Positions 1-57,188 of a stretch of 57,188 bases of DNA are shown piece after piece (position 1 is the stretch's first letter; each line of letters opens with the position of its first letter). A program made the translations under genes and the position numbers. The notes under the pieces were generated by a model that searched no databases, had not been told where the DNA came from, and saw nothing but the letters and a program-made list of their open reading frames with translations. The stretch comes from Marinisporobacter sp. (GTDB lineage Bacteria; Bacillota; Clostridia; Peptostreptococcales; Thermotaleaceae). The stretch spans positions 1-57,188 of the forward strand of contig JAOARP010000019.1 in NCBI GenBank assembly GCA_025210525.1, read 5' to 3'.

Positions 1-137
1 AAGCCCCCCTTAAGATAAGATTTCCCATAGCGTTAAGCTAGTAAGACCCCAGAAAGACTATCTGGTTGATAGGTCGGAGGTGTAAGGGCAGTAATGTCTT
101 AAGCTGACCGATACTAATAGGTCGAGGACTTGACCAA
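1..137 (+). rRNA. 23S ribosomal RNA, 3' end (partial)
   Basis: This is the last part of 23S rRNA; the gene begins outside the window. The conserved 3' segment is present, including the stretch around 105-135 that reads into GGTCGAGGACTTGACC, the usual 3' terminus in Firmicutes. It is followed by a 5S gene about 70 bases downstream, so this is the end of an rRNA operon. The exact mature end is estimated. Confidence 0.95.
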
Positions 138-200
138 AGAATATGCATTGTTTAGTTTTGAGGGTGTAAATTCTTAGAAGAATATACATTACATATTAGT

Positions 201-347
201 AAAGAAATTATCTAGTGACTATAGCGAAGGAGTTACACCTGTTCCCATACCGAACACAGCAGTTAAGCCCTTCAGCGCTGATGGTACTTGGTGGGTAACT
301 GCCTGGGAGAGTAGGTCGTCGCTAGATAATTTCTTTTTATTTTTTTA
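201..347 (+). terminator. rRNA operon processing stalk and likely terminator
   Basis: Perfect inverted repeat 201-215 / 322-336 flanks the 5S gene, and its right arm runs into a T-rich tract (332-347). The same stem could serve for 5S maturation and for ending rRNA transcription. I see no other strong terminator before the next gene. Confidence 0.6.
210..328 (+). rRNA. rrf: 5S ribosomal RNA
   Basis: Complete 5S rRNA. The conserved blocks GTTCCCATACCGAACACAG (240-258) and the 3' segment GGGAGAGTAGGTCGTCGC are clear. The ends are base-paired (CTAG with CTAG), and the pairing continues beyond the mature RNA: bases 201-215 and 322-336 are a perfect 15-bp inverted repeat, likely the maturation stalk. 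The mature boundaries are estimated to within a few bases. Confidence 0.95.
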
Positions 348-393
348 TAATTCGGAGTCTAAAGCGATATAATGTATCATATATATAAATGAA

Positions 394-416
394 TATAGAC
401 CCGTAATAGGTCTATA
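394..416 (+). repeat. 8-bp inverted repeat in leader
   Basis: TATAGACC (394-401) and GGTCTATA (409-416) are perfect complements around a 7-base loop. It lies between a possible -10 (TATAAT, 368-373) and the thioredoxin-like gene. There is no T-run after it, so it is more likely an operator or leader hairpin than a terminator. Function unknown. Confidence 0.4.
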
Positions 417-491
417 GTAAATAAAGAGAATGCTATTATAAACTTTATTATAGAGAGGATTTAATATTGAATGAAAATAAGGGGGGGTTTG

Positions 492-998
492 ATGAGTGTT
501 CAAGGGCTTTTTAAGAAAGGAATTTCCTTTATGGAATTTGTAAATAAAGATAAAGACACTTATAAAGAAAGAACCTTAGAAATCTATAATGGCATTGAGT
601 TAGATGAAGCTTTTCAGCAGGAGATAAAAAAAGTTCCTGAGGTAGTAAATATTTTGGTATTTGCTGAAATATGGTGTCCTGATTGTATGATTAATGTACC
701 AGCGCTTCAAAGGATGACAGAGATCAATCCGAATTTTGCAATATCTATTGTATCAAGAGAAGGTAATGAAGCTTTTATGGACAACTACAAGATCAATGGT
801 AAAACGAAAATACCTACATTTGTAATTATGGACAAAGATTTCAAGACACTAGGATCTTTTATAGAACAACCTCAAATATTAAAAGATATAGAAGAAAAAG
901 GAAAGCAAGTAGAAATAATCGTAGCAAAAAGGAAATATAAAAAGGGAGAGTATATCGTAGAAACAATAAAAGAAATACTGAATATGGTGAGAAAATAG
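492..998 (+). CDS. Thioredoxin-like fold protein
   Basis: Small cytosolic thioredoxin-fold protein of about 168 residues. The redox motif WCPDC follows the strand NILVFAEIW, as in thioredoxins, and a cis-proline region (TKIPTFVIM) sits about 45 residues later. It is likely a disulfide reductase or redox carrier; the substrate is unknown. Start choice: the ATG at 492 has a G-rich ribosome site just upstream (480-487), and the protein then begins MSVQGLFKKG. An in-frame ATG at 471 would add seven residues (MKIRGGL) coded by the ribosome site itself, which argues against it. A terminator follows directly. The gene stands alone between rRNA and nrdJ. Confidence 0.8.
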   Translation: MSVQGLFKKGISFMEFVNKDKDTYKERTLEIYNGIELDEAFQQEIKKVPEVVNILVFAEIWCPDCMINVPALQRMTEINPNFAISIVSREGNEAFMDNYKINGKTKIPTFVIMDKDFKTLGSFIEQPQILKDIEEKGKQVEIIVAKRKYKKGEYIVETIKEILNMVRK

Positions 999-1022
999 AT
1001 GGCAAAGGGCCATCTTTTTTTT
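997..1022 (+). terminator. Rho-independent terminator after thioredoxin-like gene
   Basis: AGATGGC (997-1003) pairs with GCCATCT (1009-1015) and is followed by a T-run. The T-run merges with the -35 box of the next promoter. Confidence 0.85.
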
Positions 1023-1049
1023 GACAATAAAACTTTCGGGTGCTACAAT
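1021..1049 (+). promoter_or_regulatory. Sigma-A promoter of nrdJ
   Basis: TTGACA (1021-1026), 17-base spacer, TACAAT (1044-1049). The -10 lies inside the first NrdR box, so repressor binding would block RNA polymerase. Confidence 0.8.
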
Positions 1050-1058
1050 ATATAGTGC
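1043..1058 (+). promoter_or_regulatory. NrdR box 1
   Basis: CTACAATATATAGTGC fits the core of the NrdR consensus (acaCwAtATaTwGtgt); the 12-base core CAATATATAGTG matches at every position. It overlaps the -10 of the nrdJ promoter. Confidence 0.8.
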
Positions 1059-1103
1059 ATATCCAAAAGAGATATACTAAATGATGTTGTTTTGGGTATG
1101 ATC

Positions 1104-1119
1104 ATACAATATATAGTAC
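1104..1119 (+). promoter_or_regulatory. NrdR box 2
   Basis: ATACAATATATAGTAC, the second copy of the NrdR motif, lies 61 bases downstream of the first. That is about six helical turns, so both boxes face the same side of the DNA. NrdR is known to bind paired boxes. Confidence 0.78.
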
Positions 1120-1150
1120 ATATTACTAATGATGCTGAGAGGAGTATTTT

Positions 1151-3505
1151 ATGATTAAGGTAATGAAGCGAAATGATAAAATAGTAAATTTTGATAGCAT
1201 AAAAATAAGAAACGCAATTGAACGAGCTATGTCAGAAACGAAATCAGGAATAGATCATGATTTAAGTAAAAAAATCTCTTATCTAATACACGAAGAAATT
1301 CAAAATATAGGATCTCCTATACATGTAGAAGAAATACAAGATATGGTGGAAGATTTATTGATGACAAGCGATAGAAGAGATGTTGCAAAGATGTACATTA
1401 TTTATAGAAATGAACATAATAAAATGAGAAAAAGAAGAAAAAGGATTGAGGATCGATTGTTAACAGATGATTTTATTAGCAAATATAAGCATAGGTCTTC
1501 TCCTATGGAGCAGCTAGGTAATTTTGTATACTATAGAACCTATTCAAGATGGCTTCCAGAGGAAAAAAGAAGAGAATATTGGTGGGAGACTGTAAGAAGA
1601 GCTGTTGAATATAATTGTAGCTTAGTGCCAACGACAAAAGAAGAAGCAGAAAAGCTATATGATAATATTTACAATCTTCGTCAATTCTTGTCGGGACGAA
1701 CCTTTTGGGTGGGAAATACACCTGTAGCAAAGAATTATCCAATGGCTAATTATAATTGTTCTTTTCTAAAGATAGAACAGTTTGAGTCCTTTAAAGAATT
1801 ATTTTATTTATTGATGGTAGGTTCTGGAGTAGGTCTTAGAATTTTAAAAGATGATGTTAAAAGCCTTCCAAAAATCAGAACTGATTATGAAATCATACAT
1901 AAAGATTATATGCCAGTTCCTAAAAATGAAAGGGAAGATAATACGAGCTTAGAATTTTTCCATAATAATGTTGTGAAGATTACAGTGGGAGATAGTAAGG
2001 AAGGGTGGACTCAAAGCTTAGATTTCTTCTTTAAACTTTTATATAGTAATGAGTATAGAAATGTAAAAACCATCATTGTAAACTATGATCATGTAAGACC
2101 AAAGGGAGAAAAATTAAAAACATTTGGAGGAACGGCAAGTGGTCATGAAAGTCTTAAGAATATGTTCTTTAAAATTGATGGAGTAATTCGTAAAAATAAA
2201 ACAAACCCTCAGAAAAAGAAAATTAAGCTAAAGCCTATTGATTGTTTAGATATTGCGAACATTATTGGAGAAAATGTAGTAGTGGGTGGCGTTAGAAGAA
2301 CAGCTGAAATGGTATTAATAGATGCAGATGATCAAGAATGTATTGATGCAAAATCTAATCTATATAAGCAAATAGATGGACAATGGATTGTAGATAAAAA
2401 TATTATTCATAGACAAATGAGCAACAATTCTATCTATTATAGAGAAAAGCCTACGAGAGAAAAACTTCATTGGCAAATTGAGCGTATGAGATATTCAGGA
2501 GAGCCTGGATGGATCAATGAAGTTGCAGGATTAAAAAGAAGACCAAATATGAATGGTGTGAATCCATGTGGTGAAATTTTACTTGATTCACAAGGATTGT
2601 GTAATTTGACAACAATTAATGTATATAGTTTTGTAGATGAAAATGGTAAGCTAGATGAGGAAGGTTTGCTTGAGGCACAAAGATTATCTGTAAGAGCAGG
2701 ATATAGAATGACTTGTGTAGAACTGGAGCTACCTAATTGGGATAGCGTGCAGCAAAGAGATAAGTTAGTAGGATGTTCTTTAACAGGATGGCAGGATATG
2801 GTCAATGCTATAGGGGTTACAAGGGAAGAAGAAGCAGAAATTTTAAGAAAGCTAAGAGAAGTAGCTCATGAGGAAGTAAAAAAATATGCAGGTCAAATAG
2901 GAGAAAAAGAGCCTTTATTAGTAACTACTGTAAAGCCAGAGGGAACATTAAGTCAGTTACCTACTGTATCTAGTGGCGTACATTATTCTCATTCCCCTTT
3001 CTATATAAGAAGAATTCGTATCAGTTCGGACGATCCGCTTGTAAAGGTTTGTGAGGACTTAGACTATCCAGTATTCCCTGAAGTAGGGCAAAGTTGGGAT
3101 ACTTCTGTGACAAAAGTAGTAGAGTTTCCTGTGAGAGCGCCACAAGGAAAAACAAAATATGATGTTTCTGCAATTGAACAGCTTGAGAATTATAAAATGT
3201 TTATGGAAAACTATGTAGATCATAATTGTTCTATTACTGTTCATGTGAGAGAGCATGAATGGGAAGAGGTAGAAGAATGGGTATGGGACAACTGGGATGA
3301 TGTAGTTGCATTATCATTCCTATCACTAGATGATAATTTTTATAAATTACTTCCTTATGAAGCTATTAGTGAAGAAGAATATAAAAAACGCGTAAATGAA
3401 ATGAAGCCATTTATTTCATCTTTACTTAGAAAGTATGAACAAGAGGAAGTAGAGCTAGATATAGGCAATGACGGGTGTGATAATGGGATTTGTCCTATAA
3501 GATAG
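1151..3505 (+). CDS. nrdJ: Adenosylcobalamin-dependent ribonucleoside-triphosphate reductase (class II)
   Basis: Reduces ribonucleoside triphosphates to deoxy forms using a B12-generated thiyl radical, independent of oxygen. An N-terminal ATP-cone (about 1-95) gives allosteric on/off control; the classic monomeric Lactobacillus enzyme lacks it. The catalytic barrel holds C203 and the motif NPCGEI: C473 (thiyl radical site), E475, and C484 eleven residues later, matching the C408/E410/C419 set of the Lactobacillus enzyme. The C-terminal tail CDNGIC (C776, C781) is the expected mobile redox pair, three residues from the end. The ATG follows a GAGAGGAG ribosome site. Paired NrdR boxes upstream predict repression when dNTPs are plentiful. 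The gene is monocistronic. Confidence 0.95.
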   Translation: MIKVMKRNDKIVNFDSIKIRNAIERAMSETKSGIDHDLSKKISYLIHEEIQNIGSPIHVEEIQDMVEDLLMTSDRRDVAKMYIIYRNEHNKMRKRRKRIEDRLLTDDFISKYKHRSSPMEQLGNFVYYRTYSRWLPEEKRREYWWETVRRAVEYNCSLVPTTKEEAEKLYDNIYNLRQFLSGRTFWVGNTPVAKNYPMANYNCSFLKIEQFESFKELFYLLMVGSGVGLRILKDDVKSLPKIRTDYEIIHKDYMPVPKNEREDNTSLEFFHNNVVKITVGDSKEGWTQSLDFFFKLLYSNEYRNVKTIIVNYDHVRPKGEKLKTFGGTASGHESLKNMFFKIDGVIRKNKTNPQKKKIKLKPIDCLDIANIIGENVVVGGVRRTAEMVLIDADDQECIDAKSNLYKQIDGQWIVDKNIIHRQMSNNSIYYREKPTREKLHWQIERMRYSGEPGWINEVAGLKRRPNMNGVNPCGEILLDSQGLCNLTTINVYSFVDENGKLDEEGLLEAQRLSVRAGYRMTCVELELPNWDSVQQRDKLVGCSLTGWQDMVNAIGVTREEEAEILRKLREVAHEEVKKYAGQIGEKEPLLVTTVKPEGTLSQLPTVSSGVHYSHSPFYIRRIRISSDDPLVKVCEDLDYPVFPEVGQSWDTSVTKVVEFPVRAPQGKTKYDVSAIEQLENYKMFMENYVDHNCSITVHVREHEWEEVEEWVWDNWDDVVALSFLSLDDNFYKLLPYEAISEEEYKKRVNEMKPFISSLLRKYEQEEVELDIGNDGCDNGICPIR

Positions 3506-3522
3506 AAAGTTTATCTAATATT

Positions 3523-3552
3523 TTGAAATTCAGGCTTCAAAAATGGTATAAT
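3523..3552 (+). promoter_or_regulatory. Sigma-A promoter of AIM24-terD operon
   Basis: TTGAAA (3523-3528), 18-base spacer, TATAAT (3547-3552), about 30 bases before the start codon. Confidence 0.7.
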
Positions 3553-3584
3553 CTATCTAAATACATAGATAAGGGGAGAATACA

Positions 3585-4388
3585 ATGAACTTTCAATTAT
3601 CAACTTATGAACAATTAACAGGAGCAACAAAGCAAACACCGGCATATTCATGTGTAGCACAGGGAGATGGTTTCTTTTTTGCTAAAAAAGGAGCAATGGT
3701 TGCAGATCAAGGAAATTTCAAATATGAAAAAATATTATTAGATCCAAATGCTGGTGGTGGAGTAGCTAGAGGGATCATGAACAATATCTCTAGAAGATTA
3801 ACTGGCGAAAATATGGAAATAATGAAGGTAACAGGAAGTGGTATGTGTATATTAGCTTTTGAAGGGAAGAATGTAACGATTGTACCACTTCAACCGGGTG
3901 AGTCTGTAGGAGTAGAATCAGAAAATATATTAGCTTTCACAGGAAATCTAAACTATGGCGTTCGTTTTATAGGAGCAGGAGTATTATCTCAAAAGGGATT
4001 ATTTACTACGAACTTTAAGAATAATTCAGGAGGGGTAGGTCATGTAGCTGTTATTACAGATGGAAATGCTGTAGTGTTACAATCACCTTGTAGAGTAGAT
4101 CCAGATGCCATTATATGTTGGACAGGTCCAGATCCTTCTTTCAAAATGGATGTGAATTGGAAAACAATTATTGGCCAAACTTCAGGAGAATCTTATATGT
4201 TTGAATTCAAACAAGCTGGTCAAACAGTAGTATTACAGCCATCAGAGAGAAAATCAGGACTTGATGTAGGGATTGATAGAGGAGAATCAGCAGGAACCCA
4301 ATCAAGTGCTATGGGAAATTCTATGGATAATGCACAAGATATGATGGGGCAAGTAACAAATACATTAGGAAGTTTCTTTAATAGATAA
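3585..4388 (+). CDS. AIM24 / TIGR00266 family protein
   Basis: A 267-residue beta-rich protein of the AIM24 (DUF124, TIGR00266) family, whose biochemical role is poorly known. Visible family features are the N-terminal FFFAKKGAMVA strand, the Gly-rich region GGGVARGIMNNISRRLTGE (about 57-76) and the repeated short strands expected of the double-stranded beta-helix fold. There is no signal peptide or membrane segment, so it is likely cytosolic. The C-terminus (about 225-267) is polar and low-complexity. It is 27 bases upstream of a TerD protein behind a shared promoter, so the two are probably made together. A stress role is inferred only from that partner. Confidence 0.8.
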   Translation: MNFQLSTYEQLTGATKQTPAYSCVAQGDGFFFAKKGAMVADQGNFKYEKILLDPNAGGGVARGIMNNISRRLTGENMEIMKVTGSGMCILAFEGKNVTIVPLQPGESVGVESENILAFTGNLNYGVRFIGAGVLSQKGLFTTNFKNNSGGVGHVAVITDGNAVVLQSPCRVDPDAIICWTGPDPSFKMDVNWKTIIGQTSGESYMFEFKQAGQTVVLQPSERKSGLDVGIDRGESAGTQSSAMGNSMDNAQDMMGQVTNTLGSFFNR

Positions 4389-4415
4389 AATAATGTAGGA
4401 ACAGGAGGTATTTAT

Positions 4416-5159
4416 ATGTCATTAAATGGATTAGGAGGTCTTGGTGGATTAGGAGGTAATAATCCTCAAAATAACCAACCGCAGACACAAACTACAGGAC
4501 TGGGAGGCTTAGGTGGTCTTGGTAGTGGAGTAGGTGGCGCTAATCAAAATACAGCTAGTAAACCAGTATCTCTAAAAAAGGGTCAAAAGGTATCTCTAAA
4601 AAAGGCAGCATCCGATATGGGATTAGATGCAAACACTTTATCTAAGATTCATATAGGTCTTGGATGGGACATCAACAAATTTGATGGAAAAGATTTTGAC
4701 TTAGATGTATTTACCTTTGCTGTAAAGGGAGATGGCAAGGTAAGAAATGAAAAGGATTTTGTATTCTTTGGAAATAAACAGCCAGCAGGACTTGGAATAG
4801 CATTAAGTGGAGATAATAGAACAGGACAAGGAAGCGGAGATGATGAAAGCGTCCTTGCTGATTTAAATGCAGTTCCTGCTGAAATACAAAAGATTATATT
4901 TGCTATTACCATCTATGAAGGAAAAGAAAGAGGTCAAAATTTTGGAATGGTAGAAAATGCTTTTGTAAGATTGGTAGATCAAAATACAAATAAAGAGTTT
5001 TTAAGATATGATCTTTCAGAGGATTATAGTTTAGAAACTGCTGTAGTTGTGGGAGAAATGTATAGACATAACGGAGAATGGAAGTTTAATGCCAATGGTT
5101 CTGGATTTAATGATGGACTTCCAGCTCTTTGTTCTTGTTATGGGGTAGATGCAGAATAA
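4416..5159 (+). CDS. terD: TerD-family stress protein with Gly-rich N-terminal repeats
   Basis: TerD-domain protein, a family linked to tellurite and general stress resistance and known to bind calcium. The TerD domain covers about residues 50-245: VSLKKGQKVSLKK, GLGWD, DLDVFTFAVKGDGKV, FVFFGNK and the acidic DNRTGQGSGDDE loop (calcium-site type). The first 50 residues are unusual: two copies of GLGGLGGLG separated by an Asn/Gln/Thr-rich stretch, likely a flexible linker. The domain itself is of usual length. A strong ribosome site (GGAGGT) precedes the ATG. It is encoded directly after the AIM24 protein and ends in a strong terminator. The symbol is a family name only. Confidence 0.88.
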   Translation: MSLNGLGGLGGLGGNNPQNNQPQTQTTGLGGLGGLGSGVGGANQNTASKPVSLKKGQKVSLKKAASDMGLDANTLSKIHIGLGWDINKFDGKDFDLDVFTFAVKGDGKVRNEKDFVFFGNKQPAGLGIALSGDNRTGQGSGDDESVLADLNAVPAEIQKIIFAITIYEGKERGQNFGMVENAFVRLVDQNTNKEFLRYDLSEDYSLETAVVVGEMYRHNGEWKFNANGSGFNDGLPALCSCYGVDAE

Positions 5160-5203
5160 ATAATTAGGATGATCTTAAAGGTTAATCTATATATGTATTG
5201 GAA

Positions 5204-5247
5204 GACTGAGATGGATAATAAATCTCAGTCTCTTTTATTGCTTTTTT
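5204..5247 (+). terminator. Rho-independent terminator after terD
   Basis: GACTGAGAT (5204-5212) pairs with ATCTCAGTC (5222-5230), followed by a T-rich tract to about 5247. Confidence 0.88.
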
Positions 5248-5266
5248 TAGGGGATGGGTATAAAAT
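5238..5266 (+). promoter_or_regulatory. Promoter of the TetR-ABC export operon
   Basis: TTGCTT (5238-5243), 17-base spacer, TAAAAT (5261-5266). It overlaps the upstream terminator's T-tract. Transcription would start inside the palindromic operator that follows. Confidence 0.5.
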
Positions 5267-5271
5267 GTAAG

Positions 5272-5289
5272 TGAGTGAGTACTCACTCA
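5272..5289 (+). promoter_or_regulatory. Perfect 18-bp palindromic operator for the TetR regulator
   Basis: TGAGTGAGTACTCACTCA is a perfect 18-bp palindrome placed over the expected transcription start and just before the ribosome site of the TetR gene. The position and symmetry are typical of a TetR-family autoregulatory operator. Confidence 0.85.
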
Positions 5290-5306
5290 TGAAAGGAGGA
5301 GGAAAA

Positions 5307-5915
5307 ATGAAAAGAAATGCAAAGGAAACAGAAAAGAAAATCCTTGAAGCAGCCATTGGCATATTTTCTAAAAAAGGATTTTCAGCAGCTACTACGAGTG
5401 AAATTGCAAAAGCGGCGGGTGTAGCGGAAGGAACTATTTTTAAATATTATCCTAAAAAGAAAGATTTATTACATACAGCCATGAAAGAAGCCATCCATTT
5501 ATTTGTAGCATCTATGGCTGTAGATTCATTAAAAAAAGTAATCAAAGAAAAAAAAGAAGCACCTATAGAAGAACTTTTAAAAGCTGTAATTGTAGATCGA
5601 ATAAATTTTCTTGAAAATCAAGGGCCATTAATAAAAGTGATTTTTTATGAAATGCAGTTTCATGAAGATTTAAGAGAACTATTTTTAGAAAAGCTATCAG
5701 AAAATATAACCCAAATTGTTCCACAAATATTACAAGAGAGAAAGGAAAAAGGAGAAATAAAAAATATAGATAGTATGGTAGCTATACGAAGTTTTATAGG
5801 AATGATTTTAGCTATGATTTTTCAAAGACAATTTATACCGCAGATCAATAAAATAGAGCCTATGGAAGAAATTGATTTAATTGTAGATATTTTTTTAAAT
5901 GGAATAAAGAGGTGA
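5307..5915 (+). CDS. TetR/AcrR-family transcriptional regulator
   Basis: DNA-binding repressor of about 202 residues. The N-terminal helix-turn-helix is typical: KILEAAIGIFSKKGFSAATT, then EIAKAAGVAEGTIFKYYPKKKDLL. The rest is the variable ligand-binding/dimer domain. The ATG at 5307 follows a strong site (AAAGGAGGAGG). An in-frame GTG at 5271 would place the palindromic operator inside the coding region and is rejected. It is the first gene of a four-gene operon with an HlyD-like lipoprotein and an ABC-2 exporter. The order resembles the CecR(YbiH)-YbhG-F-S-R system of E. coli. Autorepression relieved by an exported compound is the likely logic; the ligand is unknown. Confidence 0.9.
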   Translation: MKRNAKETEKKILEAAIGIFSKKGFSAATTSEIAKAAGVAEGTIFKYYPKKKDLLHTAMKEAIHLFVASMAVDSLKKVIKEKKEAPIEELLKAVIVDRINFLENQGPLIKVIFYEMQFHEDLRELFLEKLSENITQIVPQILQERKEKGEIKNIDSMVAIRSFIGMILAMIFQRQFIPQINKIEPMEEIDLIVDIFLNGIKR

Positions 5916-5921
5916 TAAAGG

Positions 5922-6938
5922 GTGGGCAAAAAATTTAAAGTAATGATAGTATGTTTGATGATGAGCCTTTTATTAGGTGCGTGTTCCTTTACGGAGAAGG
6001 AAAACAGATATACGGGAACTATTGAATGTGAAGATATAAATGTTGCTAGTGAAACTTCTGGGATCATTACAAAAGTTTTTATAAAAGAAGGAGATTTTGT
6101 AAAAAAAGGAGATCCTCTCGCGTATATTGATGTTGAAAACTTAAAATTAGAACTCATGCAGGCAGAAGCAGGTCTTAAAATTTCAAATGGGAAGTTAGAT
6201 AAATTACAATCAGGGGTAAGAAGAGAAGAAATGAAGAAAGCAAGGGCGCAGGTTGAAAAAATGAAAAGCCTTTTAGAAGGAAAAAATGCAGAGTATACTT
6301 ATAGACTTACAAATTATGAAGATTTGAAAAGATTATATGAAGAAGGTGCTGTATCAAAACAAAAGCTAGAAGAGGGAAAGGTATTAGTGGACAATGCTTT
6401 TGCCAGTCTTGAAAGCACGAGAAAAGATTTAGAATCTGCAGAGTTAACAGTAGCTCTAATGATTAAAGGTACAAGAGATGAAGAAATACAAATGGCCTTT
6501 GGGGAAGTAGAAAAAGCAAAAGCAGTCATAGAACAAATAAAATATAAAATTTCAAAAGAAAAGATTCTAGCACCTATAGATGGAACGATTGAAAGTGTGA
6601 ATTACAATGAAGGAGAAGTAATTTCTAATTTGGGAAATTTTACAAATATTCTTGATTTAAAAAATCTTTGGGTAAAAATATATCTTCCAGAGAAAGAACT
6701 CCATAGAATTTCTTTGAACCAAGAAATAAATATGATTGCTGATTTTATGAATAACAAAAAAATAAAGGGAAAAGTCATAAATATTTCTCAAGAAGCAGAA
6801 TTTACGCCTAAAAATGTTGAATCAAAGGAAAACAAGCAAGAAATGGTTTTTGCAGTAAAAATAAAGATTTTAGATAACATGAAAAAATTAAAGCCTGGTA
6901 TGTTGATAGATGCTTCTTTAGGCGGTGAAAAAGAGTGA
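5922..6938 (+). CDS. HlyD/YbhG-like membrane-fusion (adaptor) lipoprotein
   Basis: Periplasmic-adaptor-type subunit of an ABC-2 exporter, 338 residues. It starts at a GTG six bases after the regulator's stop. The signal region VMIVCLMMSLLLGAC ends in a lipobox, so it should be lipid-anchored outside the membrane. Order: biotinyl-lipoyl-like half (SETSGIITKVFIKEGDFVKKGD), a long coiled-coil hairpin (about 75-205), the second lipoyl half (ILAPIDGTIESVNYNEGEVI) and a beta-barrel domain. In a single-membrane cell such proteins probably help hand substrate across the wall. The next gene's start overlaps its stop by four bases (translational coupling). Confidence 0.88.
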   Translation: MGKKFKVMIVCLMMSLLLGACSFTEKENRYTGTIECEDINVASETSGIITKVFIKEGDFVKKGDPLAYIDVENLKLELMQAEAGLKISNGKLDKLQSGVRREEMKKARAQVEKMKSLLEGKNAEYTYRLTNYEDLKRLYEEGAVSKQKLEEGKVLVDNAFASLESTRKDLESAELTVALMIKGTRDEEIQMAFGEVEKAKAVIEQIKYKISKEKILAPIDGTIESVNYNEGEVISNLGNFTNILDLKNLWVKIYLPEKELHRISLNQEINMIADFMNNKKIKGKVINISQEAEFTPKNVESKENKQEMVFAVKIKILDNMKKLKPGMLIDASLGGEKE

Positions 6939-7738
6939 GAGAATTAGCTATTATCACCAAGAAGCTTACAAAAAAGTTTGACAAATTTACTGCTGTGAAT
7001 AATTTGAATTTACAAATTCCTGCAGGTAGTATTTATGGATTGTTAGGTCCAAATGGAGCAGGAAAATCTACAGCTATTCGGATGCTTTGTGGTGTTTTAA
7101 CTCCAACGGAAGGAGAAGGAACAGTATTAGATTTTAATGTTTATAAAGAAGCTGAAAAAATAAAAGGAAATATAGGCTATATGTCTCAAAAGTTTAGCTT
7201 ATATGAAGATTTAACAGTACTTGAAAATTTAAATTTTTATGCAGATATATATACTATACCAAGGAAGGTTCAAAGGGAAAGAATAGAAGAACTTATACAG
7301 ATGGCAGGACTCAAAGGAAAAGAAACAAGTATTACAAAAAATCTTTCAGGTGGATGGAAACAAAGACTTGCATTAGGATGCTCTCTTATACATAAACCTA
7401 AGCTTTTAATATTAGATGAACCTACTTCGGCAGTAGATCCTGTTTCAAGAAGGATATTTTGGCAAATAATATATCAATTATCAAAGCAAGGGATTACTAT
7501 TCTTGTGACAACTCACTATATGGATGAAGCAGAAAGCTGTGATGAAGTAGCTTTTATGTTTGGAGGAAGGATTATAGGAAGAGGAGCTCCAAAGAAGATG
7601 ATTAAAGAGAAAGACGCAAAGAATCTAGAAGATGTATTCATAAAATATGTGGAGGAGCAGACCGGCGAAAAAGTAGAATCTTCATTTGATAAAATCAAAT
7701 TTATCCATAAGGATGAGGTAGGGGATAGTTATGAATAG
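6935..7738 (+). CDS. ABC-2 type exporter ATP-binding protein
   Basis: ATPase of the export system, 267 residues, one nucleotide-binding domain. Walker A GPNGAGKST, Q-loop MSQKFSLYEDLT, signature LSGGWKQRLALG, Walker B LLILDEPTSAVD and the switch histidine in VTTHYMDEAE are all intact. The GTG start overlaps the adaptor gene by four bases. The E. coli relative YbhF carries two such domains; this one has one, so a homodimer is expected. The last 40 residues after the ATPase core are charged and unassigned. It works with the permease encoded next. Confidence 0.92.
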   Translation: MRELAIITKKLTKKFDKFTAVNNLNLQIPAGSIYGLLGPNGAGKSTAIRMLCGVLTPTEGEGTVLDFNVYKEAEKIKGNIGYMSQKFSLYEDLTVLENLNFYADIYTIPRKVQRERIEELIQMAGLKGKETSITKNLSGGWKQRLALGCSLIHKPKLLILDEPTSAVDPVSRRIFWQIIYQLSKQGITILVTTHYMDEAESCDEVAFMFGGRIIGRGAPKKMIKEKDAKNLEDVFIKYVEEQTGEKVESSFDKIKFIHKDEVGDSYE

Positions 7739-8864
7739 CAGGAGGCTTATAACCATTGTAAAGAAAGAATTTATCCATATTATAAGAGATAAAGCAAGTC
7801 TTGGTATGGCTATTATGATGCCATTAGTATTTATATTTTTATTTGGCTATGCGGTTAATACAGATGTGGAGAATATAAAAATGGCTATAATGGATATGGA
7901 TCATACTTTAGAGAGTAGAGAGCTTATCAGCAAATTTAGGAATTCTAATTATTTTCAACCTAATATTTATGTAGAAAATATAAAACAACTTGAAAGTTTT
8001 ATGGACAAGGGAGATGTAGGTGTAGGAATGATTATTCCTGCAAATTTTTCAAAAAACATGAAGAGGTGCGAAAATACTCAAATCCAACTACTCATTGATG
8101 GAACAGATCCAACTATAGCAAAAACTGCTCTTCAAAGTGGATTGCTTTTAACACAAAAGTATTCTACAGAATTACAAAATAAAAATATAAAAAAGAGAAG
8201 TCTAGAAAGTTTCAGCAAAGGAACGATAGATATAAGGACAAGAGTATGGTATAACCCTAATTTAGAGAGTACAAAGTTTACGATTCCAGGATTGATTGGA
8301 TTGATTATGCAAAACATTACAGTTATGCTTACAGCATTTTCATTAGTGCGGGAAAAGGAAAAGGGAACACTAGAATTACTGATTGTTACCCCTATAAGAT
8401 CAGGAGAGCTTATAGTAGGAAAAATGATTCCTTATATTGTTATTGGATGTATTGATTTTTTGATTGCATTATTCTTTGGAACTTTTTGGTTTAATGTAGC
8501 GATAGAAGGAAATATTCTTTTACTTATTGTTTTGGGATTTGGCTTCGTCATATGTTCTTTGGCTATTGGTATGCTCATTTCAACTATAGCGCAAAATCAA
8601 GCACAGGCTATGCAAATGACCATATTTTTTATACTTCCAAGTGTATTATTATCAGGATTTGTATTTCCAAGGGAAGCTATGGCCTATCCCATACAGCTAG
8701 CTGGTAATTTTATACCACTTACTTATTTTCTAAAGATATTAAGAGGAATTATATTAAAGGGAGTAGGGGTTAACTACTTATGGAAAGAAACAATGCTTCT
8801 TAGTGTATTTGGTATGCTTCTTTTAGTTTTTGCATCTATAAGATTTAAGAAAAAATTAGATTAA
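7731..8864 (+). CDS. ABC-2 type exporter permease
   Basis: Membrane subunit of the exporter, 377 residues, YbhS/YbhR type. It has an N-terminal membrane helix (ASLGMAIMMPLVFIFLFGYA), a long extracellular domain (about 50-170), then five C-terminal helices, with the ABC-2 signature around REKEKGTLELLIVTPI. It overlaps the ATPase gene by eight bases. Only one permease gene is present, so a homodimer is likely. The substrate cannot be read from sequence; relatives export drugs or lipids. A terminator follows, closing the operon. Confidence 0.9.
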   Translation: MNSRRLITIVKKEFIHIIRDKASLGMAIMMPLVFIFLFGYAVNTDVENIKMAIMDMDHTLESRELISKFRNSNYFQPNIYVENIKQLESFMDKGDVGVGMIIPANFSKNMKRCENTQIQLLIDGTDPTIAKTALQSGLLLTQKYSTELQNKNIKKRSLESFSKGTIDIRTRVWYNPNLESTKFTIPGLIGLIMQNITVMLTAFSLVREKEKGTLELLIVTPIRSGELIVGKMIPYIVIGCIDFLIALFFGTFWFNVAIEGNILLLIVLGFGFVICSLAIGMLISTIAQNQAQAMQMTIFFILPSVLLSGFVFPREAMAYPIQLAGNFIPLTYFLKILRGIILKGVGVNYLWKETMLLSVFGMLLLVFASIRFKKKLD

Positions 8865-8875
8865 AATGTAATGAG

Positions 8876-8900
8876 GTACCCAATCTAGGGTACTTTTTTA
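8876..8900 (+). terminator. Terminator of the export operon
   Basis: GTACCC (8876-8881) pairs with GGGTAC (8888-8893), followed by six T. Confidence 0.85.
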
Positions 8901-8955
8901 TGTTAGACATATGTTTATAAAGTTTCATAGAGAAAAAATATATGTTACGAGTTAT

Positions 8956-8989
8956 TTCGACACAATAAAGTCGTTGAATCCAGTATAAT
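8956..8989 (+). promoter_or_regulatory. Possible Spo0A-type promoter region of the sensor kinase
   Basis: A TATAAT -10 (8984-8989) has no -35 at normal spacing. TTCGACA (8956-8962), the reverse complement of the 0A-box TGTCGAA, lies 21 bases upstream. Spo0A-activated sigma-A promoters such as spoIIG show this long spacing. One 7-base site is weak evidence. Confidence 0.35.
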
Positions 8990-9039
8990 GTAAAAAAGTA
9001 CAAAATTGAGAAAGTGTATAAAATAGGGAGCGGGAATAT

Positions 9040-10677
9040 ATGAACATAGATCAATTTAAATTAGAGCAATACGCATGTATGCTAGATGATACAGATATGC
9101 AGTTATGGATTTTAAAAGATACAGAAACTTATGGATTTGTAAATCAAGCCCACGCAGATTTTTTAGGAAAAGAAAAAAGGGATATAGAAAATAAAAAATT
9201 ATGGGAAGTATTAAGTGAAAAAGAAGCGCAACAATGTATTTATAGTAATATTAAAGTAAAGCAGTCTGTTGATAAGAATGGAGAAGTATTTAAACAAAAG
9301 AAAAAAATTGTATCGAAAGAATGGATGACCAATAGTAAAGGAAAGAGACGTTTACTCTATATTATAAAAACACCTATATTGGATGAAGAAAATAATGTTA
9401 AGTATATTGTTGGAAAGGCTTATGATCTTACAGAAGAAGAAGAAAGAAAAAGTAAATTTAAAATTAGTGAGCAACAATACAGAGCCATTGTAGAAAATCA
9501 AACAGATTTTATTTGTAGATTTTTACCTAATGGTCAGTTAACTTATGTGAATAAAGCCTTTTGTTCCTATTTAAATAAGGAATATGATGAATTAGTGGGA
9601 AAGAGTGTATTAATTGTAGTTCCTGAAGAAGAACATGAAAAGATAAGAAAATCCCTATACAAATTTAGTATAGAAAAGCATATTCAAACCTATGCCCATG
9701 CTGTGATTCATGCAAATGGAAATATTTCTTGGATTCGATGGACCAGTCAGGCATTTTATAGTGAAAATGGACAAATAATAGAGTTTCAATCTGTAGGGAC
9801 AGATATTACAGAGCTTAAAAATGCAAAAGAAATTTTAGAGAAAAAAGTCGAAGAAAATAAAAAAATATTAAATGAGGTAATAGAATATGATAAGTTAAAA
9901 ACGGAATTTTTTGCAAATATTTCTCATGAGTTAAGAACCCCATTGAATTTGATTTTGAGCACAATACAATTAATAGAGTATCAAGAAAGAAATAATATAA
10001 ATATATCAGAAGAAAGAAAGAGGCATCAAAATATTATTAAGCAGAATTGTTATAGACTTCTAAGATTAATTAATAATCTGATAGATGTTACGAAAATAGA
10101 TTCCGGCTATTTTGATATGAATTTAGGAAATTATAATATTGTAGGTATTGTAGAAGATATTACTTTATCTGTTGCAGAATATATAAAAAATAATCATATT
10201 CATTTTTGTTTTGATACGGATGTGGAAGAAAAAATCATGGCATTTGATCCAGACCATATTGAAAGAATCATGTTAAACCTATTATCCAATGCAGTAAAAT
10301 TTACAAGATCAGATGGAAACATTATGGTGAATATACATGATAAAGGAAAGAGCGTCATTATATCAGTAAAAGACACAGGAATAGGTATTCCAAAGGATAA
10401 GAAAGATGTAATTTTTGATAGATTTCGCCAAATTGATAAGTCCTTTACAAGAAATCATGAAGGAAGTGGTATTGGCTTATCTATCGTAGAATCTCTTGTG
10501 AAAATGTATAAAGGAAAGATTACGGTTAAAAGCGAAGAAAATAAGGGAAGTGAATTTATTATTGAACTTCCAGTTAAGATTGTTGAGGAAGATACAAAAC
10601 AAATAAAAAATATGTATAACAATGATTATGTAGAAAGTATTTCTATTGAGTTTTCAGATGTTTATTCAATAAAATGA
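9040..10677 (+). CDS. PAS-domain sensor histidine kinase (orphan)
   Basis: Soluble sensor kinase, 545 residues, no membrane segment. Two PAS domains (about 12-130 and 140-260) are followed by a short coiled coil, the HisKA dimer domain with phospho-acceptor H296 in ANISHELRTP, and an HATPase domain with N-box (NLLSNAVKF), DTGIGIP, a DRFRQID lid and GSGIGLSI. No response regulator is adjacent and no receiver domain is fused. In clostridia such orphan kinases often phosphorylate Spo0A; that is an inference here. The C-terminal 25 residues are an unassigned tail. The ATG follows GGGAGCGGG. A strong bidirectional terminator ends it. Confidence 0.92.
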   Translation: MNIDQFKLEQYACMLDDTDMQLWILKDTETYGFVNQAHADFLGKEKRDIENKKLWEVLSEKEAQQCIYSNIKVKQSVDKNGEVFKQKKKIVSKEWMTNSKGKRRLLYIIKTPILDEENNVKYIVGKAYDLTEEEERKSKFKISEQQYRAIVENQTDFICRFLPNGQLTYVNKAFCSYLNKEYDELVGKSVLIVVPEEEHEKIRKSLYKFSIEKHIQTYAHAVIHANGNISWIRWTSQAFYSENGQIIEFQSVGTDITELKNAKEILEKKVEENKKILNEVIEYDKLKTEFFANISHELRTPLNLILSTIQLIEYQERNNINISEERKRHQNIIKQNCYRLLRLINNLIDVTKIDSGYFDMNLGNYNIVGIVEDITLSVAEYIKNNHIHFCFDTDVEEKIMAFDPDHIERIMLNLLSNAVKFTRSDGNIMVNIHDKGKSVIISVKDTGIGIPKDKKDVIFDRFRQIDKSFTRNHEGSGIGLSIVESLVKMYKGKITVKSEENKGSEFIIELPVKIVEEDTKQIKNMYNNDYVESISIEFSDVYSIK

Positions 10678-10678
10678 A

Positions 10679-10716
10679 AAAGGAGCGTTTTAGAATCAGT
10701 AAAACGCTCCTTTTGA
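10679..10716. terminator. Bidirectional terminator between kinase and flavodiiron genes
   Basis: AAAAGGAGCGTTTTA and TAAAACGCTCCTTTT are exact inverted repeats around a 7-base loop, with A-run and T-run on the two sides. It serves both convergent genes. Confidence 0.88.
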
Positions 10717-13299
10717 CTAAGAGTTCAGGATTTTCATCATAGTAGATAAGGATGATCTTTTATCGATACCTTCCATCATTTTTACAGATTTAGTAGTATC
10801 GCCTATAAGAATACCCCCTACAAATACATTGTTCAAAAAGTACATTTTTTGATAAATGTCTTTATCACTATTGTGAAGTTCTATTGTTTCGTATGTTTTT
10901 TCTGAATCTCTACCGAGATCACCAATAGAGAAAATGTTTATATCCATGCCACCAAAGACATTAGATGGTGTAATATTTTCATAATAAAGAGGATCTCCTA
11001 CTGCATTTGCACCTGCTATTTTACCTTGTTCAATAGCTTCTGGCCAAATACCATAATTGATAGAATCAAATTCAGCTACATCACCAGCAGCGAAGATATT
11101 TTCTTCACTCGTCTTCATAGATTCATCTACCACAATACCTTTATTTGTAAGAATTCCTGCTTTTTCAGCAAGATATTTATTTGCTCGAATACCAGCAGAG
11201 ACGATAACCATATCGCATTCAATAATTTCTCCATCCTTTGTTTTTACACCAGTTACCTTTTTATCTCCTAAGATGGAACCTGCTAAGGTATTTTTAATGA
11301 CTTTTATATTTTGTTTTGCTATAGCTGCTTCAAGAATACAAGAACCTTTCTCATCTAGCTGTCTTGGAAGAAGTCGATTGCTAAGCTCGATGATTGTAAG
11401 ATCTAGCCCAAGGTTTGTAAGCTCCCAACCGATTTCAAGGCCTAATATTCCACCACCTACAACAACAGCCCTTTTGATATTTTTTGCATATTTTTTGATA
11501 TTTTTTGCATCATCAAAGCTTCTTAAAGTAAATACACCTGATTTTTCATTTCCTTCTATTGGAGGCATAAAGCAATGGCTTCCTGTAGCGATAATTAGTT
11601 GATCATAAGATTTCTCTTCTCCATTTGAGAGGATTATTGTTTTTGTATCTTTTTTTAGATTAGCAACTTCTGTATTTAGTGTTAATTCAATATCATTTTC
11701 TTTGTACCAATCAAGAGGCTTAAGATAAAATTCATGATCTTCTATTTCATGTAAAAGAGATTTTGAAATACTTGGTCGATAGTAGCCAGGAATATTTTCA
11801 TTAGAAATGATTTCTACATTACAAACCTTATTTCTTTCTCGAATGGCTTCAGCAGCAGAAACACCAGCAGCATTATTTCCTATGATGATAATTTTTTCTT
11901 TATTTTGTGATTGGAAAGCAATTTTTTCTTTTTTCACTTCAACAAAGTAATCTTTTCCTACGCCACAAGCGGGGCAAGTATCTGGTGGTTCTACTCCTTC
12001 AAATAATTCACCGCATACCACACACTTCCATACCTTTACTTCTCCATCATCAGAGACCAAAGTATATTTTTCTGTCTTTTCAATAACTTTTGGAACTTCT
12101 CCCTTTAATACACTTACGCCAAAGTTGATACCGAAGGATAAAGCATCCTTTAAATTATTTTCTGATGGTTTAAAACGAATCTTAAGTCCTTTTTCGAAAA
12201 CCTTCATACGTAGGGTTTTTAATCTAGCAACTATATTTGGAACACCTTCACCACTCCAGCCATACGAGCCAAAGGCAGAAACAACTTTTCCTCCATGAAC
12301 AATAGGAGAAAGGGAAGTTAAAAGATCCCAAATAGGCTTTAATGCATCTCCATTAATGGTAGGAGATCCGAATAGTAATCCATCTGCCCAATAAATTTTT
12401 GATAAAACTTCACTTGGGTCTGTATATACCATATCGTATAGGAATACATCAATATCTCCTGCTTGTTTGATTCCTTCCGTAATTTTTTTAGCAATTTCTT
12501 CTGTATAACCATAGGCAGAAACATAAGGGATGATGATGGTTTTCTTCGGATTAGGATTGTTTTCTGTAGACCATTCCTTATAAATGTCTATGATTTTTTT
12601 AGGTTCATGATTGAGTACAGGACCATGTCCAGGGCAAATCATATCTATTTTTAAGTCTTTTATTTGATCAATGGCCTTTAGTACATAAGGCTTAAAAGGA
12701 CCCATGATCATATCATAATAATATCTTAATGCTTTATGATAATCTTCCGTATTTGTAATTTTTTCATTTAACACAGGATCAAAGCTATAATGGGCACCAA
12801 AGGAATCGCAAGTAAATAAAGTATGGTCTTCTTCTACATAGGTATAGATAGAATCTGGCCAATGAAGAAATGGTGCATTGATGAATTTTAACGTTTTATT
12901 TCCTAAAGATAAAGTTTCCTTAGGACTTATGATGATAGAATCAAAATTTTTATTGGCAATTTCTTTTAAGAAAGTAATAGCTGTAGCGGAGCCTACTACC
13001 TTTGCATGAGGAGCTAGTGTTAATAATTTTTCGACACTTCCTACATGGTCTGGTTCTGTATGATTTACGATAATATAGTCGATTGATTCAATAGGGGTAA
13101 CTTCTTTGATTTTTTCTAAAAATTCATCTAAAAATTTAACTTTTACTGTTTCAATTAAAGCTGTTTTTTCTGATCCTTTTACAATATAAGAATTATAAGA
13201 GGTTCCAAACTCTGTATGCATGATAATATCAAAAACTCTTAGATTAGGATCTAAAGAACCTATCCAATGGATATCTTTATTTAATTTAAGTGACTTCAT
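10717..13299 (-). CDS. Class F flavodiiron protein (flavodiiron + rubredoxin + NADH:rubredoxin reductase fusion)
   Basis: An 860-residue one-piece O2/NO reductase that draws electrons straight from NAD(P)H. Domains: metallo-beta-lactamase-like diiron domain (1-250) with the full ligand set H80, E82, D84, H85, H146, D165, H225; FMN-binding flavodoxin (254-400); rubredoxin (424-453) with C426, C429, C442, C445, a short-spaced type with only 12 residues between the CxxC pairs; FAD/NAD(P)H reductase (468-860) beginning IIIGNNAAGVSAAEA. This layout is class F, described in Syntrophomonas wolfei. It likely protects this anaerobe from oxygen or nitric oxide. The ATG has an AGGAGG site. The gene is monocistronic and lies on the opposite strand to the kinase. 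Confidence 0.94.
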   Translation of the reverse strand: MKSLKLNKDIHWIGSLDPNLRVFDIIMHTEFGTSYNSYIVKGSEKTALIETVKVKFLDEFLEKIKEVTPIESIDYIIVNHTEPDHVGSVEKLLTLAPHAKVVGSATAITFLKEIANKNFDSIIISPKETLSLGNKTLKFINAPFLHWPDSIYTYVEEDHTLFTCDSFGAHYSFDPVLNEKITNTEDYHKALRYYYDMIMGPFKPYVLKAIDQIKDLKIDMICPGHGPVLNHEPKKIIDIYKEWSTENNPNPKKTIIIPYVSAYGYTEEIAKKITEGIKQAGDIDVFLYDMVYTDPSEVLSKIYWADGLLFGSPTINGDALKPIWDLLTSLSPIVHGGKVVSAFGSYGWSGEGVPNIVARLKTLRMKVFEKGLKIRFKPSENNLKDALSFGINFGVSVLKGEVPKVIEKTEKYTLVSDDGEVKVWKCVVCGELFEGVEPPDTCPACGVGKDYFVEVKKEKIAFQSQNKEKIIIIGNNAAGVSAAEAIRERNKVCNVEIISNENIPGYYRPSISKSLLHEIEDHEFYLKPLDWYKENDIELTLNTEVANLKKDTKTIILSNGEEKSYDQLIIATGSHCFMPPIEGNEKSGVFTLRSFDDAKNIKKYAKNIKRAVVVGGGILGLEIGWELTNLGLDLTIIELSNRLLPRQLDEKGSCILEAAIAKQNIKVIKNTLAGSILGDKKVTGVKTKDGEIIECDMVIVSAGIRANKYLAEKAGILTNKGIVVDESMKTSEENIFAAGDVAEFDSINYGIWPEAIEQGKIAGANAVGDPLYYENITPSNVFGGMDINIFSIGDLGRDSEKTYETIELHNSDKDIYQKMYFLNNVFVGGILIGDTTKSVKMMEGIDKRSSLSTMMKILNS

Positions 13300-13428
13300 A
13301 AGTAATCCTCCTTCATATAAACGATAGTGGAAATGCTCTAATTTATATATATACCATTTATTTAAGTCTAAACATTTTTTATTGCAAAAATTTATAGATA
13401 AAAAGCTAAATAAGAAAAAAGAAGAAAA

Positions 13429-14622
13429 TTAGCCGTCTAAATAGGTGTTTAAAATGTTATTTATTTTCTTATTTATATCTTTAACATCTATTGACTTTAT
13501 AGACGTATCTTTTATATGATATTTTTCTTTTAATTTGAGGATTCTGTAAACACTGTTATTAATTCTTTCTTCTGATATTTTATTACTGTTTACGGCTTTT
13601 GTTAAAGAATCTAAAACAGCTAACTGCTTTTCATAGGTATGACATACTAAGATCATATCACTACCTGCTTGAATAGACTCAACAGCAGCTTCGCCTATGT
13701 CAGAATGCTTTAAGATAGCTCCCATTTCCATATCATCTGTAATAATTACCCCATTAAAGTTTAAATGCTTTCGTAAAAGATCAGTCACAATTTTTTTAGA
13801 TAATGTAGCAGGATCCTTTGGATCTATTTTTGGAAAAAGAATATGAGAGATCATTATTGCATCTACATTTTCCTTAATAGCTTTAGAAAAAGGAACTAGT
13901 TCGAAGGCTTTTAGTCTATTTAGATCATGGCTTACAACAGGAAGACCTAAATGAGAATCAATAGAGGTATCTCCATGACCAGGAAAATGCTTTACAACAG
14001 GAATAACATTTTGTGATTTTATTCCTTTCATTGTTTGGATACCTAACTCTTTTACAATTTCTTTGTTGTCTCCAAAAGAACGATCTCCTATAACAGGATT
14101 TTTAGGATTGCTGTTAATATCTAAAACAGGTGCAAAATTCATATTAAAACCAAAGGATTTGAGTTCAAATCCTAAAAGCTTACCTAATTCGAATGAAAAA
14201 TTATTATTGTTGATGTTACCTATGTGCTTATTTGTAGGAAATTTTCTTATCTCTTTTGGCATTCTAGAAACTTTACCACCTTCTTCATCGATTGATAAGA
14301 ATAGTGGTATTTTGTTTTTGAAATTAGTAATTTTTATGGTATTTAGTAGATCTAATGTTTGTGGTGCGTTCTTTATATTCCTTTGAAAAAAAATAAATCC
14401 TCCAATATGATAGGTGTGGATCATTTCTTTGATAGAATCATTGAGCTGATCCCCATGAAAGCCTACTAAAACCATTTGACCAATTTTCTCTTCTAATGTC
14501 ATTTCTTCTATTTGTTCTTTGATCTTATCTTTAGGTTCTGCTTTTTTATTTATTTTATCTTCTTTTTGATCATTTTCTAATTCAACTTTATGGGTACATG
14601 AAGGTAAAAAAGATATGATCAA
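13429..14622 (-). CDS. nagZ: Beta-N-acetylhexosaminidase (glycoside hydrolase family 3), lipoprotein
   Basis: Family-3 beta-N-acetylglucosaminidase of the NagZ type, likely acting on muropeptides or wall fragments outside the cell. Key motifs: KHFPGHGDTSIDSH (the catalytic His/Asp loop), GDRSFGD, and the nucleophile loop VIITDDMEMGA. About 410 residues. The listed start is the TTG at 14622, but that leaves only MIISFLPSC before the lipobox cysteine and has no ribosome site. Upstream in frame the sequence encodes FRKII plus a hydrophobic core, a textbook lipoprotein signal, with the only ribosome-site-supported start an ATT at 14658. The true gene therefore probably begins upstream. A sigma-A promoter lies at 14703-14732. 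Confidence 0.87.
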   Translation of the reverse strand: MIISFLPSCTHKVELENDQKEDKINKKAEPKDKIKEQIEEMTLEEKIGQMVLVGFHGDQLNDSIKEMIHTYHIGGFIFFQRNIKNAPQTLDLLNTIKITNFKNKIPLFLSIDEEGGKVSRMPKEIRKFPTNKHIGNINNNNFSFELGKLLGFELKSFGFNMNFAPVLDINSNPKNPVIGDRSFGDNKEIVKELGIQTMKGIKSQNVIPVVKHFPGHGDTSIDSHLGLPVVSHDLNRLKAFELVPFSKAIKENVDAIMISHILFPKIDPKDPATLSKKIVTDLLRKHLNFNGVIITDDMEMGAILKHSDIGEAAVESIQAGSDMILVCHTYEKQLAVLDSLTKAVNSNKISEERINNSVYRILKLKEKYHIKDTSIKSIDVKDINKKINNILNTYLDG

Positions 14623-14702
14623 TATAAATAAAATAAAAAAGATTATTTTTCGAAAAATATGGATACACCCTTTCTCTTATGTTTATTGGCTATACTAAAT
14701 TT

Positions 14703-14732
14703 ATTATACCCGAGAGTGAAAGAAAATGTCAT
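14703..14732 (-). promoter_or_regulatory. Sigma-A promoter of the glycosidase gene
   Basis: On the minus strand: ATGACA (14732-14727), 18-base spacer, TATAAT (14708-14703). Transcription should start near 14696, upstream of the ATT start candidate at 14658. Confidence 0.65.
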
Positions 14733-14751
14733 ACATTTACATATAAAAAAT

Positions 14752-14778
14752 GAAGGAAAACGTTAACTCGTGTCGAAA
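14752..14778 (+). promoter_or_regulatory. Sigma-H-type promoter of chemoreceptor 1
   Basis: GAAGGAAAA (14752-14760), N11, GTCGAAA (14772-14778) against the sigma-H consensus RnAGGAWWW-N11/12-RnnGAAT; one mismatch, at the last base. The same two boxes with the same spacing lie upstream of the next receptor gene. Its transcript would include the riboswitch. Confidence 0.6.
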
Positions 14779-14835
14779 TATAGTTAGAACGAGAAGGAAT
14801 TTTTGGAATTGTTTTAAAATTAAAATAAAAGACAA

Positions 14836-14920
14836 CGATAATAGCAAACTTGTTGAAAGACAGGGACGCAAAGACATGGGTCTAAGGTAGAAAATTACTA
14901 TGATTGCCAGTTTGCCGAAA
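14836..14920 (+). ncRNA. Cyclic di-GMP-I (GEMM-I) riboswitch aptamer
   Basis: Matches the GEMM-I architecture. GCAAAC (14844-14849) pairs with GTTTGC (14910-14915). A stem CTTGT/ACAGG is capped by a GAAA tetraloop and followed by the conserved GGGACGCAAAG. The second arm carries TCTAAG and TATGA around a GTA/TAC stem, a compensated version of the 11-nt tetraloop receptor (CCTAAG/TATGG). A terminator hairpin follows. It lies 180 bases before a chemoreceptor gene, a common clostridial target of this riboswitch class. Confidence 0.92.
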
Positions 14921-14930
14921 AATAATAGGC

Positions 14931-14965
14931 AAAAGTGCTCCAGTTATAGGCGCTTTTTTATTTTT
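14931..14965 (+). terminator. Riboswitch expression-platform terminator
   Basis: AAAGTGCT and GGCGCTTT pair (one G-U each at two positions) around a 9-base loop and run into TTTTTATTTTT. It lies directly after the c-di-GMP aptamer and well before the gene. Whether ligand promotes or prevents termination cannot be settled by eye. Confidence 0.75.
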
Positions 14966-15098
14966 GAGAGAAGAGGAGGTGAAAAAATAAGGTGATTGTA
15001 TAGTTACAGAAAATATATTTGACTTTTTAATATAAAAAGATAAAAGATTCTTATAAAAGTAAAAAAATACATATGAAAACGGATGAGGAGGTTTATGG

Positions 15099-17066
15099 AT
15101 GAAAAGTCTAAAATATAAAATTACGCTACCTGTATTGATATTTGCCATCATAGGAATTCTTATATTATCAGGTGTATCCTATTATCAAGCAAAAAATATT
15201 ATGACGGATGATGTAGAAGAAATTACAAAAAGTAAAGTAGATAAGCTTGTAACAAATGTAAATGATCAGGTACATCAATGGAAAACAAAAATGGATTTAC
15301 TTGCAGGATTGGATGTAGCAAAAAATATAGATTCTGAGGGACTTAAAAAATTTGTTTCTGAAAAGAAAGAACATTTTAGTGAGTTTGAAGAAATTATTAT
15401 GTCTGGAAAAGATGGATTATATATAGGGACAAAAGGGAATGGAGGGGATATCAGCAAAAGAAGATATTTCCCAAAGGTAATGGCTGGACAGCTAACTATA
15501 TCAAAACCAGTAATATCAAAGTCTTCAGGATTGCCTATTGTAGTCATCGCAGCACCCATTAAAGATGATAAGGGAAGTGTCATTGGACTAATAGGAGGAA
15601 CTGTAAATTTATCTCATGTGACTAATATTGTAAATGCTGAAAAATTAGGAGAGACAGGTTATGCTTATATGATTGATCAGGAAGGATTAGTAATGGCTCA
15701 TCCTAAAAAAGAAATGATTTTAAAATATAACGCTTTAACAAAGGGAAGTAAATCTCAAAGAGAACTTACTAAGAAAATGATCAAAAGAGAAGCTGGTATA
15801 ACACGTTATGAATTTGATGGAGGGAAAAAAATAGCAGCTTATGGACCTATAGAAGATACAGGATGGTCTATTGCTATGACTACATACGAAAAGGAGATAA
15901 CAAAGAGTATTTCAGAATTTGGAAATATGATGATCATAATGGGTGTTATAATCATTGGAATTATAGGTATAATGATTTATTTTTTAATCAATAGATCTAT
16001 CCAACCGATTTTAAAAATAGCTCAATTAACAAAGGATATAGCTAAAGGAAATCTTCAGATAAAAGTGGATATCAAGAGCAATGATGAAATAGGCATGCTT
16101 GCAGATAGCTTTAATCAAATGATTAAAAATATGAGAAGTCTTTTAGGAGAAATGAATGACATGGGGTTAACTGTTGCTACTACATCTCAGCAGATGATGG
16201 CTTCTGCTGAGGAAGCTAGTACCATTTCAGAGCAAGTAGCCAATACAGTAGTAGATTTAGCACAAGGGGCTACAGAACAAACACAGACTACTCAAGTGGG
16301 AAGTAAGATGGTGAATGAGTTAATTAATGGACTTGGAGAAATAGTTAAAAATACTGGAAATACTGAAAAACTTACTATTAGTGCAAAAGAGACTGTTGAT
16401 GAAGGATTAAAAATTGTAAATTATCAAAAGAAAAAAATGACAGAAAATAAGGAAGCAACTGTAAATGTAGGAAAAGAAATATCTGCATTAGAAGAGAAAT
16501 CTAATCAAATTGGGCAGATTGTTGAACTAATTAGTAGTATTGCACAGCAGACAAATTTATTAGCTCTCAATGCAGCTATTGAAGCAGCTAGAGCAGGAGA
16601 TGCAGGAAGAGGTTTTGCAGTAGTGGCTGAAGAGGTAAGAAAGCTTGCCGAAGAATCAGGAAGAGCTACTCAAAATATTAGCAATTTAGTGAATGAAATA
16701 AGATCAGGGGTAGAAAATGCTGTGAAGGAAATGAATCAAGCTCAAACTGTAGTAGGAGAACAAGAAAAAGCAGTGGGAGAGACTGTAGATGTTTTTGAAA
16801 ATATATCAAAATCTGTTTTAGATGTTGCAAGCAATATAAAAGAAGTTACTATTGCCTGTGAAAATTTAAATGAACATTCAAATGTAGTGGGGAAAAATAT
16901 CGATAATATTGCAACTATTACAGAAGAAAATGCGGCTGGAGCAGAGGAAGTGGCAGCTTCTATAGAGGAGCAGACAGCAACACTTGAAGAATTATCCGCA
17001 TCAGCAGAGCAGCTTGCAAGCTTATCAGGAAGTCTTCAGGAATCTATACAGAAATTTAAAATATAG
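15099..17066 (+). CDS. Methyl-accepting chemotaxis protein 1 (dCache sensor)
   Basis: Transmembrane chemoreceptor, 655 residues. TM1 (about 8-29), a large extracellular dCache-type sensor (about 35-275; small-molecule binding, often amino acids), TM2 (about 278-300), HAMP (about 300-355) and a long cytoplasmic signalling helix pair. The kinase-contact tip is intact: [21 protein letters not shown] followed by [16 protein letters not shown]. Residues in the [13 protein letters not shown] region fit methylation sites. A strong GAGGAGG ribosome site precedes the ATG. It is a close paralogue of the next gene and equal in length. The c-di-GMP riboswitch upstream ties it to the motile/sessile switch. 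Confidence 0.93.
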
Positions 17067-17158
17067 CTAGTATCATAGATGGAATATTTGAGAAAAAATA
17101 ATATATTTTATGAAATTTAGAAATCGATAAATATGGCATAAAGTGAATTGAAAATAAT

Positions 17159-17185
17159 GAAGGAAAATAGGAGCGTATGTCGAAA
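17159..17185 (+). promoter_or_regulatory. Sigma-H-type promoter of chemoreceptor 2
   Basis: GAAGGAAAA (17159-17167), N11, GTCGAAA (17179-17185). The boxes and spacing are identical to those upstream of receptor 1, though the intervening 11 bases differ. It lies about 100 bases before the start codon. No riboswitch follows here. Confidence 0.6.
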
Positions 17186-17285
17186 TAAATTAACACGAGG
17201 GAAATGTTTGAAAAAACAAAAGATTGAGAATGATGATGAAGGACTTGCTAAAGGATAAAGAAAAAAACAGACAGGAGGGGTATTT

Positions 17286-19253
17286 ATGAAAAGCTTAAAA
17301 TACAAAATCACTATACCTGTACTTATTTTTACGATTATAGGAATTCTTGCATTATCCGGAATCGCTTATTATCAAGCAGAAGAAATTATTATGGGTGGCA
17401 TTGAAGAAATCTCAGAAAATAAGCTTGAGAAGATTGTGACAATGGCAGATGATCAAATTCATGAATGGAAAGTAAAGATAGACATGCTTTCAGGAATAGA
17501 TGCAGTAAAAAATATAGACCATGAGGGGCTTAAAAAGTTTGTTGATGAAAAGAACAATGAGTTTAAGATCTTTGAAGGAATTATCATGTCTGATACAGAT
17601 GGAGAATATAGGAGCACAATTGGTAAAGGTGGAAATATAGGGGATAGAAAATATTTTCCAAAGGTTATGGCTGGACAAATTATTGTATCAGAGCCCGTCA
17701 TATCTAAATCTACTAAAGAGCCTATAGTAGTAGTTGCAGGACCTATTAAAGATGAAAATGGAAGGGTTATAGGACTTGTTGGAGCAACAGTAAATTTATC
17801 CCATATAACAAATATTGTGAATGCTGAGAAATTGGGTGAAACTGGATACGCTTATATGATTGATAAAAAGGGAATAGTAATCGCACATCCTAAAAAAGAA
17901 ATGATTCTTCAATATAATGCTTTGGAAAAAGGAGCTCCATCTCAAATTGAACTTACTAAAAAGATGATTAAAGGAGAAAAAGGTATAGAGCATTATGAAT
18001 ATGATGGTAGTAAAAAGATGGCAGCTTATGAACCGCTAAAATCTACTGGGTGGTCTATTGCTATGACTACCTCTGAAAAAGAAGTAACAGATGGTATCTC
18101 AGGCTTTGGAAGAATGATGCTTTTAATGGGTGCTGTAATGATTATTGTCATTGGTATGGTGATTTATTTGATGATTAATCGTGCTATTAAGCCTATTTTA
18201 GAAATAGCTGAAGTCACAAAAGATATAGCTTCAGGAAATTTACAAGTAAAAGTAGATGTGAGAAGTAAAGATGAAATAGGAATGCTTGCAGATCATTTTA
18301 ATCAAATGATTGAAAATATGCGTAGTCTCTTATCAGAAATGAATGATATGGGTATGACAGTAGCTTCTACAGCTCAGCAAATGATGGCATCAACTGAGGA
18401 AGCTGGTACGGTTTCAGAGCAGGTTGCTCATACAGTAGGAGATTTAGCAGAGGGAGCTACTGAACAAGCACAAGCTACTCAAAAAGGAAGCCAGCTAGTG
18501 AACGAATTAATCAATGGGTTAGGAGAGATTGTTCAAAATACAGGGAATGCAGAAAAGCTTACTATTTATGCAAAAGAAACTGTTGATGCAGGGATGAAGA
18601 TTATAGATTATCAAAAAACAAAGACCGTAGAAAATAAACAGGCAACAATAAATGTAGGAAAAGAAATTGCAGATTTAGCTGAAAAATCACAACAGATTGG
18701 GCAGATTGTTGAATTGATCAGTAGTATTGCAGAACAGACGAATTTGTTAGCACTTAATGCAGCTATTGAAGCAGCAAGAGCAGGAGAAGCAGGAAAGGGT
18801 TTTGCTGTAGTGGCTGAAGAAGTAAGGAAGCTTGCAGAAGAATCAGGAAAGGCTACTCAAAGTATTAGTGATTTGATTAATGAAATTCGAATGGGTGTAG
18901 AAAATGCTGTAAAAGAGATGGAAGAAGCAAAGGTTGTAGTAGGGGAACAAGAAAAAGCTGTAGGAGAGACTGTAAATGTTTTTGAAGATATATTAAACTC
19001 GGTATCAGATGTTACAGAAAACATAAAAGAAGTGACCATTGCCTGTGAAAATTTAAATGAACATGCAAGTATTGTAGGAGAAAATATTAATAATATTGCT
19101 AGTGTTACAGAGCAAAATGCTGCTGGAGCAGAGGAAGTAGCGGCTTCAACAGAAGAACAAACAGCAACACTAGAAGAATTGGCTTCATCAGCTGAACAGC
19201 TTGCAGAATTATCAGGAAGATTACAGCAATCTATACAAAAATTTAACATATAA
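17286..19253 (+). CDS. Methyl-accepting chemotaxis protein 2 (dCache sensor)
   Basis: Tandem paralogue of the preceding receptor: 655 residues, the same layout (TM1, dCache, TM2, HAMP, signalling domain) and near-identical tip ([21 protein letters not shown]). Differences cluster in the extracellular sensor half, so the two may differ in ligand specificity. The ATG has a strong site (CAGGAGGGG). It has its own likely sigma-H promoter and no riboswitch, unlike receptor 1. It ends at a bidirectional terminator shared with the convergent receptor 3. Confidence 0.93.
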
Positions 19254-19254
19254 A

Positions 19255-19292
19255 TAAAAAATGTATAGCGAATAGTCGCTATACATTTTTTT
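19255..19292. terminator. Bidirectional terminator between chemoreceptors 2 and 3
   Basis: AAATGTATAGCGA and TCGCTATACATTT are exact inverted repeats around a 4-base loop, with A-run and T-run flanks. Confidence 0.88.
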
Positions 19293-20961
19293 ATAGGTGA
19301 AAATAATTGATTTCAGTATTTAATTCTTGTGCAAGATTATTTAAAAGATTTGTTGCATTTTCAACTTCTTCTGTCATTTTAAATTGTTCATCCATAGTGG
19401 CATTTACTTCCTCTGACGCAGCAGCCGATTCTTCCGATACAGCTGCGATATTTTCAATAGCATGGAATATGGCATTATTGTCATGATCTAAATCTTTTAT
19501 AAAGAGGTTTAACTCATCGATTTTTATACCTATAGTTTCTACAGATTTTAGAATATGAGTAAAAGACTGGCTTACATCATCAACAGCATTGGATTGATCT
19601 TTTGTTCTTTTTTTCATATCGTCCATCATGGTAACGGCTCGATTTGTATCTGTTTGTACACCGAGTATGATTTTTTGAATATCTTGAGCAGAATGATTTG
19701 TTTGTTCTGCAAGCTTTCTAATTTCTTCAGCTACTACAGAAAAACCTCTACCGTGTTCTCCTGCACGAGCAGCTTCAATAGATGCATTGAGGGCTAATAG
19801 ATTTGTTTGCTCGGCTATGGCAGTAATAGTTTCCATGATGTTGCTAATATTTTTAGAACGGTGATCTAATTCTTTGATGGTCATTCCTATTTTTTTTGTT
19901 TCTTGGTTATTTTGTTCTGTTTGAAGGTTTAAATCTTCTAATGTTTTGAATCCTTTTTGTTGAATGTCTATGATTAATTTTGTTTCTTTATTGATATAGT
20001 TACTATTAGTGATTAATTTTTTAAATTTATTTTTAAGATTTAAAGTAAGATCTACTCCTGTTTGGGCATCCATAGCTTGCTCTGATGCGCCATGAGCTAT
20101 TTCATCTACTGTAAGAGATACTTGTTCGATGTTTTTTAAATTGTTTTGAGAAAGGGTACTTAAATTTTTGGCAGAAGTACTTACTTGTGTAGCTATATTT
20201 TTTGCTTTTTCAATAAGATGAGAGATATTTTTGATCATTTGGTTAAAATTTTCAGCCACAATTTTTGTTTCATCATTAGATAGAATAGAAACCTTTTGAT
20301 TAAGATTTCCTTTAGACATTTCATTAGATGCATGGACAATACCCATGAGACTGTTTTTTATTTTACCTGAAAAGATCAAAGCAAATATCAATCCTATGAC
20401 AATTTCTCCTATAAGCAAAATAGTGCCAAGCAATAGTTTTTTACTGAAGCTTTTTTCTATTTGTTTTTGAAGCTGGTAACTATATGCTAACTCAGAGGAA
20501 AGAATTTCGTTTGTACGTTGTTGGACAAATTTATTTTGTTCTTGTACCTGATTAAATAGATTGTTTGCCTTATTTAAATCATTAGATTTTAAAGATTGTA
20601 TACATTCTTCTGATGAAGATATGAATTCTACTGAAATATTTTTAAAGGATGCATAAAGTTCTTTACTCTTTCCATTGGAGATGGTTTGATCTAAAATTTT
20701 AAGAATGTGTTTTAAATCTTTCAACTCATTTTGATAACCATTTAGTTCAGCTTCATTAAATTCAAGAAGCAAGTTATCCATATGGGATACCATTTTATTT
20801 GTAGCTGTACTTATTTCTCTTTCTAAAATAAGATTATTGATGATGATTTTGTATTGTTTTTGTGTGTTTTTTGCTGTAATGATAAAAATAGAACTGGTAA
20901 TAAGCATAAATGATAATAGGAATATAAATGCTATCAGCAGTTTTCCTCTTAATGTCTTCAT
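19291..20961 (-). CDS. Methyl-accepting chemotaxis protein 3 (four-helix-bundle sensor)
   Basis: Chemoreceptor of 556 residues. TM1 (about 8-29), an all-helical extracellular domain (about 30-175, four-helix-bundle type rather than dCache), TM2 (about 176-198), HAMP (about 200-255) and a signalling domain with the tip [22 protein letters not shown] and [16 protein letters not shown]. Helical-bundle sensors often read ligand through a binding protein. That fits the substrate-binding lipoprotein encoded just upstream, with only 12 bases between the genes, in the same operon. Sequence drift from receptors 1 and 2 shows it is not part of that tandem duplication. Confidence 0.92.
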
Positions 20962-20973
20962 AAAAAAGGCCTC

Positions 20974-21978
20974 CTATTTTTTAATGATATGAGTATTAAT
21001 AGTGATATCTTCTGGAACATTTTCATTATGCATAAGCTTGATCATCGTTTCTGCTGATTTTTTTGCATAGTCTTTAGCATCTTGCTCAATGGTATATAAG
21101 AAATTACCGTTAGCTACAGCTTCCTTCGCTTTTGGTAAGCCATCAAAGCCTGTTATAAGTATATTTTTTAAATGAGCTTCTTCAACATATTGTAAAGCGC
21201 CTAAAGCCATATTGTCATTTCCAGAGAGGATTATTTTTATATTTGGATTTTTAGAAAATGCTTTTTTAGTTATTTCATAGCCTTTTGTTAATCTCCAGAG
21301 ACCATCCTCCATGATGCCTATATGTAAGTTTTCTATTTCTCCTATGGCACGTAAGGCACCTGTCTTTCTTTTTACAGCAATAGAAGAATTTTGATTTCCT
21401 AAGAGCATTAATACTTCTGTAGGCTCTTTCACTAAATTTTTTAAAGATTTTACTCCATTATAAAAGGCAGTCTCATTATCTATATGAAGATATGGAAGAG
21501 AAGACAGACCTTTTTCTTCTGCTTTATTTTTATCGATGTTTTTATCTAATAAAACTATTTTTATTCCTTGGTCTTGAGCTCTTTTTAAGGGATCAATAAG
21601 AGCTGTATTATCTCCTGGACTAATAATAATCCCCTCTGCTTTAGAAGAAATAGCTTCTTCAATGGCTTCTATTTCTTCCTTTGTTCTTTGATTAGAATCA
21701 GATGAATATTCAATATGAATATGATATCCTTCTTTTTCTAGGGTTGGAGTAAGGTTTTTTGCAATGGTTTTAAAAAAACCATCTTTTTTTAGAATAACAA
21801 AAACTTCTTTATCGGTGATCGTATGATTAGCTAATGATGTAACATCTTTTTCTTGGTTAAGCCTTTTTTCAATTAGTTGGTCTACTTCTGCCTCTAAATG
21901 AGATTGATTAGATGAACATGCAGATAATAAAGAAACAATTAAAAATAATGTCATAAATCCTAAGGTTGATTTTTTCAT
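20974..21978 (-). CDS. Sugar-type periplasmic-binding lipoprotein (PBP1 family)
   Basis: Solute-binding lipoprotein of about 334 residues. Signal MTLFLIVSLLSACSS ends in a lipobox. The mature domain shows the type-1 sugar-binding pattern: KEEIEAIEEAISSKAEGIIISPGD, KIVLLDKNID, ILSGNDNMALGAL, ILITGFDGLPKA. Relatives bind ribose, galactose or autoinducer-2. Start at 21978 has the site AAAGGAGG; a start 36 bases upstream would lack one. No ABC permease or ATPase is nearby. Instead a chemoreceptor gene follows in the operon, so it probably presents ligand to receptor 3 rather than to a transporter. A perfect sigma-H promoter match lies upstream. Confidence 0.88.
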   Translation of the reverse strand: MKKSTLGFMTLFLIVSLLSACSSNQSHLEAEVDQLIEKRLNQEKDVTSLANHTITDKEVFVILKKDGFFKTIAKNLTPTLEKEGYHIHIEYSSDSNQRTKEEIEAIEEAISSKAEGIIISPGDNTALIDPLKRAQDQGIKIVLLDKNIDKNKAEEKGLSSLPYLHIDNETAFYNGVKSLKNLVKEPTEVLMLLGNQNSSIAVKRKTGALRAIGEIENLHIGIMEDGLWRLTKGYEITKKAFSKNPNIKIILSGNDNMALGALQYVEEAHLKNILITGFDGLPKAKEAVANGNFLYTIEQDAKDYAKKSAETMIKLMHNENVPEDITINTHIIKK

Positions 21979-22026
21979 GTGGATCCTCCTTTGATATAAA
22001 TTATGGGAATGCATGCAATTTTTTCA

Positions 22027-22053
22027 ATTCGACAACGGATAACAAATTCCTTC
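22027..22053 (-). promoter_or_regulatory. Sigma-H promoter of the binding-protein/receptor operon
   Basis: Minus strand: GAAGGAATT (22053-22045), N11, GTCGAAT (22033-22027). It fits RnAGGAWWW-N11-RnnGAAT at every defined position. Expected start of transcription is near 22019, about 40 bases before the ATG. The -10 also contains TGTCGAA, the 0A-box sequence. Confidence 0.72.
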
Positions 22054-22068
22054 TAATTTATATCTATA

Positions 22069-22098
22069 TTGCATGAAAAAGATGGATTATGATAAAAT
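22069..22098 (+). promoter_or_regulatory. Sigma-A promoter of the DUF2238 gene
   Basis: TTGCAT (22069-22074), 18-base spacer, TAAAAT (22093-22098). It is divergent from the sigma-H promoter. Confidence 0.5.
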
Positions 22099-22159
22099 AA
22101 ATAAATAAATTTTGAGAGATAGGTGTAGGTTTGTACGTAAATGGAGAAGGGAGAGATTT

Positions 22160-22762
22160 ATGAAAGATAAAAAGTTTCATTTATTTTTATTACTAAGTTT
22201 AATAGGTATTTTGATTTGGTCAGTTATCAATCCTAAGGATTTATTCACGTGGTTCTTAGAAGTTTTTCCAGCTGTTATTGGAGTGAGTATCCTTATTTTT
22301 ATTTATCCTAAATTTCGATTTACCAATTTAGTTTATTTTTTAATATGGATTCATGCTATTATATTAATCGTTGGAGGACATTATACTTATGCAGAAATGC
22401 CTCTTTTTAACTATATTAAAGATATTTTCAATCTTAGTCGGAATTATTATGATCGGTTAGGACATTTTGCTCAAGGCTTCATTCCTGCTATGATCATGAG
22501 AGAAGTACTTCTTAGAAATAAAGTAGTTAAGAGAGGAAAATGGTTGTTTTTTATAGTCGTGAGTATTTGTCTTGCTATTAGTGCTGCATATGAATTACTT
22601 GAATTTGCAGTTGCACGTCTTACAGGAACTGCAGCAGAAGCTTTTTTAGGTACCCAAGGAGATGTATGGGATACTCAGTGGGATATGTTATTTGCTTTAT
22701 GGGGAGCAAGTACGGCTCTTTTAGCCCTTAGAAAATATCATGACTACTCCTTAAAGGAGTAG
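22160..22762 (+). CDS. DUF2238 (YjdF-like) integral membrane protein
   Basis: About 200 residues with five to six membrane helices. The conserved DUF2238 features are the polar motif YDRLGHFAQGFIPAMIMRE, then AAYELLEFAVARLTG and GDVWDTQWDMLFALWGA. The acidic and histidine residues inside membrane segments are conserved in the family, but no function is established. The ATG at 22160 with an AAGGGAGAG site is preferred to an in-frame TTG at 22112, which would add a basic, non-hydrophobic leader and has no ribosome site. It stands alone and converges on the phosphatase gene. Confidence 0.85.
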   Translation: MKDKKFHLFLLLSLIGILIWSVINPKDLFTWFLEVFPAVIGVSILIFIYPKFRFTNLVYFLIWIHAIILIVGGHYTYAEMPLFNYIKDIFNLSRNYYDRLGHFAQGFIPAMIMREVLLRNKVVKRGKWLFFIVVSICLAISAAYELLEFAVARLTGTAAEAFLGTQGDVWDTQWDMLFALWGASTALLALRKYHDYSLKE

Positions 22763-22767
22763 TCATA
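22739..22767. terminator. Hairpin between convergent genes
   Basis: TGACTACTCC and GGAGTAGTCA (22741-22750 and 22756-22765 approximately) form a near-perfect 10-bp stem overlapping the stop codon of the DUF2238 gene. T-runs are poor on both sides, so the terminator call is tentative. Confidence 0.5.
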
Positions 22768-22771
22768 AGAG

Positions 22772-23983
22772 CTAATCATGTATTTCCATTCCTAAAATAC
22801 ATACATCGTCTTCAAGGGTTTTCGTTTCTTTTAAATTAATGATTTCTTCATAGGCATCATGAATGAAGGAATCTATTTTTTTATGAGCATGTTTCACTAA
22901 AATAGAATGAAGGTTTTCCTTTGACATGCTATGGGGATATTCTCTTGTCTCTGTTAATCCATCTGTATAAAATATAACTTTGTCTCCACTTTGAAGGGAG
23001 ATGGTTTGACTTTCAAAGTTTATATTTTCAAATACACCTAAAATAGTACTTCCTCCAGCATGCATTTCTATACATTTTCCATTTCTAATGATCACAGGAT
23101 AAGGATGACCACATCGCATATAGGTAAGTTTTTTTGTATGATTATTATAAAGACCATAAAATGCAGTGAGATACATATTTTCAGAGATATTTATTAGCTT
23201 TCTATTTAGATAGCTAATAAAAGCAGCAGGATGATGAAAAAGATGCTTGCTTGTTTCCATAATGGCTTTTACCATAGCTGTAATCATAGCAGCAGGAACA
23301 CCATGTCCTGATATATCGCTTAGAAAAATCCCTAAAGAATGATCATCTACCTTCATAAAGTCATATAAATCGCCACCAATTTCTTCAAGAGGGTTATAGA
23401 TAGCAGATAAAGAGATTCCTCCTACTTGAGGTAATTTGTTTGGAATAAGATTTTGTTGAACACTTTTAGCAAGAGCTAATTCATCTCGAATTCGATCATG
23501 ATAGGTTTCTATCATTTCATTTCTTTTTTGTAGCTCTAACTTGCTATTTTCCAGTTCTGTAATATCATCTAAAATCACTAAAACCATATCTTGATTATTG
23601 AAGTTGAGATATTTGGTTGTGAATTGAAAGTGTTTTTTCATAGATTTTCCATTAATATAGAAACTTCGAGTGAGTATTTCTTTGTAAGTTGGATTTTGAT
23701 TATGAAATGCATTTAAGATAGCTTTTCTAAAGATACAATTTTCACAATTACTTGTGGTGCCACAATTTTTTGATTCTTCAACGGTGTATTTACATCCAAT
23801 AACATTTCCACATAGTTTACCGATGATTTGATCTTCTTTTTTATTAAACAAAGTGCCAAAGGTTTCGTTAAATTGTTGTAATTCTATATTTTTATCTACT
23901 AGGAAAATAGCAGATGTAATGTTTTCAAATATAATGTTTAAAAAATGATTAGAATCTTTTAATTCCTTTATAGAGAGCTTCAT
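22772..23983 (-). CDS. PAS-domain SpoIIE/RsbU-type serine phosphatase
   Basis: PP2C-like phosphatase, 403 residues. N-terminal PAS domain (about 12-140), a linker helix, and the SpoIIE domain (about 185-400) with metal-binding EEIGGDLYDF, LSDISGHGVPAAM and FYTDGLTE. Such proteins dephosphorylate anti-anti-sigma factors in partner-switching pathways. No partner genes lie next to it. Odd feature: the PAS domain carries a cysteine cluster (C47, C52 and CGTTSNCENC around residue 65) that could bind a metal or sense redox state. The ATG follows GAGGTGATCTA. It is convergent with the preceding membrane protein. Confidence 0.9.
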   Translation of the reverse strand: MKLSIKELKDSNHFLNIIFENITSAIFLVDKNIELQQFNETFGTLFNKKEDQIIGKLCGNVIGCKYTVEESKNCGTTSNCENCIFRKAILNAFHNQNPTYKEILTRSFYINGKSMKKHFQFTTKYLNFNNQDMVLVILDDITELENSKLELQKRNEMIETYHDRIRDELALAKSVQQNLIPNKLPQVGGISLSAIYNPLEEIGGDLYDFMKVDDHSLGIFLSDISGHGVPAAMITAMVKAIMETSKHLFHHPAAFISYLNRKLINISENMYLTAFYGLYNNHTKKLTYMRCGHPYPVIIRNGKCIEMHAGGSTILGVFENINFESQTISLQSGDKVIFYTDGLTETREYPHSMSKENLHSILVKHAHKKIDSFIHDAYEEIINLKETKTLEDDVCILGMEIHD

Positions 23984-24166
23984 TAGATCACCTCGAAAAT
24001 TTGGATTAAACTCATTGTAACATATTATATAAAATGGTGGTGAAACTTTTACATAATTGTAAAATTACAAAATAAAAAAGTGGAATTCAGCATATAATAG
24101 TAGAAAAACATAAAAGAATTTATTTGATAGATTGAAAATTTATGGGTAAAATAAATAGGAAAAGTT

Positions 24167-24195
24167 TTGACATATTATTTTCTAAATATTATAAT
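24167..24195 (+). promoter_or_regulatory. Consensus sigma-A promoter of asnS
   Basis: TTGACA (24167-24172), 17-base spacer, TATAAT (24190-24195): a full consensus match, some 25 bases before the T-box leader. The rest of the gap between 23984 and 24166 is AT-rich and shows nothing clear. Confidence 0.9.
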
Positions 24196-24221
24196 ATCAA
24201 TGAACCAACTATAAAATGAAA

Positions 24222-24475
24222 AAACGAGGACGAGAAGAGTAGATATAGGAGAGGCGTTTAAGCGAGCCGGTGATGGTGAAAGACCGGTACGAGGCCTGTA
24301 TTGAAGAACATCTCTGAGTTTCTAACTGAAATCTGATGAGAGTAGGCTTAGACGGCGAAAACCGTTATCTATTAAAAAGTATTTTGTACTGATGAGTTGG
24401 CCATTTGGCAATCAGGGTGGTACCGCGAAATTTAGCTTTTCGTCCCTATAAGGATGAAGGGCTTTTTTGATTGAG
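24222..24475 (+). ncRNA. T-box leader (Asn) controlling asnS
   Basis: A tRNA-sensing leader. The T-box sequence AGGGTGGTACCGCG (24414-24427) is followed by a terminator: an 11-bp stem (about 24434-24466) and T-run. Stem I shows the usual GGTGATGGTGAAAGACCGGTACGAG distal-loop area in pieces. The likely specifier is AAC (24307-24309, Asn), placed as AAC-A-TCTCTGAG; the same frame in the other two T-boxes here gives CCC and TGC. Uncharged tRNA-Asn should prevent termination. Confidence 0.93.
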
Positions 24476-24489
24476 GAGGAGGAAAAAAT

Positions 24490-25881
24490 ATGAAAACAAC
24501 ATCTATTAAAGAAGTTTATAGACAAACGGAAAAATATCAAGATCAAACGATTACTATTGCAGGTTGGGTAAGAACCTTAAGAGCATCAAAGGCTTTTGGA
24601 TTTATTGAAGTAAATGATGGAAGCTTTTTTAAAAACCTTCAAATAGTTTTCGAAGAAAATTTAGAAAACTTCAAGGAAATTTCAAAGCTTACAATTAGCT
24701 CTGCTATTCATGTAGAAGGAAAGCTAGTACTTACGCCAGGAGCGAAGCAACCATTTGAAATTAAAGCAACAAAAATTGAGGTAGAGGGAGCATCGGATAG
24801 AGATTATCCTCTTCAGAAAAAGAGACATACTCTTGAATATCTAAGAACTATTGCTCATTTAAGACCAAGAAGTAATACTTTCTCAGCAGTGTTTAGAGTA
24901 CGTTCTATTGCAGCCTATGCAATACATAAATTTTTCCAAGAAAGAGGGTTTGTTTACACCCATACACCAATCATTACAGGAAGTGACTGCGAAGGTGCAG
25001 GAGAAATGTTTAGAGTATCTACATTGGATTTAGAAAATGTTCCTAAAAATGAGGAGGGCAACATAGATTTTAAACAAGACTTCTTTGGAAAAGAAACAAA
25101 TTTAACAGTAAGTGGACAATTAGAAGCAGAAAGCTATGCATTAGCTTTTAGAAATGTATATACCTTTGGACCAACATTTAGATCAGAAAACTCAAATACA
25201 GCAAGACATGCTGCTGAGTTTTGGATGATTGAGCCTGAAATTGCCTTTGCTGATCTTGAGGACGATATGCAATTAGCAGAAGATATGATTAAATATGTAA
25301 TCAATTATGTATTAGAAAATGCACCAGAAGAAATGGAGTTTTTCAACAAGTTTATTGATAAAGGCTTATTAGAGAGAATTGATAATATTGTTAGCTCTGA
25401 TTTTGGAAGAGTTACTTATACAGAAGCTGTTGAAGTACTAAAAAAAGCTAAGGTGAAATTTGAATATCCTGTAGAATGGGGATGCGATCTTCAAACAGAA
25501 CATGAAAGATATTTAACAGAAAAAGTATATAAAAAACCTGTATTTGTAACGGATTATCCAAAGGATATTAAAGCATTTTATATGAGAATGAATGATGATG
25601 GAAAAACCGTAGCAGCTACTGACTTATTAGTTCCAGGTGTTGGAGAAATTATTGGTGGAAGCCAGAGGGAAGAAAGAATAGATGTATTAGAGGCGAGAAT
25701 GGATGAGATGAATCTTAGCAAAGAAGATTACTGGTGGTATTTAGAGCTTAGAAGATTTGGTGGAACAAAGCATGCTGGATTTGGATTAGGATTTGAAAGA
25801 CTTATTATGTATATGACTGGAATGAGCAATATAAGAGACGTTATTCCTTTCCCAAGAACAGTAAAATCCGCTGAATTCTAA
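24490..25881 (+). CDS. asnS: Asparaginyl-tRNA synthetase
   Basis: Class II synthetase charging tRNA-Asn, 463 residues, normal length. N-terminal OB-fold anticodon-binding domain (about 1-105, [20 protein letters not shown]), then the catalytic core with motif 2 ([21 protein letters not shown]) in two parts and motif 3 ([15 protein letters not shown]). The ATG follows GGAGGAGG. It is controlled by the Asn T-box leader directly upstream. A direct AsnRS means Asn-tRNA need not come from transamidation. The next gene follows after 26 bases, so the pair downstream may be co-transcribed. Confidence 0.96.
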
Positions 25882-25907
25882 AAAATAAATAAAAAGGGGT
25901 GAGAGAT

Positions 25908-26333
25908 ATGCTGATAGATTCTATAAAGACAGGAATCAAAAAAGGAATAGAAACCACTTGGATGCTTGGAAAAATTATTATTCCTGTGTATATTTTCATA
26001 ACCATTTTAAAGCATACACCAGTTCTTGACTGGATTTCACGTATATTTGAGCCACTTATGGGTTTGTTTCATTTACCAGGAGAAGCAGCACTTGTATTGG
26101 TCTTAGGAAATGCTTTAAATTTATATGCAGCACTTGGAGCTATTAAGGCTATATCTTTAACCCCTATGCAAATAACTACCATAGGGATTATGCTTTCCTT
26201 CTCCCATTCCTTATTTGTTGAAACAGCAGTTGTTAAAAAATTAGATGCAAATATTGGAAAGGTCATTGCCTTAAGAGTGGGATTAGCTTTGGTTGTAGGT
26301 ATGATTGTAGGTCAGGTAGGTGCATTGCTATGA
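25908..26333 (+). CDS. Nucleoside-recognition (Gate) domain membrane protein A
   Basis: Small integral membrane protein, about 141 residues with three to four helices, Gate/nucleoside-recognition family (related to SpmA and YjiH types). Visible: GIETTWMLGKIIIPVYIFITIL, the loop LPGEAALVLVLGNALNLYAALGA and FSHSLFVETAVVKKLDA. Transport substrate is unknown. The ATG at 25908 has the site AAGGGGTG; the in-frame GTG at 25899 is the end of that site. Its stop overlaps the start of the next gene by four bases, so the two are coupled and probably form a heteromer. Confidence 0.82.
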   Translation: MLIDSIKTGIKKGIETTWMLGKIIIPVYIFITILKHTPVLDWISRIFEPLMGLFHLPGEAALVLVLGNALNLYAALGAIKAISLTPMQITTIGIMLSFSHSLFVETAVVKKLDANIGKVIALRVGLALVVGMIVGQVGALL

Positions 26334-26788
26334 TAGATATTTTAAAAGAAGGATTGGTAGGAAGCTTAAAGTCCGTATATTCTATAGCCATTATTGTTAT
26401 TCCTTTAATGATTATTTTGCAGATTGCAAAGGATTATCATGTCTTAAATAAATTATCAGAACGGTTTAAAGGTCTTACAAAATTATTAGGCGTATCTAAA
26501 GATGCAATACTTCCCTTATTAGTAGGAATTATTTTTGGTATTTCCTATGGGGCTGGAGTTATCATTCAAAGCTCTAAGGAAGGAGATTTGACAAAGAAGG
26601 ACCTGGTCTTACTAGTAGCTTTTTTAGTTGCTTGTCATGCAGTTTTTGAAGATACCTTGTTATTTGTTGCTGTAGGTGCAAATGGATATGTTTTATTAGG
26701 ATTAAGGCTTTTGATGGCGATTGTTGTAACTTATTTATTGTCAAAAAGAATCAATTTAAAAGAGTTATCTGTACCAGATAAAAACTAG
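26330..26788 (+). CDS. Nucleoside-recognition (Gate) domain membrane protein B
   Basis: Partner of the preceding protein, 152 residues, several membrane helices. The family loop GISYGAGVIIQSSKEGDLTKKD and the ACHAVFEDTLLFVAVGAN motif correspond to the matching segments of protein A, so the pair looks like two halves of one Gate-type transporter. Translation is coupled by the ATGA overlap. SpmA/SpmB of spore-core dehydration have a similar two-gene layout, but this pair lacks clear SpmA/B hallmarks by eye. Ends at a strong terminator. Confidence 0.82.
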   Translation: MIDILKEGLVGSLKSVYSIAIIVIPLMIILQIAKDYHVLNKLSERFKGLTKLLGVSKDAILPLLVGIIFGISYGAGVIIQSSKEGDLTKKDLVLLVAFLVACHAVFEDTLLFVAVGANGYVLLGLRLLMAIVVTYLLSKRINLKELSVPDKN

Positions 26789-26819
26789 GGATCTCTTATG
26801 AGATCCCTAGTTTTTTTAA
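26781..26819. terminator. Bidirectional terminator
   Basis: CTAGGGATCTC and GAGATCCCTAG pair around a very short loop, with AAAA before and TTTTTTT after; serves the Gate pair and the convergent ferritin gene. Confidence 0.88.
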
Positions 26820-26824
26820 TTAAT

Positions 26825-27331
26825 TTACTGTGCAGGTGGTGTAAAGGTTCTTTGTGCAAGCTCTGCATCTAACATATAAAGAGCATTGCTATTGTCGCTG
26901 ATTCTCTCAAGTTTTTTGATAATACTATTAAAAGTAGATTCTTCTTCTACTTGTTCATCAATAAACCATTTTAAAAAGCTGATAGTAGCATGTTCTCTTT
27001 CTTCCATAGCTAAATCTGTTAGATTATAAATTCTCTGGGTTACTAATTTTTCATGCTCTAAACCCTTCATAAATACATCTAGCATAGAAGTATAGTCATT
27101 TTGAGGTTCATCAAATGCAGAAATAGTCACTCTTCCACCCATTTCAACTACATAATCAAAAAGTTTCATTGCATGGAATTTTTCTTCTTCTGCTTGTACT
27201 TTAAAGAAGTTTGAAAAACCATCTAAATCCTCATTAGCACAAAAAGCTGCCATAGCTAAGTAAATATGTGCAGAATAAAATTCATAGTTAATTTGTTCAT
27301 TTAATGATTTCATTAATTTTTCACTGATCAT
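26825..27331 (-). CDS. ftnA: Ferritin (non-heme)
   Basis: Iron-storage protein of 168 residues, bacterial FtnA type. Ferroxidase ligands are visible: E17 in the first helix (NYEFYSAHIYLAM), EEEKFHAMK (E50/H53 region), E94 region (LEHEKLVTQ) and Q/E127 (WFIDEQVEEE). It oxidises Fe(II) and stores it in a 24-mer, limiting oxidative damage. Start at 27331 has AAAAAAGGAGG eight bases upstream; a start 27 bases further up would encode the ribosome site as protein. Monocistronic. The length and four-helix pattern are typical. Confidence 0.94.
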   Translation of the reverse strand: MISEKLMKSLNEQINYEFYSAHIYLAMAAFCANEDLDGFSNFFKVQAEEEKFHAMKLFDYVVEMGGRVTISAFDEPQNDYTSMLDVFMKGLEHEKLVTQRIYNLTDLAMEEREHATISFLKWFIDEQVEEESTFNSIIKKLERISDNSNALYMLDAELAQRTFTPPAQ

Positions 27332-27512
27332 GAAAAAGCCTCCTTTTTTTATCATCATGTTTATTTATTACCACTTAAATGGATTTCTTAAACAATAATT
27401 TATCGAAAAACTTTCCTCTTTAGTATGAATCAATTTTTAAGTTTATATAATCAAGAAGATAAAAAATGATATAAGTTATTTAGAAAGGAATATTTCTTTA
27501 AACTATTTTTTC

Positions 27513-27541
27513 TTGACACAAAAGATGAAAAATGGCACTAT
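27513..27541 (+). promoter_or_regulatory. Sigma-A promoter of the glyoxalase gene
   Basis: TTGACA (27513-27518), 17-base spacer, CACTAT (27536-27541), 30 bases before the start codon. Confidence 0.7.
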
Positions 27542-27571
27542 GAAGATATTCATGATAAAGGAGGCGATAAA

Positions 27572-27943
27572 ATGAAATTTTCATTTAATCACAATAATAT
27601 TAATGTTTTAGATTTAGAAAAAAGTATTGCTTTTTATAAGGAAGCACTAGGCCTAGTAGAAACTAGAAGAAAAGTTGCAGAAGATGGAAGTTTTATTTTG
27701 GTATTCTTAGGGGATGAAATAAATCCTCATAAATTAGAGTTAACTTGGTTAAGAGATTGGGAAAGACCGTATAATTTAGGAGATAATGAGTTTCATTTAG
27801 CATTTACTACAGATGATTATGAAAAAGCCCATAGTTTACATAAAGAAATGGCATGTATTTGCTATGAAAATGAAAAAATGGGTATTTATTTTATTAATGA
27901 TCCTGATGGTTATTGGATTGAAATATTACCAGAGAAAAGATAA
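27572..27943 (+). CDS. gloA: VOC-family glyoxalase I-like protein
   Basis: Lactoylglutathione-lyase-type protein, 123 residues. It has the paired beta-alpha-beta-beta-beta fold pattern: LDLEKSIAFYKEALGLVETRR, then KLELTW, FHLAF and DPDGYWIEILPE. The four metal positions of glyoxalase I can be placed: H7, E57, the His of FHLAF and the Glu of IEILPE. It likely detoxifies methylglyoxal with a low-molecular-weight thiol; the thiol used by this clostridium is unknown. The ATG has an AAAGGAGGCG site and a good promoter lies directly upstream. Single gene. Confidence 0.88.
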   Translation: MKFSFNHNNINVLDLEKSIAFYKEALGLVETRRKVAEDGSFILVFLGDEINPHKLELTWLRDWERPYNLGDNEFHLAFTTDDYEKAHSLHKEMACICYENEKMGIYFINDPDGYWIEILPEKR

Positions 27944-27944
27944 A

Positions 27945-27967
27945 AGAAGACAGAATATCTGTCTTCT
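27945..27967. terminator. Hairpin between convergent genes
   Basis: AGAAGACAG and CTGTCTTCT pair around a 5-base loop. It overlaps the stop codon of the minus-strand gene. No clear T-run on the plus strand, so it is a weak terminator call. Confidence 0.45.
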
Positions 27968-28403
27968 AACCAACCATTAATTCAGAAATATATCTATCTT
28001 GATTTTTTATAGGGTATACCCCAAGACAGGAATTAGAACATGGTTTAAGAAAATACTTATCTTTTGGAATCCATTCCTCAATAAACTCAGCAATAAAAGT
28101 ACTTTCAAGTTCACTACGGATGATTAATAGGGGTGGTTTTCCTTTATATTCTTTACGGTTATATTTATCAGGTGTTAGAATATGACACTCTTTTTCAATG
28201 TGCTCTTCTTCTAAAATATGTGCAATATCTTTCATTACTACATACTGATTATATCCTGTATCAAAGGATTCTTTGTGATTTCTTCTCAGCCAGCTTCCAT
28301 ATTTTTTGCCCCTGTATTTCCCTCCATTTTCCAATTTTTCGTTTTCAGGAACTCCTAAATTATTTAGGTAATCCTCATACATTTTTTTTGTGATTTTCAT
28401 CAT
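27966..28403 (-). CDS. Unknown protein, conserved-looking
   Basis: I do not recognise this 145-residue protein. It is soluble and charged (many Lys and Glu), with a Gly/Arg-rich stretch GGKYRGKKYGSWLRRNHKE near residue 27-45 that could contact nucleic acid or phosphate, and two cysteines (PCSNSCLGVYP) near the C-terminus. The ending KYFLKPCSNSCLG looks structured rather than random. The ATG has a GGAGG site six bases upstream, and codon use matches its neighbours, so it is very likely a real gene. It is convergent with the glyoxalase gene and shares no operon. Confidence 0.7.
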   Translation of the reverse strand: MMKITKKMYEDYLNNLGVPENEKLENGGKYRGKKYGSWLRRNHKESFDTGYNQYVVMKDIAHILEEEHIEKECHILTPDKYNRKEYKGKPPLLIIRSELESTFIAEFIEEWIPKDKYFLKPCSNSCLGVYPIKNQDRYISELMVG

Positions 28404-28905
28404 AAAATACCTCCATGGTTAGATATATTAGATATTTTGATAAATATATATAGGTGATTTTTTATCTTATATAAATTTCTGTAAAAATTTTCAAATTCCT
28501 GCATGAAACGGTGATGTTTTCTGAATTTTCGCTCGACTACATTTTTTTCAGTTTCAAAATTTGTGTCTATAATTTAAAGAAATAATATCAATTTGTAAAG
28601 TGAACTAAATTGATTGACGGATATACCTATATTTTTGAAGATAACGAATTTTTATGGAAATTTTAAAATGTATTTGTCTAGAAGAAGAGGAATGGAAAAA
28701 TAAAAGGTATAACAACAGGAATATAAAGGTAAAATAGTAAAAGAATACTTAGGCATCAAAATAAGTTGATAGCAATGATAAAAATTAGAATATACAAAAA
28801 AATACAAATTTTATTAAACAAGAAGGAATTTTCAGAATAGTGAAGAATATACTTATTAGAGTTGTCTAAACATTACAACAAATACTGGAGTGAGGGGGAA
28901 GACAA
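28404..28905. other. AT-rich 500-base intergenic region
   Basis: No open frame with a ribosome site on either strand. Its clearest content is a sigma-H promoter match at 28822-28848 for the downstream EF-G paralogue. A possible sigma-A pair TTGATA-17-AATATA (28766-28794) is weak. No riboswitch, tRNA or repeat array is visible. Confidence 0.7.
28822..28848 (+). promoter_or_regulatory. Sigma-H promoter of the EF-G paralogue
   Basis: GAAGGAATT (28822-28830), N11, GAAGAAT (28842-28848); fits RnAGGAWWW-N11-RnnGAAT at every defined position. Start of transcription would be near 28856, 50 bases before the ATG. Confidence 0.68.
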
Positions 28906-30972
28906 ATGAATGCGTATGTAAGTGACAAGATAAGAAATGTAGCATTAGTTGGACATGGTGGTTGTGGAAAGACGGTTTTAACAGAAGCCATGTTATATAC
29001 AACGAAAGTTACAAATAGAATCGGTAAAACAGAAGATGGAAATACTGTATCAGATTTTGATAAGCAAGAAATAGATAGACAAATTTCTATTAATACGAGC
29101 TTAATTCCTATTGAATGGGATAAAGATAAATATAATATTTTAGATACACCGGGGTATTTTGACTTTGTAGGAGAAGTAAATAGTGCTTTAAGAATTGCTG
29201 GAGGAGCTATTATTGTAGTAGATGCAAGTTCAGGAGTTGAGGTTGGAACGGAAAAAGCTTGGGAGTACATAAGCAAGAGAAAAATGCCTAAATTGATCTT
29301 TTTAAATAAGATGGATAAGGATAATGTGAATTATGATAAGGTGATTAATCAGTTAAGAGAAAAATTCGGAAAAGCTATAGCACCTTTTGCAATTCCATTA
29401 GGAACAGATCGAGGACTACGAGGTCTTGTAAATGTAGTAGATCTAATAGCAAGAGAATACAATGGAAAAGAGTGTGTAGATGCACCTATAAAAGAAGAAT
29501 GGATGGAAAGAATTCAGCCTATTAGAGATATGCTTATGGAGTCTGTGGCTGAAAGTGATGAAGTATTGATGGAAAAATATTTTGAAGGAGAACCATTTAC
29601 ACCAGAAGAAATCCATGTGGGATTACGTAAAGGTGTTTTAGAGGGTTCGGTTGTACCTGTTTTAGTAGGTTCTGCATCAAAGAATATTGGAATACATACC
29701 CTTATGAATATGATTGATACATATATGCCAATGCCAAAGGATATGAAACCTTATCATGGAGTAAATCCTAACGATCAAAGTGAAGTCATCAGACATGTAA
29801 ATATTTCAGAACCATTTTCAGCATTAGTATTTAAAACCATTGTTGACCCATATGTTGGAAAAATATCTTTAATGAAGGTGATTTCTGGCGAGTTAAAAGG
29901 GGACATGGAAGTATATAATCCAGAAAAGGATGGAGTAGAGAAAATAGGAAGTATGTTTTTATTAAGAGGGAAAAATCAAATTCCAGTAGGAAGAGTTGTT
30001 GCTGGAGATATAGTAGCAGTTGCAAAACTTCAATATGCACAAACAGGAGATACCTTGTGTGATAAAAATAATCCTGTTCAATATGGTAAGATTCAATTTC
30101 CTCAACCTACATTATTTATGGCAGTTGAACCAAAGGCTAAGGGTGACGAAGAAAAAATTGGAACAGGATTAAATAGATTAACAGAAGAAGATCCAACCTT
30201 TGTTGTACAGAGAAATAAGGAAACAAAGCAGACCCTTATAGGTGGTCAAGGAGATATGCATATTGATGTGATTACCAGAAAGCTTAAAAACAAATTTGGG
30301 GTAGATGTAACATTAGTAGATCAAATTATCCCATATAGAGAGACCATCAAAGGAAAAGCAGATGTACAAGGAAAACATAAAAAACAATCAGGTGGACATG
30401 GGCAATATGGAGATGTAAAGATAAGATTTGAACCAGCACAGGAAGAATTTATCTTTGAAGAAGAAATCTTTGGTGGGTCAGTACCTAAAAATTATATTCC
30501 AGCTGTTGAAAAAGGATTAAGGGAATGTTTAGACTGTGGAGTTTTAGCAGGTTTTCCAGTTGTAAATATGAAGGCTACTTTATATGATGGATCTTATCAT
30601 GATGTAGACTCTTCTGAAATGGCATTTAAGATTGCTGCATCATTGGCATTTAAAAAAGGAATGGAAATAGCAAGTCCTGTACTCCTTGAACCTATTATGC
30701 ATGTAGAGATTATTATCCCAGAAGATTATATGGGTGACATTATGGGAGATATGAATAAAAGACGTGGAAGAATCCTTGGTATGGAGCCTACAGGAGATAG
30801 AAAACAAAAGGTTATTGCAGAAGCTCCTCAAGCAGAATTATTTAAATATGCAACAGATCTTCGTTCTATGACACAAGCAAGAGGTAGTTTTACAATGGAA
30901 TTTACAAGATATGAAGAAGTTCCAGCACACATGAGTCCCAAAATAATTGAAGCTGTAAAGGATAAAAAATAA
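28906..30972 (+). CDS. Elongation factor G-like protein (EF-G2 type paralogue)
   Basis: Ribosome-type GTPase of 688 residues with the EF-G layout: G domain (1-275), domain II (about 300-385), III, IV (about 470-590) and V (about 600-680). G1 is GHGGCGKT (16-23), against GHIDAGKT in true EF-G. G3 is DTPGYFDF, with Tyr in place of the catalytic His of DTPGH. Both are typical of the EF-G-like (EF-G2) family, so this is not the translocase fusA, which normally sits beside tuf and rps genes. Its role is unknown; a specialised or stress-phase ribosome factor is inferred. It is monocistronic, has a likely sigma-H promoter, and ends in a strong terminator. Confidence 0.9.
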   Translation: MNAYVSDKIRNVALVGHGGCGKTVLTEAMLYTTKVTNRIGKTEDGNTVSDFDKQEIDRQISINTSLIPIEWDKDKYNILDTPGYFDFVGEVNSALRIAGGAIIVVDASSGVEVGTEKAWEYISKRKMPKLIFLNKMDKDNVNYDKVINQLREKFGKAIAPFAIPLGTDRGLRGLVNVVDLIAREYNGKECVDAPIKEEWMERIQPIRDMLMESVAESDEVLMEKYFEGEPFTPEEIHVGLRKGVLEGSVVPVLVGSASKNIGIHTLMNMIDTYMPMPKDMKPYHGVNPNDQSEVIRHVNISEPFSALVFKTIVDPYVGKISLMKVISGELKGDMEVYNPEKDGVEKIGSMFLLRGKNQIPVGRVVAGDIVAVAKLQYAQTGDTLCDKNNPVQYGKIQFPQPTLFMAVEPKAKGDEEKIGTGLNRLTEEDPTFVVQRNKETKQTLIGGQGDMHIDVITRKLKNKFGVDVTLVDQIIPYRETIKGKADVQGKHKKQSGGHGQYGDVKIRFEPAQEEFIFEEEIFGGSVPKNYIPAVEKGLRECLDCGVLAGFPVVNMKATLYDGSYHDVDSSEMAFKIAASLAFKKGMEIASPVLLEPIMHVEIIIPEDYMGDIMGDMNKRRGRILGMEPTGDRKQKVIAEAPQAELFKYATDLRSMTQARGSFTMEFTRYEEVPAHMSPKIIEAVKDKK

Positions 30973-30980
30973 TAGAGTAT

Positions 30981-31018
30981 AAATAAAGATGGTGTAGCTA
31001 CCATCTTTATTTACTTTT
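30981..31018 (+). terminator. Terminator of the EF-G-like gene
   Basis: Perfect 13-bp inverted repeat 30981-30993 / 31000-31012 (AAATAAAGATGGT and ACCATCTTTATTT), 6-base loop, T-rich tail. Confidence 0.85.
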
Positions 31019-31152
31019 ATATAGAACAAAAGAATTTTTCAAGAGATTATAATATTTATAGTTAAAGGCAAAAATAGATAGAAAACAATAGAAAAATAAA
31101 GGAAATACTACATATATATGAAAAAAACTTATAATTTTCAGAAAAATAAAAC

Positions 31153-31181
31153 TTGAAGGAACGCTCTTTTTTTATTAAACT
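31153..31181 (+). promoter_or_regulatory. Sigma-A promoter of the ctsR operon
   Basis: TTGAAG (31153-31158), 17-base spacer, TAAACT (31176-31181). The CtsR operator lies just downstream, over the start of transcription. Confidence 0.75.
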
Positions 31182-31183
31182 AA

Positions 31184-31200
31184 AGTCAAAGAAAGTCAAA
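31184..31200 (+). promoter_or_regulatory. CtsR operator
   Basis: AGTCAAA-GAA-AGTCAAA: two perfect heptads at 31184-31190 and 31194-31200 with the 3-base spacer. It matches the CtsR consensus RGTCAAA-NAN-RGTCAAA exactly and implies autoregulation of the operon by its first gene. Confidence 0.93.
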
Positions 31201-31215
31201 GACAAGGAGATGAAT

Positions 31216-31686
31216 ATGGCTAGATTAAGTGATCTCATCGAAATTTTTTTAAAGGAATTGTTACAAGAGGCTAGTGATAGAGGGATTGAGATTCAGAGAA
31301 ATGAATTAGCAAATTATTTTAATTGTGCACCTTCGCAGATTAATTATGTACTTACTACTCGATTTACCCTAGATAAAGGATATTTAATTGAAAGTAGAAG
31401 GGGTGGAGGCGGACACATAAAAATTCTTAAGATCAATGTGGATAAAAATGAATATATAAGAATGCTTCTTGAAGAAATAGGAGAGAGTATTGGCAAAATG
31501 AAGGGTGCATCTATTATTGATATATTGAAGGAGAAAAAAATTATTACAGAAAGAGAAAGCATACTAATGAAAGCGGCTATAAGTGATAGAAGTATTCATA
31601 TACCTATGAACATAAAAGATGAAGTAAGAGCAAATCTTTTAAAGAGTATGATGATTGCTTTATTCAATTATAATGGGAGGGAATAG
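31216..31686 (+). CDS. ctsR: Class III stress-gene repressor CtsR
   Basis: DNA-binding repressor of clp and mcs genes, 156 residues. The N-terminal winged helix-turn-helix contains IEIQRNELANYFNCAPSQIN and the Gly-rich wing ESRRGGGGHIKI, which in CtsR is the heat-sensing loop. The C-terminal half is the dimer/tetramer domain. The ATG at 31216 follows AAGGAG by six bases; longer forms in frame from 31153 begin inside the promoter. First gene of ctsR-mcsA-mcsB-clpC, with a perfect CtsR box upstream, so it represses itself. Arginine phosphorylation by McsB is the known way it is inactivated in Bacillus. Confidence 0.95.
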   Translation: MARLSDLIEIFLKELLQEASDRGIEIQRNELANYFNCAPSQINYVLTTRFTLDKGYLIESRRGGGGHIKILKINVDKNEYIRMLLEEIGESIGKMKGASIIDILKEKKIITERESILMKAAISDRSIHIPMNIKDEVRANLLKSMMIALFNYNGRE

Positions 31687-31688
31687 AC

Positions 31689-32201
31689 ATGTTGTGTGAA
31701 AAATGTAATAAAAGACCAGCAACAGTACATTTAACAAAAATACTCAATGATCAAAAGATAGAGCTTCATTTATGTGAGCAGTGTGCAAAAAGAAATGAGC
31801 AAGTTTCTTTTGACACATCTTTTTCAATCAATAACTTTTTGACAAGCATATTAGACTCTATACAAGATTCTCCTATTAAAGTAGATTACGTAAAAGCTAC
31901 AAAATGTGATCATTGTGGTATGACATATGGAAAATTTAAGCAATTAGGAAGACTGGGTTGTTCTAAGTGTTATCATGCTTTTGAAGAAAAATTAAATACT
32001 TTGATAAAAAGGATTCAAGGAAATGAAAGTCATATAGGGAAGATCCCAAAAAGGGCAGGTGGATCTTTAAGAATAAAAAATGAAATAAAAGAATTAAAAT
32101 TGAAGTTAAATGAAGCTGTAAAAAAAGAAGCTTATGAGGAAGCTGTAATTTTTAGAGATAAAATAAAAGACCTTGAAAAGCATTTAAAAGAAGAACTTTA
32201 G
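31689..32201 (+). CDS. mcsA: McsA, zinc-binding activator of McsB
   Basis: Adaptor of the protein-arginine kinase, 170 residues. Four CxxC units form zinc sites: CEKC (3-6), CEQC (32-35), CDHC (about 75-78) and CSKC (about 93-96). The C-terminal UVR motif (about 132-168, EAVKKEAYEEAVIFRDKIKD) binds partners such as ClpC. Starts two bases after ctsR. Under stress it activates McsB and helps relieve CtsR repression; zinc loss or thiol oxidation is thought to signal. Confidence 0.94.
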   Translation: MLCEKCNKRPATVHLTKILNDQKIELHLCEQCAKRNEQVSFDTSFSINNFLTSILDSIQDSPIKVDYVKATKCDHCGMTYGKFKQLGRLGCSKCYHAFEEKLNTLIKRIQGNESHIGKIPKRAGGSLRIKNEIKELKLKLNEAVKKEAYEEAVIFRDKIKDLEKHLKEEL

Positions 32202-32212
32202 GAGGTGTAATC

Positions 32213-33259
32213 ATGGCAAAGTGGATACAACAAGAAGGACCAGACAGTGATATTATCATCAGCAGTAGGATTAGGATGGCTAGAAATATAGATACTTTTC
32301 CCTTTCCAATAGCCCTTACAAAGGCAAAGAGTAAAGAAGTTTCTACAGTAGTGTCTCAGGCAATTCTTGAAGGTAAAGATGATTTAAAAAATTCTTTTGA
32401 TTTGATTACATTAGAAGAAATTCCTCAAATAGAGAGACAGGTTTTAGTGGAGAAGCATTTAATTAGTCCAAATTTAGCTGCCAATTACGAAAAGGGTGCA
32501 GTCCTTTTAAATAAAGACGAATCTATAAGTATTATGATTAACGAAGAGGATCATATAAGAATTCAATGTTTACTTCCAGGTTTTCAATTGGATAAAGCAT
32601 TCAATATAGCTAATAGAGTAGATGATGCAATAGAAGAGGATGTAAAATATGCTTTTGACGAAAAATTAGGATATTTAACATCTTGCCCTACAAATGTAGG
32701 AACTGGAATTCGTGCATCTGTAATGCTGCATTTACCAGCTCTTAGAATGACAGGGTATATGAATAGAATCCTTCAAGCGGCAAATCAAATCGGTTTAGCT
32801 GTAAGGGGGATTTATGGAGAAGGAACAGAATTTATTGGGAATCTATTTCAGATATCCAATCAGTTAACACTAGGAAGAAGTGAAAAAGATATTATTGGAA
32901 ATCTTAAGGATGTTACAAGACAGATCATTCAAAAGGAAAGAGATGCTAGAAGTACCCTTTTATCTAATAATGGGGTGCAGCTAAAAGATCAGATTCATAG
33001 GTCTTTTGGAATTTTATGTAATGCAAGGATTTTGAATTCACAGGAGTGTATGAAGCTTTTATCAAATGTACGATTAGGGATAGATTTAGGAATACTAAAA
33101 GAGATGAAGACTGATAATATCAATGAGATTATGGTGATGACACAGCCAGCTTGTTTACAAGAAATAGGAGGAAAAGCATTGAGTAGCAATGAAAGGGATA
33201 TTAGGCGTGCTAGTTTGGTAAGAGAAAAACTGGGTAATAATAAGCATATGGATAAATGA
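32213..33259 (+). CDS. mcsB: Protein arginine kinase McsB
   Basis: Phosphorylates arginine residues on damaged proteins and on CtsR, marking them for ClpCP, 348 residues. Guanido-kinase fold: N-terminal SSRIRMARN (ATP site), acceptor loop NEEDHIRIQ, and the phosphagen-kinase signature TSCPTNVGTGIRASV. The C-terminal RDIRRA is the phospho-arginine sensing motif that gives allosteric self-activation. The ATG follows AGGAGG, twelve bases after mcsA. All catalytic motifs are intact. Confidence 0.96.
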   Translation: MAKWIQQEGPDSDIIISSRIRMARNIDTFPFPIALTKAKSKEVSTVVSQAILEGKDDLKNSFDLITLEEIPQIERQVLVEKHLISPNLAANYEKGAVLLNKDESISIMINEEDHIRIQCLLPGFQLDKAFNIANRVDDAIEEDVKYAFDEKLGYLTSCPTNVGTGIRASVMLHLPALRMTGYMNRILQAANQIGLAVRGIYGEGTEFIGNLFQISNQLTLGRSEKDIIGNLKDVTRQIIQKERDARSTLLSNNGVQLKDQIHRSFGILCNARILNSQECMKLLSNVRLGIDLGILKEMKTDNINEIMVMTQPACLQEIGGKALSSNERDIRRASLVREKLGNNKHMDK

Positions 33260-33293
33260 GGATAAATGATTCAATATACTAGGAGGTGTTTAC

Positions 33294-35753
33294 ATGGATA
33301 TGTTTGGTAGATTTACAGAAAAAGCTCAAAGAGTAGTGATTTTTGCACAAGAGGAAGCAAAAAGTCTTAGACATAACTATGTAGGAACAGAGCATATTTT
33401 ACTAGGATTAATAAAAGAAGGAGATGGGATTGCAGCAAAAGCTTTAAGGAATATGGGTGTAAGCTTAAAAATGATAAAAGAAAGCATAGAAAACATTATT
33501 GGAATAGGAAGTGATCCTGACCCACAAATAATAAGCTTTACGCCTAGAACAAAGAGACTATTTGAACTCAGCTTTGCAGAAGCAAGAAGACTTGGGCACA
33601 ATTATATAGGAACAGAACATATTCTTTTAGCATTGATCAAAGAAAGAGAATGTATAGCTGTAAAAATTTTATTAGAACATGCTGTTAATCTTACAAAGAC
33701 AAAAAATGAGATTATGAAGCTTTTAGGAACTTCAAATGAAGATAATCATGGGGATCATGTGCGTACTGTGAACAAAAAAAATACACCAGTACTAAATGAA
33801 TACGGAAGAGATTTAACAGAAATGGCATTAGAAGGAAAGATTGACCCTGTTATAGGAAGAAGTAAAGAGATAGAAAGAGTCGTACAAATATTAAGCAGAA
33901 GAACAAAAAATAATCCCTGTCTTATTGGTGAACCTGGAGTGGGAAAGACTGCAATAGCAGAAGGGTTAGCACAAAAAATTATTATAGGAGATATTCCAGG
34001 AACATTAAAGAATAAGAGAGTGGTTACATTAGATCTACCTTCTATGGTAGCTGGAGCAAAATATCGTGGAGAATTTGAAGATCGATTAAAAAAAGTAATG
34101 GTAGAATTAAGAGAAGCAAAAGATGTTATTCTCTTTATTGATGAGATGCATACAATTATTGGAGCTGGTGCTGCAGAAGGAGCTATTGATGCATCAAATA
34201 TCTTAAAGCCTGCTTTAGCTAGAGGAGAATTACAAGCTATAGGAGCAACGACATTAGATGAATATAGAAAGCATATTGAAAAGGATTCAGCTCTTGAAAG
34301 AAGATTTCAGCCTATTCATGTGGAAGAGCCAAGTATTGAAGAAACAGTACAAATTCTGAAGGGTCTGCGGGATAAATATGAAGCTCATCATAGTGTAAAA
34401 ATTACAGATAAAGCTTTAGAAGCTGCTGCAAAGCTCTCTCATAGGTATATTACAGATAGATTTTTACCAGATAAAGCTGTAGACTTAATTGACGAGGCTG
34501 CATCAAAGATCAGATTAAAAATTGTAACCCAACCTCCAGAATTAAAAGATCTAAAAGAAAAAATAGAAGAACTTGAAAAAGAAAAAGAAGAAGCAATTAG
34601 TGCACAAGACTTTGAAAGAGCAGCAAGGGTAAGAGATGAAGAAAAACAAATAAAAGAAGAGCTGCAAAATAGAAAAAATAATTGGAAAACAACAGGAAGT
34701 AAAAAAGCAACTGTTGGAGAAGATGAAATTGCAGAAACTGTGTCTAGTTGGACAGGAATTCCAGTCAAAAAGCTTGCGCAAGAAGAATCAGAAAAACTAT
34801 TAAATATGGAAGGAATTCTTCATCAAAGAGTTATTGGACAGGAAGAATCAGTAAAAGCTGTAGCAAGAGCTGTAAGAAGGGCTCGAGTAGGGTTAAAGGA
34901 CCCTAAACGACCCATTGGATCATTTATATTTTTAGGACCTACGGGAGTGGGAAAAACAGAGCTTTCTAAAGCATTGGCGGAAGCATTATTTGGAGATGAG
35001 GACGCTTTAATCCGTATTGATATGTCAGAGTATATGGAGAAACATGCTGTATCTCGCTTAGTAGGTTCACCTCCAGGATATGTAGGATATGATGAAGGAG
35101 GACAGCTGACAGAAAAAATAAGAAGAAAGCCTTATTCTGTAGTATTATTTGATGAAATTGAAAAGGCTCATCCAGACGTATTTAATATATTGCTTCAAAT
35201 CCTCGATGATGGAAGACTTACAGATTCAAAAGGAAAAGTAGTTGATTTCAAAAATACTGTAGTGATTATGACATCTAATGTAGGTGCACATACTATTAAA
35301 AAACAAAAAACATTAGGATTTGCAGGTACAGTAGCAGATGAAAAACAAACAGCTTATGAAAAAATGAAAGAAAATGTCATGAATGAATTGAGAAAAAGCT
35401 TTAGACCAGAGTTTTTAAATAGGATTGATGAAGTAATTGTGTTCCATGCCTTAGAACAAGAACATATCAACCAAATCGTAGAGCTCATGATCAAAGATTT
35501 AACGAAAAGAATGAGCGCACTGAATATAAAACTTGAAATATCAGAAAATGCTAAGAAACTTTTAGGAGAAAAGGGATTTGATCAAGAGTATGGAGCAAGA
35601 CCATTAAAGCGTGCTATTACAAGAATGCTAGAAGATTCTTTATCAGAAGAAATATTAAAGGGAAATATCTCTAAAAATGATGATATTTTTGTAGATGTAG
35701 AAAATGAAAAGATCATCTTTAAAAATAAATTGAAATTGAGTAAAGGAGAATAA
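33294..35753 (+). CDS. clpC: ATP-dependent protease regulatory subunit ClpC
   Basis: AAA+ unfoldase feeding ClpP, 819 residues. Order: double Clp-N repeat (1-145, phospho-arginine docking), AAA1 with Walker A GEPGVGKT (212-219) and Walker B LFIDEMH, middle UVR domain (about 418-455, site of McsA/adaptor contact), AAA2 with Walker A GPTGVGKT (548-555), and a C-terminal small domain with the [10 protein letters not shown] sensor-2 helix. The IGF-type ClpP loop is not obvious by eye but LGFAG near residue 680 is the likely candidate. Last gene of the operon, followed by a terminator. Confidence 0.96.
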
Positions 35754-35780
35754 AGCTGCAAAAAATGCAGCTTTATTTTT
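35752..35780 (+). terminator. Terminator of the ctsR-clpC operon
   Basis: AAAGCTGCA (35752-35760) pairs with TGCAGCTTT (35766-35774), then ATTTTTAT. Confidence 0.82.
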
Positions 35781-35804
35781 ATAGTATTTGTCTTTGAAAA
35801 AGTG

Positions 35805-35833
35805 TTGTATAGGTTATAAAAATGTGGTACTAT
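35805..35833 (+). promoter_or_regulatory. Promoter of the ACT-protein/thrB operon
   Basis: TTGTAT (35805-35810), 17-base spacer, TACTAT (35828-35833). Confidence 0.55.
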
Positions 35834-35843
35834 TATAAAGGGA

Positions 35844-35881
35844 GTTCGCATATGGTGAACAAATGTATTTCGTGAACGAAC
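35844..35881 (+). promoter_or_regulatory. Two adjacent dyads, possible operator
   Basis: GTTCGC-N5-GTGAAC (35844-35860) and TTCGT-GA-ACGAA (about 35869-35880) sit just after the expected transcription start. GTGAAC occurs in both, 17 bases apart. Outer bases GTTCG and CGAAC could also pair as a hairpin. This may be the binding site of the HTH-ACT protein encoded next. Confidence 0.45.
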
Positions 35882-35897
35882 AAAAGAGGTGAAATAA

Positions 35898-36338
35898 ATG
35901 ACAAATAGAAAATTTTTAATTATTGATACAACTATTTTGCCAGATATTTATGAAAAGGTTCTTGAGACAAAAGAACTATTAAGAACTGGAAAAGCAAGAG
36001 GGGTAACGGAGGCAACTCAAATGACGGGGATTAGCAGAAGTACATATTATAAGTATAAAGATTTTATTTCTACTCCATCAGAAGGGAGTAGAGGTCAAAA
36101 GGCGACGATTACTTTATTGTTAAATCATGCGCCAGGAAATCTATCGCACTTATTAAATATTATGGCGGATTGTAATGTGAATATACTAACGATCAATCAG
36201 GATATACCAATTAATGGAATTGCTAATGTAAGTATTACCTTTGATATTTCCGAGGCGAATATGGAAATAGATGAAATTTTAGATAAATTAAGAGATCAAC
36301 AGGGAACGTCTAAAGTTGAATTAATTGCTATGGAATAA
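35898..36338 (+). CDS. pheB: HTH plus ACT-domain protein (UPF0735, PheB-like)
   Basis: Likely amino-acid-responsive regulator, 146 residues. The N-terminal part (about 30-55) has a helix-turn-helix look: GVTEATQMTGISRSTYYKYK. The C-terminal ACT domain (about 68-143, ITLLLNHAPGNLSHLLNIMA) binds amino acids. The family is UPF0735; the Bacillus relative is called PheB but lacks proven chorismate-mutase activity, so the symbol is by homology only. It is followed by homoserine kinase after 63 bases, suggesting control of threonine synthesis. Confidence 0.87.
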   Translation: MTNRKFLIIDTTILPDIYEKVLETKELLRTGKARGVTEATQMTGISRSTYYKYKDFISTPSEGSRGQKATITLLLNHAPGNLSHLLNIMADCNVNILTINQDIPINGIANVSITFDISEANMEIDEILDKLRDQQGTSKVELIAME

Positions 36339-36401
36339 GGGAATTTTAGAAGAAAATAGCTCGACTGAATAAAAAAATAGATTATTGGATAGGTGATGAG
36401 T

Positions 36402-37283
36402 ATGTTTAAAATAAAAGTACCAGCAACAACAGCAAATATGGGTCCAGGATATGATGTTCTTGGAATGGCACTTACGTTATATAATGAATTTGAAATAGAA
36501 AAAATAGCTGAAGGAATAGAAACTGTAGGATTTGGACAGATTCCTCTAGAAGAAAATTTAGTATATGAAGCTATGAAAAAAACATTAGACTTTTACGGGA
36601 AAAAGGTAGATGGCTTAAAGATTACTGCAAATAAGATAGATATTCCCATGAGTAGAGGCTTAGGAAGTAGTGCAACTTGTATTGTTGCTGGAATTATGAT
36701 TGCTAATAAGCTTATGAACAATGTTTTAAGCAAAGAGGATGTTCTAAGAATAGGGACAGAAATGGAAGGTCATCCTGATAATATTGTTCCAGCAGCTATT
36801 GGTAGCATGTGTGTATCTATTTATGAGAATAATAAAGTAATCCATTCTAAAGTAAATGTTCCTAAAAATTTAAGATTTGCAGTGATGATTCCTGATTTTA
36901 CTGTTTCTACCCATGAAGCAAGAAAGGTTGTTCCAGAAAATTATAGTAAAGAGGATTGTATTTTTAATATAAGCAGAGTCTCTATGCTTGTAGCTAGCAT
37001 GAATAATGGAGAAATTGAGCATTTAAGAAAGGCAACACAGGATAAAATACATCAACCCTTTAGAGCAAATTTAATTCCTAATATAGATGCTGTTTTTAAA
37101 GCTTGTGAAGATTTAGGATCTAAAGCAGAATTTATCAGTGGATCAGGGTCAACCTTGATGGCTGTAATTGATGAAAAAAATGTTCAGTTTGAAGAAAAGA
37201 TGAAACAATTTTTAGAAACGATTGAAGGAAATTGGGAAATTAAAATATTAGAAGTAGACACGGAAGGCGCAATCGTAGTTTAA
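36402..37283 (+). CDS. thrB: Homoserine kinase
   Basis: GHMP-family kinase, 293 residues, phosphorylating L-homoserine for threonine synthesis. The ATP loop PMSRGLGSSATCIVAG (about residue 80-95) is the GHMP signature; the N-terminal VPATTANMGPGYDVLG and C-terminal FISGSGSTLMAV motifs fit ThrB. The ATG at 36402 with an AGGTGATG site is preferred; in-frame GTG and ATG a few codons upstream lie within that site. Neither homoserine dehydrogenase nor thrC is adjacent. Probably co-transcribed with the ACT-domain protein. Confidence 0.93.
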   Translation: MFKIKVPATTANMGPGYDVLGMALTLYNEFEIEKIAEGIETVGFGQIPLEENLVYEAMKKTLDFYGKKVDGLKITANKIDIPMSRGLGSSATCIVAGIMIANKLMNNVLSKEDVLRIGTEMEGHPDNIVPAAIGSMCVSIYENNKVIHSKVNVPKNLRFAVMIPDFTVSTHEARKVVPENYSKEDCIFNISRVSMLVASMNNGEIEHLRKATQDKIHQPFRANLIPNIDAVFKACEDLGSKAEFISGSGSTLMAVIDEKNVQFEEKMKQFLETIEGNWEIKILEVDTEGAIVV

Positions 37284-37320
37284 AAGGTTTTATGGAGTAA
37301 ATCCATAAAGCCTTTTTTCG
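37282..37320 (+). terminator. Terminator after thrB
   Basis: AAAAGGTTTTATGGA pairs with TCCATAAAGCCTTTT (one G-T wobble), then T-run. Confidence 0.82.
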
Positions 37321-37410
37321 TACCCTTGATTCATTGACTATTATAGATTGAAAGTATAAAATCAGAATAGAAAGGATATAGTTGTTATAAGAGGGAAAGT
37401 GGAGGAATGT

Positions 37411-38781
37411 ATGGCAAAAAAAGAAAAGACCCTTTTTGTATGTCAAAACTGCGGTTATGAAAGTCCTAAGTGGATGGGACAATGTATATGTGGTAGTTGG
37501 AATACAATGGTAGAAGAACGAATAAAGGCAATAAACCAATATAAAAAATCACCAACCATTACAAGTAGTACGAAGCCTTTACCTATTAAAGAAATAAAGT
37601 CTGGTTCTTATGACCGGTTAGATACCCATATTGAGGAACTTAATCGAGTATTAGGAGGAGGCATGGTAAAGGGCTCCTTAACTTTAATATCAGGAGAACC
37701 AGGAATAGGAAAATCTACTTTGATTTTACAAGCAAGCAGTAATATAGCAAAAGAATATGGTACGGTTTTATATGTTTCTGGAGAGGAATCAGAAGAACAA
37801 ATAAAAATGAGAGCAGAAAGATTAAATGCTATACAAGAAAAATTGATGATTGTATCAGAAACCAACGTGGATATTATTAAGGAATATATAAAAGAATTAC
37901 AACCTGCATTTGTTATTATTGATTCTATACAAACTTTATTTAAATCAGATTTATCTTCTGCTCCTGGAAGCGTTTCTCAGGTAAGAGAGTGCACTAACCA
38001 TATTATGCATATAGGGAAGACAAAAGGGATTCCTATTTTCATTGTTGCTCATGTGACCAAAACAGGAGAATTGGCAGGCCCTAGGATGTTAGAGCATCTT
38101 GTGGATACAGTACTTCATTTTACAGGAGAAAGAACACAAGAATTTAGAGTAGTAAGAGCTGTGAAAAATCGTTTTGGGACCACGAGTGAAATAGGTGTTT
38201 TTGAAATGAGAGAAGAAGGCCTTGTAGAAGTTTCTAATCCATCAGAGGTGTTTTTAGAAGGTCTTAGCGATACGGAAGGTTCTATTGTTATTAGTAGCTT
38301 AGAAGGAACAAGACCTCTCCTTTTAGAGATTCAAGCATTAGTTGCCCCAACGAATCTAGGATTCGCAAGAAGAGCAGCTATTGGTATTGACTTAAACAGA
38401 TTAAATTTAATTTTGGCAGTTTTAGAAAAAAAGGTAGGAATTCCTCTTATGAACCAAGATGTTTATGTAAATGTAGTTGGGGGATTAAAGCCTGAAGGAA
38501 CTTCATCAGATTTAGGGGTAGCCCTTGCTATTTATTCTAGTATGAGAGGATTAGATATTCATACTACCACTACAATTGCTATTGGAGAAATCGGACTAAC
38601 TGGAGAATTAAGATCTGTTTCAAATATAGAAAAAATGATAAAAGAAGCTTCCAAGATGGGATTTAAAAAGTGTATATTGCCTAAAAAAAGTATAAAAAAA
38701 TTAAAATTAGATGAACCCATAAAGTTGATCGGAGCAAATTCTTTAAAAGATGCTATAGATGCTATGTTTTTTGAAAATTAA
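37411..38781 (+). CDS. radA: DNA repair protein RadA/Sms
   Basis: Branch-migration ATPase for recombinational repair, 456 residues. N-terminal zinc finger CQNCGYESPKWMGQCICG (C4 type), RecA-like core with Walker A GEPGIGKST and the RadA motif KNRFG, and a C-terminal Lon-like domain (about 270-455) that shapes the hexamer. The ATG at 37411 follows GGAGG; an upstream in-frame GTG lies in that site. The next gene is disA, with which RadA interacts in Bacillus; this order is conserved in clostridia. Confidence 0.95.
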   Translation: MAKKEKTLFVCQNCGYESPKWMGQCICGSWNTMVEERIKAINQYKKSPTITSSTKPLPIKEIKSGSYDRLDTHIEELNRVLGGGMVKGSLTLISGEPGIGKSTLILQASSNIAKEYGTVLYVSGEESEEQIKMRAERLNAIQEKLMIVSETNVDIIKEYIKELQPAFVIIDSIQTLFKSDLSSAPGSVSQVRECTNHIMHIGKTKGIPIFIVAHVTKTGELAGPRMLEHLVDTVLHFTGERTQEFRVVRAVKNRFGTTSEIGVFEMREEGLVEVSNPSEVFLEGLSDTEGSIVISSLEGTRPLLLEIQALVAPTNLGFARRAAIGIDLNRLNLILAVLEKKVGIPLMNQDVYVNVVGGLKPEGTSSDLGVALAIYSSMRGLDIHTTTTIAIGEIGLTGELRSVSNIEKMIKEASKMGFKKCILPKKSIKKLKLDEPIKLIGANSLKDAIDAMFFEN

Positions 38782-38862
38782 ATGAAATAATTCTTTAATT
38801 GTTATGCATAGATATAATATAATAGGAAAGATAGGAGAAAAAAGGTTGGGAGGACAATACAA

Positions 38863-39951
38863 TTGGTAAAAGAAGATAAAATGAAAGAACAAGGTATAAT
38901 GGAATCTATTAAGAGATTGGCTCCAGGAACTTCTTTGCGAGAAGGACTTGAAAATGTTTTGAGAGCTAAAACAGGAGCTTTAATCGTTATAGGTGATAAT
39001 GAAGAAGTAATGAACCTTGTAGATGGAGGTTTTTATATAAATGTTGATTTGTCAACGGCATATTTGTATGAGCTTGCGAAAATGGATGGTGCAATTATAT
39101 TAAGTTCTGATGCAAAGAAAATATTATATGCAAATACCCAATTAATTCCTGATCCTTCCATTCCCTCTTCAGAAACGGGGATAAGACATAGAACAGCTGA
39201 AAGGGTAGCTCGTCAGACGGGGCTTATTGTTATATCTATTTCACAAAGAAGAAATATTATTACTATTTATAAAGGATATTCTAAATATATTGTCCAAGAT
39301 ACTAACAAAATATTAAACAAAGCAAACCAAGCTATTCAAACTTTAGAGAAATATAGAAAAGTTTTAGATCAAGCAATGATTAACTTAAGTGGTCTGGAGT
39401 TTGAAGATTTGGCGACAATCCAAGATGTAGCGATTGTTCTTCAAAGAACAGAAATGGTTATGCGTATTGTTTCAGAAATAGATAAATATATAAGTGAATT
39501 GGGAAATGAAGGTCGTCTTGTAAGCATGCAGTTAGAAGAGTTGCTAGCCAATGTAAAAGAAGATGGGGAATATGTTGCACAAGATTATATGATAGAGGAT
39601 GATTCTATAGATTATAATAAGGTTAGTAGACAGATCAAAAATTTATCTTCTGAAGAGTTATTAGATTTATCTAATATTGGAAAGATTTTAGGCTATCAAG
39701 GTGGGTTAGATGATTTATTAGATATGCCTGTTTCACCAAGAGGTTTTAGAATTTTAAATAAAGTTCCAAGGCTCCCTATATCTGTTATTCAAAATGTAGT
39801 CAATCATTTTAGTGATTTCCAAAAAATACTAAAGGCTTCTATAGAAGAATTAGATGATGTAGAGGGAATTGGTGAGATTCGAGCAAGAGCTATTAAAGAA
39901 GGATTAAGAAGGGTACAAGAACAAGTTTTATTAGATAGACATATTCGTTAA
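38863..39951 (+). CDS. disA: DNA-integrity scanning diadenylate cyclase DisA
   Basis: Makes c-di-AMP from two ATP and halts when it meets branched DNA, 362 residues. N-terminal DAC domain (about 10-150) with the active-site motifs MDGAIIL and RHRTAERVARQTG; a helical spine; C-terminal helix-hairpin-helix DNA-binding part (about 300-355, DDVEGIGEIRARAIKEGL). The start is a TTG at 38863, nine bases after GGGAGGA; the first ATG (38881) has no ribosome site. It lies 81 bases after radA. It regulates sporulation timing in Bacillus. Confidence 0.94.
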   Translation: MVKEDKMKEQGIMESIKRLAPGTSLREGLENVLRAKTGALIVIGDNEEVMNLVDGGFYINVDLSTAYLYELAKMDGAIILSSDAKKILYANTQLIPDPSIPSSETGIRHRTAERVARQTGLIVISISQRRNIITIYKGYSKYIVQDTNKILNKANQAIQTLEKYRKVLDQAMINLSGLEFEDLATIQDVAIVLQRTEMVMRIVSEIDKYISELGNEGRLVSMQLEELLANVKEDGEYVAQDYMIEDDSIDYNKVSRQIKNLSSEELLDLSNIGKILGYQGGLDDLLDMPVSPRGFRILNKVPRLPISVIQNVVNHFSDFQKILKASIEELDDVEGIGEIRARAIKEGLRRVQEQVLLDRHIR

Positions 39952-39954
39952 ATA

Positions 39955-39988
39955 AAAAACACCAATAAAGTTTATTGGTGTTTTTTTA
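39955..39988. terminator. Bidirectional terminator after disA
   Basis: AACACCAATA and TATTGGTGTT pair around a 5-base loop, with A-run before and T-run after, between convergent genes. Confidence 0.85.
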
Positions 39989-40393
39989 ATAGAGCCCGTA
40001 TTTTCCAAGAGTTTCAATGTTTTTGGATTGTTTTGTTAAGATTTCATGGATATCAAGATTAAGTGTATTACATATACCTACAAGATAGAATAAATGGTTT
40101 CCCATTTCTTGGGTGATTTTATCCCTACAAATATCACAAAGTTCACCAGAAACGTGATTGTCTAAAAAATCTTTTAATTCTTCATAGGAAATATCCTTTG
40201 GGATATGTTGAGCTTTGGCATTTATATGAATACAACCACAATGCGTAGCAGCTTTTACAATAGATCTATTGACTTTTGCACAGCTCTCCTGATATTTGGA
40301 TACGATGTCTAAAATACTTTTGTGTCTAATCAATACTTCTGAAACATTATTTTGAAATTTGTGAAGAACAGAATCTTTCATTGGTTTCATCAC
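39986..40393 (-). CDS. Conserved clostridial protein (MazG-like C-terminus; DUF1573-type)
   Basis: A 135-residue soluble protein. The opening FQNNVSEVLIRHKSILDIVSKYQES is a helix pair. A Cys-rich middle (THCGCIHINAKAQ; later CDICRDKI) may bind metal. The C-terminal EMGNHLFYLVGICNTLNLDIHEIL looks like the second half of a MazG-type helical nucleotide hydrolase, but the metal-binding EExxE signature is not intact, so enzymatic activity is doubtful. Relatives near disA in clostridia carry the label DUF1573, which I recall rather than verify. Opposite in strand to disA and carD. Confidence 0.7.
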   Translation of the reverse strand: MMKPMKDSVLHKFQNNVSEVLIRHKSILDIVSKYQESCAKVNRSIVKAATHCGCIHINAKAQHIPKDISYEELKDFLDNHVSGELCDICRDKITQEMGNHLFYLVGICNTLNLDIHEILTKQSKNIETLGKYGLY

Positions 40394-40551
40394 CTCTGTA
40401 CAATAAGTTTGATTTAAGTTTATTCTAGCACATTATAGAGTAAAATTAAAGGCTATTAATAGAAAAATACTTTTAGGGTAGAAAAGTGGAATATGAGCTT
40501 GAATGATGGTAAAAATTGAAAAAAATAGGACTAAAGTTTCAAAAAATAAAG

Positions 40552-40580
40552 TTGACAATGAATACTTCGTGTGATAAAAT
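40552..40580 (+). promoter_or_regulatory. carD promoter P1
   Basis: TTGACA (40552-40557), 17-base spacer, TAAAAT (40575-40580), sigma-A type. Confidence 0.75.
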
Positions 40581-40590
40581 AATTATTTTC

Positions 40591-40620
40591 TTGACAAAAC
40601 CTAGGCCCTTGTTGTATACT
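40591..40620 (+). promoter_or_regulatory. carD promoter P2
   Basis: TTGACA (40591-40596), 18-base spacer, TATACT (40615-40620), sigma-A type; 39 bases downstream of P1. Confidence 0.8.
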
Positions 40621-40657
40621 GAATGTAGGTGATGTATAATGTGGGAGGTTTTGCTGA

Positions 40658-41134
40658 ATGTTCAATATCGGTGATAGAGTGGTTTATCCTATGCATGGAG
40701 CGGGGATTATTGAAGCTATAGAAGAAAAAGAGATATTGGGGAAGAAGCGTAAATATTATATTATGAAGATGCCTCTAGGAGAAATGAAAGTAATGATACC
40801 TCTTGACAATGTAGAAGACATCGGATTAAGAGAAATTATATCATTAAAAGAAGTAGATCAAGTGCTGGCTGTATTAAGTGATGACATTTCCAAAATGCCT
40901 AAAAATTGGAATAGACGATATAGAGCCAATATGGATAAGATTAAAAGTGGAGACATCTATGAAGTTGCTATGGTAGTAAGAAATTTAACTCTTAGAGATA
41001 GAGAAAAAGGACTATCAACAGGAGAAAGAAAAATGCTAGCGAATGCAAAACAAATCCTCATTAGTGAAATAGTACTGGCTAGAGGCATAGAAGAAAAAGT
41101 TGCTGAAGATTTAATTGATACAGCTATTCAATAA
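40658..41134 (+). CDS. CarD/CdnL-family RNA-polymerase-binding regulator
   Basis: Global transcription factor of 158 residues that stabilises promoter open complexes by binding the RNA polymerase beta subunit. N-terminal RNAP-interaction domain (1-60, FNIGDRVVYPMHGAGIIEAIEEKE) followed by a helical DNA-contacting domain with the family's W (PKNWNRRYRANMDKI). Two tandem sigma-A promoters in the 264-base upstream gap suggest high, steady expression. Gene order with yacL and ispDF downstream is usual for clostridia. Ends at a clear terminator. Confidence 0.92.
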   Translation: MFNIGDRVVYPMHGAGIIEAIEEKEILGKKRKYYIMKMPLGEMKVMIPLDNVEDIGLREIISLKEVDQVLAVLSDDISKMPKNWNRRYRANMDKIKSGDIYEVAMVVRNLTLRDREKGLSTGERKMLANAKQILISEIVLARGIEEKVAEDLIDTAIQ

Positions 41135-41145
41135 TTCTAACTATG

Positions 41146-41174
41146 TGAAGCGTCATGAGGACGCTTCATTTTTG
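41146..41174 (+). terminator. Terminator after carD
   Basis: TGAAGCGTC (41146-41154) pairs with GACGCTTCA (41160-41168), then T-run. Confidence 0.88.
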
Positions 41175-41213
41175 TATTACATACTATTTTTTTACCAAAA
41201 TATACAAATTTTA

Positions 41214-41241
41214 TTGAAATTAGGTAGTGTTTAGTTATAAA
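41214..41241 (+). promoter_or_regulatory. Promoter of yacL
   Basis: TTGAAA (41214-41219), 16-base spacer, TATAAA (41236-41241). Confidence 0.55.
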
Positions 41242-41286
41242 ATAAAATTAGCATGGTTATACTTTTGAAATAGGAGGTGGAAAGCT

Positions 41287-42411
41287 ATGTTTAATAAAAT
41301 TGTTAGAGGAGCACTAACATTAGCAGGTGCTTCGGTTGGGTATGCAGGGGCCATGCTTTTAATAAAACTAGCTAAAGTTCAGGGGATTGTACAGATCCCA
41401 GAGATTACACCTATTATGGGAATGGTTTTTAGTATTATAGGTGCAGTTACAGGAGGAATTATATTTTTTATTGTTACGCCATGGCTGATGGAAAAAGGAT
41501 TAAGCTCAGCAAATTGGGTAGAAGGAGAACTTCAAAAGATTCCTACTATGGATATGGTTGTTGGAGCAGTAGGATTAATCATTGGATTGGTGATAGCTTA
41601 TTTAATCAGTAGTTTATTGATGGGCATATCTATTCCATTGGTAGGACCAATTTTATCTATTATGCTTTATATATTCTTAGGATATTTAGGTGTAAGTCTC
41701 GCAAATAAGAAAAGAGATGATTTGGGCAATATATCTATGCTATTTAAAAAGAATGTAGCAGCTAAAGAAAAGATAGAAACAAAAAAAGACAATATTAGTA
41801 ATATTCCGAAGGTGTTAGATACGAGTGTGATTATTGACGGAAGAATTGCAGACCTATCTCAAACTGGTTTTATGGAGGGGCCTCTTGTTATTCCAGAGTT
41901 TGTTCTTAAAGAATTAAGACATATTGCAGATTCATCAGATAGCTTAAAAAGAGCAAGAGGAAGAAGAGGATTAGATATTTTAAATCGTATCCAAAAAGAA
42001 TTACCTATAGAGGTAAAGATAACAGATAAGGATTTTGAAGAGGTAGAAGAAGTAGATATAAAACTATTAAGACTTGCCCAATTTTTAGGCGGAAAAGTTG
42101 TAACGAATGATTACAACTTAAATAAAGTAGCTGAACTGCAAGGTGTACCTGTGCTTAATATTAATGAGCTTGCTAATGCATTAAAACCGGTAGTATTGCC
42201 TGGAGAAGAAATGGTTGTACAAGTTATAAAAGAAGGAAAAGAATCTGGGCAAGGTGTGGCTTACTTAGATGATGGAACGATGATTGTCGTAGAAGGTGGA
42301 AGAAAGCATATTGGAGAGACTATGGGTGTTCTTGTCACTAGTGTATTACAAACTGCTGCAGGAAGAATGATTTTTGCAAAACCTAAATTATTAGTTGATA
42401 AATCTGCATAA
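41287..42411 (+). CDS. yacL: PIN/TRAM-domain membrane ribonuclease-like protein (YacL)
   Basis: A 374-residue protein with four N-terminal membrane helices (within 5-140), a PIN nuclease domain (about 175-290; [10 protein letters not shown] and [11 protein letters not shown] supply the acidic residues) and a C-terminal TRAM RNA-binding domain (about 300-365). It is likely a membrane-tethered RNase or toxin-like nuclease; the substrate is not established. The conserved position between carD and ispD suggests a housekeeping role. The ATG follows AGGAGGTGG. Ends at a hairpin before ispD. Confidence 0.9.
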
Positions 42412-42428
42412 AAATATATAATAAAATT

Positions 42429-42455
42429 ACCCAGCATATGCTGGGTTTTCTTTTG
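42429..42455 (+). terminator. Terminator-like hairpin between yacL and ispD
   Basis: ACCCAG(CA) and (TG)CTGGGT pair closely, followed by TTTTCTTTT. ispD begins 18 bases later, so read-through is probably needed for its expression. Confidence 0.7.
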
Positions 42456-42472
42456 AAATAGGGGGAATCATT

Positions 42473-43174
42473 TTGAAAAAAGAAAAATTTGTTTCTGTTA
42501 TTATTGCAGCAGCAGGACGAGGAAAAAGAATGAATAGTAATATGAATAAGCAATATTTAAACCTTTGTAACAAACCTGTACTGGCTCATGCTATTGAAGC
42601 TTTTGAGCAATCTGTTTATATAGACGAAATCATCGTCGTAACTCACCCAGAGGAAATTCAATATTGTAAAGAAAGAATTATTGATTCTTTTGGATTTAAA
42701 AAAGTTACAAAAGTTATAGGTGGAGGGTTTGAGCGTCAAGAATCCATATTAAATGGATTAAAGGCAGTAGATGAAAAATGTGATATTGTAGCTATTCATG
42801 ATGGAGCAAGACCTTTTATAAAAGGAGAGACTATTATTGATAGTATAGATGCAGCTATAAAGTATAAAGCAGTAGGGGTAGGTGTACCTGTAAAAGATAC
42901 GATTAAAGTGGTTGATGAAGAAAAAAATATTAAAAATACACCAGATCGAAAAACTATTTGGGCAATACAAACTCCTCAAGTTTTTGATTATAAGCTTGTA
43001 TTAAAAGCCCATGAAAAAGCTATAGAAGATGGATACCAAGGTACGGATGATACTGTGTTGGTTGAAAGAATTGGTGAAGATGTAAAGCTGGTTATGGGTA
43101 GTTATGAAAATATAAAAATAACTACACCAGAAGATTTATATATAGGAGAAGCTATTTTACAAAATAGGGATTAA
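42473..43174 (+). CDS. ispD: 2-C-methyl-D-erythritol 4-phosphate cytidylyltransferase
   Basis: MEP-pathway enzyme making CDP-methylerythritol, 233 residues. Nucleotide-binding N-terminus IAAAGRGKRMNSNMNKQYL, HDGARPF (Mg/CTP site) and QGTDDTVLVER are all present. The start is TTG, six bases after GGGGGAA. ispF follows after 18 bases in the usual pair. The cell therefore makes isoprenoids by the MEP route. Confidence 0.95.
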   Translation: MKKEKFVSVIIAAAGRGKRMNSNMNKQYLNLCNKPVLAHAIEAFEQSVYIDEIIVVTHPEEIQYCKERIIDSFGFKKVTKVIGGGFERQESILNGLKAVDEKCDIVAIHDGARPFIKGETIIDSIDAAIKYKAVGVGVPVKDTIKVVDEEKNIKNTPDRKTIWAIQTPQVFDYKLVLKAHEKAIEDGYQGTDDTVLVERIGEDVKLVMGSYENIKITTPEDLYIGEAILQNRD

Positions 43175-43192
43175 AAATAGAGGAGGATACTT

Positions 43193-43678
43193 ATGCGTGT
43201 AGGTATGGGATATGATGTACATAGATTAGTAAAGGGAAGAAAACTCATATTAGGAGGTGTAGAAATACCTTATGAAAAGGGACTTTTAGGACATTCTGAT
43301 GCAGATGTACTCCTTCATGCTATAAAGGATGCATTACTCGGAGCAGTAGCTTTAGGGGATATTGGTAAGCATTTTCCAGATACGGATGATAGGTTTAAGG
43401 GGGCTTCTAGTATAAAATTGTTATCTGAAGTGAATAATATGCTTAAATCTATGGGATATAAGGTGAATAATATTGATAGTACGATTATTGCACAGAAACC
43501 TAAAATGGCTCCTTACATAGAAGAAATGAGAAAAAATATAGCTGATACCTTAGGGGTAGCTATTGATTGTATTAATGTAAAAGCTACTACTACAGAAGGG
43601 TTAGGGTTTACAGGAACAGGAGAAGGTATTGCATCTCAAGCCATTGCAAGTGTTGTGAGATTTACTGTTGACAAATAA
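43193..43678 (+). CDS. ispF: 2-C-methyl-D-erythritol 2,4-cyclodiphosphate synthase
   Basis: Fifth MEP-pathway enzyme, 161 residues, a zinc-dependent trimer. Motifs: GMGYDVHRL (D8, H10 zinc ligands), [19 protein letters not shown] (H42) and IGKHFPDTD. Strong AGGAGG site. The last bases of the gene hold the -35 box of the proS promoter. Confidence 0.96.
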
Positions 43679-43696
43679 AGTGATATTAGTTAATAT
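43668..43696 (+). promoter_or_regulatory. Sigma-A promoter of proS
   Basis: TTGACA (43668-43673), 17-base spacer, TAATAT (43691-43696); the -35 box lies in the last codons of ispF. Confidence 0.8.
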
Positions 43697-43709
43697 GTAT
43701 TTAAGTTTA

Positions 43710-43955
43710 AAAATGATGAAAGCTATGATAGGGAATAGTAGGTTAGATTAACCATTGAGAGAGCAAAGTTCATGGGCTGAAAGACTTTGTATGAGATATC
43801 TTTTCGAACCCACCCTTGAGTTAAGACTGAAACTCAGTAAGTCTTTACGGTGCTAGACCGTTAGATCTAGGTGAAGAGAATTCTTTTGAATTAATTAGAG
43901 TGGTACCGCGGAAAATTAGACCCTTTCGTCTCTAGAATGAGACGAAGGGGTATTT
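43710..43955 (+). ncRNA. T-box leader (Pro) controlling proS
   Basis: T-box sequence AGAGTGGTACCGCGG (about 43899-43913), then a terminator hairpin (CCCTTTCGTCTC with GAGACGAAGGGG) and T-run ending near 43955. The likely specifier is CCC (43809-43811, Pro), placed as CCC-A-CCCTTGAG, in the same frame as the Asn and Cys leaders here. The UGGU end pairs with A73, the usual discriminator of tRNA-Pro in bacteria. Confidence 0.93.
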
Positions 43956-44004
43956 TAATGAAATGATGAAAAAAGATGGGTCTATAAAAGAAAGGAGAAA
44001 GAAT

Positions 44005-45447
44005 ATGGCAAAGAAACAAAAAGGATTTGTAGAAGATATTACACCAATGGAGGTTGATTTTCCTCAGTGGTATACAGACGTTATTAAAAAGACAGATATG
44101 GTAGACTATTCACCAGTAAAAGGATTTATGGTTATTAAGGCATATGGATATGCAATTTGGGAAAATATCCAACAATATATGGATAGAAGATTTAAAGATA
44201 CAGGTCATAAGAATATGTATTTTCCATTATTGATTCCGGAAAATTTACTAAAAAAAGAAGAAGAACATGTTGAAGGATTTGCACCAGAGGTAGCATGGGT
44301 AACTCATGGTGGAGACGAAAAGCTTGCAGAAAGACTTTGTGTAAGACCTACATCAGAAACCATTATTTGTTCTATGTATTCAAAATGGTTAAATTCTTAT
44401 AGAGAATTACCTTATCTTTATAACCAATGGTGTAGTGTTGTAAGATGGGAAAAATCTACAAGACCTTTCTTAAGAACTTCTGAATTCTTATGGCAAGAAG
44501 GACATACATTACATGAAACGGAAGAAGAGGCACAAGAAGAAACACTTCAAATGCTTAAGATTTATAAAGAAACAGCAGAAGATTTATTAGCTATTCCTGT
44601 TGTAACAGGAAGAAAGAGCGAAAAAGAAAAGTTTGCAGGAGCATATGCTACTTATACAATGGAAGCGCTAATGCATGATGGAAAAGCTCTTCAGGCAGGA
44701 ACTTCTCACAATTTAGGGCAACATTTCACAAAAGCCTTTGATATTTCATACTTAGGAAGAAGTGGAGAGATGGAACATCCATACCATACATCTTGGGGTG
44801 TATCTACAAGATTAATTGGTGGAATTATCATGGTTCATGGAGATAATAGAGGACTTGTACTTCCTCCTAGAGTAGCTCCAACTCAAGTAGTGATTATTCC
44901 TATTGCACAACATAAAGAAGGCGTTTTAGATAAAGCTTATGAACTTAAAAAAGCTTTAGGCAATGATATTAGAATAGAAATTGATGATAACGAAAACAAT
45001 TCACCAGGATGGAAATTTAATGAATGGGAAATGAAAGGTGTTCCAATTCGTATAGAAGTAGGACCTAGAGATATTGAAAAAAATCAAGTAATGATTTTCA
45101 GAAGAGATACACTAGAAAAACAACCTGTTCCAATGGAAGGCTTAAAGGAAACAGTAGTAAAATTATTAGATGATATTCATGATAATATGCTAGAAAAAGC
45201 TCGTAATTATAGAGAAGAAAAAACTTATTATGTGGAAAGTCTTGAAGACTTTAAACAAAAACAAGAAGAAAAGCCTGGATTTGCAAAGGCTATGTGGTGC
45301 GGAGACCGTGAATGTGAAGAGCATGTAAAAGAAGAAACAGGTGCAACGATTAGATGTATTCCATTCGAACAAGAAGATTTAGGGGATAAATGTCATTTCT
45401 GTGGAAAAGAAGCAAAACATATGGTATACGTAGCAAGAGCGTATTAA
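44005..45447 (+). CDS. proS: Prolyl-tRNA synthetase, archaeal/eukaryotic type (ProS3), no editing domain
   Basis: The working ProRS, 480 residues. Class II catalytic motifs are intact: [15 protein letters not shown] (TxE), [21 protein letters not shown] in two parts (motif 2) and [15 protein letters not shown] (motif 3). An anticodon-binding domain and a C-terminal zinc-binding-like domain ([15 protein letters not shown]) follow, ending in the conserved tyrosine. This type lacks the INS editing insertion, so misacylated Ala-tRNA-Pro must be cleared by another protein. The ATG at 44005 with an AAGGAGAAAG site is preferred to one 42 bases upstream. T-box regulated. The ProRS-like gene follows. 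Confidence 0.96.
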
Positions 45448-45452
45448 GACAC

Positions 45453-45490
45453 AAGGTGGTTATATAAATAACCACCTTCATTTATATACT
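45453..45490 (+). terminator. Hairpin between proS and the ProRS-like gene
   Basis: AAGGTGGTTAT (45453-45463) pairs perfectly with ATAACCACCTT (45468-45478). The tail CATTTATATA is only weakly T-rich, so partial read-through into the next gene is likely. Confidence 0.6.
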
Positions 45491-45511
45491 AAAAGGGAAA
45501 GGGGCAAAAAA

Positions 45512-47086
45512 ATGAGAGCATCAAAGCTGTATCTACATACTTTAAGGGAAGTGCCTTCAGAGATTGAAAAAATATCGGAAAAATTGCTTATTAGAGGGAG
45601 TATGATGAGAAAGGTTTCAGGAACTTATGCTTATTTGCCATTAGGATATAGAGTTATTGAAAAGATGAAGAGAATATTTAGGGGGATTCTTGAAAGAGAA
45701 GGACTTCAGGAATTTAGTATATTAGTATCAGCTGATGAAAAAGCTTATATTAGTCTTGTAAAAAAAGATTTGAAATCTTATAAGGAATTACCTTTTGGTT
45801 TTTATCAAGAAAGAACAGGAAAAAGTGACGAGGATAAAAAGGGAAGTATTTTATTTGATATGATGACCTTTGATCAGGACAAAGAAGGACTAGAAAAACA
45901 TTTTCAGCATATGCACACAATTTTTGAGGAAATGTTTAAAATATGTGGATTACATATGAAGAAAGTTTTAGATATCCACAACAACGAAGAAATTATATCA
46001 GGAAAATTTACTATTGTTTCTGATGAAGGAAAAGAAGAAATTGCTATTTGTAAATCTTGTGGATATAAAGCTGTGAAGAAGAGAGCTATGTGTAGTATAG
46101 ATTTACCTAATGAAGAAGAAGAGAAACCATTAGAAGATGTATATACACCTAATGTAAAAACCATTGAACAATTAAATGAATTTTTAGAACTAGAAGAAGC
46201 GAAACTAATAAAATGTTTATTGCTAAAGGGAGAAAATAAGTTTATAGCAGCTTTTGTTAGAGGAGATAGAGGGTTAAATTCAGCAAAATTAGAAACTGCT
46301 TTGAATATAGAACCTATGACACTTTCCTTTGCAGAGGGAGAAGAGGTAGAAAGAATTACAAGTGCTAAAACGGGCTTTGCAGGTCCAATTGGATTAAATG
46401 ATGTAATACTTGTGGTGGACCGGGAAGTAACAATGATGAAAAATGCTGTAGCAGGGGCGAATAAAACAGATTATCATATAAAAAATGTAAATTACGGCAG
46501 GGATTTTAAGGCTGATGTAATTGAAGACATTATTACCATTAAAGAAGGAGATAAATGCCCAAAATGTAATGAACCTATAGAAATAAAAAAGGGTATAGAC
46601 CTTGGAAAATTAAGAAAATTAAACACAAATGGTAGTGAAAATTTAGGAGTTACTTATATTGATGAAAAGGGAAAAGAAAAAAATGTGTTCATGGGAAGCT
46701 ATAGTCTTGATGTAACAAAAACCTTATCTGCTATTATAAATGAACATCATGATGATAATGGAATACTTTGGCCTTTTTCTATAGCTCCTTTTCATGTGAT
46801 CATCTCTATTGTGAATAAAAAGAAGGAAGAACAAGTTGCTCTAGGCGAAAAAATATATAAAGAATTATTAGATAAAAATATTGAAGTATTATTAGATGAT
46901 CGAGACGAAAGGGCGGGAGCGAAATTTAAGGATGCAGATTTGATAGGGATTCCTATTAGAATCGTAGTAGGCAAAAAAGCAGGAGAAGAAATTGTTGAGT
47001 ATAAGTTGAGAAGTGGAGAGGAAAAGATAGAAATTTCTTATGAAAAAGCTATTTCAAATGTGATAAAAGAAGTTGGTATAAAGTAA
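45512..47086 (+). CDS. Degenerate bacterial-type prolyl-tRNA synthetase paralogue with intact-looking editing domain
   Basis: A 524-residue relative of bacterial ProRS (usually about 570) that has lost its charging site. Compared with E. coli ProRS from memory: about 40 residues between motif 1 and the TxE loop are missing; GPTHEE becomes VSADEK (72-77); FRDE of motif 2 becomes SDED (105-108) and its RSREF arginines are gone; HIFQLGTKYS becomes KLRKLNTNGS (366-375); motif 3 YGIGVTR becomes YSLDVTK (397-403). The INS editing domain (about 210-330) keeps LIKCLLLKG (K234, at the place of E. coli K279), FVRGDRGLN and AGAN, and the anticodon-binding domain (about 425-524, LLDDRDERAGAKF) looks normal. 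It likely binds tRNA-Pro and deacylates Ala-tRNA-Pro in trans. It sits 64 bases after the editing-less proS, probably under the same T-box. Confidence 0.85.
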   Translation: MRASKLYLHTLREVPSEIEKISEKLLIRGSMMRKVSGTYAYLPLGYRVIEKMKRIFRGILEREGLQEFSILVSADEKAYISLVKKDLKSYKELPFGFYQERTGKSDEDKKGSILFDMMTFDQDKEGLEKHFQHMHTIFEEMFKICGLHMKKVLDIHNNEEIISGKFTIVSDEGKEEIAICKSCGYKAVKKRAMCSIDLPNEEEEKPLEDVYTPNVKTIEQLNEFLELEEAKLIKCLLLKGENKFIAAFVRGDRGLNSAKLETALNIEPMTLSFAEGEEVERITSAKTGFAGPIGLNDVILVVDREVTMMKNAVAGANKTDYHIKNVNYGRDFKADVIEDIITIKEGDKCPKCNEPIEIKKGIDLGKLRKLNTNGSENLGVTYIDEKGKEKNVFMGSYSLDVTKTLSAIINEHHDDNGILWPFSIAPFHVIISIVNKKKEEQVALGEKIYKELLDKNIEVLLDDRDERAGAKFKDADLIGIPIRIVVGKKAGEEIVEYKLRSGEEKIEISYEKAISNVIKEVGIK

Positions 47087-47156
47087 AATTCAATAGATAA
47101 TTTAGGGCGTATAGTAAAGAGACAGAAGGATAAAATAGGATATAAAGGCAAATTGG

Positions 47157-47185
47157 TTGCTAAGGAAAGTATTTTTAGATATAAT
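47157..47185 (+). promoter_or_regulatory. Sigma-A promoter of gltX
   Basis: TTGCTA (47157-47162), 17-base spacer, TATAAT (47180-47185), about 40 bases before the ATG. Confidence 0.75.
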
Positions 47186-47227
47186 TAGAAAATATAATAA
47201 TGATTTTTAAAATTAGGAGGAGCTCGT

Positions 47228-48706
47228 ATGACGGTAAGAGTTAGATTTGCACCAAGTCCTACAGGATTTGTACATATAGGAAGTTTAAGAACTGCCCTAT
47301 ATAACTATTTGTTTGCAAAACAAAATGGGGGTAAATATATACTAAGGATTGAAGATACAGATAGAACAAGATATGTTGAAGGTGCTATAGAGAATATGAT
47401 TGAAGCTCTTAAATGGGCTGGGATTGAGCATGACGAAGGAGTTGTCCTTGAGGATGGAAAGCTTCTTCAAAAGGGAGATAAGGGTCCTTATGTTCAATCA
47501 GAAAGATTAGAAATTTATCAAAAATATATTGATCAAATGATTGAAGATGGACATGCGTATTACTGTTTCTGTTCTAAAGAAAGATTAGAAAAAGTAAGAG
47601 AAGAACAAAAAGAAAATGGTCAAACGCCAAAATATGATGGTCATTGTAGAGACCTTTCTATAGAAGAAGCAAAGGAAAGAATCGCTAGTGGGGAAGAATA
47701 TGTAGTAAGATTAAAACTTCCTGAAAATAGAGAAATTGCTTTTTTTGATGTGATCAGAGGAAATGTAGTTGTTAATACAAATGATTTAGATGATCAAGTA
47801 TTGATGAAAACAGACGGGTTTCCAACTTATCATTTTGCTGTTGTTGTGGATGATCATTTAATGGAAATTACTCATGTTATTCGTGGGGAAGAATGGATTA
47901 TTTCAACGCCTAAACATGCTTATCTATATGAAGCGTTAGGATGGGAAGCACCAAAATTTGTGCATCTTCCAAATATCTTAAACAAAGATAGAAAAAAATT
48001 AAGTAAAAGACAAGGGGATGTAGCAGCAGAAGATTTCAAGAGAAAAGGATATCTGCCCCAAGGACTTGTAAACTATTTAGCTCTTGTAGGATGGAGTCCA
48101 GAAGACAATCAAGAAATTTTCTCTATGGAAGAGTTGATTGAAAAATTCTCATTAGAGAGAGTGTCTAAAAGTGGAGGCGTATTTGATACAGATAAATTAA
48201 ATTGGATCGATGCTCACTATGTAAAAGAAGCTTCTCTTGAGGAACTTACAGATTTAGCAATCCCTCATCTTATAGATGCTGCATATATTACTAAAGAAGA
48301 AGCTAAAGAAAAATATGAATGGTTAACGGATTTAGTAAAGCTATTACAAGATCGACTTTCCTTTGCCGGTGAAATTGTAGAAAAGTCAGATATTTTCTTT
48401 AAAACAGAAATAACACCAGAGGATGAAAAAGCAGAAGAAGTATTAAAGCTTGAGCATTTACCACATTTATTAGAAGTGCTTACACAAAAGGTTTCAGAAA
48501 CTGAAAATATTGATGAAACCTTTGGAAAAACAGCATTAAAAGCGATTCAAAAAGAAACTGGCTATAAGGGAAAAAATCTTTTTATGCCTATAAGAGTTGC
48601 ATTAACAGGAGAAGTTCATGGGCCAGATTTAAATCTGATGATGAAAGTTTTAGGGAAACAAAATATATTATCTCGCATAGAATATGTAAAAGCAAATTTA
48701 TTATAA
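47228..48706 (+). CDS. gltX: Glutamyl-tRNA synthetase
   Basis: Class I synthetase, 492 residues. The HIGH-type motif is in [18 protein letters not shown], the KMSKS-type motif is KLSKRQGD, and the C-terminal helical anticodon-binding region runs from about 330. The cysteines CFCSKE (about 116-120) and the later C/H residues suggest the zinc site. Because glnS is also present, this enzyme could be discriminating (tRNA-Glu only), but that cannot be read by eye. The ATG follows TAGGAGGAG. gltX-cysE-cysS is the classic Firmicute order. Confidence 0.95.
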
Positions 48707-48715
48707 ATGCATGGA

Positions 48716-48940
48716 TTAGGAGAGTAAGTTTAAAGCGCCTGACAGAGAAAAGCTACCACTGGCTGAGAGTAGCTTAAAGGTTAATTAAACCCAAATGCAC
48801 CTATGAGCAGCTGTCTGAAAAATAGTAGGAACAGCCGGTAAGCGCCGTTAAAGTAATAGAAGCTGAGGGGAAACCCTAAGCAGAGTGGAACCGCGAAAAA
48901 CCTTCGTCTCTGTATATAGAGATGAAGGTTTTTATTTTAG
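48716..48940 (+). ncRNA. T-box leader (Cys) controlling cysE-cysS
   Basis: T-box sequence AGAGTGGAACCGCG (48882-48895) followed by a terminator (AAACCTTCGTCTC with GAGATGAAGGTTT and T-run). Likely specifier TGC (48796-48798, Cys), placed TGC-A-CCTATGAG. The variable base is A (TGGA) rather than T: it pairs with U73, the discriminator of tRNA-Cys, which independently supports the Cys assignment. No clear promoter is visible before it, so read-through from gltX may be used. Confidence 0.94.
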
Positions 48941-48985
48941 TTTTAACAAGTTTTACCACTAATGTATTGGAAAGGAGGAGGTCAT

Positions 48986-49663
48986 ATGTTAAAATTTTTA
49001 AGAGAGATCAATGAAGATATTGTAGCAGTTTTAGAGAGAGACCCTGCTGCAAAGAGTAGAATAGAAGTAATGTTATGTTATCCTTGTATTCACAGTATTA
49101 TTAGTCATCGTGTTGCTCATGGGTTTTATAAAAGAGGATTTATAGTAATTGCAAGACTTATATCTCAAATAGCTAGATTTTTTACAGGGATAGAAATTCA
49201 TCCAGGGGCTAAAATAGGCAAAAGATTTTTTATTGACCATGGGATGGGTGTAGTGATTGGAGAAACAACTGAGATTGGTGATGATGTTACCATTTATCAA
49301 GGAGCTACTTTAGGTGGAACTGGAAAAGAAACAGGCAAAAGACATCCCACAATAGGAAATAATGTGGTAATTAGTAGTGGAGCTAAAGTATTAGGACCTT
49401 TTAAAGTAGGAGATAATTCAAAAATAGGATCAGGATCTGTAGTTCTTAAAGAAGTACCCCCTAATTGTACTGTAGTAGGGGTACCAGGACGCATTGTAAT
49501 AAAGGATAATATAAAAATAAAAAATATTAAGAAACCTGATATTGATCTGGATCAAGTGCATTTGCCAGATCCTATGATGCAAGAGCTTGAATGCTTAAGA
49601 AAAAGAATTGCTCATCTAGAGAAAAAAATTAAAGAGGGGGAAAAGAGAGATGAAGCTATATAA
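48986..49663 (+). CDS. cysE: Serine O-acetyltransferase
   Basis: Makes O-acetylserine, the first step of cysteine synthesis, 225 residues. Short N-terminal helical part, then a left-handed beta-helix of hexapeptide repeats ([42 protein letters not shown]) with the active-site His/Asp in [10 protein letters not shown]. It ends in a charged helical tail. The ATG at 48986 has AAGGAGGAGG; an in-frame ATG 24 bases earlier encodes that site. Shares the Cys T-box with cysS, overlapping it by 14 bases, so cysteine supply and cysteine charging are controlled together. Confidence 0.95.
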
Positions 49664-51047
49664 TACGCTTACAAGAAAGAAGGAAGAATTTATACCTATG
49701 AACCCAGAGGAAGTAAAGATGTATGCGTGTGGTCCAACGGTTTATAATTACTTCCATATTGGAAATGCGAGACCTTTTGTTGTATTTGATACATTAAGAA
49801 GATATCTTGAATATAGAGGATATAAGGTGAAGTTTGTACAAAACTTTACAGATGTAGATGATAAAATTATCAAAAGAGCTATTGAAGAAGAGATCACACC
49901 TTCAGAAGTGAGTGAAAAATATATAGAGAAATATTTTGAAGATGCAGCAGCCATAGGCGTGAAAAAAGCAGATGTGCATCCTAAAGTGACAGAAAATATT
50001 GATGAAATCATCCAATTTGTACAACGGTTGATAGAAAAGGGTTATGCTTATGAAGTAAATGGAGATGTATATTTTGATACATCAAAATTCAAGGATTACG
50101 GAAAATTATCTAAGCAAAGTATAGAAGATTTAGAAGTAGGAGCTAGAATAGAAGTAAATGATGTAAAGAAAAGCCCAACAGACTTTGCTTTATGGAAGAG
50201 TCAAAAGCCAGGCGAAATTGCATGGGATTGCCCCTGGGGAAAAGGTAGACCAGGATGGCATATTGAGTGTTCTGTTATGTCTACTAAATATCTAGGAGAA
50301 ACCATTGATATTCATGGAGGAGGTCAGGATTTAATCTTCCCTCATCATGAAAATGAAATCGCTCAAAGTGAAGCTTGTACAGGAAAAGCCTTTGCAAACT
50401 ATTGGGTGCATAATGGATATATTACGATTAACAATGAAAAAATGTCTAAATCAAAAGGAAACTTCTTTACAGTAAGAGATGTATTGAAAGAATTCGATGG
50501 AGAAGTAGTAAGATTTTTCTTGTTATCAGCCCAATATAGAAATCCAATTAATTTTAGTAGAGATCTTATGGAACAAGCTAAAAATGGTTTAGAGAGATTA
50601 TATAATGCTAAAAATAACTTAAAACATCTTTTAGACAATATACAAGATGGAAATATGAAAGAAGAAGAAAAAGAGTTACTTAAAGGACTTGAAAAGCATA
50701 GAGAAAAATTTATTACAGTAATGGATGATGATTTAAATACAGCAGATGCTATTGCAGCAATATTTGAATTAGTAAAAGAGATCAATACAAATATCAATGA
50801 AAATTCATCAAAAGAGTTGATCCAAAAAAGCTATGATTTATTTATGGAATTAGCCGGTGTTTTAGAAATTGCTACAAAAGAACAAGAATCACTAGATGAA
50901 GAAATTGAAAAGCTAGTAAAAGAAAGACAACAAGCAAGAAAAGATAGAAATTTTGCACTAGCGGATAAAATTAGAGATGATTTAAAGGCTAGAGGCATTA
51001 TCCTTGAAGATACACCTCAAGGGGTAAAATGGCATATGGAAAAATAA
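49650..51047 (+). CDS. cysS: Cysteinyl-tRNA synthetase
   Basis: Class I synthetase, 465 residues, normal length. [20 protein letters not shown] holds the first zinc cysteine and the HIGN motif; WHIECSVMS and [20 protein letters not shown] carry the other zinc ligands (C, H, E); KMSKSKGN is the KMSKS loop. C-terminal helical anticodon domain with [13 protein letters not shown]. The ATG lies inside the end of cysE, so translation is coupled. Under the Cys T-box. Confidence 0.96.
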
Positions 51048-51050
51048 GGG

Positions 51051-51082
51051 ATAGCCGATCTTTGGGTCGGCTATTCTTTGTG
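51051..51082 (+). terminator. Terminator after cysS
   Basis: ATAGCCGA (51051-51058) pairs with TCGGCTAT (51067-51074), followed by TCTTTG; the T-run is modest. Confidence 0.6.
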
Positions 51083-51128
51083 GATATAGCTAAAAATTAA
51101 AATAGCATGTAGAATAAAATGAAATTTT

Positions 51129-51157
51129 TTGATATATTTACATGAATGGGTTATAAT
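51129..51157 (+). promoter_or_regulatory. Sigma-A promoter of glnS
   Basis: TTGATA (51129-51134), 17-base spacer, TATAAT (51152-51157). It overlaps an alternative ATG at 51146, which shows that start cannot be used from this promoter. Confidence 0.8.
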
Positions 51158-51214
51158 TATATTCAAAATACTAATAATTTAAATAAAGGAATGAAGGAGA
51201 AAGGTCGTGTACAT

Positions 51215-52870
51215 ATGGAAAACAAAACTTCATCAAATTTTATAAGAAATATTATTATAGATGATTTAGAATCAGGAAAGCATAAAGAGATTGTTACCCG
51301 TTTTCCACCAGAACCAAATGGGTATTTACATATAGGTCATGCAAAAGCTATTTTTGTAGATTTTGAATCAGCAACTGAATTTGGTGGTAGAACAAATTTA
51401 CGTTTTGATGATACGAATCCAATAAAAGAAGATACAGAATATGTAGAATCTATTAAGGAAGACATTCAGTGGTTAGGGTATAAATGGAATGATTTATATT
51501 TTGCATCTAATTACTTTGAAGAAATGTACAATCGAGCAATATTATTAATCAAAAAAGGAAAAGCGTATGTATGTGATTTAACAGCAGAAGAAATAAGAGC
51601 ATACCGTGGAACCCTAAAGGAATCAGGAAAAGAGAGTCCTTATAGAGAGAGAAGTGTAGAAGAAAATTTAGATTTATTTGAACGTATGAAGAATGGAGAG
51701 TTTGAGGACGGTACGAAGGTTTTAAGGGCAAAAATTGATATGGTATCTCCAAACATGAATATGAGAGATCCAGTTATATACCGTATTTCCCATACAATTC
51801 ATCATAATACGGGAGATAAATGGTGTATTTATCCTATGTATGACTTTGCTCACCCATTAGAAGATGCTATTGAAGGAATTACTCATTCTCTATGTTCTTT
51901 AGAATTTGAAGATCATCGTCCGTTATATGATTGGGTGGTTCGCGAATGTGAAATGGAACATATTCCTAGACAAATTGAGTTTGCAAGACTTAATATTACC
52001 AATACGGTAATGAGTAAAAGAAAATTAAAACAATTAGTAGATGAAGGATGTGTAGATGGATGGGATGACCCAAGAATGCCAACTCTTGCAGGTTTAAGAA
52101 GAAGAGGTTATACACCAGAAGCTATCCGTAATTTCATCAAAGAAACAGGGATTGCAAAAAGCAACAGTGTAGTAGATGCTATGATGCTTGAACATTTTAT
52201 TAGAGAAGATTTGAAATTAAAAGCACCAAGAACAATGGGGGTTTTAAGACCATTAAAGGTAGTTATTACAAATTACCCAGAGGATGCAGTAGAAATGCTT
52301 GATGCAGAAATCAACCCTGAAAATCCAGAAATGGGTATTAGACAAATTCCGTTTTCAAGAGAAATCTATATTGAACAAGAAGACTTTATGGAAAACCCAC
52401 CAAAGAAATATCACAGATTATACCCTGGTAACGAAGTAAGATTAAAGCATGCGTATTTCATTAAATGCAATGATTTTATTAAAGATGAAGAGGGCAATGT
52501 GATAGAGATCCATTGTACATATGATCCTGAAACAAAGAGTGGAACAGGATTTACAGGAAGAAAAGTAAAGGGAACTATTCATTGGGTAGAGGCAAAACAT
52601 GCAGTGCCTTCAGAATTTAGACTATATGAGCCGTTGATTTTAGATGAAGAACAAGATGCAGACAAAACTTTCTTAGACTGCGTGAATCCAAATTCCTTAG
52701 AAGTGCTACAAGGATATATTGAGGCAAATATGAAGGGTGTAAAACCTCAAGATAAATTCCAATTCTTTAGACATGGATATTTTAATGTAGATCAAAAAGC
52801 TACAACAGAAGAAAAGATAGTATTCAATAGAATTGTATCTCTTAAGAGCTCTTTTAAATTGAAAAAATAA
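51215..52870 (+). CDS. glnS: Glutaminyl-tRNA synthetase
   Basis: Class I synthetase, 551 residues, charging tRNA-Gln directly. [13 protein letters not shown] (HIGH), VMSKRKLKQ (KMSKS), [17 protein letters not shown] and the two C-terminal beta-barrel anticodon domains (from about 325) are clear. Most Firmicutes lack GlnRS and make Gln-tRNA by GatCAB amidation; some clostridia have it, probably by ancient transfer. The start at 51215 is downstream of the promoter and has AAAGG ten bases upstream; the ATG at 51146 overlaps the -10. Monocistronic with a terminator after. Confidence 0.95.
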
Positions 52871-52878
52871 AAAATAAA

Positions 52879-52925
52879 TGTCGTTGATCTTGAAAATGTA
52901 AAGATTGGCGACATTTTTATATAGT
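52879..52925 (+). terminator. Terminator of glnS
   Basis: TGTCGTTGATCT and AGATTGGCGACA pair over 12 positions (three G-U), then TTTTTATATA. Its tail is the start of the long palindrome that follows. Confidence 0.75.
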
Positions 52926-52972
52926 AATCCAATTATTTCCCGAGAAATAATTGGATTACTATATAAAAATGT
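52911..52972. repeat. Perfect 29-bp inverted repeat with 4-base loop
   Basis: Arms 52911-52939 and 52944-52972 are exact reverse complements, separated only by CCGA. The arms are AT-rich (beginning ACATTTTTATATAG). It forms a very strong hairpin in DNA or RNA and is longer and cleaner than any other hairpin in the window. It may be a bidirectional terminator, a decayed mobile-element end pair, or a local duplication; no matching copy is visible elsewhere in the window. Confidence 0.9.
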
Positions 52973-53123
52973 ATAATCATGGAAGTGAGTGAAAATAAAT
53001 AAAAGCTAAGAATAGATGATTATGAGATAAAATGACTTTCCTGTTGAGAAAAAGTATAGTATGATGGAATATAGGATAAAACCATAATAGATATAGAAAA
53101 ATACAAACAAGGTAGGGTTTTAA

Positions 53124-53549
53124 ATGGAGAAAAAATTTATTGAGTATATGAATTTAGAAAATAAAAGTGAAGAAGAAATAAGGTTTATATCTCCTTTGGT
53201 ACTTGCTTATATTGGAGATGCCGTTTATGAGGTTTATATTCGAGAGTATATTGTTTATAAGTATGGAGGAAATGTAAATAAGCTCCATAAGTTAGCTACA
53301 AAATTTGTGAAAGCAGGAGCACAAGCGAAAATTGCCCATGCTTTAGAAAGTGAGATTTCTGAAAAAGAATGGAATCTCATTAAAAGGGGAAGAAATCAAA
53401 AGTCAGGAACAGTTCCTAAGAATGCAGATCTTGCTGATTATAAATATGCCACAGGATTTGAAGCTTTGATTGGTTATTTACACTTGATGGGAAATACAGA
53501 TAGAATTAAAGAAATCATCAAAAGAGCAGTAGAAATCATAGAAGAATAG
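53124..53549 (+). CDS. mrnC: Mini-ribonuclease III
   Basis: RNase III-like enzyme without a dsRNA-binding domain, 141 residues; matures the ends of 23S rRNA. The catalytic RNase III motif LAYIGDAVYEVYIREYIV is near residue 28-45, and DLADYKYATGFEALIGYLHL (about 107-126) supplies the second acidic site. The position near cysS, rlmB, yacP and sigH matches Bacillus. Likely start of a multi-gene operon with the next four genes, which are closely spaced. Confidence 0.94.
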   Translation: MEKKFIEYMNLENKSEEEIRFISPLVLAYIGDAVYEVYIREYIVYKYGGNVNKLHKLATKFVKAGAQAKIAHALESEISEKEWNLIKRGRNQKSGTVPKNADLADYKYATGFEALIGYLHLMGNTDRIKEIIKRAVEIIEE

Positions 53550-53563
53550 GTGGAGGGGAAGGA

Positions 53564-53947
53564 ATGACCAAAAGAGAAAAAAGTATGCTTATGGTAATAC
53601 TTGTATTATTGGTAGTACTTATTTGTAAATCTCTATTTTTAGACCGAGTACAGGTTACAGGCGATGCTTTATTATTTAAGCAATTTGTAGAAAAGACAAT
53701 AGAAACAGATGAAAAGCATACCAACTTTTTAGAAAAAATGGGAATTGCTAATAAGAAAGTAGTGTCTATAAAAAAGACCCATACAAAAGGAACTTCAAGT
53801 ATTCTAGTTTATGATAAAGAACAAGGAAAAGAAGTGAAAATTTCTGGAGCTTATCAAGCAAAAATTAGAGGGTATATTTTTCGTGTAATTCCTTATAAGG
53901 AATTTAAAGTAAAGAGTCAGTGGTCAGAAGAAAAAGTGAAAAAATAG
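53564..53947 (+). CDS. Unknown single-pass membrane protein
   Basis: I do not recognise a named family. 127 residues: a positively charged start (MTKREK), one membrane helix (about 8-26, MLMVILVLLVVLICKSLFL) and a beta-rich, Lys-rich outside domain of about 95 residues (VVSIKKTHTKGTSSILVYD, AYQAKIRGYIFRVIPYKEF). The topology suggests N-in, C-out. The ATG has a GGAGG site; codon use fits its neighbours. Tight spacing, 14 bases after mrnC and 11 before thyX, puts it in the operon, so a conserved role is likely but unknown. Confidence 0.75.
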   Translation: MTKREKSMLMVILVLLVVLICKSLFLDRVQVTGDALLFKQFVEKTIETDEKHTNFLEKMGIANKKVVSIKKTHTKGTSSILVYDKEQGKEVKISGAYQAKIRGYIFRVIPYKEFKVKSQWSEEKVKK

Positions 53948-53958
53948 GAGGAAAATAG

Positions 53959-54729
53959 ATGAAAGTGCAATTAATTCAATATACACCTGAACCTGAAAAA
54001 GTGATAGCCGCGGCTGCTAAACTTTGTTATTCAAGGGTTGGTGTAGATGAAATTATGGAAGATTTAAGTGAGGAAAAAACAGAGAAGTTTTTAAATATGC
54101 TTATGGATTTAGGACATCAATCTCCTATAGAACATATAAATTTTACATTTGCAGTAGAAGGGGTAAGTAGAGTGCTTACTCATCAATTAGTAAGACATAG
54201 AATAGCAAGTTACTCGCAACAGTCTCAAAGATATGTAAAGCTGGATCAGTTTGAATATATTGTTCCTCCAAGTATTGAAGCGATTCCTAAGGCGAGGGAA
54301 AAGTTTATGCAAGCTATGGAAGAAGATCAGAAAAAATATAATGAGTTAGTAGAGATTTTACAGAAGGAGCATTGTGAAAAATTGATTCAAGAAGGGAAAA
54401 GTGAAAAATCAGCAAAAAGAATTTCCGAAAAAAAGGCTATAGAAGATAGTAGGTATGTTTTTCCTAATGCCTGTGAAACGAAAATTGTCTTTACTATGAA
54501 TGCAAGAACCTTGCTAAATTTCTTCCATCACCGATGTTGTCAAAGAGCTCAGTGGGAAATCAGAGAAATGGCTACAGAAATGTTAAAACTAGTGAAAACT
54601 GTAGCGCCAACTATATTTAAACATGCAGGACCTAATTGTATCAAAGGATCTTGTCCGGAAGGAAATATGACTTGTGGCAAAATAAATGAAGTAAGAGAAG
54701 CTTTCTTACATATCAGCCATAAAATCTAA
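53959..54729 (+). CDS. thyX: Flavin-dependent thymidylate synthase
   Basis: Makes dTMP from dUMP using FAD and methylene-tetrahydrofolate, 256 residues. The ThyX signature [13 protein letters not shown] is intact, with further FAD/dUMP contacts at GHQSPIEH and [14 protein letters not shown]. ThyX is unrelated to ThyA and suits anaerobes. There is an inserted charged helix (about 130-165) between the halves. It follows the small membrane gene by 11 bases. Confidence 0.95.
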
Positions 54730-54771
54730 AAAAATGGGAAATATAAAGAAAAATGATAAAGAGGTGCAATG

Positions 54772-55512
54772 ATGAATTTAGATAAAATAGAAGGAAGAAA
54801 CCCGATTATAGAAGCGTTAAGAGCAGATAGAGAAATCGATAAGATTATGATCACAAAAGGAGCAGAAGGCTCTGTGAAAAAAATTATTGGTATGGCAAAG
54901 GATAAAGGAATCCCTGTTCAATATGTAGAAAAGCAAAAGCTTGATCAGATTTCAGTATCTCATGCCCACCAAGGGGTGATTGCTTTTGTAGCAGCTCATA
55001 AATATGTAGACGTTGAAGATATTTTGAAAAAAGCAGAAGAAAAAAATGAAGATCCTTTTATTATCATATTAGATGAAATTACAGATCCTCACAACTTAGG
55101 ATCTATTATGAGAACAGCAGATGCTTGTGGGGCTCATGGAATTATTATTCCTAAGAGGAGATCTGTAGGACTTACAGGAATTGTTGCTAAAACTTCTGCT
55201 GGAGCTATTGAGTATGTTCCAGTTGCAAAGGTTTCTAATATTGCAAGAACCATAGAATTTCTAAAATCAGAAGGAATATGGGTAGTAGGAGCGGATATGG
55301 CAGGAGAAAAGAAACATTATGAAGAAAATTTACAAGGTAAAATAGCGTTAGTGATTGGTAGTGAAGGGAAAGGGATTGGAAGACTTATAAAGGAAAAATG
55401 TGATTTTTTAGTAAATATTCCGATGAAAGGAGAAGTTAGTTCTCTAAATGCATCTGTAGCAGCATCTATTCTTATGTATGAAGTAGTACGACAAAAAGAG
55501 GGGAAAGAATAG
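54772..55512 (+). CDS. rlmB: 23S rRNA (guanosine-2'-O-)-methyltransferase RlmB
   Basis: SpoU-family methyltransferase modifying G2251 of 23S rRNA, 246 residues. N-terminal substrate domain (1-75, KIEGRNPIIEALRADREIDK), then the knotted domain with motif 1 NLGSIMRTADACGAHGIII, motif 2 VIGSEGKGIGRL and motif 3 IPMKGEVSSLNASVAASI. Two adjacent ATG codons are possible; the second is chosen, with AGAGGTG seven bases upstream. Confidence 0.94.
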   Translation: MNLDKIEGRNPIIEALRADREIDKIMITKGAEGSVKKIIGMAKDKGIPVQYVEKQKLDQISVSHAHQGVIAFVAAHKYVDVEDILKKAEEKNEDPFIIILDEITDPHNLGSIMRTADACGAHGIIIPKRRSVGLTGIVAKTSAGAIEYVPVAKVSNIARTIEFLKSEGIWVVGADMAGEKKHYEENLQGKIALVIGSEGKGIGRLIKEKCDFLVNIPMKGEVSSLNASVAASILMYEVVRQKEGKE

Positions 55513-55524
55513 GGTGAATGAATT

Positions 55525-56040
55525 GTGAATCAGTTTTTATTAGTAGATGGATATAATGTGATCAATGCTTGGCAAAGGTTAAAAGAAATAGGGAAAAATA
55601 ATTTAGAAGAGGCAAGAGATCTACTTATTCAAGAAATGGTGGATTATAAGCATTATACAGGATATCATGTACTGGTTGTATTTGATGCTCATTATGTAAA
55701 GGGAACAAATACAAAGAGTTTTTTTACAAAGGGTGTAGAAGTTGTTTTTACAAAGGAACATCAGACAGCAGATTCTTATATTGAAAAAAAAGTAGAAGAA
55801 CTAATGAAAAATAGAAGGAATTTTGTAACGGTAGCCACATCGGACTGGGCAGAGCAACAGGTGGTATTGGGAAGTGGTGCTGTGAGAATTTCTGCAAGAG
55901 AATTAAGAATTGAACTAGATAGAATTGTCAAAAAAATTCATAAAAAAACAGCAACTTCGAAACAAGTTCGTTCTACTCTGGAAGATCGAATTGATAAAGA
56001 AACTGTCGAAAAGCTTGAAAAATGGCGCAGAAATCAATGA
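55525..56040 (+). CDS. yacP: NYN-domain ribosome-associated nuclease (YacP/Rae1)
   Basis: PIN-like endonuclease of 171 residues. The N-terminal LLVDGYNVINAW (Asp at the active site), VVFDAHYV and TADSYIEKKVEEL (acidic residues) and VATSDWAEQQ are typical. The Bacillus relative Rae1 cleaves mRNA on the ribosome. The start is GTG at 55525, 12 bases after rlmB. The C-terminal tail is basic, suited to ribosome or RNA contact. Confidence 0.9.
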   Translation: MNQFLLVDGYNVINAWQRLKEIGKNNLEEARDLLIQEMVDYKHYTGYHVLVVFDAHYVKGTNTKSFFTKGVEVVFTKEHQTADSYIEKKVEELMKNRRNFVTVATSDWAEQQVVLGSGAVRISARELRIELDRIVKKIHKKTATSKQVRSTLEDRIDKETVEKLEKWRRNQ

Positions 56041-56045
56041 TTTTC

Positions 56046-56075
56046 TTGACTAGATGATAAAAATTAAGTTATAAT
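56046..56075 (+). promoter_or_regulatory. Sigma-A promoter of sigH
   Basis: TTGACT (56046-56051), 18-base spacer, TATAAT (56070-56075), about 105 bases before the gene. No sigma-H type site is seen here. Confidence 0.75.
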
Positions 56076-56180
56076 AAGTATACGATTTTGTGCTGGTTAA
56101 AGTAATTTTTTATTGTATATATTTTACAAAAAAGTAAAAATATGCTTTGGCGCGAAATAAAAAAGTGGTGGAGGAGATAA

Positions 56181-56831
56181 TTGGTGGGAATGAGTAGTCA
56201 ACGAGAGGAAGTTGCTGAAAAAATTGAATTAATGATTGATGAAGAAATTGTTGAAGATGCTAGACAAGGCAATTCTAAAGCGCAGGAGTATCTCATTAAA
56301 AAATATAAAAATTTTGTTAGAGCAAAAGCTAGGTCTTATTTTTTGATTGGAGCAGATCGAGAAGATATTATTCAAGAAGGGATGATTGGACTTTTTAAAG
56401 CGATTCGTGATTTTAAACCGGACAAGCTATCTTCTTTTAGAGCTTTTGCAGAACTGTGTATTACAAGACAAATCATTACGGCTATTAAAACGGCTACAAG
56501 ACAAAAACATATACCACTAAATTCCTATATTTCTTTAAATAAGCCTATATATGATGAGGAATCAGACAGAACCCTACTAGATGTTATATCAGGAGCGAAA
56601 ATTTCTGATCCAGAAGAATTGATCATATCAAGAGAAGAACTTTCTCATATTGAATCTAAAATAGGAGAAATTCTAAGTGATTTAGAATGGACAGTGCTGA
56701 TGTCTTATCTACAAGGAAAGTCTTATCAAGAAATGGCTGTTGAGCTTAATAGACATGTAAAATCCATTGACAATGCTTTGCAGCGCGTAAAAAGAAAGTT
56801 AGAAAGATATTTAGAGGTAAGAGGAAGTTAG
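56181..56831 (+). CDS. sigH: RNA polymerase sigma-H factor (early sporulation/stationary phase)
   Basis: Sigma-70 family factor of 216 residues. Region 2 (about 38-105: YFLIGADREDIIQEGMIG, AFAELCITRQIITAI) and region 4 (about 155-210: SDLEWTVLMSYLQGKSYQEM) fit SigH, and it has the usual place between yacP and tuf. The TTG at 56181 lies seven bases after GGAGGAG; an ATG nine bases later has no ribosome site. It recognises RnAGGAWWW-N11/12-RnnGAAT, a pattern found four times in this window upstream of chemotaxis and EF-G-like genes. Confidence 0.94.
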   Translation: MVGMSSQREEVAEKIELMIDEEIVEDARQGNSKAQEYLIKKYKNFVRAKARSYFLIGADREDIIQEGMIGLFKAIRDFKPDKLSSFRAFAELCITRQIITAIKTATRQKHIPLNSYISLNKPIYDEESDRTLLDVISGAKISDPEELIISREELSHIESKIGEILSDLEWTVLMSYLQGKSYQEMAVELNRHVKSIDNALQRVKRKLERYLEVRGS

Positions 56832-56855
56832 AAACAAAAAAACAGAATAAAAACA

Positions 56856-56884
56856 TTGACTTTATTCTGAATTAATAGTAAAAT
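56856..56884 (+). promoter_or_regulatory. Sigma-A promoter of tRNA-Thr
   Basis: TTGACT (56856-56861), 17-base spacer, TAAAAT (56879-56884); 14 bases before the tRNA. Confidence 0.8.
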
Positions 56885-56898
56885 GATTAATGGTGAGT

Positions 56899-56975
56899 GC
56901 CCATGTGGCTCAGGTGGTTAGAGCGTCGCCTTGGTAAGGCGGAGATCGGCGGTTCGAATCCGCTCATGGGCTCCA
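56899..56975 (+). tRNA. tRNA-Thr (GGT anticodon)
   Basis: Full cloverleaf of 77 bases. Acceptor GCCCATG pairs with CATGGGC, the anticodon stem TCGCC/GGCGG encloses TTGGTAA with anticodon GGT (56933-56935), the T-loop is GGTTCGAATCC, and the 3' TCCA end is encoded. It lies before tuf, as in many clostridia. Confidence 0.97.
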
Positions 56976-57061
56976 TTTTTAGATTTACATACATAGATAC
57001 ACCCGGATGAGTTTACTAAGGAAATTAAATATAGAAATAATATGGCGAGGAGGAGAAACAA

Positions 57062-57188
57062 ATGGCAAAAGCTAAATTTGAAAGAAATAAGCCACATGTT
57101 AACATTGGAACAATTGGTCACGTTGACCACGGTAAGACAACATTAACAGCAGCAATCACAATGACTCTAAACAAGAAGTTTGGAACTG
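57062..57188 (+). CDS. tuf: Elongation factor Tu (5' end only)
   Basis: The first 42 codons of EF-Tu; the gene runs off the window edge. [20 protein letters not shown] leads into the G1 motif GHVDHGKT, the EF-Tu P-loop. The ATG has a GAGGAGG site. EF-Tu delivers aminoacyl-tRNA to the ribosome. It follows tRNA-Thr by 86 bases; no strong own promoter is seen, so co-transcription with the tRNA is possible. Confidence 0.96.

Follow-up and report, generated by a model that had tools for sequence, protein, structure and literature searches.

The gene at 45512..47086 (+) of the window, by which we mean the whole 57,188-nucleotide stretch of Marinisporobacter sp. DNA analysed here, encodes a short bacterial-type (P-type) prolyl-tRNA synthetase (ProRS) of 524 residues, in which the charging site is dismantled while the INS editing domain and the anticodon-binding domain are kept. 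We propose that this protein is a former housekeeping ProRS that now most likely serves as a trans-editing factor. The sequence shows that its synthetic site is lost, that its INS and anticodon residues are kept under purifying selection, that it is paired with a ProRS of the archaeal/eukaryotic type (E-type), and that it occupies the ancestral proS site. The protein would bind tRNA-Pro and deacylate it when it carries alanine.

The short ProRS is homologous over its full length to the Enterococcus faecalis enzyme 2j3l (E 8e-90), and domain order and location between ispF and gltX also mark it as a P-type ProRS by descent. Of the Pfam matches, that to tRNA_edit has 82.6 bits and that to HGTP_anticodon 67.6, both well clear of their cut-offs, while the synthetase core tRNA-synt_2b is marginal (32.3 against a cut-off of 29.3). 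Among the NCBIfam families, TIGR00409 matches 45512-47083 with 350.8 bits and NF006625 reaches 440.3 bits, below its cut-off of 558. The TIGR00409 cut-off of 306.7 thus admits a ProRS whose synthetic site is no longer usable, so that genes of this kind risk annotation as proline--tRNA ligase.

The INS editing core (PF04073) covers residues 212-327 (46145..46492, +) and keeps K234, G288, G291, P292, D303, G315 and H322. The invariant lysine and the G-x-x-G-P loop that mark the INS superfamily are thus both present, the fold being assigned by sequence only; a structure prediction with two input sequences, the window protein and that of locus L088, gave a mean pLDDT of 31.3 and was set aside. The codon at 46211..46213 (+) encodes K234, the counterpart of E. 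coli K279, the INS deacylation lysine; its replacement by alanine compromises deacylation by every INS family member that was assayed, according to the available text of PMC10164551. The anticodon-binding domain (PF03129) covers residues 429-519 (46796..47068, +). The features of an active P-type ProRS, namely the TxE loop, the Arg and Glu residues of motif 2 and the GIGxxR of motif 3, are missing. In the alignment VSADEK (residues 72-77; 45725..45742, +) stands at GPTHEE, SDED at RDEKRPRFG (remnant SDEDKK, residues 105-110; 45824..45841, +; RPRFG lost), and YSLDVTK (residues 397-403; 46700..46720, +) at YGIGVxR.

The reference for this contrast between the two halves of the protein is a set of 53 P-type ProRS of canonical length, namely the E. 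coli enzyme and 52 clostridial ones, columns being called near-invariant when at least 50 of the 53 agree; the alignment had grown from 15 to 19 short forms of relatives and from 22 to 52 canonical-length proteins, plus E. coli. In the window protein, INS retains 28 of the 30 near-invariant columns and the C-terminal anticodon part 25 of its 26. Far fewer are retained in the synthetic parts: 19 of 52 from the TxE loop to motif 2, 8 of 20 across the proline pocket and motif 3, and 1 of 11 in the deleted block that separates motif 1 from the TxE loop. The original prediction of altered catalytic signatures (TxE loop, motif 2, pocket, motif 3) beside an intact INS domain with K234 and an intact anticodon domain is therefore borne out; the deletion of about 40 residues that it described is real and measures about 33 residues, ahead of VSADEK, with a second, short one within motif 2.

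The same pattern extends to the 20 short forms aligned. The share of near-invariant cells kept is 0.85 in INS and 0.88 in the anticodon part, compared with 0.54 in the motif 1 region (residues 1-72), 0.26 from the TxE loop to motif 2, 0.04 in the deleted block and 0.30 in the pocket and motif 3. T257, P258, I263, K279, G336, G339, P340, D350, G362, H369 and D378 (E. coli numbers) are kept in all 20, as are D510, D511, R512 and four cysteines; a loss of INS catalytic residues, which the prediction had named as a refutation, is thus not seen, with K279, P340, D350 and H369 in every short form. Not one of the synthetic near-invariant columns (52 in the core, 11 in the block, 20 in the pocket and motif 3) is kept throughout. 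Furthermore, in a Pfam scan of eight related short proteins, tRNA_edit and HGTP_anticodon scored over cut-off in all eight and the synthetase core in two.

The gene just upstream, at 43963..45447 (+), is an E-type proS (TIGR00408, 627.4 bits, cut-off 437) in which Pfam finds no tRNA_edit match; it agrees with the predicted archaeal-type ProRS lacking INS and is presumed to be the sole charging enzyme. It is 91-97% identical in the three other genus members. The rest of the window's genome, which is 98% complete, yielded no canonical bacterial ProRS, as had also been expected. We searched 98 genomes of relatives, the window's own included, taking a best E below 1e-70 as a P-type match. P-type ProRS occurs in 46 of them; in 16 it is short, and in 30 its open frame has canonical length, 23 of these 30 being aligned. 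The short forms are spread over five families within the order. They occur in each of the four genus members searched (G000-G003), in three further genomes of the same family (G004, G007, G013), and outside it in five genomes of family f6 together with G033, G037, G088 and G093.

In a search of the class, 178 of 391 genomes matched the profile at E 1e-70 and, among the matches listed, further short forms appeared only in family f31 (G175, G224, G246, G376). This brings the count in the sampled Clostridia to at least 20, 16 among the relatives and four in f31. In the phylum, 302 of 398 genomes matched, and among the matches listed, about half of the rows, no protein but that of the window began at position 1 of the profile; short forms that have diverged further may lie beyond the matches listed. 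When genome contigs were searched, the window protein by itself led to no confirmed relative, and a four-row alignment led to one Marinisporobacter MAG.

The predicted co-occurrence with E-type ProRS is observed. Among the 98 relatives, E-type ProRS is present in 16 of 16 genomes with a short form versus 5 of 30 with a canonical-length P-type enzyme (Fisher 2e-8, a value that ignores kinship; the association amounts to two or three independent pairs, too few for a kinship-corrected test). With f31 included it is present in 19 of 20, the exception being the 86% complete assembly G376. A P-type protein over the NF006625 cut-off besides the short form is found in one of the 20 genomes, G224, which has three proS genes: the short form, an E-type gene, and a divergent P-type ProRS (L093:3607-5316, +) with P340A in the INS loop. 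A pairing of that short form with a P-type enzyme of broken INS was considered and is not claimed, as it turns on the single P340A and an E-type ProRS is present too.

Gene order gives an indication of where the short gene came from. Within the window's family, the three genomes with P-type ProRS only (G006, G009, G011) all read ispD-ispF-proS(canonical)-gltX, the two with both types (G005, G008) read ispF-proS(E)-proS(canonical)-gltX, and the window and G001-G004 read ispF-proS(E)-proS(short)-gltX. The short gene precedes gltX in G007 and G013 as well, with the E-type gene elsewhere, and four genomes (G010, G012, G014, G015) have the E-type only. Outside the family, G088, G093 and G037 share the gene order of the window, and all five f6 genomes read short-gltX-cysE-cysS. 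In all four f31 genomes the short gene directly follows ispF; it stands before cysS in three, and the contig of the fourth ends. Around the short gene of G033, neither ispF, gltX, cysE, cysS nor an E-type neighbour was found. Since the short gene lies mostly at the ancestral proS site, it looks like a displaced housekeeping ProRS rather than a spare copy, so that "paralogue", the term of the original prediction, fits the gene order less well than displaced original proS. The genomes of the window's family show the steps of a replacement at one chromosomal place. In G008 the canonical-length P-type protein beside the E-type gene (L055:5439-7163, -) carries R151D, F415R and G447E, and may represent an early stage of synthetic-site decay.

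How often this happened is less certain. A tree of 73 rows needs four changes, and on the same rows one shared origin for the 20 short forms is not rejected (p-AU 0.141). Once three distant canonical rows and the four short rows on long branches are removed, leaving 16 short rows, a single origin is rejected (p-AU 0.012), and groupings give 0.0115 for f1 with f31, 0.40 for f1 with f6 and 0.186 for f31 with f6, all these reduced-set tests resting on a quick tree with groups chosen after the first tree had been seen. As the single-origin tests conflict, the number of origins is between one and four.

We suggest the following scenario. An archaeal-type ProRS without editing domain would have been gained beside the bacterial ProRS and would have taken over charging; the old bacterial enzyme would then have lost its synthetic site and kept INS and the anticodon domain. 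The latter would recognise tRNA-Pro by G35/G36, and INS would take the acceptor end and hydrolyse the Ala-tRNA-Pro made by the E-type enzyme. The available text of PMC3973320 describes that INS of E. coli ProRS has no tRNA specificity of its own and needs recognition of G35/G36 by the anticodon domain, not of the acceptor stem. As it keeps both domains, the short protein holds what the E. coli enzyme needs for selective editing of Ala-tRNA-Pro. R144, which in E. coli ProRS contacts G72 (PMC10164551, available part), is lost in 15 of the 20 short forms. Out of 14 pattern matches, four tRNA-Pro genes were aligned; they come from three genomes (that of the window, G002 and G088) and, with C1, G72 and A73, conform to the bacterial type. 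We lean towards the fuller account in which a synthetase was demoted, perhaps repeatedly, to an anticodon-guided two-domain trans-editor after the arrival of an archaeal-type ProRS, with charger and proofreader of different ancestry, the short ProRS being the sole INS protein found in several genomes and many carriers having the two genes side by side behind a proline T-box.

The strongest competitor, though an unlikely one, is an editing factor for another substrate (e.g. Abu-, Cys- or Ser-tRNA-Pro), with alanine left to a ProXp-ala-like pair. It draws on the window's own genome, which encodes four INS-superfamily proteins: the short ProRS, two ProXp-ala-like proteins, and one ProXp-x-like protein. 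L004 (L004:441-1004, -) and L005 (L005:1456-1953, -), on contigs C31 and C42, match ProXp-ala 5vxb at 1e-16 and 3e-28. L006, the ProXp-x-like protein, has as its best match 2cx5, a ProXp-x structure according to the available text of PMC11295145. In this genome the absence of ProXp-ala that had been expected is thus contradicted, and Ala-tRNA-Pro editing by the short ProRS would be redundant. G001, G013, G020, G031, G037, G042 and G067 likewise combine the short form with one or more further INS proteins.

Against another substrate stand eight of the 16 carriers among the relatives: no PF04073 protein was found in them besides the short ProRS, which would thus be the sole alanine candidate there. 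All eight of these proteins match PF04073 themselves, and the situation is seen in five of the 13 genomes at least 90% complete, among them the single-contig G002. I263 and L266, which we take to be part of the Ala pocket, are kept in 20 and 18 of the 20 short forms. In 3 of the 48 E-type-only relatives (G016, G022, G082) the search found no INS protein, so editing can be dispensed with; the comparison of 8 of 16 carriers with 3 of 48 gives a Fisher value of 3e-4, which again ignores kinship. The predicted split of labour, one protein charging and the other editing in trans, is accordingly supported in part, by the dismantled site, the selection on INS and anticodon domain, the E-type partner, the failure to find a canonical copy in the genome and the recurrence of the arrangement, and is weakened by the ProXp-ala-like proteins of the window genome.

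A second alternative, less likely again, is that the short ProRS is a non-catalytic tRNA-Pro binder (a regulator of the T-box pair, a starvation sensor or a partner of the E-type enzyme) with INS as a fold only. Its appeal lies in the position of the gene, behind the E-type proS and a T-box leader (43716..43936, +; Rfam RF00230, 119.9 bits). The triplet after GAA, which is presumably the specifier place, is CCC (Pro) at 43809-43811, and the same place holds CCC, CCT or CCA, all proline codons, in the ten T-boxes aligned; the specifier would be a proline codon. Of the predicted single proline T-box for both genes, the T-box itself with its CCC triplet is found upstream, and a common transcript appears plausible. 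Between the two genes lies a hairpin (45453..45478, +; 11-bp stem, no clear U-tract; -14.4 kcal/mol, z -3.9), a possible attenuator or processing site. The window holds two more T-box leaders, at 24218-24450 and at 48703-48914, the latter before a cysE-cysS pair, as well as a c-di-GMP-I riboswitch aptamer at 14833-14919 (82.8 bits).

Synthetase-like proteins with non-charging functions do exist, as the available text of PMC9437257 illustrates. However, the lysine K279, the GxxGP loop, D350 and H369 are invariant in the 20 short forms, and neither a fold nor binding needs any of them. Moreover, the gene is not adjacent to an E-type gene in G007, G013, G020, G042, G067 and all four f31 genomes, where the stretch directly upstream gave no T-box above the gathering score either.

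Decay into a pseudogene, which the original prediction had named as a possible refutation, is very improbable. The short gene does evolve faster than its neighbours, with 68-84% identity in the genus versus 91-97% for gltX and the E-type proS, and the short form of G037 (L051:2309-3802, +) has an in-frame TAA near the C-terminus, reflecting truncation, decay or a sequencing error. However, whole-gene dN/dS (NG86) is 0.15-0.29 in all seven short-form pairs, which argues against a pseudogene, and 19 of the 20 short forms have no internal stop. Constraint is also uneven by domain: between the window protein and three genus members, dN/dS is 0.13-0.17 for INS, 0.12-0.21 for the anticodon domain and 0.18-0.46 for the two synthetic remnants, although the farthest pair (dS about 1, saturated) departs from this order, with 0.18 for the N-terminal remnant and 0.21 for the anticodon domain. 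That the protein still charges proline through an unusual active site is the least credible reading of all, since its scores over the TIGR00409 and Pfam core cut-offs are set against the loss, in different ways per lineage, of the TxE loop, motif 2 arginines, pocket and motif 3 glycines, and against six of eight related short proteins with no core match over cut-off.

The trans-editing factor proposed here can be compared with several known systems, the papers concerned being cited for the parts of their text that were available. P-type ProRS with INS (E. coli, E. faecalis 2j3l) share with it full-length homology, domain order and the INS catalytic residues, but not the dismantled site and the deleted block. 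In Streptomyces, ProRSx is likewise a second ProRS-derived gene with a function of its own; it charges Pro onto a tRNA with an Ala anticodon (PMC9437257), whereas the short ProRS is not expected to charge. For C. difficile an annotated pair of neighbouring proS genes is described, of which proS1 is essential and proS2 is not (PMC12548448).

ProXp-ala and PrdX belong to the same INS superfamily, share the expected activity on Ala-tRNA-Pro, and likewise occur beside a ProRS without working INS. However, ProXp-ala is a small INS-only protein that recognises the acceptor stem (C1:G72/A73; PMC10164551), whereas here INS is embedded in a 524-residue protein that keeps an anticodon domain, and R144 is lost in most of the short forms. 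The prediction had described known trans-editors as small single-domain proteins. This stands for the INS families, except for plant ProXp-ala with its C-terminal domain and ProXp-ala-ProRS fusions in some protists, and does not extend to the archaeal editor ThrRS-ed (PMC11295145). Among the open PMC papers listed in the searches, none was found to describe a ProRS-derived editor with an anticodon domain.

The closest parallel is indeed ThrRS-ed, the archaeal Ser-tRNA-Thr hydrolase (NF011500/PRK14938), in which a freestanding protein with editing and anticodon domains works in trans to a charging-only synthetase (PMC11295145, PMC7373986, available parts). The short ProRS shows the same combination, as read from its residues: an editing and an anticodon domain, a synthetic site that is not functional, and a separate charging-only enzyme for the same amino acid. 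It is not a ThrRS-ed proper; no NF011500 match was seen at E 0.001, and its best families are ProRS. Its natural separation of function, INS and anticodon domain without charging, would give direct access to how INS, some 70 A away, is guided by the anticodon domain, an open question according to the available text of PMC3973320. If our reading is true, Bacteria gain a counterpart of ThrRS-ed within the INS superfamily and translation quality control a new kind of division of labour. ThrRS-ed acts on threonine in Archaea with a different editing fold; the short ProRS would act on proline in Bacteria with the INS fold, and unlike ThrRS-ed it keeps a partial synthetic domain, the editor being the displaced P-type enzyme and the charger, of E-type, coming from another ancestry.
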